A stretch of 32,380 nucleotides of DNA from the NCBI GenBank assembly GCA_902555465.1, contig CACDSN010000015.1, positions 1-32,380 on the forward strand, written 5' to 3'. The DNA comes from an uncultured Pelagibacteraceae bacterium (GTDB lineage: Bacteria > Pseudomonadota > Alphaproteobacteria > Pelagibacterales > Pelagibacteraceae). The first letter of the stretch is position 1. Every line of letters begins with the position of its first letter. This document shows positions 1 through 32,380 of this stretch, one piece after another. The notes beneath the pieces are model-generated. The model searched no databases, was not told where the DNA came from, and worked only from the letters and a program-made list of their open reading frames with translations. The translations under genes were made by a program, and so were the position numbers.

Positions 1-560
1 GAGATTGCGTCCCATTCATCTTTTGGTCTTTTCCAAAAATAACTATCATCTCCAGTATTTAAAAAACTTTCATATTCGTGCTCACCTATTTTTTTTAATA
101 ATTTTTGATCTGCAAAGTCATCTTGAATATCAATAATGATAGGTTTTTTTTCAACTGTTGTTAGTGCCTTTTGAATAATAGAGTGAAGCTGTCTATCAAC
201 AATAAATACTTTTGCCTCACTATGATTAAGAATATAAGAAACTGTTTTAGCATCTAGTCTTACATTAATTGTGTTTAAAACTGCTCCTGTCATAGGGACA
301 GAATAATGTGCCTCAAAAATCTCAGGTGTATTAAACGCCATAACTGAGACTGTGTCACCCTTTTCAATTCCAATTTTTTCCAGAGCACTTGCAAATTTAA
401 TACATCTTTTATACACCTCAGTCCATGTATAGCTTCTTGTTTCGTAAACAAGAGCTTCGTAATTTGGATAAATATCTTTTGCTCTTTCTAAAAAACTTAA
501 TGGAGTTAAAGGAACAAAATTTGCATTATTTTTTTCCAAATTCTTTTCGTAATTGTTCAT
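1..560 (-). CDS. Acyl-CoA synthetase (AMP-forming), N-terminal part, cut by window edge
   Basis: My translation from the ATG at 560-558 gives 186 codons before the edge; the C-terminal two thirds lie outside the window. The N-terminal domain of an AMP-dependent acyl-CoA ligase is clear: TPLSFLERA, YTWTEVYKR, a KGDTVSVMAFNTPE segment and GAVLNTINVRLD, and the readable part stops at DEWDAIS, just where the P-loop-like TSGTTG motif follows in this family. These enzymes activate a carboxylic acid to acyl-AMP and then acyl-CoA in the cytosol. The start codon directly follows the stop of the acyl-CoA dehydrogenase with no spacer, so the two are translationally coupled. Next to a DmdC-type dehydrogenase, a methylmercaptopropionate-CoA ligase (DmdB) role is possible, but a general short or medium-chain fatty acid ligase fits equally well. 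Family is sure; substrate is not. Confidence 0.85.
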   Translation of the reverse strand, partial: MNNYEKNLEKNNANFVPLTPLSFLERAKDIYPNYEALVYETRSYTWTEVYKRCIKFASALEKIGIEKGDTVSVMAFNTPEIFEAHYSVPMTGAVLNTINVRLDAKTVSYILNHSEAKVFIVDRQLHSIIQKALTTVEKKPIIIDIQDDFADQKLLKKIGEHEYESFLNTGDDSYFWKRPKDEWDAI

Positions 561-2324
561 CTAATTAAATTTAAAGTTCATTATATAATCACTTCCGGTA
601 ATGGCCGTTTTAAAGTGATTTTCTACCCTAGGTAATACTCTTTTGAAATAAAATTTAGCAGTTTCGATCTTATCTTCATAAAAAGATTTATTATTTTCAT
701 AATCATTATAACAAATTTCTAATACCTTTATCCAAGAATGAGCAATTGAGACAAAACCTAGTGCTTTTAAGTAATCATTACAAGCGGCACTAGCATCATC
801 TTTTGAATTATTAAGTTTATCTTTTATCCAAACTGTAAATTTATTTAATATGTCTAAACTATTATTAAAATCGTCTATAAATGGTTTAATTTTTTCTTGA
901 GATTTATTAAAATCATTTTTAATCATATTTAAATATTTATCGATTACGTCACCATTTTTATTGACTAATTTTCTGAAAACTAAATCAAGTGCTTGAACAG
1001 AATTTGTTCCTTCGTAAATTGGAGTAATTCTATTATCTCTATAAAGTTGCTCAATACCTTGGTCTTTAGTATATCCATATCCTCCAAAAATTTGCATTGC
1101 ATCGCTTGTGATTTCCATTCCTAAATCAGTAAACATTGTCTTAACGACTGGAGTCATCAAAGAAACGTAGTCAGATGCCTCTTTTCTTATAGACTCATCT
1201 CTGTGATACAGGCTGACTTCAGTTTGTTGAGACAACCAAAAACAAAGTGCTCTCTCGCCTTCAATAATTGATTTCATATTTAGAAGTGATTTTCTAATGT
1301 CAGCGTGTTCAATTATTGTATCTGCACCGTTTATTGATTTGCTATTATTTGATTTGCCTTGTTTTCTTTCTTTGGCATAACTTAAAGAATTTTGGTAAGC
1401 TATCTCTGAAATTCCTAATCCTTGAATTCCAACGACAATTCTCTCTAGGTTCATCATGGTAAACATTGAGTTTAAACCCTTATTTTTTGGACCAATCATA
1501 TATCCGAGAGCATCATCAAAATTTAAAACACATGTCGCCGATCCTTTGATACCCATTTTACTTTCAATTGATCCAGTTGAAATACCATTTCTTTGCCCCA
1601 AGGAACCATCATTATTTACTTTAAATTTTGGCACTAAGAATAAACTGATGCCTTTCGTTCCTTTAGGAGAATCAGTTGCTCTAGCAATAACAAGATGAAT
1701 AATATTTTCTGTCAAATCATGATCACCAGATGTAATAAATATTTTTTGACCATTTAATTTATAAGTTCCATCATCTTGTTCTTCTGCTTTTGTTTTGAGC
1801 AAACCTAGGTCTGTGCCACATACAGGTTCGGTTAAACACATAGTTCCACTCCATTTACCTTCAACCATCTTTGGTAAATATTTATTTTTTATTTCTTCAG
1901 TAGCGTGGTGATTTATACAATTATATGCTCCAATACTTAATTCGCTATATAGTTTAAATGATAAGCTTGCAGATGATAACATTTCATCAAAAAATGCACT
2001 TACTGTTTTTGGCATTCCCTGACCACCATACTTGGGATCACATGATAAAGATGTCCATCCATCTTCTATAAATTTTGAATATGCCTCTTTATATCCTGGA
2101 GGCGTTCTAACAATACCATTTTCTAAAACAGTTGGATTATCGTCTCCTATTTTTGCAAGTGGTAAAATTATATTTGTATTTATTTTGGCTGCCTCATCTA
2201 ATATATTTTTTACTAGTTCTGAATTAACTTCTTTGTATTTTTCAATCTCATTATAATTTTTATTGTTTCTTAACTTATCGAAAAGAAACATCATGTCTTC
2301 TACTGGTGCAGTGTAATTTGGCAT
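561..2324 (-). CDS. dmdC: Acyl-CoA dehydrogenase, DmdC-type (3-methylmercaptopropionyl-CoA dehydrogenase-like)
   Basis: A 587-residue FAD flavoenzyme, longer than the roughly 380-residue classical acyl-CoA dehydrogenases and matching the long subfamily with an extra C-terminal helical domain to which DmdC belongs. The N-terminus MPNYTAPVED and the FAD/substrate segment LTEPVCGTD (about 164-172) are seen. The catalytic base is probably Glu438 in the segment PIYEGTNS, the place of the active-site Glu in characterised DmdC. In the DMSP demethylation pathway this enzyme oxidises methylmercaptopropionyl-CoA to methylthioacryloyl-CoA, passing electrons to ETF. It sits 26 nt downstream of leuB and is fused head to tail with an acyl-CoA ligase gene, which suits a DmdB-DmdC pair. 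DmdA and DmdD are not in the window, so the symbol is a subfamily call; a general long-form fatty acyl-CoA dehydrogenase remains an alternative. Confidence 0.7.
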   Translation of the reverse strand: MPNYTAPVEDMMFLFDKLRNNKNYNEIEKYKEVNSELVKNILDEAAKINTNIILPLAKIGDDNPTVLENGIVRTPPGYKEAYSKFIEDGWTSLSCDPKYGGQGMPKTVSAFFDEMLSSASLSFKLYSELSIGAYNCINHHATEEIKNKYLPKMVEGKWSGTMCLTEPVCGTDLGLLKTKAEEQDDGTYKLNGQKIFITSGDHDLTENIIHLVIARATDSPKGTKGISLFLVPKFKVNNDGSLGQRNGISTGSIESKMGIKGSATCVLNFDDALGYMIGPKNKGLNSMFTMMNLERIVVGIQGLGISEIAYQNSLSYAKERKQGKSNNSKSINGADTIIEHADIRKSLLNMKSIIEGERALCFWLSQQTEVSLYHRDESIRKEASDYVSLMTPVVKTMFTDLGMEITSDAMQIFGGYGYTKDQGIEQLYRDNRITPIYEGTNSVQALDLVFRKLVNKNGDVIDKYLNMIKNDFNKSQEKIKPFIDDFNNSLDILNKFTVWIKDKLNNSKDDASAACNDYLKALGFVSIAHSWIKVLEICYNDYENNKSFYEDKIETAKFYFKRVLPRVENHFKTAITGSDYIMNFKFN

Positions 2325-2350
2325 TTGGGAACCTTAAAATAAATGAATAA

Positions 2351-3457
2351 TTATTGCAATTTTGAAATTATCGCATCACCCATTTGAGATGTGGATACTT
2401 CTTTTTTTCCTTTAGAAATAATATCTTTTGTTCTTAAACCATCATTCAATACGTCCTGGACAGCTTTCTCAAGAGAATTTGCCTCTTTGTCTAAATCGAG
2501 AGAAAATCTTAAAGCCATTGCAAAACTTAAAATAGTAGCTATAGGATTTGCAAGACCTTTTCCTGCTATATCAGGTGCTGACCCATGAATTGGTTCATAC
2601 ATAGCTCTCATCTCCCCCTCTTTATTTTTAGCTCCTAACGAAGCCGATGGCAAAAGTCCAAGTGAACCTGTTAACATAGATGCTTGATCCGATAACATAT
2701 CGCCAAATAAATTATCAGTTACAATAACATCAAATTGTTTCGGATTTCTTAAAAGTTGCATCGCACAATTGTCAGCAAGCATATGATCAAGTTTTATATC
2801 TTTATATTCTTTTTCTTGTAAATCTTGAACTTCTTCTCTCCAGAGTAAACCCGCTTCCATTACATTTGATTTTTCACAAGAGGTTACTTTATTTTTTCTT
2901 TTTTTTGCTAAATCAAAGGCTACTCTTGCAACTCTTTGAATTTCACTCGATGTATAGGTATGAGTATTAATTCCTTTTCTTTCTCCATTATCAATTGGTT
3001 TAATGCCTCTTGGTTCTCCAAAATAAATACCTCCTGTAAGCTCTCTTACTATCATAATATCTAAGCCAGAAACTATTTCGGGTTTAAGTGTTGATGCCTC
3101 AACCAATTGTTCAAAACAAATTGCAGGTCTTAAATTTGCAAAAAGTTTTAACTCTTTTCTTAATTTTAACAATGCTCGTTCTGGTTTTTTTGAAAATTCT
3201 ACATTGTCCCATTTAGGTCCACCAACAGCTCCTAATATTACTGCTTCAGATTCAAGAGCTTTATAGAACACCTCATCAGTAATTGGAGTTCCATGCTTAT
3301 CATAAGAAACACCTCCAGCTAAGTCCTCATCTATTTCAAAATCTAACGACTTATTTTTATTAAACCAAAGTATTATTTTTTTAACTTCTCCAACTACTTC
3401 TGGACCAATACCATCACCGGGTAATAGTAAAAATTTTCTTTTTTTTATTTTAATCAT
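2351..3457 (-). CDS. leuB: 3-isopropylmalate dehydrogenase
   Basis: A 368-residue NAD-dependent beta-decarboxylating dehydrogenase that converts 3-isopropylmalate to 2-oxoisocaproate in leucine synthesis (cytosol). The N-terminal [12 protein letters not shown] (11-22), the catalytic Lys in [13 protein letters not shown], and the family signature around [14 protein letters not shown] with Asp metal ligands are all present, followed by the NAD-binding [10 protein letters not shown]-type loop. Length is normal. The ATG overlaps the leuD stop by 8 nt, so the two are coupled. With leuC and leuD it supplies the last three enzyme subunits of the leucine branch; leuA is not in the window. No leader peptide or attenuator was seen before leuC, so expression probably depends on the upstream ribosomal-protein genes. 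Confidence 0.97.
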
Positions 3458-4055
3458 TAAATATCCAAGGCTTTGTATTTTTTAAATTTTTTTCAAAAGA
3501 TATTATTTTGTCAGTTTTTTCTAATGATAAAGCAATATCATCCAGACCTTCTAATAGACATTTTTTTTTAAATGCATCTAATTCAAATTTAATTTCATTA
3601 TTTCCAAAAACTATTTTTTGATTATATAGATCTACTTCTATTTCTTCTTTTCTGTTAGAGTATTGTGAAATTTGTTTAATTTTTTCATCATCTAGTATTA
3701 TTGGCAATATTCCATTCTTAAAACAATTGTTATAAAATATATCAGCATAACTAGGGCTTATTACACATGTTATTCCAAAATCTAATAATGCCCAAGGCGC
3801 ATGTTCTCTTGAAGAACCACATCCAAAGTTTTTACCAGCGATTAAGATTTTTGATTTATTAAATGGATCTTGATTTAAAATAAAATCCTTTATTATTTTT
3901 CCTTTTTCATCGTATCTCATTTCAAAGAATAAATTTTTACCAAGACCAGTTCTTTTAATTGTCTTAAGAAACTGCTTTGGAATTAACATATCTGTATCAA
4001 TATTAACAATTGGTAAATATGCTGGGATACTTTTTAATTTATTGAATTTTTGCAT
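3450..4055 (-). CDS. leuD: 3-isopropylmalate dehydratase small subunit
   Basis: A 201-residue small (swivelling) subunit of isopropylmalate isomerase, which interconverts 2- and 3-isopropylmalate together with LeuC. The conserved loop [17 protein letters not shown]-type segment (about 74-90) carries the substrate-binding Ser and Arg residues, and [13 protein letters not shown] near the N-terminus is also typical. Length matches the proteobacterial family. The ATG shares one base with the leuC stop (TAATG arrangement) and its own stop overlaps leuB by 8 nt, so leuC-leuD-leuB form a tightly coupled unit that keeps the two subunits in balance. Confidence 0.97.
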
Positions 4056-5458
4056 TAGCTTTGATACTTTCTTACATCGTCTAAATTACCAGATATTGCT
4101 GCTGCGGCTGCCATACCTGGGCTTACTAAATGTGTTCTTCCTCCTCTGCCTTGCCTTCCTTCAAAGTTTCTATTTGATGTTGATGCACATCTTTCTCCGG
4201 GCTTTAGTTTATCAGCATTCATCGCTAAACACATTGAACATCCAGGCTCTCTCCACTCAAAACCTGAATTTATAAATATTTTATCTAATCCCTCTTGTTC
4301 CGCTTGTTGTTTCACCAAACCTGAGCCAGGAACCACCATTGCATTTACGTGGCCAGCAATTTTTTTATCTTTTAAAATTTTAGCTGCTTCTCTTAAATCT
4401 TCAATTCTACCGTTTGTACAACTTCCAATAAAAACCTTATCAATTTTAATATCTTTAATCTTCGTATTAGGTTGTAAACCCATATATTTCAAAGATCTTT
4501 CAATTGAATTTTTTTTATCTAAATCTTTTTCTTTTTCAGGATTTGGAACATTTTCATCTATCGTCAATACATCTTGGGGCGATGTACCCCAAGTTACCAT
4601 TGGTTTAATATCTTTTCCATCAAGGTTTATTTCTTTATCAAATTGGGCGCCATCATCTGATTTAAGAGTATTCCAATACTCAAGTGCTTTATCCCAATTT
4701 TCCTTTTTAGGAGACATTGGTTTCCCCTTAAGGTAATCAAAAACCTTTTTGTCTGGTTCAATTAATCCAGCTCTAGCTCCGCCTTCAATAGTCATGTTAC
4801 AGATAGTCATTCTGTTTTCCACACTTAAGGATGAGATCAAATTTCCAGCATATTCAATTACATAACCAGTTCCACCAGCAGTTCCTATTTTTCCAATAAT
4901 TTGTAAAATTACATCTTTAGAGGTAACACCAAGAGGCAAACTTCCATTAACATTAATTCTAAAATTTTTGGATTTTTTTTGAACCAAAGTTTGTGTTGCA
5001 AGAACATGCTCAACTTCTGAAGTACCAATACCAAAAGCTAAAGCTCCAAATGCTCCATGGGTTGCAGTATGACTATCTCCACAAACAATTATTGTACCTG
5101 GTTGTGTAAATCCTTGTTCTGGACCTATTATATGAACTATACCTTGTCTTTTGTCATTCATTCCAAAAATTTTAATACCAAATTCTTTACAATTATCTTC
5201 TAATGTATCAACTTGAATTTTTGACTCCTCATCTGATATCCCTTTAGATCTATCAGTTGTTGGAACATTATGATCAGCAACAGCTAAAGTTAGATCAGGT
5301 TGTCTTACTTTTCTTTGAGAATTTCTTAAACCTTCGAATGCTTGTGGACTAGTAACCTCATGAATTAAATGTCTGTCAACGAATAATAAAGAAGTACCAT
5401 CTTCTTGTTCATGAACAAGGTGTTCATTCCATATTTTATCATAAAGAGTTTTAGGCAT
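4055..5458 (-). CDS. leuC: 3-isopropylmalate dehydratase large subunit
   Basis: A 467-residue aconitase-family subunit that binds the [4Fe-4S] cluster and, with LeuD, isomerises isopropylmalate. The three cluster cysteines are seen as Cys347 (FIGSCTNGR) and Cys407/Cys410 ([11 protein letters not shown]), and the substrate-binding [20 protein letters not shown] segment lies at about 126-145. Length is full for the family. The gene starts 22 nt after the rplS stop, too close for an independent terminator and promoter to be obvious, so it is probably cotranscribed with the ribosomal genes upstream. Confidence 0.97.
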
Positions 5459-5480
5459 TTAGAAAAAACTATATCTTTTC

Positions 5481-6062
5481 TTATTTTTTAGGCTCTTTTT
5501 CTTTCTTGGGCTCAACTTTATCTTGAGGCTTGTTATTGTCTTTCTTTGCCTCTACTTTTGGAGCTTCAGTTTTTGGTTTAGTTTCTGCTCTTGCGGTTTC
5601 TGAGGATTTAGTTTCTTCTTTTTTAGGTTCTTCCACATTAGCCGCAGTAACATTTTCTTCAGCAACCTCTTGAATTTTTGTCTCTAAATCAATTCCAATT
5701 TTCTTTTTTATTTTTTCTGAAATTCTCGCGGATTTACCTGTTCTATCTCTTAAATAATAAAGTTTTGCTCTCCTTACTTTTCCAGATCTGATTACCTTAA
5801 TTGTATCAACTGCCGGGCTATAAAGTGAGAAAGTTCTTTCTACTCCCTCACCAAACGAAATTTTTCTGACTGTAAAAGAAGAATTAATATCTCTATTTTT
5901 TTTTGCTATGCAAACACCCTCAAAATACTGAATTCTGTCTCTTTTACCTTCAGTTATTTTAACTCCAACTTTAATAATATCTCCAGGAAAAAACTCTGGA
6001 TGTTTCTTTCGAGCGATAATTTCTTTTACTTTTGAATTATTTATTTCTTCTATATTTTTCAT
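5481..6062 (-). CDS. rplS: 50S ribosomal protein L19 with long charged C-terminal tail
   Basis: The first roughly 120 residues are a complete L19: the HPEFFPGD and [20 protein letters not shown] segments, [17 protein letters not shown] and [13 protein letters not shown] are all recognisable. L19 lies at the interface of the two ribosomal subunits. The protein continues for about 70 more residues with a low-complexity tail rich in Lys, Glu, Ala, Pro and Thr, whereas most L19 proteins end near residue 115-130. The tail shares the short motif APKVEAKK with the tail of S16 two genes upstream. The gene lies 4 nt downstream of trmD in the conserved rpsP-trmD-rplS order. The function of the tail is unknown; it is in frame, with no sign of frameshift. 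Confidence 0.95.
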
Positions 6063-6066
6063 TTTT

Positions 6067-6756
6067 CTAATTTTTTTTGTTATGTTTAAGCCACAAATCT
6101 GGTCTTCGGTCGCGTGTTATAGCCTCAGATTGGGATAAACGCCAGTGTTTAATTTTAGCATGATCTCCAGATAATAGTACTTCGGGAACCTTATTTTCCT
6201 GCCATATTTGAGGTTTTGTATATTGAGGATACTCCAATAAACCATTCTCAAAGCTCTCATCTGCTATAGAGTCTACATTTCCTAATACTCCTGGTATTAA
6301 TCTTAAAACACTATCTAAAACAATATAAGAGGCAGTTTCCCCTCCTGAAATTATATAATCACCAATACTAATTTCCTCAATATTTCTGTTATCAAGAACT
6401 CTTTGATCAACTCCTTCAAAATGACCACATAAAATATTTAAAAATTTTTCTTTTGAAATTTTCTTTGCAATTTCTTGATTGAGCAATTTACCTCTTGGAC
6501 TTAAGTAATATATTTTTTCGTCTTTTTTTAAATTATTATCAAATGATTTATCAATAACATCAGGTCTCATTACCATTCCAGAGCCTCCACCATAAGGAGT
6601 GTCATCAACTGTCTTGTGTTTACCTTCTGCAAAGTCTCTAATATTAACAATATTTAGATCCCAAATTTTTTTTTGTAGTGCTTTTCCGTATATTCCTTTG
6701 TCTAAAGGACCTGGAAAAAATTCAGGATATAATGTGAATATGTTGACTTTAAACAT
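6067..6756 (-). CDS. trmD: tRNA (guanine-N1-)-methyltransferase
   Basis: A 229-residue SPOUT-class methyltransferase that makes m1G37 next to the anticodon of tRNAs reading CNN and related codons, preventing frameshifting. The trefoil-knot S-adenosylmethionine site is seen in [11 protein letters not shown] and [14 protein letters not shown], the [11 protein letters not shown] loop is near residue 60, and the C-terminal tRNA-binding part has [13 protein letters not shown]. Length is normal or slightly short, as expected. Gaps of 5 nt to rpsP and 4 nt to rplS place it inside the usual rpsP-trmD-rplS operon; rimM, often present between rpsP and trmD, is not found here. Confidence 0.97.
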
Positions 6757-6761
6757 TTAAT

Positions 6762-7199
6762 TTATTCTTTTTTAGCTTCTACTTTTGGTGCATCTGCTGC
6801 TGGCTTAGCTTCTTCTTTTTTAGCTTCTACTTTTGGTGCATCTGCTGCTGGTTTTTCACCTTCAGACGACCCTTCTTTTGATGCTTCGGCTTCTTTATTT
6901 CTCTCTTTCTTAGGAATTGCTTTATTAGGATTATTACCAGACGCTGGCATAGGAATAAAGTTATTTTCACCTAAAATTCTAGCTACTCTAGTTGTTGGTT
7001 GTGCTCCTTGACTTAACCAATATTTTATTCTCTCGCTTTCTAAGCCTATTCTCTCTTTTTTCTCTTTTGGCAGTAAAGGATTAAAAAAGCCTAATTTTTC
7101 AATAAATCTACCATCTCTTGCAAACTTACTTTCTGCAACAACGATTTTGTAAACAGGTCTTTTTTTAGTTCCTCCTCTTGATAATCTAAGTTTTAACAT
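6762..7199 (-). CDS. rpsP: 30S ribosomal protein S16 with repeat-bearing C-terminal tail
   Basis: The first roughly 80 residues are a normal S16: MLKLRLSRGGTKKRPVYKIV, then DGRFIEKLGFFNPL and an IKYWLSQGAQPT segment. S16 is an early-assembly protein of the 30S subunit. A further roughly 65 residues form a Lys/Glu/Ala/Pro-rich tail absent from the shortest family members, ending in two copies of a 16-residue unit ([16 protein letters not shown]). The DNA under the two copies is nearly identical, which suggests a recent tandem duplication. The gene lies 14 nt downstream of ffh and 5 nt upstream of trmD. Confidence 0.96.
   Translation of the reverse strand: MLKLRLSRGGTKKRPVYKIVVAESKFARDGRFIEKLGFFNPLLPKEKKERIGLESERIKYWLSQGAQPTTRVARILGENNFIPMPASGNNPNKAIPKKERNKEAEASKEGSSEGEKPAADAPKVEAKKEEAKPAADAPKVEAKKE
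6765..6851. repeat. Tandem direct repeat in the 3' end of rpsP
   Basis: A 39-nt perfect direct repeat occurs at 6765-6803 and 6813-6851, offset by 48 nt, that is 16 codons in frame. It encodes the duplicated tail unit of S16. A weaker relative of the same sequence underlies the tail of rplS near 5545-5570. The in-frame period means slippage or unequal exchange here would lengthen or shorten the tail without breaking the gene. Confidence 0.9.
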
Positions 7200-7213
7200 A
7201 TCTTTATCTCCTT

Positions 7214-8572
7214 TTATTTTAATTGATTAAAAAGTTCTGGCGGTATTCCTTTATCCGTCATTCCCTTCATGTCTCCTTTTGACATCTTTTTCATCATTTC
7301 AGACATCATTTTAAATTGTTTTAACAATTTATTGATAGTGGCTATATCTGTCCCAGAGCCATTAGCAATTCTTTTTTTTCTAGAGCCGTCAATAATTTTT
7401 GGATTAGCTCTTTCTTTTTTCGTCATGGATAAAATTACTGCTTCATTTTTTAAAATTATTTTTTCATCAACTCCAGCTTGGTCCATTTGAGACTTAATTT
7501 TTGAAACTCCTGGTAAAAACGACATGATACCTTCAATGCCTCCCATTTTCTTCATCTGTCTTAGTTGTGATAAATAATCTTCCAACGAAAACTGTCCTTT
7601 TTTTAAATTTTCTTCTGCTTTTTTAATATTTTCTTGGTCGACATCTTCTGACGCCTTTTCTACAAGAGATACTATATCTCCCATTCCTAATATTCTATTT
7701 GCTATACGGTCTGGATGGAAAACTTCCAGATTTTCAATTTTTTCTCCAACTCCTAAAAATTTTATCGGTACTTCTGCAACATATTTCATACTTAAAGCTG
7801 CACCACCTCTTCCATCACCATCTGATCTTGTTAAAATAATTCCTGTCAAGTTAACTGTATTTTTGAATCCTTTCGCTACATTTGCAGCAACTTGTCCTGT
7901 AAGTGAATCTGCCACTAACATTACTTCTGAAGGATTAATTATGTTCTCAATTTGCTTTATCTCACTCATCATTTGTAAATCTATTTGTGTTCTTCCTGCA
8001 GTATCAAATAAAATTACATCACTGCCATTAAGTTTAGCTGTGTTAATTGCTCTTTGGCAAATATCAGAGGGCAATTGTCCTTCAATTACTGGCAGTGTAT
8101 TGATATTATTTTGTTCTCCAAGAAGCCTCAATTGTTCCTGGGCTGCTGGTCTGTATATATCTAAACTGACCATCATAACCTTTTTTTTCTTATTTTTTTC
8201 TAGATAACTAGCGAGCTTAGCTGTTGAAGTTGTTTTTCCAGATCCTTGGAGGCCAACCATCATAACTGTAACGGGCGGTACTGCATTAAGATTAACTTCT
8301 ACATTTTTTTCTCCTAGCAAATTTACTAATTCATCATAAACAATTTTTACAACCATCTGTCCTGGAGATGTTGATCTAACTATTTCTTTTCCAAGCGCTT
8401 TTGGTTTAACTTTATCTACGAAGTCTTTAGCTACATCTAAAGAGACATCTGCTTCTAAAAAAGCTTGTCTAATTCCTCTCAAACCCTCATCTACTTGGGC
8501 TTCATTCAATGAAGGTGCCTTTTTTAAAGAAGAAAATATTTCTTCAAATTTATTTGTTAAGTTTTCAAACAT
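7214..8572 (-). CDS. ffh: Signal recognition particle protein (SRP54 homologue)
   Basis: A GTPase that binds signal sequences and 4.5S RNA and delivers ribosomes to FtsY at the membrane. The N domain is followed by the G domain with the P-loop VGLQGSGKTT, DIYRPAAQEQL, DTAGR and a G4 motif TRSDGDGRGGAAL (Arg where many bacteria have Lys, as in other alphaproteobacteria). The methionine-rich M domain has MGGIEGIMSFLPG and a C-terminal Met/Lys-rich helix. I choose ATG at 8572-8570, giving MFENLTNKFEEIF, the standard family start, and 452 residues; a TTG 12 nt further upstream is in frame but would run into the structured leader. A weak GGG at 8582-8580 lies 7 nt before the ATG. The gene heads the minus-strand operon with rpsP. 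Confidence 0.97.
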   Translation of the reverse strand: MFENLTNKFEEIFSSLKKAPSLNEAQVDEGLRGIRQAFLEADVSLDVAKDFVDKVKPKALGKEIVRSTSPGQMVVKIVYDELVNLLGEKNVEVNLNAVPPVTVMMVGLQGSGKTTSTAKLASYLEKNKKKKVMMVSLDIYRPAAQEQLRLLGEQNNINTLPVIEGQLPSDICQRAINTAKLNGSDVILFDTAGRTQIDLQMMSEIKQIENIINPSEVMLVADSLTGQVAANVAKGFKNTVNLTGIILTRSDGDGRGGAALSMKYVAEVPIKFLGVGEKIENLEVFHPDRIANRILGMGDIVSLVEKASEDVDQENIKKAEENLKKGQFSLEDYLSQLRQMKKMGGIEGIMSFLPGVSKIKSQMDQAGVDEKIILKNEAVILSMTKKERANPKIIDGSRKKRIANGSGTDIATINKLLKQFKMMSEMMKKMSKGDMKGMTDKGIPPELFNQLK

Positions 8573-8680
8573 AATTTTACCCAACAGCTATCGCACCAGT
8601 GGGCGAACCCTCGCTGACTGGTGTCGATCTCTTTGTTTTCAAAGACACCGCAAAATGCTGTATTTGCGGAAATTGCGATA
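8573..8680 (-). promoter_or_regulatory. Structured leader RNA of ffh (candidate 'ffh' cis-regulatory element)
   Basis: This stretch is visibly GC-richer than its surroundings and folds well as minus-strand RNA. Hairpin A pairs 8669-8663 with 8654-8648 (CCGCAAA/TTTGCGG). Hairpin B pairs 8649-8644 with 8625-8620 (GGTGTC/GACACC) and contains an inner CTTTG-AAAA-CAAAG stem. Hairpin C pairs 8623-8617 with 8600-8594 (CACCAGT/ACTGGTG), capped by GCGA-GGGT-TCGC. B and C both need 8623-8620, so they exclude each other. An outer 7-bp pairing of 8680-8674 with 8595-8589 is also possible. From established knowledge, a structured element before ffh was reported in Pelagibacter (Meyer et al. 2009, comparative genomics); I believe this is that element but cannot check the alignment. 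The ligand or protein sensed is unknown. Confidence 0.7.
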
Positions 8681-8681
8681 A

Positions 8682-8710
8682 ACTATAATAGAGGTTCAAA
8701 ATGTCAACAA
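8682..8710. promoter_or_regulatory. Overlapping divergent promoter-like elements for ffh and dapF
   Basis: On the minus strand, TATAGT (8687-8682) lies 17 nt downstream of TTGTTG (8710-8705), and a perfect TTGACA (8707-8702) is nearby but at poor spacing. On the plus strand, a perfect TATAAT occupies 8684-8689 in front of dapF, without a convincing -35. The two -10 elements overlap, so ffh and dapF transcription would compete for polymerase. AT-rich DNA gives many chance -10 matches, so confidence is limited. A start from the minus promoter near 8675 would leave out most of the outer stem of the ffh leader. Confidence 0.35.
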
Positions 8711-8731
8711 ATAAGATAAACATTAAAATAT

Positions 8732-9556
8732 ATGGAATTTAATGCATTTAAAATGGATGGCCTAGGAAATGATTTCATAATCATTGACCAAAGAGTGAAG
8801 GCTGTAAATTTAAGTAAAGAAAATATAATTAAAATTTGTAGTAGAGATTTTATTGGCTGTGATCAGTTAATTTATATTAACAAAAATAATGATAACAAAG
8901 ATAAACTTGTTTTTTATAATTCTGATGGAAGTATTTCTGGTGCATGCGGGAATGGTACAAGATGTGTGGCTAAACTTTTATCAAAAGAATATGGAAAAGA
9001 GGAAATAAATTTAGAGACATCGTCTGGAAATTTACATTCATTAATACTTAAAGAAAATATAGTTGAAACTAATATAGGCATACCTTCTATGGAGTGGAAT
9101 AAAATTCCTTTAATTAAAGAAATGAACACTAAAAACTTGAATATAACTATTAACGATATTAACAAAAAAAAATTTACTGGCGGTATCGCAATTAACGTCG
9201 GTAATCCCCATATAATTTTTTTTGTAGAAAATAATGATAATTATAAAATAGAAAATATAGGGCCTACAATTGAGCAGCATGAATATTTTCCAGAAAAATG
9301 CAATGTAACTATAGCTACAATCAAAAATGAAAATTTAATTAATGTTAAAGTTTGGGAGCGAGGTGCAGGATTGACAAAAGCTTGTGGGACAGCAGCATGT
9401 GCAACTGCTTATGCAGGTTTTATAACAAAAAAAGTTTCCAATAATGTTGATATAAAATTTTCTACAGGAATATTATCTATAAGAATAGGAAATGATAATT
9501 CTATTTTTATGAAAGGGCCAGTTTCAAGTATAGAGGAAATTAAAATAAAATTATAA
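8732..9556 (+). CDS. dapF: Diaminopimelate epimerase
   Basis: A 274-residue cofactor-independent epimerase converting LL- to meso-diaminopimelate for lysine and peptidoglycan synthesis. The two catalytic cysteines are Cys72 in GACGNGTRC and Cys218 in KACGTAACA, one in each half of the pseudo-symmetric fold. The N-terminal KMDGLGNDF motif is at 8-15. Length is normal. It is transcribed away from ffh, and its stop shares one base with the ftsY start (TAATG), so dapF and ftsY are coupled. In many alphaproteobacteria an mtaB-type radical SAM gene sits between them; here there is none. Confidence 0.97.
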   Translation: MEFNAFKMDGLGNDFIIIDQRVKAVNLSKENIIKICSRDFIGCDQLIYINKNNDNKDKLVFYNSDGSISGACGNGTRCVAKLLSKEYGKEEINLETSSGNLHSLILKENIVETNIGIPSMEWNKIPLIKEMNTKNLNITINDINKKKFTGGIAINVGNPHIIFFVENNDNYKIENIGPTIEQHEYFPEKCNVTIATIKNENLINVKVWERGAGLTKACGTAACATAYAGFITKKVSNNVDIKFSTGILSIRIGNDNSIFMKGPVSSIEEIKIKL

Positions 9557-10473
9557 TGGGTATTTTTGAAAAATTTAAAATAGGATTTCAAAAGAGTGCT
9601 TCAAATTTAACTACCGGATTAAAAGAAATAATTCTTAAAAAGGAAATAGATGATCAAACTCTGAATAAAATAGAAGACTTTTTAATTTCCTCAGATGTAG
9701 GCGTAGATGCTGCAAGTGATATAAAAGATATGATATCACAAAAAAAAATCGATCCTTCTAAAGAGGTAATAGATGAAGTTAATGATTTATTAAAACAATA
9801 TATTCTGAGTTTAATGCAACCCCTAGAAAGAAAAGATTTTTTTAATGCACAAGATAAACTAAATATAATTTTAGTATCTGGAGTTAACGGGGTAGGTAAA
9901 ACAACATCAATAGGTAAAATTGGAAAAAAATTTAGAGAAAATAACAGTAAAGTATTATTTTCTGCCTGTGATACATTTAGAGCGGCAGCTATCGATCAAC
10001 TAGAGCAGTGGGCAAATAAAATAAATGTAGAAATAGTTAAATCTGATCCTGGTTCAGACCCAGCCTCCGTAGCATTTAAATCTTTAGATGAGGCGAAAAA
10101 GAATAATTATAACCAAGTAATAATTGATACTGCTGGTAGACTGCAGAATAAAAAAAATCTAATGGAAGAGTATAAGAAAATAGCAAAAGTAATTAACAAA
10201 TTTGATGATACTGGTCCACATGAGGTTCTGTTAGTTTTAGATGCTACATCTGGACAAAATGTAATTAATCAAGTCGAAGAATTTAATAAAATTATTCCTT
10301 TAACAGGTTTAATCATGACTAAATTGGATGGCACTGCAAAAGGTGGAATTCTTATTGCAACTGCAAAAAAATTTAAAATTCCAATTGTTGCTCTTGGATT
10401 GGGTGAAAAAGAAGATGACTTAGAAATTTTTGATGCAGAGAGTTTTGCAAGTGCCTTCGTAAGAACTAATTGA
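9556..10473 (+). CDS. ftsY: Signal recognition particle receptor FtsY
   Basis: A 305-residue SRP receptor GTPase that docks SRP-ribosome complexes at the inner membrane. It consists of the N and G domains only: P-loop GVNGVGKTTS (109-118), DTFRAAAIDQLEQW (about 139-152), DTAGRL (191-196) and the G4 motif TKLDGTAKGG (255-264). The long acidic A domain of Escherichia coli FtsY is absent, as in many alphaproteobacteria; the N-terminal MGIFEKFKIGFQKSA is an amphipathic membrane-targeting helix. The gene overlaps the dapF stop by 1 nt and its 3' end overlaps the convergent gene at 10466-11017 by 8 nt, leaving no room for a terminator between them. Confidence 0.97.
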   Translation: MGIFEKFKIGFQKSASNLTTGLKEIILKKEIDDQTLNKIEDFLISSDVGVDAASDIKDMISQKKIDPSKEVIDEVNDLLKQYILSLMQPLERKDFFNAQDKLNIILVSGVNGVGKTTSIGKIGKKFRENNSKVLFSACDTFRAAAIDQLEQWANKINVEIVKSDPGSDPASVAFKSLDEAKKNNYNQVIIDTAGRLQNKKNLMEEYKKIAKVINKFDDTGPHEVLLVLDATSGQNVINQVEEFNKIIPLTGLIMTKLDGTAKGGILIATAKKFKIPIVALGLGEKEDDLEIFDAESFASAFVRTN

Positions 10474-11017
10474 TTAAATTTGTGGATATTAATGGTTTAT
10501 AAATTTTACATTTAAGTGTACTTGATATATCCTTAAATCCACAGTTTTTTGCATAAGAAGAAATAATAAAACTGATTTTACCCATTTCTTTTATTTTGCT
10601 TATTTTTTTAAGGGCAATATCAAATTTTAAATTTTCAAAAAAATTTTTATTCGCACTTACTAAAATTAAAGTATTATTATCTTCCATTAAGTAATATGCA
10701 AAATCTTCGGGGAATACTGGATAATCATAATTTTGGGTTAGTCTTTTGATGTATGAGGGAAACCATTCGTAAGTAATTAATGGTTCATCAGTTTTTAATT
10801 TATGATTATATATATACAAGTCCTGTGGATAATCAGTTATATAATTATAATCTTCACCCTTTGATAAAATAGCTTTTTCTCTTGTTTTAAAATAAAGCGT
10901 GAAATTTTTATTATAAGAATCCATCTTTCCAATAAAAAAATAATCATCTTCATTATTTTTAGTATCAGATAAAGCTGAGTTAAATATAAAAAATAAAAAA
11001 ATAATTAAATATTTCAT
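10466..11017 (-). CDS. Small secreted protein of unknown function
   Basis: I do not recognise this 183-residue protein. The first about 17 residues (MKYLIIFLFFIFNSALS) look like a type I signal peptide with cleavage near SALS-DT; no lipobox Cys is present. The mature part is rich in Tyr, Asn and Lys, and predicted beta-rich, with two cysteines in the C-terminal part (NCGF and LKCKIY) about 14 residues apart that could form a disulfide in the periplasm. The gene lies 49 nt downstream of the hydrolase and is convergent with ftsY, overlapping it by 8 nt. Its codon use and AT content look like its neighbours, so there is no sign of transfer. Confidence 0.7.
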   Translation of the reverse strand: MKYLIIFLFFIFNSALSDTKNNEDDYFFIGKMDSYNKNFTLYFKTREKAILSKGEDYNYITDYPQDLYIYNHKLKTDEPLITYEWFPSYIKRLTQNYDYPVFPEDFAYYLMEDNNTLILVSANKNFFENLKFDIALKKISKIKEMGKISFIISSYAKNCGFKDISSTLKCKIYKPLISTNLIN

Positions 11018-11065
11018 ATACTTAATTATGAATTTATTAATGGAAATGATTTGTTTAAATTATGT

Positions 11066-11875
11066 CTAATTTAAGCTTTTAATAAATTGATTGATTGAAT
11101 TAACTAAAGCTTCGTTAAAATCCATCATATGATCATCATTATCAATAAAGTAATTATATTTTGGCTTATTTGCCTGATTATATAAAGTCTCTCCCATTTC
11201 AAAAGGAACAATATTATCTTTTCTGCCATGCAGAATTAATATTGGGGAAAAAACCTTATTAATTTTTTTATCAGTTTCGTATTTATCTTTAAGCAATAAT
11301 CCAGTTGGTGCCCAAGGATAATATTTTCTTGAAAGCTTCAACATAGATGTAAAAGGAGACTCCAAAATTATACCTGCAAATTTATGATCTTTTGCAAGAT
11401 CTATTGCAACAGCAGTGCCTAAAGATTCACCATAAACTATAATATTCTGATCGCTGATATTATTTAAGTTTAACCAATACTTTGCAGCTCTCGAATCTTT
11501 ATATAATCCTTGTTCTGATGGACTTCCTTTGTTCCCACTAAAGCCGCGATATGCAACAATTAAATAATTTAAATCTAAATTTGAAAGGTCATTTAATTTA
11601 TAAATTCTATTCTCTAGACTTCCAGCATTTCCATGAAAAAATAATAATGTTTTAAAATTTTCATTTTTTTTAAAATACCAAGAAATAAGTTCATTATCAG
11701 ATGCAATTTTTATCTTTTCTACTTTATGATTTAATTGATTTTCATCTAAATAATTATTTTCACTAGGATGATACATCAATGATCTTTGGGAAAAATAAAT
11801 TACTGCGAGTATTGTGAGATAGACAAATAGTAAAAATAAAAAGATATATCCAAAAGTCATTTTTTTTAATTTCAT
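11066..11875 (-). CDS. Membrane-anchored alpha/beta hydrolase (BEM46/ABHD13-like)
   Basis: A 269-residue alpha/beta hydrolase with an N-terminal transmembrane anchor (about residues 8-28), so the catalytic domain probably faces the periplasm. The oxyanion-hole motif FFHGNAGS (79-86), nucleophile elbow YGESLG with Ser151, Asp220 in HGRKDNIVPF and His249 in DNDDHMMDF give a full catalytic triad. The order and the GNAGS motif match the BEM46/ABHD13 family, whose natural substrates are mostly unknown; esterase or thioesterase activity is a reasonable expectation. The ATG immediately follows the stop of the EamA gene with no spacer, so the two are coupled. Function of the pair is unknown. Confidence 0.85.
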   Translation of the reverse strand: MKLKKMTFGYIFLFLLFVYLTILAVIYFSQRSLMYHPSENNYLDENQLNHKVEKIKIASDNELISWYFKKNENFKTLLFFHGNAGSLENRIYKLNDLSNLDLNYLIVAYRGFSGNKGSPSEQGLYKDSRAAKYWLNLNNISDQNIIVYGESLGTAVAIDLAKDHKFAGIILESPFTSMLKLSRKYYPWAPTGLLLKDKYETDKKINKVFSPILILHGRKDNIVPFEMGETLYNQANKPKYNYFIDNDDHMMDFNEALVNSINQFIKSLN

Positions 11876-12772
11876 TTATTTCTTTTTAACTAAATATATT
11901 CCCATAAATACTAGTAACGCCCCTAAATAGTGAAAATATTGAAGTATTTCTCCAAAAAATATTATCCCAAAAAAAGAACCATAAATAGTAAATAAATACA
12001 AAGTAAATCCTGTCACTGTCGCGCCAAGATACTTTTGGGTAATCGTGTATAGACTAAAAGCAATAATGCCCGGTGATATCGCTGCAAATAAAGTCCATTT
12101 GAAAAAATCTACATTAAATGTAGTAGATGCTAAATTTATTTCTTCAAATAAATAAAATGGAAAAAGGCTGATAGCTCCAAACAAAGCAATAAATGTAAAT
12201 CTCGGAAAAACTTTTAAATTTGACTTCCAATTATATAAATAAATTGAATAAATAGCCCAACCAATTGCGGCTCCTAACATCCAGATATCACCTGGATTAA
12301 ATTTTAAATTTAATAATAAATTTATATCTCCTCTAATAATAATTATAAAAACTCCAATCAAACAAAGGAGGAGGCCTATAATTTTTATTAAGTTAAATTT
12401 TTCCCTAAAGAATAAGCATGAAATCAGAATTATAAATATAGGAGATGAAGTATAAATAATTCCCATATTAACTACTGTTGTTGTTTGTCCTGCAATAAAT
12501 GGAAATGCACCACAAATTCCACACCCGGTTGCTCCTAAAATGAAAAGTTTAAAATATTCTTTTTTATTATTTATTTTTATTAAGTCTTTCCTTAAAGTTG
12601 AATAATTAAATAGTATCAGTATTAAAAAAACAAATAACCATCTCCAAAATGCAAGTGAAATAGGTGGAACAAATTCAACACCTCCTCGAGCAACAATTAA
12701 GTTGCTAGCCATAAATATTGGCTGAATTAATAATAAAAAAAATGGGTAAATATTTTTTTTTGAGTAACTCAA
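11876..12772 (-). CDS. EamA-family (drug/metabolite transporter) permease, TTG start
   Basis: A 298-residue membrane protein with about ten hydrophobic segments and the two-repeat layout of EamA/DMT carriers; LGATVTGFTLYLFTIYGSFFG near the end and GAAIGWAIYSIYLY after the middle are typical of each repeat. Such carriers usually export amino acids, nucleosides or other metabolites across the inner membrane. The only start that keeps helix 1 is TTG at 12772-12770, because an in-frame TAA lies four codons upstream and the next Met (residue 22) would delete most of the helix. It lies 19 nt after the small membrane protein gene and directly abuts the hydrolase gene. Substrate cannot be told from sequence. 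Confidence 0.88.
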   Translation of the reverse strand: MSYSKKNIYPFFLLLIQPIFMASNLIVARGGVEFVPPISLAFWRWLFVFLILILFNYSTLRKDLIKINNKKEYFKLFILGATGCGICGAFPFIAGQTTTVVNMGIIYTSSPIFIILISCLFFREKFNLIKIIGLLLCLIGVFIIIIRGDINLLLNLKFNPGDIWMLGAAIGWAIYSIYLYNWKSNLKVFPRFTFIALFGAISLFPFYLFEEINLASTTFNVDFFKWTLFAAISPGIIAFSLYTITQKYLGATVTGFTLYLFTIYGSFFGIIFFGEILQYFHYLGALLVFMGIYLVKKK

Positions 12773-12791
12773 TTTAAAAAATTAATTTTGA

Positions 12792-12968
12792 TTATTTTTT
12801 ATCAAAAAAAGCTTCGTAGATCATCATGATGATTGCTGCTCCCATAAGAATATATACTGGAAGAACATCTAAAACAGTAATCAACATTGATCTTGTTAAG
12901 GTAGTCGCTAACCCAACAAGAAAAAATATTGCAAACCCTAATCCTATAATTGTTGTAATTCTACTCAT
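12792..12968 (-). CDS. Small two-helix membrane protein, unknown function
   Basis: A 58-residue open reading frame found by my own translation, beginning MSRITTIIGLGFAIFF and ending YEAFFDKK before TAA (12794-12792). It has two hydrophobic segments, about residues 4-24 and 29-51, separated by a short TRS turn, and charged ends; this suggests a helical hairpin in the inner membrane. Its ATG (12968-12966) overlaps the amidase stop by 8 nt, a coupling arrangement that supports real translation, and it fills what would otherwise be an unusually long gap for this genome. I do not recognise the family. It could assist the TRAP system, the EamA carrier, or act alone. Confidence 0.75.
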   Translation of the reverse strand: MSRITTIIGLGFAIFFLVGLATTLTRSMLITVLDVLPVYILMGAAIIMMIYEAFFDKK

Positions 12969-14295
12969 TAAATTTACTACTTTCTTTTTCTAACCAATTA
13001 GCAATACCCATAAATCTTAAATCATCATATTTATTACCAATTAACTGAACACCTAATGGTAAATTATTTTCTCCTTGTAGTAAAGGTAAAGAAATTGAAG
13101 GTGTTCCCATAAAAGACCAAACAGTACAAAATTCAGGACTACCAGTGTTCGATAATCCTTTGTCAGCTACCCCAGTACTTGAAGGAGAAATAACTCCGTG
13201 ATAATCCTCAAACACTTCTTTATATGAATCATAGCTTCTAGTCATAAAATCTCTTGCCTCTGCATAATCCTTCGCAGAATATTTAATCCCTCTTGAAATT
13301 GCGTCTTGCATTTGCTTTGATAATTTTTTTTTACTTTTTTTAAAATAATTATAAAAATTATTTGCCATATCTGTTTCGTGAATTATTTGGTGATATTTTT
13401 TAATATCTTTAAAATAGCTTGGAGTATCAAACACCTCGATATTTTTTTTAAATGATTTTATGAAGTACTCAAAAGCATCTCTTGATTTTTTATCAATTTT
13501 GTTCCAACTCTCAGTTTTATAAAATATAAATTTTGGTTCGAATGTTGGTTTCTTGTTAGTCTCATCAAGCATTGTACTTGTAGAAAAATGTATTGTTGAT
13601 TTGTCATAAGAGTCTTTTTTGATTAACACTTTTGCTAATAAGGCAACATCTTCTACTGATTTTCCAAATATGCCTACATGATCTAAATTTTCAGAAGTTT
13701 TTAAAACTCCATTTCTAGATATTAAACCAAATGAAGGCTTGTATCCAACTACTCCACAATAAGAAGCTGGCCTTATAATTGAGCCACCTGTTTGAGATCC
13801 TATTGATAACGGAGCCATATGTGCAGCTACTACAGCTGCTGATCCACTTGAAGAACCACCGGGTGTTCTTGAATAGTCATGTGGATTTTTTGTTTTGCTC
13901 GGGCTGTAATAAGCTAATTCAGAAGTTGCGGTTTTGCCCATAACAATTGCACCTTCTGATTTAAGCAAATCAACTATTTCGGCATCCTGAGAAGCGGACA
14001 TTCCTTTTCTTAAAATAGTTCCGCACTCAGTTGGCATATCAAAAGTTCCAATAATATCTTTTAATGCAACAGGAATTCCATGCAATAAACCCAAAGGTTT
14101 TCCAGACCTCCTATGATTATCTGACTCTTCAGCCTTTTCTAATAAAACTTTTTTGTCAAAATGAGCCCATGCATGAATATCTTTTTCAAATTCATTTATT
14201 CTTTCAATATAAGCTTTACATAGATCAACTGAGGTTAGTTGTGCGTCCTTTATTTTTGTAGCTAGTTTTTTTACAGTTAAATTAAAAACCTCCAT
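12961..14295 (-). CDS. Amidase signature family enzyme
   Basis: A 444-residue amidase of the Ser-cisSer-Lys class. Lys79 lies in GIPVALKD, the cis-Ser is Ser148 in PGGSSSGSA and the nucleophile is Ser172 in GSQTGGSIIRPAS; spacings (24 residues between the two Ser) match the family. These enzymes hydrolyse small or aryl amides, releasing ammonia or an amine; GatA is a relative, but no gatB or gatC is present and the sequence lacks GatA hallmarks. It starts 2 nt after dctM, so it is cotranslated with the TRAP transporter genes, which suggests it acts on an imported compound. The substrate is unknown. Confidence 0.92.
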   Translation of the reverse strand: MEVFNLTVKKLATKIKDAQLTSVDLCKAYIERINEFEKDIHAWAHFDKKVLLEKAEESDNHRRSGKPLGLLHGIPVALKDIIGTFDMPTECGTILRKGMSASQDAEIVDLLKSEGAIVMGKTATSELAYYSPSKTKNPHDYSRTPGGSSSGSAAVVAAHMAPLSIGSQTGGSIIRPASYCGVVGYKPSFGLISRNGVLKTSENLDHVGIFGKSVEDVALLAKVLIKKDSYDKSTIHFSTSTMLDETNKKPTFEPKFIFYKTESWNKIDKKSRDAFEYFIKSFKKNIEVFDTPSYFKDIKKYHQIIHETDMANNFYNYFKKSKKKLSKQMQDAISRGIKYSAKDYAEARDFMTRSYDSYKEVFEDYHGVISPSSTGVADKGLSNTGSPEFCTVWSFMGTPSISLPLLQGENNLPLGVQLIGNKYDDLRFMGIANWLEKESSKFNE

Positions 14296-14297
14296 TT

Positions 14298-15659
14298 TTA
14301 ATCAGCAAACAATGTTTCTGGTAGCCAAAGTGCTATGCCAGGGAACATATACATTAAAAACATCGCAAGAATTACGATCGCTAAAAATGGCATAATTCCT
14401 CTAAAGATGTCTAATAATTCTACATTTCTTGATTGAACACCCTTCAGATAATAGGCGGACATTGCCATTGGCGGTGTTAAGAAAGAAGTTTGTAAATTTA
14501 AAGCAATTAGCATTGCAAAAAAATATGGGTTTACTCCAAAAAATTCTACTAAAGGTAAGAATATTGGAACAAAAATAATCAATATTTCTGTCCATTCTAA
14601 TGGCCAACCTAGTAGGAAAATAATTATCTGTGTAATAACTAAGAATTGCCACGGTTGTAAATTCATAGATTTAAAGAAATGTTCAAACACTTCATGACCA
14701 CCTAAATAAGAAAATACTGCAGCGAATGTCCAGGATCCGATGAATAGCCACATAATCATTGCTGTTGTTTTTGCCGTTAGAAATACTGATTCCTTAAAAT
14801 TTTTCCATTTAAGTGTTTTATAAAAATAAGATAATACAAGTGCACCAAATGCACCAACTGCGGCAGCTTCTGCTGGAGTAGCAATTCCAGCCAATATTGT
14901 TCCAAGAACTAATATAATTAACGAGAATAGAGGTAAGAATGAAACTAAAACTTCTCTTAATATAACTGATCTTGGAGGAATTTCTTCTTTTGGTGGTTTT
15001 GGAGCTATGGAAGGGTTCAGCCAGCCTCTAAAAATTGCATATCCAATATATAAACCAGCTAACATTAAACCTGGAAATATGGCAGCTGCAAATAACCTTA
15101 AAGGTGATAACTGAGCTATTACTGCATAAACTATAAGCATAATACTTGGTGGAATTAATATTCCTAAGCATCCGCCTGAACAAATTATCCCTGATGCAAA
15201 TTTTTTATCATAACCAGCTTTGATCATTGCTGGCCAAGCTAATAATCCCATTAAAGTAACTACAGCACCAATAATTCCAGTTGCTGTAGAAAACAATGCA
15301 CAAGTGACTAAAGCAGCTACCGCCATTGAAGCTGGCAGACCGTGTGAAGCTAATCTTATAGCGAAAAATAATCTTGCTACTATTCCAGCTCTTTCAACCA
15401 AATACCCCATAAACAAAAATAATGGTACAGCTGTAAGAACTGTATTGTCCATAACTGAATAGGTATTATTTATAAATAATCTAAAGATCCGATTATCAAA
15501 AATATTTTCCATTAAGGCTGGATCGTAATAAGCATAATAACCAAAACCTATTCCCATAGCCATTAAAGTGAATGCAATAGGAAATCCTAATAATACTGCA
15601 AACAGGAAAAGGCCCATCATCATGATTGCAATTTCTGGATTAGTTAACTCAAATAACAT
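14298..15659 (-). CDS. dctM: TRAP transporter large permease DctM
   Basis: A 453-residue integral membrane protein with about 12 hydrophobic segments, the large, ion-coupled translocation subunit of a tripartite ATP-independent periplasmic transporter. Family features include GFPIAFTLMAMG near residue 25, the LFLFMGYLVERAG region, ICSGGCLGILIPPSIMLIVYA, GIATPAEAAAVGAFGAL and LNLQTSFLTPPM near the C-terminus. The long form and these motifs resemble the mannitol/chloroaromatic (FcbT3-type) subgroup. The start overlaps dctQ by 11 nt. It imports an organic acid or similar solute presented by DctP, using a sodium gradient in marine bacteria by family precedent. Confidence 0.95.
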   Translation of the reverse strand: MLFELTNPEIAIMMMGLFLFAVLLGFPIAFTLMAMGIGFGYYAYYDPALMENIFDNRIFRLFINNTYSVMDNTVLTAVPLFLFMGYLVERAGIVARLFFAIRLASHGLPASMAVAALVTCALFSTATGIIGAVVTLMGLLAWPAMIKAGYDKKFASGIICSGGCLGILIPPSIMLIVYAVIAQLSPLRLFAAAIFPGLMLAGLYIGYAIFRGWLNPSIAPKPPKEEIPPRSVILREVLVSFLPLFSLIILVLGTILAGIATPAEAAAVGAFGALVLSYFYKTLKWKNFKESVFLTAKTTAMIMWLFIGSWTFAAVFSYLGGHEVFEHFFKSMNLQPWQFLVITQIIIFLLGWPLEWTEILIIFVPIFLPLVEFFGVNPYFFAMLIALNLQTSFLTPPMAMSAYYLKGVQSRNVELLDIFRGIMPFLAIVILAMFLMYMFPGIALWLPETLFAD

Positions 15660-16236
15660 CTTTTTGATCCTGATCTTGTGAAGTTCTCATTAAAATTTTT
15701 TCTGTTTCCACTGCATCTGCAGATGATCTTTTTGGCCAATGGCCAGTTTGAATACAAATTATTGATCTAAACACTTCGCTAATTCCTTGTATAATTAATA
15801 AAAAACCAGCGAGTGGTATCATTGATTTTGCCATATAAATTTGAATTTGAGCTGGACTGTTCCAACTTGTCTCTTTTATCTTCCAGGCCTGAGCTGCGTA
15901 ATCCCAACCATAAAAAGCTAGCGCTAGTACACCGGGAAAGAAGAAAATGAAATACAATATTAAATCGATTGAGCCTTGCACTCTCACTGGAAAAAGTCTG
16001 TAAATTACATCTCCTCTTACATGTGCTTCAGTGCTAAGTGTATAGGCTCCAGCCATCATGAAAATCGCTCCATACATTTGCAAACTAAAATCAAAATTCC
16101 AAAGGGTTGGTGCATTTAATGCATAGGCCATAAATACTTCGTAGCAAGTACCACCCATTAGAACTACAATACACCAAGAAAATGCTTTTCCCATAGATGT
16201 ACTAAGTGCATCAGCAAATTTTATGAATGACCTCAT
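15649..16236 (-). CDS. dctQ: TRAP transporter small permease DctQ
   Basis: A 195-residue membrane protein with four hydrophobic segments, the small subunit that packs against DctM. The segment TLSTEAHVRGDVIYRLFP is the hallmark of DctQ proteins. A hydrophilic C-terminal tail follows the last helix. It overlaps dctM by 11 nt and lies 100 nt downstream of dctP, the gap being occupied by a strong GC hairpin. Length is at the upper end for the family, in keeping with the FcbT2-like subgroup. Confidence 0.93.
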   Translation of the reverse strand: MRSFIKFADALSTSMGKAFSWCIVVLMGGTCYEVFMAYALNAPTLWNFDFSLQMYGAIFMMAGAYTLSTEAHVRGDVIYRLFPVRVQGSIDLILYFIFFFPGVLALAFYGWDYAAQAWKIKETSWNSPAQIQIYMAKSMIPLAGFLLIIQGISEVFRSIICIQTGHWPKRSSADAVETEKILMRTSQDQDQKDVI

Positions 16237-16284
16237 GAGTAAATCAATATCTACTATAATTTAAAAAATTCAACTGTTTATAAT

Positions 16285-16309
16285 AAAAAGGGGGGCAAAA
16301 ACCCCCCTT
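16285..16309 (-). terminator. GC-rich hairpin with U-tract between dctP and dctQ
   Basis: On the minus strand an 8-bp stem AAGGGGGG/CCCCCCTT with a 6-nt loop is followed by further T residues (5 in all, 16289-16285). It lies in the gap after the dctP stop and before dctQM, in a genome where such runs of G and C are rare. It has the form of an intrinsic terminator, but as it is inside a transporter operon it more likely ends most transcripts or stabilises the dctP message, giving more binding protein than permease. Confidence 0.8.
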
Positions 16310-16336
16310 AATATAAATTTATAAACTAAGTATTAA

Positions 16337-17494
16337 TTAGATTTTAACCTTAGCTAGTGAACCAAACTCATTTTCATATGCAAGTCTGTAGTTCGGCTGA
16401 TTCATCAGCAAGTACTTCATAACTCTTTTCGCATATGTTTTTTGTGAGTCAACGATCTTTTTAAAGAAAGGATCTTTCTTATTAAAGTCACCAATCACTT
16501 TATCCCAACCTTTTAATTGTTCAGCTAGGATTTCATCTGAAGTTTGGTAAACATTTACCTTATGCTCATTCATCAATTTAGATAAATCAGCTGAATATCT
16601 TACTAACGCTTTAAAGTAGTTATCAGAGTTAGCAGCATATGCAGCATTTTTCAAAATTGCTTGATGTGCTGGAGATAAACTGTTTAGTTTTTTCTTGTTA
16701 ATAGGAATCTCAAACATCTCTTGAGATTGGTGAAATGATCCTAAGTGATAATGCTTAGAAACATCCTGCATACCAAACTGAGAGTCTGAAGTTGGGTTGT
16801 TAAACTCAGCTGCTTCAATCAAACCAGTTTTCATAGCTGGTTGAATTTCACCACCTGGTAATTGTCTAACTACCATTCCCATCGCAGTAAGTACGTTTGT
16901 TGCAAGACCAACTGTTCTATACTTCATACCTTTAACATCAGAAACTTTTGTTACGTTCTTTTTGAACCATCCAAAAGGCTGAGCTGGCATTGGCATGTGG
17001 AAGTATCCAACATAGTCGTATCCAACTTTTGCTAAAGTCTCTTCATATAGAGCTCTTCCTCCACCGTATTCCATCCATCCCATTACTTCTTGAGATGACA
17101 TACCGTAAGAAGGACCAGTACCAAACAATGAAGCTGCAGCATTCTTACCATACCAGTATGCAGTCACCCAATGACCCATATCTAATACACCTGAGCTTAC
17201 AGCATCACCAATTTCTGAAGTTTTAACAACAGCTCCAACTGGTTGTAGGTCTATTTTTAGAGTTCCACCTGACATGTCGCTTACCATTTTCGCATAGTCT
17301 CCTGCCATTTCGAAAAAGATGTTAGCTCCACTAGGCCAAGCGGCTTGCATCTTAAGTGTTACATGTCCACTTCCTAATGCAAGGTTAGGCATAGCCACAG
17401 CTGCTGTTGCTGCTGCACCAGTTGCTGCTGCTGCCTTAAAGAATTTACGTCTTGAAGAAATTTTCTTCAAAGACTTTTTATTTTCTTTAACCAT
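16337..17494 (-). CDS. dctP: TRAP transporter solute-binding protein DctP (Tat-exported)
   Basis: A 385-residue periplasmic binding protein. The N-terminus carries a twin-arginine signal (SSRRKFFK, 13-20), an Ala-rich hydrophobic core and a likely cut near LALG-SG (about 41). The mature part matches DctP/TakP-type receptors: GMKYRTVGLA with the substrate-carboxylate Arg193, LPGGEIQPAMKTGLIEAAEFNNP (about 212-233) and GSFHQSQEMFEI. This subgroup binds 2-oxoacids or other carboxylates in characterised members; the exact ligand here is not known. A strong GAGGAG ribosome site sits 5 nt before the ATG. It heads the dctP-dctQ-dctM-amidase operon. Confidence 0.94.
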   Translation of the reverse strand: MVKENKKSLKKISSRRKFFKAAAATGAAATAAVAMPNLALGSGHVTLKMQAAWPSGANIFFEMAGDYAKMVSDMSGGTLKIDLQPVGAVVKTSEIGDAVSSGVLDMGHWVTAYWYGKNAAASLFGTGPSYGMSSQEVMGWMEYGGGRALYEETLAKVGYDYVGYFHMPMPAQPFGWFKKNVTKVSDVKGMKYRTVGLATNVLTAMGMVVRQLPGGEIQPAMKTGLIEAAEFNNPTSDSQFGMQDVSKHYHLGSFHQSQEMFEIPINKKKLNSLSPAHQAILKNAAYAANSDNYFKALVRYSADLSKLMNEHKVNVYQTSDEILAEQLKGWDKVIGDFNKKDPFFKKIVDSQKTYAKRVMKYLLMNQPNYRLAYENEFGSLAKVKI

Positions 17495-17499
17495 TTTCT

Positions 17500-17529
17500 C
17501 TCCTCTTTTATTGAAGTTAATTAATTAAC
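17500..17529 (-). promoter_or_regulatory. dctP: dctP ribosome binding site and upstream palindrome
   Basis: The Shine-Dalgarno sequence GAGGAG (17505-17500) is among the strongest in the window, with a 5-nt spacer to the ATG. Just upstream is a perfect 14-bp palindrome, GTTAATTAATTAAC (17516-17529), which could be an operator or a chance AT-rich palindrome. The whole gap 17495-17633 is otherwise AT-rich and has no gene; near 17616-17634 a weak hairpin (TTTCAAT/ATTGAAA) follows the direction of the upstream MFS gene's end. Confidence 0.5.
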
Positions 17530-17633
17530 TAATCGATTTAAGCACAAAAAACCCAAATTGTCCTAAGAAAGATTCTAAATAAAAAGTCGCAAAAGCTTTA
17601 ATAATTAATTAATTTTTCAATTGTAGATTGAAA

Positions 17634-18860
17634 TTATATCTTTTTATTTAAATTTATAAAAAAAGCATATGAGACAATGCTTAAAAAAAGAAAAACTGAA
17701 AATGCAGATTTAAATCCTGTTACTTCAGAATAACCAAGAATTTTTACATAATCAATAACAAGGCCAATTAACCATTGCATTATAAAAGTTCCGGAAAATA
17801 TTAATAGGTTAAATGATGTAAGAGCTTTGCCTGCTAAATGACTAGAGAATGACAAGCCTACTGCGGGTTGAGTTACAGATAAAAAAATAGAGCTTAGGAT
17901 AAACAATGTAAGGTATAACGCTCCAGCTTTGTTTCCAAGAATAATTATAAGAAACATTATGATAAAACTAACAGGTAATCCTAGCTTCAATATTTTTGTT
18001 GCACTAAATCCTATCTCGTTAATTTTTGGTAAAAAATAACCCCATATAAGAAATGAAAAAAGCATTGTAATATTAATCCAAAACAAACCAGTTGCGCTCT
18101 CAATAGGCGTGTAACCAGCAACTCTAATCATCCATGGCCCAGCCCATAGAGTTTGTATTGCCATTAAACCTCCATAATTAAATAATCCCATTGGTATCAC
18201 GCTTATAAAAAATTTACTTCGCCAAACTTCAGCCAAAGTTCCTATTTGTTCGGAATTCTTTATTGCATTAAATTCTTCTTGGTGTTTCCAATTTGGTACA
18301 AATAATAACATTAGAAAAATACTTGCTAAGATGAGAATTGCTATTCCACCAAATATTGCTCTCCATCCAAAACTTGGTAATAACAATTGTACAGGTAATG
18401 TTGATGATAAAAATCCTAACGATGCAATCATTAACATCCATGAGTTTGCTCTTTGCTGCATATTATTAGCAAACCATATTCTATAACCAGTTAATGGTGC
18501 CATTAAGCATGCACTTACACCGATACCTATTAAAATTCTTGATATAAATAAACCTGAAAAAGTTTGAGATAATGCAAATGATGCTGTTCCAATTAAAGCA
18601 ATTAGTAAAAAAATCGAAATTATTTTTTTAGGTCCAAATTTATCTAACAGATATCCTAATGGAATCTGCATACATGCAAAACCGAAAAAGTAACCACCTG
18701 CTAATAAACCTAGGTCGGCTGCTAATAAATTAAACTCTAAAGTTAAAACTGGTGAAAGAGTTGCGGTAATAGCTCTTAACAAGCATGATAAAAAATAACC
18801 AAACGCAAAAACTAGAAATACAGTGATAGCCCTATTTTTTGGAAGTATATATTTGTTCAT
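17634..18860 (-). CDS. Major facilitator superfamily transporter
   Basis: A 408-residue protein with about 12 hydrophobic segments. The MFS signature between helices 2 and 3 is seen as GYLLDKFGPKK (about 68-78), and RILIGIGVSACLMAPLTGYR in helix 4 is typical. The first half is similar to nitrate/sugar-phosphate style MFS porters, but I cannot name a substrate. It lies 9 nt downstream of the second ABC ATPase gene, so it is probably the last gene of that operon. A second transporter for a related or released compound in the same operon is an inference only. Confidence 0.88.
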   Translation of the reverse strand: MNKYILPKNRAITVFLVFAFGYFLSCLLRAITATLSPVLTLEFNLLAADLGLLAGGYFFGFACMQIPLGYLLDKFGPKKIISIFLLIALIGTASFALSQTFSGLFISRILIGIGVSACLMAPLTGYRIWFANNMQQRANSWMLMIASLGFLSSTLPVQLLLPSFGWRAIFGGIAILILASIFLMLLFVPNWKHQEEFNAIKNSEQIGTLAEVWRSKFFISVIPMGLFNYGGLMAIQTLWAGPWMIRVAGYTPIESATGLFWINITMLFSFLIWGYFLPKINEIGFSATKILKLGLPVSFIIMFLIIILGNKAGALYLTLFILSSIFLSVTQPAVGLSFSSHLAGKALTSFNLLIFSGTFIMQWLIGLVIDYVKILGYSEVTGFKSAFSVFLFLSIVSYAFFINLNKKI

Positions 18861-18869
18861 AATTAGAAA

Positions 18870-19946
18870 TTATTGAACTAGTTTATCTTTAAAGTATACA
18901 CAACACTTATCTGGTGGAAGATAAAGTCGAATGTTTTCAGATGAAATAGATGTTTCTCTTTCTACTTTAGATTTGATCTCAAAATCTCCAACTCTTCCTG
19001 TAATTAATTTAAAGTTACCAAAATCTTCAACTCGACTAACTTTAGCATCAATTAGATTTTCTTTTTGATCTTTCGCAATTTTTATAAATTCTGATCTTAT
19101 ACCAAATTTTATTTCTTTTTCTTTTATTTTGGATAAATTTGTTTTTGTATTAATTAACAAATTGTTAAATTCTATTGAATAATCCGAAGAGACTTTTGAG
19201 TTAAATAAATTCATTGCCGGTGAACCTATAAAATAACCAACAAAAGTAGTTTTTGGTTTTTCAAATAATTCCTTGGGAAGCCCAACTTGAACGATTTCTC
19301 CTTGATCCATAACAATTATATTATCAGCAAATGTCATTGCTTCATTTTGATCGTGGGTTACATAAACTAAAGTAGTTTTATACTGTTCATTAATTTCTTT
19401 TAAACTTCTTCTTAGTCTAAATTTTAAATCTGGATCAATAACAGTTAAAGGTTCATCCATAAGAACTGCAGCCACATCTTCTCTAACCAAACCCCTTCCA
19501 AGCGAGATTAATTGCTTTTGATCTGCAGTTAGCTTTCTAGCTGGCATATTTAAAAAAGATGCAAGATTTAGAGTTTGCGAAACTGATTGTACTCTCTCCT
19601 CAATCTTTTCTTTAGAAAAATTTCTACATTTAAGTGGAAAAGCTAAATTATCATAAACTGTCATTGTATTATAAATAACTGGAAACTGGAAAACTTGCGC
19701 TATATTTCTACTTTCTGTTTTTAAATCGGTCACATCTTTATCATCAAATAAAATATTTCCACCAGAGGGTTTTACCAAACCTGAAACAATATTTAACATT
19801 GTAGTTTTTCCACACCCAGATGGACCAAGAATTGCGTAACGGTTGCCATTTTCCCAAGTCATAGAAAAAGGGTTAAGCGCATACGTTGGATTTGCATCAT
19901 TTGGATTATAAGTATGTGAAATATTTGATAAATCTATTTTAGCCAT
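18870..19946 (-). CDS. glpT: ABC transporter ATPase, GlpT-like, with degenerate signature motif
   Basis: A CUT1-type ATPase of 358 residues from the chosen ATG at 19946-19944, where GGAG sits 6 nt upstream; an in-frame ATG at 19958 would leave no good ribosome site. Walker A GPSGCGKT (41-48), Walker B VLMDEP and the switch His in YVTHDQ (His198) are intact. The signature, normally LSGGQ, reads LTADQ (139-143) within KLTADQKQLISLGRGLVR, and the D-loop is LTVIDPDLK. These odd motifs are those I recall for GlpT of the rhizobial glycerol ABC transporter. A C-terminal TOBE-like beta domain follows. It overlaps the preceding ATPase gene by 8 nt and likely works as a heterodimer with it. Confidence 0.85.
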   Translation of the reverse strand: MAKIDLSNISHTYNPNDANPTYALNPFSMTWENGNRYAILGPSGCGKTTMLNIVSGLVKPSGGNILFDDKDVTDLKTESRNIAQVFQFPVIYNTMTVYDNLAFPLKCRNFSKEKIEERVQSVSQTLNLASFLNMPARKLTADQKQLISLGRGLVREDVAAVLMDEPLTVIDPDLKFRLRRSLKEINEQYKTTLVYVTHDQNEAMTFADNIIVMDQGEIVQVGLPKELFEKPKTTFVGYFIGSPAMNLFNSKVSSDYSIEFNNLLINTKTNLSKIKEKEIKFGIRSEFIKIAKDQKENLIDAKVSRVEDFGNFKLITGRVGDFEIKSKVERETSISSENIRLYLPPDKCCVYFKDKLVQ

Positions 19947-21018
19947 TATTTTCTCCATATGGAGATGATATTAATTTTCCATCATCTCCAAATACATAAA
20001 ATTTATTTGAATTAAATTCGATTTTGACTTTTTCGTTAATTTTAAAATTCATAACTTCTTCAATAAGTACAATTATTTTTGTCTTACCTCTTTTTAAATG
20101 AAGTAGTGTTTCAGAACCACTAATTTCGGCTAATTCAACTACAAACTCTTCTCCCTTATTGCTTAATTTTATTTCAGATGCTCGAATTCCAAAACAATAA
20201 TTTTTATTTTCTAGTTTTGATAAATGATTTGGGAGATTTATATTTATAGTCTCTACATTAATCTTTTCATTTATCTTTGTTCCATTTATTATATTCATTG
20301 GTGGATCATTAGAAATTTCAGCTACTTTAAGATTTTTTGGATTTTCAAATATTTCCTTTGCAGGTCCAGTTTGTAATACTTTGCCCTCGTCAAGAACCAT
20401 CACTTCACCATTGAGCTCCATTACTTCTTGAGGGTCAGTTGTTGAATAAATTAAAATTGTATCTTCTGCAAAACCTCTTGAAAAGATTCTTTTAAATTCT
20501 TCTCTTAACTGTTCTCTAAGTTTATAATCTAAATTAACCAAAGGCTCATCTAATAATAAAATTTTTGCTTTCTTTGCTAATGATCTTGCTAATGCTACTC
20601 TTTGCTGCTGGCCTCCAGATAATTCCTGAATTTTTCTATTTTCAAAACCTATTAAACCTACAGTTTTTAATGCTTCATCCACATCATTTTTAATTTTTTC
20701 TTTATCTATTTTTCGTTGCTTTAATGGAAAAGAAACATTTTCATATACAGTTAAATGAGGATAGTTAATAAATTGTTGATAAACCATTGCTATATTTCTA
20801 TCCCAAACTGGTATTTTACTAAATTCTTTTTCTTCAAATTGAATTTCACCACTATCAGGATTTATTAAGCCAGCAATTGTTTTTAAAAGGGTAGTTTTGC
20901 CAGAAAGTGTCCTTCCAAGAATAGTATACAAATTTCCTTTTTTAAAATTGAAAGAAATATCATTTAAATGAAACTCGTTATCTAGTTTATATGTTAGGTT
21001 ATTTGCATATAAATTCAT
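19939..21018 (-). CDS. glpS: ABC transporter ATPase, GlpS-like, lacking the switch histidine
   Basis: A 359-residue CUT1-type ATPase. The Walker A is GRTLSGKT (35-42), the signature LSGGQQQR (133-140) is perfect, and Walker B ILLLDEP (153-159) is intact, but the switch His is replaced by Thr194 (YSTTDPQE instead of YVTHDQ). The Q-loop region MVYQQFINYPHLTVYENV is the form typical of GlpS in the glycerol ABC system. The C-terminal part is a TOBE-like regulatory domain. It starts with TAATG overlap to the second permease and is followed by the GlpT-like gene. With its partner it should form one complete and one defective ATP site. Confidence 0.86.
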   Translation of the reverse strand: MNLYANNLTYKLDNEFHLNDISFNFKKGNLYTILGRTLSGKTTLLKTIAGLINPDSGEIQFEEKEFSKIPVWDRNIAMVYQQFINYPHLTVYENVSFPLKQRKIDKEKIKNDVDEALKTVGLIGFENRKIQELSGGQQQRVALARSLAKKAKILLLDEPLVNLDYKLREQLREEFKRIFSRGFAEDTILIYSTTDPQEVMELNGEVMVLDEGKVLQTGPAKEIFENPKNLKVAEISNDPPMNIINGTKINEKINVETININLPNHLSKLENKNYCFGIRASEIKLSNKGEEFVVELAEISGSETLLHLKRGKTKIIVLIEEVMNFKINEKVKIEFNSNKFYVFGDDGKLISSPYGENNG

Positions 21019-21866
21019 TATTTTAAAGCCCCTGATAAATTTCCTTTTGACAAATATCTTTCAACAATAAACGCTACAATAATAAGTGGTGCTACCGAAA
21101 CTAAAGCGGAAGCAGATAAACTCCACCATGGTGTAACTGATGAGTTTAATGCAACTACTTTAACAGGTAATAATTGAACTTCTGTAAAAGTTAAAATAAA
21201 TGCGAAAAAGAAGTCAATCCAACCAAAAATTATACAAAACATTCCAGCTACAATTAATCCTGGAATAGAATTTGGAAGAACAACTTTATAAAAAGCTTGA
21301 TATGGATTACATCCATCAATTAATGCTGTTTCATCCAATTCTTTTGGAACCCTGTTAAAAAAATCAACCATTATCCAAACTGCAATTGGCATTAACAGAA
21401 CTATATAAACAACTACTAAACCAATAAGACTGTCTAATAGTCCAATTGTACTCAGAAAGATGAAGAAAGGAATTGAAAGAACAATCGGAGGCATAATTCT
21501 TTGTGAAATAAAGAAAAATGTTATGTCGTTATTTCTTACAAAACCAGCTTTAAAAGTAAATCTTGATAAAGCATAAGCAGCTAATGTTCCAAGAATAATA
21601 CTTATTATACTTGCAGTACAAGTTACAAAAATACTGTTAAAATAAGGTTCAACAATATCTACTCCACCTTTTGCTGGAGACTTTATTAATACTTTCCATC
21701 CCTCTAAAGAAGGCTGATAATCAATCCAAGGAATGTAGGTCACTTTACTATTAACTGATTGGAAATCTTTAAATGAAGTTGACAGCGCCCAAAGGAATGG
21801 GGCAACAACAAACATGGTCCATAAGGTAACAAATGAATATTTCAAAAAAGTGTATAATTTATACAT
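21018..21866 (-). CDS. ABC transporter permease, MalG-like (CUT1)
   Basis: A 282-residue inner-membrane protein with six hydrophobic segments. The cytoplasmic EAA loop that docks on the ATPases is ELDETALIDGCNPYQAFYKVVLPNSIPG-like (about 176-203), with the conserved Gly. The family place is the second permease of sugar/polyol importers (MalG, UgpE, GlpQ). It starts 2 nt after the first permease stop and overlaps glpS by 1 nt. Substrate is decided mostly by the binding protein; the ATPase pair points to glycerol or another small polyol. Confidence 0.93.
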   Translation of the reverse strand: MYKLYTFLKYSFVTLWTMFVVAPFLWALSTSFKDFQSVNSKVTYIPWIDYQPSLEGWKVLIKSPAKGGVDIVEPYFNSIFVTCTASIISIILGTLAAYALSRFTFKAGFVRNNDITFFFISQRIMPPIVLSIPFFIFLSTIGLLDSLIGLVVVYIVLLMPIAVWIMVDFFNRVPKELDETALIDGCNPYQAFYKVVLPNSIPGLIVAGMFCIIFGWIDFFFAFILTFTEVQLLPVKVVALNSSVTPWWSLSASALVSVAPLIIVAFIVERYLSKGNLSGALK

Positions 21867-21868
21867 CT

Positions 21869-22732
21869 TTATTCCTTAATCATTAATTTGGTTAAAACTT
21901 TAGCTATAATTGTTAGGCTGATGATCATAATTACAAGATATGTAAAAGAAAGAGTGGCCGCATAACCCATCTGAAATTCTCTTAAACCTTTTATATAAAT
22001 ATAAAAACTAGATGTTTCTGTTGCGGTACCTGGTCCACCTGATGTTAAAACAAATACTGTATCCATAATTTTTGAGGCCTCAATTAGTCTTATTATTATT
22101 GCACCAATTGATATAGGGGCCATTAGGGGAAAGGTTACAAAAACAAACTTTCTAAATGCACTTGCTCCATCAATTGCAGCAGCCAAAAAAGGTTCTTTGG
22201 GTAGGGACAATAATCCTGCAAGAAGAAGTAAAAACATAAATGGTGTCCATTGCCATACCTCAACAATAATTACAGTTATTTTTGCTGTTGCTGGATCACT
22301 TAACCATTTAGGTCCAATGCCAAAAGTACCTAATAAATCATTTACAGGACCTAAGGATTCATGAAAAAAAGTTCTCCAAATAACGGTCATAATAACTGGG
22401 GTAGTCATCATTGGTATCAAAAACATTACTCGAAAAAATCTTTTAAACTTAATGTCTCTCCAAACCATAAGAGCTAAAGAAAATCCAATTATGTATTGAA
22501 GCACAACAGTTGTTACAGATAAAAAACTTAATCTAAAAAAAGATTCCCAAAATCTTGGATCGTCCGTGAATAATCTTATATAATTTGTAATTCCAATAAA
22601 ATTCATTTCTGGCGTATAGCTATTCCATCCAGAAAAACTTAATCTAATGGTAAATATAATTGGAAATATCAAAATTCCAATCAACACAAAAAGTCCTGGA
22701 AATAAAAAAACAAATTTGTGTTTAAAATTCAT
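21869..22732 (-). CDS. ABC transporter permease, MalF-like (CUT1)
   Basis: A 287-residue inner-membrane protein with six hydrophobic segments and an EAA loop at PFLAAAIDGASAFRKFVFVTFPLMAP (about 181-206). A WNSYTPEMNFIGITNYIRLF segment early in the protein is typical of the first permease of CUT1 importers (UgpA, GlpP). It lies 65 nt downstream of the binding-protein gene, across a long hairpin, and 2 nt upstream of the second permease. It forms the translocation pore with that partner. Confidence 0.93.
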   Translation of the reverse strand: MNFKHKFVFLFPGLFVLIGILIFPIIFTIRLSFSGWNSYTPEMNFIGITNYIRLFTDDPRFWESFFRLSFLSVTTVVLQYIIGFSLALMVWRDIKFKRFFRVMFLIPMMTTPVIMTVIWRTFFHESLGPVNDLLGTFGIGPKWLSDPATAKITVIIVEVWQWTPFMFLLLLAGLLSLPKEPFLAAAIDGASAFRKFVFVTFPLMAPISIGAIIIRLIEASKIMDTVFVLTSGGPGTATETSSFYIYIKGLREFQMGYAATLSFTYLVIMIISLTIIAKVLTKLMIKE

Positions 22733-22750
22733 AAATTTTGGATTTTAAAT

Positions 22751-22783
22751 TTTGTGGCCATTTAAATTATAAACGGCCACAAA
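22751..22783 (-). terminator. Long hairpin between binding-protein gene and permease genes
   Basis: In minus-strand RNA a 14-bp stem forms: 22783-22775 pairs perfectly with 22759-22751 (TTTGTGGCC/GGCCACAAA), and five more pairs extend inward, one of them a G-U, closing a 5-nt loop. The same site read on the plus strand would have an A-C mismatch at that place, so the minus-strand RNA is the better folder. No long U-tract follows, so it is more likely an mRNA-stabilising or attenuating element than a full terminator, favouring binding protein over permease. Confidence 0.75.
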
Positions 22784-22797
22784 TTAATAGTTATATT

Positions 22798-24339
22798 TTA
22801 TAACTTATTATCTTCCATCGCTACACCAACAGCATAGGCAGCTTTAACGTTGTCTTTTCCTACTCTGTTAAGTATTGCTTCCCATTCTTTCGCAACTTCA
22901 TCTAAAGCCTCTTGAGGTGATAATTGTCCTGCAAGAGCCTTCGAAGTTCCAGTTGCAACTGCACTAGTGAATTCAAAAACGCCTGGTACTCTTAGTGGAA
23001 ATACTCTATTTTTACTTTTTTCTTCCATTTCCAATAAGGTGTCAGTATAAGATTTCGCGATTTCCGGATCCCAACCCATTGTATCTATGTAGATATTTGG
23101 ATCAAAGTCAGATTTTTTAAATGGATTAACACCAAATCTACCTATTGCTAGATCGGCCTGATGATTTGCATCATTAGCAAAGAAGCATAAGTAATCAAAT
23201 GCCATTTCTTTTACTTTACTTTTTTTTGCAACACCAACTGCCCAACCCCATACGATGTAAGGAGCTTGATTGTATTGGTTTTCCCATCTGTTAGTCATTC
23301 TATTCCAAACTCTATCTGCACCAGGTAATGGAGCAGCGGCTACTTTGTTTTTTATTGGACTGTCATCTTGCATAGCTGCAATCAACGCATCGTCCCATGA
23401 AAAACTGAAAAGTGTTTGACCACCACCGAACGAACCGATCTCATCACCTAATCCAAAGTTAATTCCCCCTGGAGGGACATATTTTGTAGCTTCAACCCAA
23501 TCAGTTAAAGCCTCTACAAAGCCTGGATTATTGATTAATGGCTTCATTGTATTTAAATCAAAAAAGAAACCACCTGGAGTTCTTGGATTTTTTGAATAAG
23601 CAACTGATCTGCTGAAAAAAGCTGCATACATTAAGTCATCTTTTTTCATTACTTCTGCAGAGCCATATTCTGGTTCTCCATCACCATCCCAGTCCCATCC
23701 ATTAAAGTATGAAGCTATTTCACCATACTCTTTCCATGTTCTTGGAACTCTAAGTTCTTTTCCAGTATCTGCTTTATATTTCTTCTGGTACTCAGGATTA
23801 TCAATTACATCTTTTCTATATTTTAGATAATGCCTGTCACCATCCACTGGAAATTGATACATAACACCATCCCATGAAGCAACACCGATATGAGACTTGG
23901 TAACGTCTTTCATTTGTCTCATTTCAGTATATTTTTTTGGAACTGGTTCTAGATATCTTTTCCAATCGTTAATGAAATTAGAAAATCCAAAAACGATATC
24001 ATATGGAGCTTGTCCTGCTTGAAACGGAACCATAGCTTTAGCATATAAATCTCCAGCAGGTGTATGAGTTACATCAACTTTTGCGCCTGTAAGTTTAGCA
24101 AACTGTTCAGCGTGTAAAGCTGTTGGCTCACCCATAACTGGTACTGCGTGAGTATTAATTTTAAGTGTTTTACCAGAATAGTCTTTTTTTGACATTGACT
24201 CGTAAGAACACTCACCAGGAATATCCCCGGTAGCTTTGATATGTGGAAATTGATCACTCCACTTATCTGCATACGCAACTGGGCTAAATACCAACAAAGC
24301 TGATATTAGAGCGGTTACGCAAGTCTTTATTGTCTTCAT
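22798..24339 (-). CDS. ABC transporter periplasmic solute-binding protein (family 1, polyol/sugar type)
   Basis: A 513-residue extracellular binding protein with a Sec signal peptide (residues 1-24, cleavage after VAYA). It is longer than most family 1 proteins. A WDWDGDGEPEYG segment (215-226) has the Asp spacing of a calcium-binding loop, as in some sugar-binding proteins. A strong AAGGAG ribosome site is 8 nt before the ATG, fitting the large amounts of binding protein these cells make. It follows the alcohol dehydrogenase gene by 19 nt and leads the permeases and GlpS/GlpT-like ATPases. Glycerol or a related polyol is inferred from the ATPases; it could equally be a sugar or sugar alcohol. 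Only two Cys lie in the mature N-terminal and later part, so no strong disulfide claim is made. Confidence 0.88.
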   Translation of the reverse strand: MKTIKTCVTALISALLVFSPVAYADKWSDQFPHIKATGDIPGECSYESMSKKDYSGKTLKINTHAVPVMGEPTALHAEQFAKLTGAKVDVTHTPAGDLYAKAMVPFQAGQAPYDIVFGFSNFINDWKRYLEPVPKKYTEMRQMKDVTKSHIGVASWDGVMYQFPVDGDRHYLKYRKDVIDNPEYQKKYKADTGKELRVPRTWKEYGEIASYFNGWDWDGDGEPEYGSAEVMKKDDLMYAAFFSRSVAYSKNPRTPGGFFFDLNTMKPLINNPGFVEALTDWVEATKYVPPGGINFGLGDEIGSFGGGQTLFSFSWDDALIAAMQDDSPIKNKVAAAPLPGADRVWNRMTNRWENQYNQAPYIVWGWAVGVAKKSKVKEMAFDYLCFFANDANHQADLAIGRFGVNPFKKSDFDPNIYIDTMGWDPEIAKSYTDTLLEMEEKSKNRVFPLRVPGVFEFTSAVATGTSKALAGQLSPQEALDEVAKEWEAILNRVGKDNVKAAYAVGVAMEDNKL

Positions 24340-24358
24340 TTTTCCCTCTCCTTTTTAT

Positions 24359-25420
24359 TTATGGAACCAACACCGCACGACCTTTAACCTTTCCGTCATT
24401 AAGATCATGAAGCGCTTTGTTAGCATCGTCTAACTTATATTCTTGCATGGAAAGCTTAACTTTTCCTCTATCTGCTAACTCCATCAACTCATATAATTCA
24501 GACCACGTTCCTACTAAATTTCCTACAATCGTTTTCTCAGAAATAATTAAATCTACAGCTAGAGATTTAATTTCCTCTCCGTATCCTACAATATAATAGA
24601 AGCCACCATTAGAAGTCATTTGAATCCCCATAGCAGTTGATCCTTTTTCACCAACAAAATCTATAACAGCCTCAGAACCTTTGCCTTTTGTAAGTTCTTT
24701 AACTTTTTCAATTTCATTTCCATCAATCAGAACTCCGTGATCACCGCCGAGTTCCATTGCATGTTTCAAGGCCTTTTCAGATTTTTCAACGATTATTATA
24801 TCAGCTGCACACATCGCTTTTAAACATTGTATTGCAATATGACCTAATCCTCCTGCTCCAATAATTGTACAACTTTGACCAGGCAATAAATGTCTAGTTG
24901 CTTTTTTTACAACTCTATATGCTGTTAAGCCTGCATCAGAAAATGGTGCAACATCTTTTGGTGCTAAAACTTTTGGTAATTTAATTAAGTTTCTAACACT
25001 TGTTTTAAGTAATTCTGAATATCCACCTTCTTTAATACTTAATCCTGGAAAAGCTCCAGCTGCAGCGTGCATGTCATTTCCTCTTCTACAATCTAAGCAT
25101 GTACCGTCAGTTCCTGAAATCAAAGGGTGTAAGATAACAGGATCGCCCTTTTTAAAATCTGTAACATCTTTACCTACATCTTCTATCCATCCAGCATTTT
25201 CGTGTCCCATAACGCACGGTAATAATTTGCCATCTGGATCTTGAATATGTTTCCAAACTCCTTCAATGATGTGAAGGTCAGTTCTGCAAACCCCTGCCGC
25301 ACCTATTTTTACAATAACGTCTGATGCCTTTTCTATTTTTGGATCAGGCATTTCTTCATTCGCAACCCAAACACCCTCTTTCATTTCTGGATCGTATTTA
25401 CGTAGAACCTGTGCTTTCAT
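24359..25420 (-). CDS. Zinc-type alcohol dehydrogenase lacking half of the structural zinc site
   Basis: A 353-residue medium-chain dehydrogenase. The catalytic zinc ligands are Cys45 (GVCRTDLH), His73 (GHENAG) and Asp162 (SDAGLTAY), as in the Rhodococcus ADH-A type. The nucleotide fold has GAGGLG (188-193) with an acidic residue (VEKSE) after the second strand, which points to NAD. The structural zinc normally uses four Cys in the pattern C-x2-C-x2-C-x7-C; here Asp105, Cys108, Cys111 and Ala119 occupy these places, so structural zinc is probably lost. Gene position just ahead of the polyol-type ABC operon suggests it oxidises the imported alcohol. An AGGGGA ribosome site precedes the ATG. 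Substrate unknown. Confidence 0.92.
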   Translation of the reverse strand: MKAQVLRKYDPEMKEGVWVANEEMPDPKIEKASDVIVKIGAAGVCRTDLHIIEGVWKHIQDPDGKLLPCVMGHENAGWIEDVGKDVTDFKKGDPVILHPLISGTDGTCLDCRRGNDMHAAAGAFPGLSIKEGGYSELLKTSVRNLIKLPKVLAPKDVAPFSDAGLTAYRVVKKATRHLLPGQSCTIIGAGGLGHIAIQCLKAMCAADIIIVEKSEKALKHAMELGGDHGVLIDGNEIEKVKELTKGKGSEAVIDFVGEKGSTAMGIQMTSNGGFYYIVGYGEEIKSLAVDLIISEKTIVGNLVGTWSELYELMELADRGKVKLSMQEYKLDDANKALHDLNDGKVKGRAVLVP

Positions 25421-25558
25421 TTTTTCCCCTATTAAATTTTTTTTAAATTTTAGTTTGAATTAAAAAATATGTCTACATGCCAAACTGTATTTTAAAAAAA
25501 TTATATTTTTAAATACAACTTGAGATTGATATGTTTTATCTAATAGAATTAAGAGGTT
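25421..25558 (-). promoter_or_regulatory. AT-rich control region ahead of the alcohol dehydrogenase/ABC operon
   Basis: This 138-nt gap has no gene. It holds an imperfect inverted repeat at 25486-25517 (arms beginning TGTATTT and ending AAATACA, nearly symmetrical through an A/T centre), which may be a regulator site or a weak hairpin after the upstream dehydrogenase gene. It is the largest gap upstream of this operon, so the main promoter is probably here, but no convincing -35/-10 pair stands out from the AT background. Confidence 0.4.
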
Positions 25559-26512
25559 TTAGTTTACTTTATTTTTACAGCTACCAGTTTTAAAAAACTC
25601 ATCAATGTTATCTATTGCAAGATTTGCCATGGCAGTTCTTGTTTCTTTCGTTGCACTACCAAGATGTGGAAGAATAAAAGCACTTTTGTGTTTTAGATAA
25701 CCAGAATTTAAATTTGGTTCATTTTTATAAACATCTAATCCTACCGCATAAACTTTTCTACGATTTAATGCATCAATTAGAGCCTCATCATCAACTATAT
25801 CTCCTCTTGCAACATTCGTAACAACTGCCCCCTTAGGCAAAAACTCGATAGTCTCTTTATTAATCATATCTACAGTTTCTTTAGAAGCTGGACAACAAAT
25901 TGATAAAACATCTGAAACGGAAAGTAAATCTTTTAAGTTATCATGATAAGTTGCACCTTGTTCTTTTTCATCACTTAATTTTGAACGATTATGATAATGA
26001 ATTATCATTCCTAACGACTTTGCAATTTTTCCAATCTTTTGCCCTATTCTTCCCATCCCTAGTATTCCTAATCTTGCACCAGTTAGTTGTTTACCAATTA
26101 AATAATCTGCTGACCATTTCCAATTACTTTCTTTTGCACTTTCTATGCCCTCTGATGCTCTCCTACATGCTCCTAAAATTAATAATATTCCAATTTCAGC
26201 TGTTGCATCTGTAAGAACATCTGGTGTATTGGTTACTGCGATACCTCTTTTCTTTGCAGCCTCTAAATCTATGTTTCCAAAACCTACTGCAAAATTTGAT
26301 AATATTTTAACACTATCTGGCAATTTATTTATAGTCTCTGCATCCATTTTGTCTGTTAAAGATGTAAGAATTCCATCACATCCTTGGCTCATATCAATTA
26401 CTTTGCTTTGTGAGTATAATTCATCATTATCGTTAAAATTTGCATCAAAAATTTTTGAAGCTTTTTCTTCACATGATTTTAGTAACCTTCTGGTGATTAA
26501 GATTTTTTTCAT
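25559..26512 (-). CDS. D-isomer-specific 2-hydroxyacid dehydrogenase (glyoxylate/hydroxypyruvate reductase-like)
   Basis: A 317-residue NAD(P)-dependent oxidoreductase. The nucleotide motif GMGRIG (152-157) is followed by YHNRSK, where Asn-Arg in place of an acidic residue suggests NADPH preference, as in glyoxylate reductases. The catalytic set is Arg236 (NVARGD), Glu265 (NEPN) and His283 (LPHLGSAT). Such enzymes reduce glyoxylate, hydroxypyruvate or other 2-oxoacids to D-2-hydroxyacids. It begins 2 nt after the FAD-linked D-2-hydroxyacid dehydrogenase gene, which could oxidise the same products in the opposite direction. The exact substrate is not determined. Confidence 0.9.
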   Translation of the reverse strand: MKKILITRRLLKSCEEKASKIFDANFNDNDELYSQSKVIDMSQGCDGILTSLTDKMDAETINKLPDSVKILSNFAVGFGNIDLEAAKKRGIAVTNTPDVLTDATAEIGILLILGACRRASEGIESAKESNWKWSADYLIGKQLTGARLGILGMGRIGQKIGKIAKSLGMIIHYHNRSKLSDEKEQGATYHDNLKDLLSVSDVLSICCPASKETVDMINKETIEFLPKGAVVTNVARGDIVDDEALIDALNRRKVYAVGLDVYKNEPNLNSGYLKHKSAFILPHLGSATKETRTAMANLAIDNIDEFFKTGSCKNKVN

Positions 26513-26514
26513 TG

Positions 26515-27888
26515 TTAGTTTAAATCAAATATTTTGCCAGGGTTCATTATATTATTTGGATCTAAAGTTCTTTTTATTGATTTCATTATTGGAATATTGT
26601 CAGGGTGCTCTTCTAACAGATATTCTTTTTTATGAAGTCCCACGCCATGTTCGCCCGTAATAGTTCCGTTAAGTTCTAGTGCCTTTTTGATAAGAGTATC
26701 ATTAAATGCTCTTATTTGCTTGTACATTTCTTTTTTATTTGGATCAAAAGGTAAAACTACGTGGAAATTTCCATCACCTAAATGACCTACCATTGGAGCT
26801 CTTACATTAAATTTTTTAGCCTGTTCCTCCGCAAAATTTACACACTCGGTTATCTTAGAAATAGGCACACATACATCTGTTGAGTATACTCTTCCATTGT
26901 TTATTAGAGCTTTAACAGAATAATATACATCCCATCTTGCTCTCCATAGTTTATTTCTTTCCTCTAAATCTTTAGCCCATTTAAAAGAACTACCTTTATT
27001 ATCTTTTGATATTTCTTCTACAATTTTAATATTTTCATTATTAGAAGCCTCGGATCCATGGAATTCAAAAAATAAAGTTGGAACTGCTTCAATATTTTTT
27101 AATTTAGAGTAGTTGATGCTAATTCCCATCTGATCTTTATTTAGCATTTCAATTCTTGCGATTGGAACACCATACTGAATAACTTGTTGGGCTGTTTGAA
27201 CCGCATCTTCAAGCGTAGGAAAATGACATACTGCGCTCATAATACTCTCAGGTATTGGAGACAATCTTAAGTGAACCTCAGTTATTATTCCTAAAGTACC
27301 TTCTGATCCAATAAATAAATTTGTCAAATTATAACCTGCTGATGTTTTTTTAGTTCTGCCTCCTGTTTTAATAATATCACCATTAGGCAAAACTACCGTA
27401 AGTCCAGAAATAACTGTTTTCATAGTCCCGTATTTTACTGCCATTGTTCCTGAAGCTGAGGTTGAAGCCATTCCTCCAATTGCAGCGTTTGCACCAGGAT
27501 CTATTGGAAAGAAAACTCCATCTTCTCTTAAATAATCATTTAATTGTTCTTTCGTTACGCAGGCTTGAACCCTGCAATCAAAATCTTCAACATTCACACT
27601 TAAAATTTTATTCATTTTTTCAAGAGAAATAGTTATGCCTTTCTCATTACCCACAACGTTTCCTTCTAGTGAAGTCCCTGTACCATAAGGAACTACTGGT
27701 ATTTTATGCTCATTACATAACCTGAGTATTTTTGACACTTCTTCGTTAGTTTCTGGAAATACTACTGCTTTTGATAAAATTGGATCATACGTATCTTCAC
27801 CTCTCGCGTAATTTCCTCGAGTAGACTCTGATGTTGAATACCTATTATTTAAAAGATTTTTAAGTTCTAGCTCGATTTGTTCATTCAT
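26515..27888 (-). CDS. FAD-linked D-2-hydroxyacid dehydrogenase (D-lactate dehydrogenase/GlcD-like)
   Basis: A 457-residue flavoprotein with an N-terminal FAD-binding type 4 domain (VVPYGTGTSLEGNV at about 85-98, PGANAAIGGMASTSASGTMAVKYGT at about 144) and a C-terminal FAD-linked oxidase domain with the metal-binding HLGDGNFHVV and the GEHGVGLHKK motif. The early RGNYARGEDTYDP segment resembles cytochrome-dependent D-lactate dehydrogenases more than GlcD, and no glcE or glcF lies nearby, so it probably works as a single subunit passing electrons to the respiratory chain. D-lactate or another D-2-hydroxyacid is likely. It is 42 nt downstream of the aminotransferase. Confidence 0.9.
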   Translation of the reverse strand: MNEQIELELKNLLNNRYSTSESTRGNYARGEDTYDPILSKAVVFPETNEEVSKILRLCNEHKIPVVPYGTGTSLEGNVVGNEKGITISLEKMNKILSVNVEDFDCRVQACVTKEQLNDYLREDGVFFPIDPGANAAIGGMASTSASGTMAVKYGTMKTVISGLTVVLPNGDIIKTGGRTKKTSAGYNLTNLFIGSEGTLGIITEVHLRLSPIPESIMSAVCHFPTLEDAVQTAQQVIQYGVPIARIEMLNKDQMGISINYSKLKNIEAVPTLFFEFHGSEASNNENIKIVEEISKDNKGSSFKWAKDLEERNKLWRARWDVYYSVKALINNGRVYSTDVCVPISKITECVNFAEEQAKKFNVRAPMVGHLGDGNFHVVLPFDPNKKEMYKQIRAFNDTLIKKALELNGTITGEHGVGLHKKEYLLEEHPDNIPIMKSIKRTLDPNNIMNPGKIFDLN

Positions 27889-27930
27889 GGATTTATCTTA
27901 CTAAAAATTACATTAAAAAAATATACAATT

Positions 27931-29094
27931 TTATCCTAGCATTTTTTTAATGTTTTCTAGTGCTTGCGAAATATTATCTCTTGAAGCCGCGAAGCTAAAT
28001 CTTACATAATTTTGACAGGTCTCACCAAAAGCTGAGCCAGGCACTATAGCTACTCCCGCTTCATGCATAGCTTTTCTAGAAAATTCAGCACCATTCATAC
28101 CTGTGCCTATTACTTTTGGAAATGCATAAAAAGCTCCCCCTGGTAAACTGCATTCAACACCTGGCAGGCTATTTAATCCATCATGAATAAGTTTTCTTCT
28201 CGCAGTAAATTTTTCCATCATCTCATTTATAGAGTCATCTGGGCCATCAAGTGCGGCTATACCTGCATACTGGGCAGCTGCATTCACACATGAAACGCTA
28301 TTAATTAAAAGTTTATTTACGTGTTCAACTAAATGTTCGGGCCAGAAACTCCAACCCAATCTCCATCCAGTCATTGAATAAGCTTTACTCCATCCCTCTA
28401 AAACAATTAGCCTTTCTCTCAATTCTGGATAATTAAAAAAAGTAGGCATATCTTTATTATCAAATATCTGTCTACTATAAATTTCATCACTTAGTATCGT
28501 CACATGCGGATGTCTTTTTAGACCATCTGCTAAATAATCAATGTCAGATTTATCAACAAAACTTCCAGTAGGATTATTTGGGTTGATTAAAATTAAAAGT
28601 CGTGTCTTATCTGTTATTAAAGACAAAACTCTATCTGGATTAAATTTTAAATCTTTATCTTCAGTTAAATCATACGGAACTGAAGTTGAGCCTGTATAAT
28701 TAATCATAGACTCATATATTGGAAAAGCAGGTGTTGGATGAATAATTTCTGCGCCTGGTTCACCGAAACATTGAATTGCGTATGTCATAGTTGGTTTTCC
28801 TCCAGGCATGATAAGTATTCTCTCAGGACTCACATCAACATTGTATCTTTTTTTAATCCATCTTGTAACTGCTTGCCTACATTCGGGTATACCATTGGAC
28901 ATTACATATCCATGATGTCCATCATCAAGTGCTTTTTTTGCAGCTTCAACTACGTGTTTAGGAGTCTTAAAATCTGGCTGACCAAGACCTAAGTGAATCA
29001 TTGGTTTACCTTGTGCCTCTAATTTTTTCGCTTCAGCTAAAACACTAAAAGCTGTTTCTGTACCGAGTCTACTCAAACTATGTGCCAATTTCAT
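27931..29094 (-). CDS. Class I/II pyridoxal phosphate aminotransferase
   Basis: A 387-residue fold type I aminotransferase. The PLP Lys is Lys237 in EGWSKAYSMTGWRLGW; the cofactor contacts NPNNPTG (171-177), Asp203 and Tyr206, and the substrate-carboxylate Arg in NYVRFSFA near the C-terminus are present. The subgroup is the AspC/Iγ-like one, which covers aspartate, aromatic and other amino acids. The segment MPGGKPTMTYAIQ replaces the more common GAKQAL-type start of the PLP loop, so the subfamily is not a standard AspC. Position between oxidases that make 2-oxoacids suggests amination or removal of their products. An AGGAGAG ribosome site precedes the ATG. Confidence 0.9.
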   Translation of the reverse strand: MKLAHSLSRLGTETAFSVLAEAKKLEAQGKPMIHLGLGQPDFKTPKHVVEAAKKALDDGHHGYVMSNGIPECRQAVTRWIKKRYNVDVSPERILIMPGGKPTMTYAIQCFGEPGAEIIHPTPAFPIYESMINYTGSTSVPYDLTEDKDLKFNPDRVLSLITDKTRLLILINPNNPTGSFVDKSDIDYLADGLKRHPHVTILSDEIYSRQIFDNKDMPTFFNYPELRERLIVLEGWSKAYSMTGWRLGWSFWPEHLVEHVNKLLINSVSCVNAAAQYAGIAALDGPDDSINEMMEKFTARRKLIHDGLNSLPGVECSLPGGAFYAFPKVIGTGMNGAEFSRKAMHEAGVAIVPGSAFGETCQNYVRFSFAASRDNISQALENIKKMLG

Positions 29095-29106
29095 AATCTC
29101 TCCTAC

Positions 29107-30258
29107 TTAATTTCTATATACTATTTTAGTACTATCAAGCTCACTTAAATTTTTACAACCCATTAGTACCATATTTCTTCTGATTTCATCATGCATATTT
29201 TGTAATAAATGTTCAACACCTTGTTGACCGCCTGCGGCCAAAGAGAACAGAAACATTTTTCCAAAACTACACGCTTTAGCCCCAGCAGCCAAAGCTTTTA
29301 AAACATGAGTTCCTCTTCTTACACCACCGTCTAGGATGATTTCAAGCTTATCTCCTACTGCATCTGAAATTGCTTTTACTTGGTCGAAAGGCGATCGCGA
29401 CCCATCAAGCTGACGACCACCATGATTTGATATCATGATTGCGGTACATCCAATATCTATAGCTCTTTTAGCATCCTCAACAGACATGACTCCTTTTAAT
29501 GCAAACTGTCCATTCCATCTTTTTGCACAATATTCTGCATCCTTCCATCCCATAGCTGGATCATACTGTTCATTAATGTATTCTATAACAGATTTTGAAA
29601 TATTAGTTCCTTTATCTGTTTTTTTTTTAACATTTGATAATTCAAATCTTTTACCTATTAAATAATTAAAAACCCATGCAGGACGCATTGCAAAACTCAT
29701 TAAGCTTTGAATAGTAAGTTTTGGTGGAGTAGTAAATCCAGTTCTATGATCTTTTTCTCTGTTGCCCGCAACCAAAGTATCTACAGTTAAACACATTGCA
29801 TCAAAACCTGATCTTCTGGATCTGTCTATTAAATCGTCGGAAATTGATCTATCTTTATGAACATAAAGCTGAAATAATTTTGGGCCACTTGAAATATTCG
29901 AAACTTCTTCAATAGTATTATTTCCCATGGATGACATACTATAAAAAGTATTAAACTTTTCTGCAGCTCTTGCCGATGCTTTATCTCCGTCAGGATGATA
30001 CAATCTTTGCATCGCTGCAGGAGAAAGAAATAATGGCATATCAATCTTCCTGCCAAATAAAGTTGTTGATAAATCAGGCTTACCAACACTAGCTAAAATA
30101 TTTGGAACAAGATCACAATCATTGAATGAGTCTGTATTTCTTCTTAAAGTTGACTCATCATCTGCTCCACCATCAATGTAATGAAATATTGGGGAAGGTA
30201 ACTTTTTTTTCGCCAAATTTCTGAAGTCTTCAAAGTTATGACAATTCTTTAAGTTCAC
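29107..30258 (-). CDS. FMN-dependent L-2-hydroxyacid oxidase/dehydrogenase, downstream paralogue (GTG start)
   Basis: A 383-residue member of the LldD/glycolate oxidase family. The catalytic residues are present: Tyr27 (FHYIDGGADDE), Tyr132 (LYVHKDR), Lys255 (ALKGVMS), His279 and Arg282 (SNHGGRQLDG). The FMN-phosphate region LDGGVRRGTH is intact, but the later Arg of the GR motif is Lys334 (SFGKMF). It begins with GTG that overlaps the stop of its upstream paralogue (TAGTG). The two proteins are the same length and align without gaps, so it arose by tandem duplication. It oxidises an (S)-2-hydroxyacid such as L-lactate or glycolate to the 2-oxoacid; which one is not decided by sequence. Confidence 0.92.
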   Translation of the reverse strand: MNLKNCHNFEDFRNLAKKKLPSPIFHYIDGGADDESTLRRNTDSFNDCDLVPNILASVGKPDLSTTLFGRKIDMPLFLSPAAMQRLYHPDGDKASARAAEKFNTFYSMSSMGNNTIEEVSNISSGPKLFQLYVHKDRSISDDLIDRSRRSGFDAMCLTVDTLVAGNREKDHRTGFTTPPKLTIQSLMSFAMRPAWVFNYLIGKRFELSNVKKKTDKGTNISKSVIEYINEQYDPAMGWKDAEYCAKRWNGQFALKGVMSVEDAKRAIDIGCTAIMISNHGGRQLDGSRSPFDQVKAISDAVGDKLEIILDGGVRRGTHVLKALAAGAKACSFGKMFLFSLAAGGQQGVEHLLQNMHDEIRRNMVLMGCKNLSELDSTKIVYRN

Positions 30259-31409
30259 TATCTTCTGAATCTTAAATTATTTCTATTTAAGTCACTTATC
30301 TTAGTACATCCCATTAATTTCATATCTCTAACTAATTCTTCCTTATACTTTTCTAAAGCTCTCTCAACACCTGCTTGTCCTCCAGCTGCTAAAGCATAAA
30401 GATATAGTCTTCCACCAGAGCAAGCTTTAGCACCCAGCGATAATGCTTTAAGCATGTGAGTTCCTCTATGGATTCCACCTTCACATATCACATCAAGTTT
30501 ATCACCAACAGCATCAACTATTTCTGCAAGCTGATCAAAAGGTGCTCTTGATCCATCAAGTTGTCTTCCACCATGATTTGAAACCATTATACCTGTGCAT
30601 CCTATATCAACAGCTCTTTTGGCATCTTCAACACTCATAACTCCTTTTAAAGCAAAATGTCCACCCCATTGAGAACAAAGTTTTTCAGCATCTTTCCAAT
30701 TCATTGATTGATCAAGCATAGTAGAAAAATAATTTCCAATGGAAGAATTAGTGCTAGTACCTTCTTTCACAAAATCTTGTAAGTGAGGTAATTCAAACTT
30801 ACCTTTGGTTAAATAATTTATTCCCCACATTGGTTTAGTGGCAAAACTGAATAAGCTAGCTAATGTGAGTTTAGGTGGTGACGTAAAACCAGTATGTAGA
30901 TCTCTTTCACGATTTCCACCAGTTATTGTATCTACGGTTAATGCCATCACATCAAATTTTGCTGCTTTAGCTCTTTCTAAACAAGAGTCGTTTAAACCCC
31001 TATCTTTATGAAAATAAAACTGAAACATTTTTGGTGTATTAATCATAGAAGATATTTCTTCTACGCTAACTGTTGCTAAGGCTGAAACACCAAACATAGT
31101 ATTAAATTTTTGCGCTGCTCTTCCAACTGCTCTTTCACCATCATAATGAAAAAGTCTTTGCAACGCTGTTGGTGATAAATAAAAAGGTAAGTCTAGTTTT
31201 TTTCCAAATATTGTTGTAGATAAATCAACGTTTTCTACTCCCCTTAGAACATTTGGAACTAAGTCAACTTCATCGAAGGCACTCGTATTTCTAGCATAAG
31301 TAATTTCGTCATCAGCCGCACCATCAATATAGTGAAATATTGGGGAAGGTAACTTTTTTTGAGCTAGTTTTCTAAAATCTTTAAAATTATAACAATCTTT
31401 TAATCTCAT
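30258..31409 (-). CDS. FMN-dependent L-2-hydroxyacid oxidase/dehydrogenase, upstream paralogue
   Basis: A 383-residue LldD/glycolate oxidase family enzyme, tandem paralogue of the gene immediately downstream. Tyr27, Tyr132, Lys255, His279 and Arg282 of the active site are conserved. At the FMN-phosphate loop it reads CEGGIHRGTH, so the usual Asp is Glu310 and the usual Arg is His314, while its later GR motif (Arg334) is normal. This is the reverse of the changes in its partner. The role is oxidation of an (S)-2-hydroxyacid, but changed FMN contacts could alter flavin affinity or specificity. It lies 15 nt downstream of the PagL-like gene, so it could belong to the same transcript as ccmH. Confidence 0.92.
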   Translation of the reverse strand: MRLKDCYNFKDFRKLAQKKLPSPIFHYIDGAADDEITYARNTSAFDEVDLVPNVLRGVENVDLSTTIFGKKLDLPFYLSPTALQRLFHYDGERAVGRAAQKFNTMFGVSALATVSVEEISSMINTPKMFQFYFHKDRGLNDSCLERAKAAKFDVMALTVDTITGGNRERDLHTGFTSPPKLTLASLFSFATKPMWGINYLTKGKFELPHLQDFVKEGTSTNSSIGNYFSTMLDQSMNWKDAEKLCSQWGGHFALKGVMSVEDAKRAVDIGCTGIMVSNHGGRQLDGSRAPFDQLAEIVDAVGDKLDVICEGGIHRGTHMLKALSLGAKACSGGRLYLYALAAGGQAGVERALEKYKEELVRDMKLMGCTKISDLNRNNLRFRR

Positions 31410-31424
31410 ACATATATGCTAGTT

Positions 31425-31946
31425 TTAAAATTTTTTTAAAAAGTTAAACATGTAACTATTAGCCCCAGGATTTTTATCACCAAGACTTGCATTAGATAAA
31501 TGATTATACGAAAAACCAAGTTCACTATTTGAAAATATATCAAAGGATAATTGAACTTCGCTTTTGAATTCTATAATGTGACCTAAGTCTTTACCATTTC
31601 CTTCGCCGTATAATCCAGGGGTGAAGCTTGGGATAATATTTAATTTCCCAATTTTATACTGCGCTTGAACTCCGGTGTAAGCATATGTAGCACTGTCAGC
31701 AGTTATCATAAATCCAGTTACAGGTGATAAAGTTCCTAGAAAACTTTCTCTTGTAAGATTTTCATTTTGATGTTGAATTCCAAATAATGAAGCTTTCTTA
31801 CCATCATCACTAAAATCGAACATTCCTGAGTAAAAATTCCATTCATGATCTTTTTCAATAATCGTCTTTTCTTCACTAGATATATTTTGAATACTTAAAA
31901 AAGACAAAATTAATAAAATATTTAAAAATTTAATTATATTTCTCAT
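31425..31946 (-). CDS. PagL-like lipid A 3-O-deacylase homologue, outer-membrane barrel
   Basis: A 173-residue protein with a signal peptide (about 1-23) and alternating beta-strand character ending in Phe, as in outer-membrane barrels. The HLSNASLGDKNPGANSY segment matches the active-site region of PagL/acyloxyacyl hydrolases, with His149 and Ser151 of the catalytic triad. The third residue, a Glu in Pseudomonas PagL at His+14, is Asn163 here, as far as an ungapped comparison shows. If active, it would remove an acyl chain from lipid A; if not, it may be a structural barrel. It overlaps the ccmH stop by 4 nt. Confidence 0.72.
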   Translation of the reverse strand: MRNIIKFLNILLILSFLSIQNISSEEKTIIEKDHEWNFYSGMFDFSDDGKKASLFGIQHQNENLTRESFLGTLSPVTGFMITADSATYAYTGVQAQYKIGKLNIIPSFTPGLYGEGNGKDLGHIIEFKSEVQLSFDIFSNSELGFSYNHLSNASLGDKNPGANSYMFNFLKKF

Positions 31947-32323
31947 TTTAAAGCTCTATTTATAAATAATTTTCTAATAATTAAAAGACCTCCAAAAATA
32001 AACAAAAATAAAGGCAATAGCCATAATAGTAAAGTGTATTTGTTTATTTCAGGTTCATAAACAATCCAATCTCCATATTTTGATTTAAGAAAGTTATAAA
32101 TATCATCTTCTGAACTACCTGTGTTTAATTTCTGTAAAATTAATGTCTTAACGCTTAAAGCAAATTCTGAATTAGAATCATAAACAGATTGTCCTTGGCA
32201 AATTAAACATCTAAGATTTTTTGAAATTTCATCAACTTTTGAGTTTTCAGCAGTTACATTGCTTGAAATTATAAGATTAAAAAAAAATAATAAATAAAAT
32301 AGTTTTAATAATTTTTTAATCAT
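31943..32323 (-). CDS. ccmH: Cytochrome c maturation protein CcmH/CycL (short form)
   Basis: A 126-residue protein with a signal peptide or N-terminal helix, a redox motif LRCLICQGQS (Cys39, Cys42), a helical domain ending in YGDWIVYEP, and a C-terminal transmembrane helix (about 103-121). This is the short CcmH/CycL type, which handles thiols of apocytochrome c in the periplasm before heme attachment; the CcmI/TPR part is separate or absent. Its ATG overlaps the stop of a ccmG-like gene by 4 nt (ATGA). It is followed by the pagL-like gene, overlapping by 4 nt. Confidence 0.95.
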   Translation of the reverse strand: MIKKLLKLFYLLFFFNLIISSNVTAENSKVDEISKNLRCLICQGQSVYDSNSEFALSVKTLILQKLNTGSSEDDIYNFLKSKYGDWIVYEPEINKYTLLLWLLPLFLFIFGGLLIIRKLFINRALK

Positions 32324-32380
32324 CTAGCTAACATTTCTATTTCAGATTCATTTTCCGAATTTATAGGTCCAATATATTTT
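32320..32380 (-). CDS. ccmG: CcmG/DsbE-like thiol-disulfide protein, last 19 codons only
   Basis: Only the C-terminus is inside the window: KYIGPINSENESEIEMLAR then TGA (32322-32320). The YIGP segment followed by an acidic tail suits the end of CcmG/DsbE, the thioredoxin-like protein that usually precedes ccmH in the cytochrome c maturation operon. The call rests on position and this short motif. Confidence 0.55.
   Translation of the reverse strand, partial: KYIGPINSENESEIEMLAR

Follow-up and report, generated by a model that had tools for sequence, protein, structure and literature searches.

The ffh RNA motif, a structured leader that precedes ffh in SAR11 and other Alphaproteobacteria, stays directly before the ribosomal-protein gene rpsP in a marine alphaproteobacterial family in whose searched genomes no SRP part was found. 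The element could be an autoregulatory ribosomal-protein leader of the rpsP/trmD operon, with bS16, ahead of bL19, as its putative ligand; comparative analysis puts this reading at about even chances. The more extensive proposition is offered tentatively, at somewhat short of even: the motif would act as a bS16 (or bL19) autoregulatory leader across the Alphaproteobacteria, and the PS1/OCS116-like clade would have lost the whole SRP (Ffh, FtsY, and 4.5S RNA), both flanking GTPase genes being deleted and the motif kept. A role as sensor of SRP state hardly holds in that clade and, by parsimony, probably not elsewhere.

The stretch of DNA analyzed here, referred to as the window, comprises 32,380 nucleotides of an uncultured Pelagibacteraceae bacterium and carries the element on the minus strand between dapF and ffh (Table 1). 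A reading made from the letters alone (the sequence-only reading) had equated it with the published ffh motif, which is borne out: RF01793 is the sole window match above a gathering score, and the sole copy found in the genome. The GC-richer segment described there is equally real, with 50.6% GC in the 85-nt leader core (8586-8670) compared to 31.7% in the window, a content as high as that of only 0.11% of 85-nt windows. The leader from 8573 to 8676 folds with -35.5 kcal/mol (z -3.7) and beats 200 of 200 dinucleotide shuffles, and a cis-regulatory function of an element in this leader is plausible, as had been suggested. Downstream follow ffh, rpsP, trmD, rplS, leuC, and leuD, all of them above the cut-offs of their NCBIfam models, and the row ffh-rpsP-(rimM)-trmD-rplS presumably forms one operon; ftsY lies directly after dapF. 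The ffh ATG at 8572 is located 21 nt past the end of hairpin P3, and a longer TTG start at 8584 is also listed. The gap between rpsP and trmD measures 5 nt (6756-6762) and rimM is missing from it, while it is present in E. coli and in locus L111 of the PS1/OCS116-like family. The window's bS16 (6762-7199) and bL19 (5481-6062) share similar low-complexity C-terminal tails with APKVEAKK stretches. By eye, a TTGACA or TTGACT is seen about 30 nt upstream of hairpin P1 in SAR11 leaders; it is not among the sites listed by a consensus promoter scan.

Table 1. Features of the leader and its neighboring genes in the window (hairpin arms as paired positions; bit scores with the cut-off of the respective model)
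Feature	Position	Strand	Details
RF01793 ‘ffh’ RNA motif, Rfam extent	8586..8638	-	cmscan 56.7 bits, gathering 35, E 2.1e-8
Hairpin P1 (first hairpin of the sequence-only reading)	8648..8669	-	arms 8669-8663/8654-8648
Hairpin P2	8625..8650	-	8650-8640/8635-8625, one mismatch 8646.8629; inner part UCUUUG/CAAAGA, outer part CGGU/AUCG
Hairpin P3 (hairpin C of the sequence-only reading)	8594..8623	-	outer arms 8623-8617/8600-8594; C.C mismatch 8616.8601, A.C 8615.8602, inner stem 8614-8611/8606-8603, loop 8610-8607
Possible P3 extension AUCG/CGAU	8590..8628	-	8628-8625/8593-8590; competes with outer P2
Hairpin B of the sequence-only reading	8620..8649	-	8649-8644/8625-8620; judged not real
ffh	7214..8572	-	first gene 3' of the motif; TIGR00959 571 bits, cut-off 473.2
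rpsP (bS16)	6762..7199	-	second gene; TIGR00002 98.9 bits, cut-off 45.3
trmD	6067..6756	-	TIGR00088 270.3 bits, cut-off 195
rplS (bL19)	5481..6062	-	TIGR01024 145.6 bits, cut-off 90.7
dapF	8732-9556	+	divergent from the ffh leader

Hairpin P3 is the best documented part of the structure. In alignment A1, which comprises rows from SAR11 and from 41 families of the class sample (151 loci, reduced to 121 distinct cores, thinned to 92, of which 91 were aligned), double changes occur at 11 of the 12 pairs; 94.0% of the cells are paired compared to 78.3% in shuffled alignments, and the covariation score was reached by none of 500 shuffles. Among 70 distinct rows found via rpsP, in an alignment that was fitted to the structure, nine of the 12 pairs show double changes. 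The C.C mismatch inside P3 is retained in 90 of 91 sequences, and the position beside it is A.C in 56, C-G in 14, A.A in six, G.U in five, U-A in five, G-C in two, and another combination in three of them, i.e., a standard pair in 26 of 91. The ‘bulge’ of the original description (Meyer 2009) is thus, in A1, a single C.C mismatch adjoining a position that is able to pair.

The second hairpin, P2, occupies the 5' third of the motif, a region that the Rfam model RF01793 leaves unpaired and that covaries in the window's relatives. In 56 SAR11 leaders (alignment A2), four pairs of the inner part carry double changes in 35 cells, and the outer GGU/AUC, although free of double changes, is paired in every one of the 56. 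Various other families also have P2, as CGGU...AUCG around a middle that varies freely; in several of them it comprises 11 pairs and no mismatch. Of 68 rows, 28 have a P2 that surpasses composition shuffles at p<=0.02, and with p<=0.1 the number rises to 41; the set holds about one row per genus but counts each of nine rows from SAR11 family f2. From the window sequence alone, the outer pairs have probabilities of 0.17-0.27. P1 is an additional hairpin in SAR11, where three of its seven pairs show double changes (14 cells); it was not seen by eye in the leaders of several non-SAR11 families, in which UUCC abuts GGUC. P1 and the outer part of P2 overlap at bases 8650-8648, and in the window the fold with P1 reaches -35.5 kcal/mol and that with full P2 -33.6 kcal/mol, a gap of 1.9. 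The possible extension of P3 by AUCG/CGAU has a pairing probability of 0.67-0.81 in the window; it was discarded, as it shows no covariation in SAR11. A closing helix (P0), which would join the sequence before P2 (or P1) to the stretch after P3, appears in several minimum-energy folds. Outside SAR11, with one row for each of 56 genera, native partners average -8.44 and swapped ones -7.50, a difference reached by none of 300 permutations (z -3.1), and two shifted controls are null; no signal is seen in SAR11 (n=21, z +0.5), and P0 is a lead only.

Three hairpins had been proposed for this leader, two of which, B and C, were thought to exclude each other and thereby to form a switch. The coordinates of both are correct: their arms are perfect complements and have bases 8623-8620 in common. 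Hairpin C, identical with P3, passes the covariation check among SAR11 leaders (two pairs, 31 cells with double changes in A2), and the first hairpin is substantiated as P1. Hairpin B, in contrast, is a matter of complementarity only: none of its six pairs shows a double change in the 56 leaders, the share of paired cells (90.5%) equals the shuffled value, its pairing probability is 0.0, and forcing it yields -25.3 instead of -35.5 kcal/mol, a penalty of 10.2 kcal/mol. The 5' arm of B, GGUGUC, fits the outer 5' arm of P2 opposite GAUC. Since B neither covaries nor has any probability of pairing, the pair of B and C is not a supported switch; if SAR11 leaders do switch, P1 versus outer P2 would be the better candidate.

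Searches across genomes, which represent a loose first look at a collection with some stretches possibly masked, gave RF01793 matches, with strict filters, for 147 out of 200 relatives and, in the class sample, for 112 out of 387 genomes. Of these 112 places, 80 were fetched with their flanks: in 79 of them the motif is followed by rpsP on its own strand and in 77 by ffh, which separates motif and rpsP in 76. All three loci without ffh belong to the PS1/OCS116-like family (f46); in these, rpsP comes 30-37 nt after the motif, and dapF is divergent as in SAR11. The one apparent exception to the rpsP rule (L101, G372:C222) was rejected and excluded from A1: its ffh N-terminus gives way, by eye, to recF-like sequence in antisense orientation, beside genes similar to dnaA and dnaN, and the contig is probably chimeric. 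A further set of 80 named loci, the best 80 of 421 relatives found via an f46 rpsP protein, contains the motif in 73 (model R1, E<=0.01), before ffh in 69 and directly before rpsP in four; three of the seven loci without motif end short on the upstream side. The four are ‘PS1 clade’, ‘OCS116 cluster’, and ‘Hyphomicrobiales’ AH-657-K06 records and do not count as evidence independent of f46, since the OCS116 contig and a contig of G575 agree in sequence and length. In almost all loci other than those of f46, the first gene is ffh. Of the motif-bearing loci among these best 80 of 421 that extend more than 1.5 kb past trmD, rplS was detected in 25, and 11 gave none. Hence, bS16 is the constant companion of the motif and bL19 a less constant one. 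In a phylum sample of 397 genomes, for which the share of other classes is not given, all 111 R1 matches fall into the window's own class, and the E. coli rpsP region gave no R1 match above noise, so that the motif is no general rpsP leader.

The case for a ribosomal connection is made by f46, a marine alphaproteobacterial family represented by 18 genomes (G218, G324, G405, G473, G535, and 13 more) and by loci L111, L183, L272-L285, L316, and L319. The R1 motif was found in 14 of the 18 genomes, directly before rpsP in 14 of 14; four genomes gave no motif match. The Ffh model TIGR00959, which also catches FtsY, has no match in five of five f46 genomes that are 93-97% complete, nor has PF00448, which covers both GTPases, in the same five. 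A search for SRP54-domain proteins found none in any of the 18 genomes (55-97% complete) and was positive in 14 of 14 control genomes; the lone sub-threshold match in f46 is an adenylyl-sulfate kinase. SRP RNA (RF00169) gave nothing at E<=1 in the five f46 genomes tested, and a match in each of three comparison genomes, that of G000 being below the gathering score. At the locus itself, tblastn detected nothing similar to ftsY or ffh in 26 partly overlapping f46 loci, whose sequence is contiguous (25 without N, one with 9 N). In L111 and L316 the order, in NCBIfam names, is leuB-leuD-leuC-rplS-trmD-rimM-rpsP-motif on one side and dapF-mtaB-dsbE-like on the other, the dapF side of L319 agrees, and no ftsY is present behind mtaB. 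For comparison, an SRP54-domain match lies about 2.5 kb from the motif in G191.

Judged by this gene order, the two SRP GTPase genes that would flank the motif appear to have been lost there in f46, and the motif stayed. The absence claim is based on three models together with contiguous sequence, all assemblies being incomplete. As the motif stands before rpsP where no part of the SRP was found, Ffh or the state of the SRP can hardly be its signal in f46, and retention next to a gene that remains suggests that it probably controls the ribosomal genes. Retention of the motif with the ribosomal gene after the departure of ffh was seen in f46, i.e., in one clade only. As an observation in its own right, the lack of detectable Ffh and FtsY (18 of 18 genomes) and SRP RNA (five tested) is remarkable for a presumably free-living bacterium. 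The bS16 of f46 locus L111 ends in a long Ala/Pro/Glu repeat tail.

Other genomes without SRP54-domain genes are less informative. PF00448 has a match in 372 of the 387 class-sample genomes; among the 15 without, five (f46) carry the motif and the other ten are absent from the RF01793 matches of the class sample. Full rescoring of these ten and of two weak cases, G374 and G222, gave matches over the cut-off in G374 only, and the weak SRP54 matches were rejected by eye as ParA-, Der-, and ABC-type proteins. No convincing SRP54-domain protein was thus seen in G236, G336, G483, and G544 (f64), G239, G420, and G487 (g72), G290 and G374 (f117), G468, G556, and G222. No more than about 5 kb separates ffh from ftsY in G000, G191, and G319; since a single assembly gap could remove both together, absences outside f46 were kept out of the preferred reading. 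G468 (family f38) lacks both the SRP54 genes and the motif, which is present in genus g43 of that family; a joint loss, which would speak against a ribosomal-protein leader, would fit this double absence, as would one assembly gap.

Autoregulation by a ribosomal protein encoded in the operon is the usual logic of such leaders, as exemplified by the L19 leader of Bacillus (RF00556). Like these, the window element is a structured 5' leader heading a row with ribosomal-protein genes, and all its matches fall within one class. The established leaders are bound by an operon protein and usually mimic its rRNA site; for the window element, such binding and mimicry would be predictions, and ffh is mostly the first gene. 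In the proposed mechanism, the element would act in cis as 5' leader of ffh-rpsP-(rimM)-trmD-rplS and would consist of P2 followed by P3 with the nearly invariant C.C, preceded in SAR11 by P1. Free bS16, or less likely bL19, would bind P2-P3 and lower the expression of the operon when the ribosomal protein exceeds rRNA. We infer a single operon, regulation by the leader, a ribosomal-protein ligand, bS16 as that ligand, and repression on binding. In the window, the short distance from P3 to the ffh ATG might allow a block of ribosome loading; in other lineages, early termination or altered RNA stability would be more likely outputs. In the named loci (best 80 of 421), 5 to 437 nt separate the motif from the ffh start, so that the output step probably differs between lineages and does not follow one fixed mechanism. 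UUUU occurs within 13 nt after P3 in 31 of 70 non-SAR11 rows and in none of 21 SAR11 rows, and a UUG a little past the U-rich stretch in 56 of 70 and five of 21, respectively; given this variable spacing and the frequent U-rich stretch, an output by termination or RNA stability is likelier outside the window type of leader. In most rows of the non-SAR11 loci L062-L141, a conserved UUG and a U-rich stretch are seen about 8-13 nt after P3.

Resemblance of the RNA to the protein's site on rRNA is usual, but not universal, for ribosomal-protein leaders, and no convincing rRNA mimic of the motif was found in three rRNA operons. R1 with filters off returned noise only from the rRNA operons of E. coli, Marivivens, and Phyllobacterium (the two alphaproteobacterial ones taken from plasmid records), and a script scan for hairpins with a C.C mismatch listed 8, 7, and 8 places in the three. 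One of these, in the 530-loop region of 16S rRNA, is common to both alphaproteobacteria and missing in E. coli; it was rejected, since it is presumably not a native helix and its strands, as we take it, pair otherwise in the ribosome. A mimic that exists in three dimensions only would be missed by such scans.

The sequence-only reading had proposed that the leader responds to SRP state: free Ffh or 4.5S RNA would bind it and gate ffh translation through the B and C folds. The position of ffh accords with this, as it is the first gene in 77 of 80 class-wide loci and in 69 of the 73 motif-bearing loci among the best 80 of 421, and genes for RNA-binding proteins often carry such leaders, according to the available excerpt of Meyer (2009; PMC2704228). 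The ten SRP54-less genomes that also lack a motif match in the class sample point the same way; relatives of one of them, G468, do have the motif. Against this stands f46, in which 14 genomes out of 18 carry the motif before rpsP although no SRP54-domain protein was found in the 18 and no SRP RNA in the five tested, together with the failure of B, one of the two folds on which the gating would depend. Nor does the structure of P3 match the known Ffh site. Domain IV of 4.5S RNA has a stem with an internal loop and, like the motif, UCAG on one strand; unlike it, the motif has a C.C one-by-one mismatch beside A.C or a standard pair, no GGAA tetraloop, and is present where no SRP components were found. 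A sensor of the SRP is accordingly considered very improbable. That the motif does not look like the portion of 4.5S RNA to which Ffh binds is also stated in the excerpt of Meyer 2009 (PMC2704228).

A rather unlikely, though more serious, alternative dispenses with a ligand: the hairpins might serve in protection or processing of the long operon mRNA at its 5' end, or P3 and its U-rich tail could be a fixed attenuator that also yields a short stable RNA. The UUUU behind P3 in 31 of 70 rows outside SAR11 and the variable distance to the start codon would suit such a function, as would the short leader RNAs reported or predicted in excerpts on Sinorhizobium (sm5), Bartonella (ffH leader), and metatranscriptomes. 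However, the C.C, kept in 90 of 91 sequences, goes beyond the needs of a terminator or protective stem, and SAR11 lacks the UUUU after P3 altogether (0 of 21 rows). Finally, a leader of the ribosomal-protein type might have as its ligand RimM, TrmD, or a ribosome-biogenesis factor encoded elsewhere. This shares with a bS16 leader all evidence from operon position, and RimM acts in 30S assembly, but the window has no rimM between rpsP and trmD, so that there the operon itself could not supply RimM as a ligand; a ligand of this third kind is judged improbable. Autoregulation by bS16, or else bL19, remains the preferred reading.

The motif was originally described as one hairpin with a bulge, a covarying stem, and two conserved C residues, located before ffh in Pelagibacter, Rhodobacterales, Sphingomonadales, and Rhizobiales, and its function was left open in the excerpt available, which also cites metatranscriptome evidence of short leader RNAs (Meyer 2009, BMC Genomics 10:268, PMC2704228). 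RF01793 represents the same RNA in the same place (between dapF and ffh) and in the same lineage as the window element; the original description links the motif with ffh, whereas its link with rpsP comes from the f46 genomes. In excerpts of two reports (PMC2573895/PMC7717549), sm5 from the dapF-ffh intergenic region of Sinorhizobium is a predicted RNA of about 120 nt with array signals and the Northern entry ‘not done’, and an ffH leader RNA is listed in Bartonella RNA-seq. Laboratory E. coli is viable without SRP, given suppressors, as noted in an excerpt of PMC8299109. A word search of the open-access literature found no paper that assigns the motif to rpsP and no report of SRP loss in the PS1 clade.

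Since 2009, the motif has been regarded as a probable regulator of ffh without an identified signal, as far as the excerpt of PMC2704228 goes. Its reassignment to the ribosomal operon poses a concrete question, namely whether bS16 or bL19 binds the motif. A 2024 review states, in the portion available, that there is no information on the regulation of the trmD operon, which is rare among ribosomal-protein operons (PMC10931766); if the proposed reading is true, the motif would be the first regulator known for the trmD/rpsP operon and would fill this gap. As the SRP is described, in the excerpt of PMC8230904, as present in all domains of life, a clade without it would also be of interest in itself.
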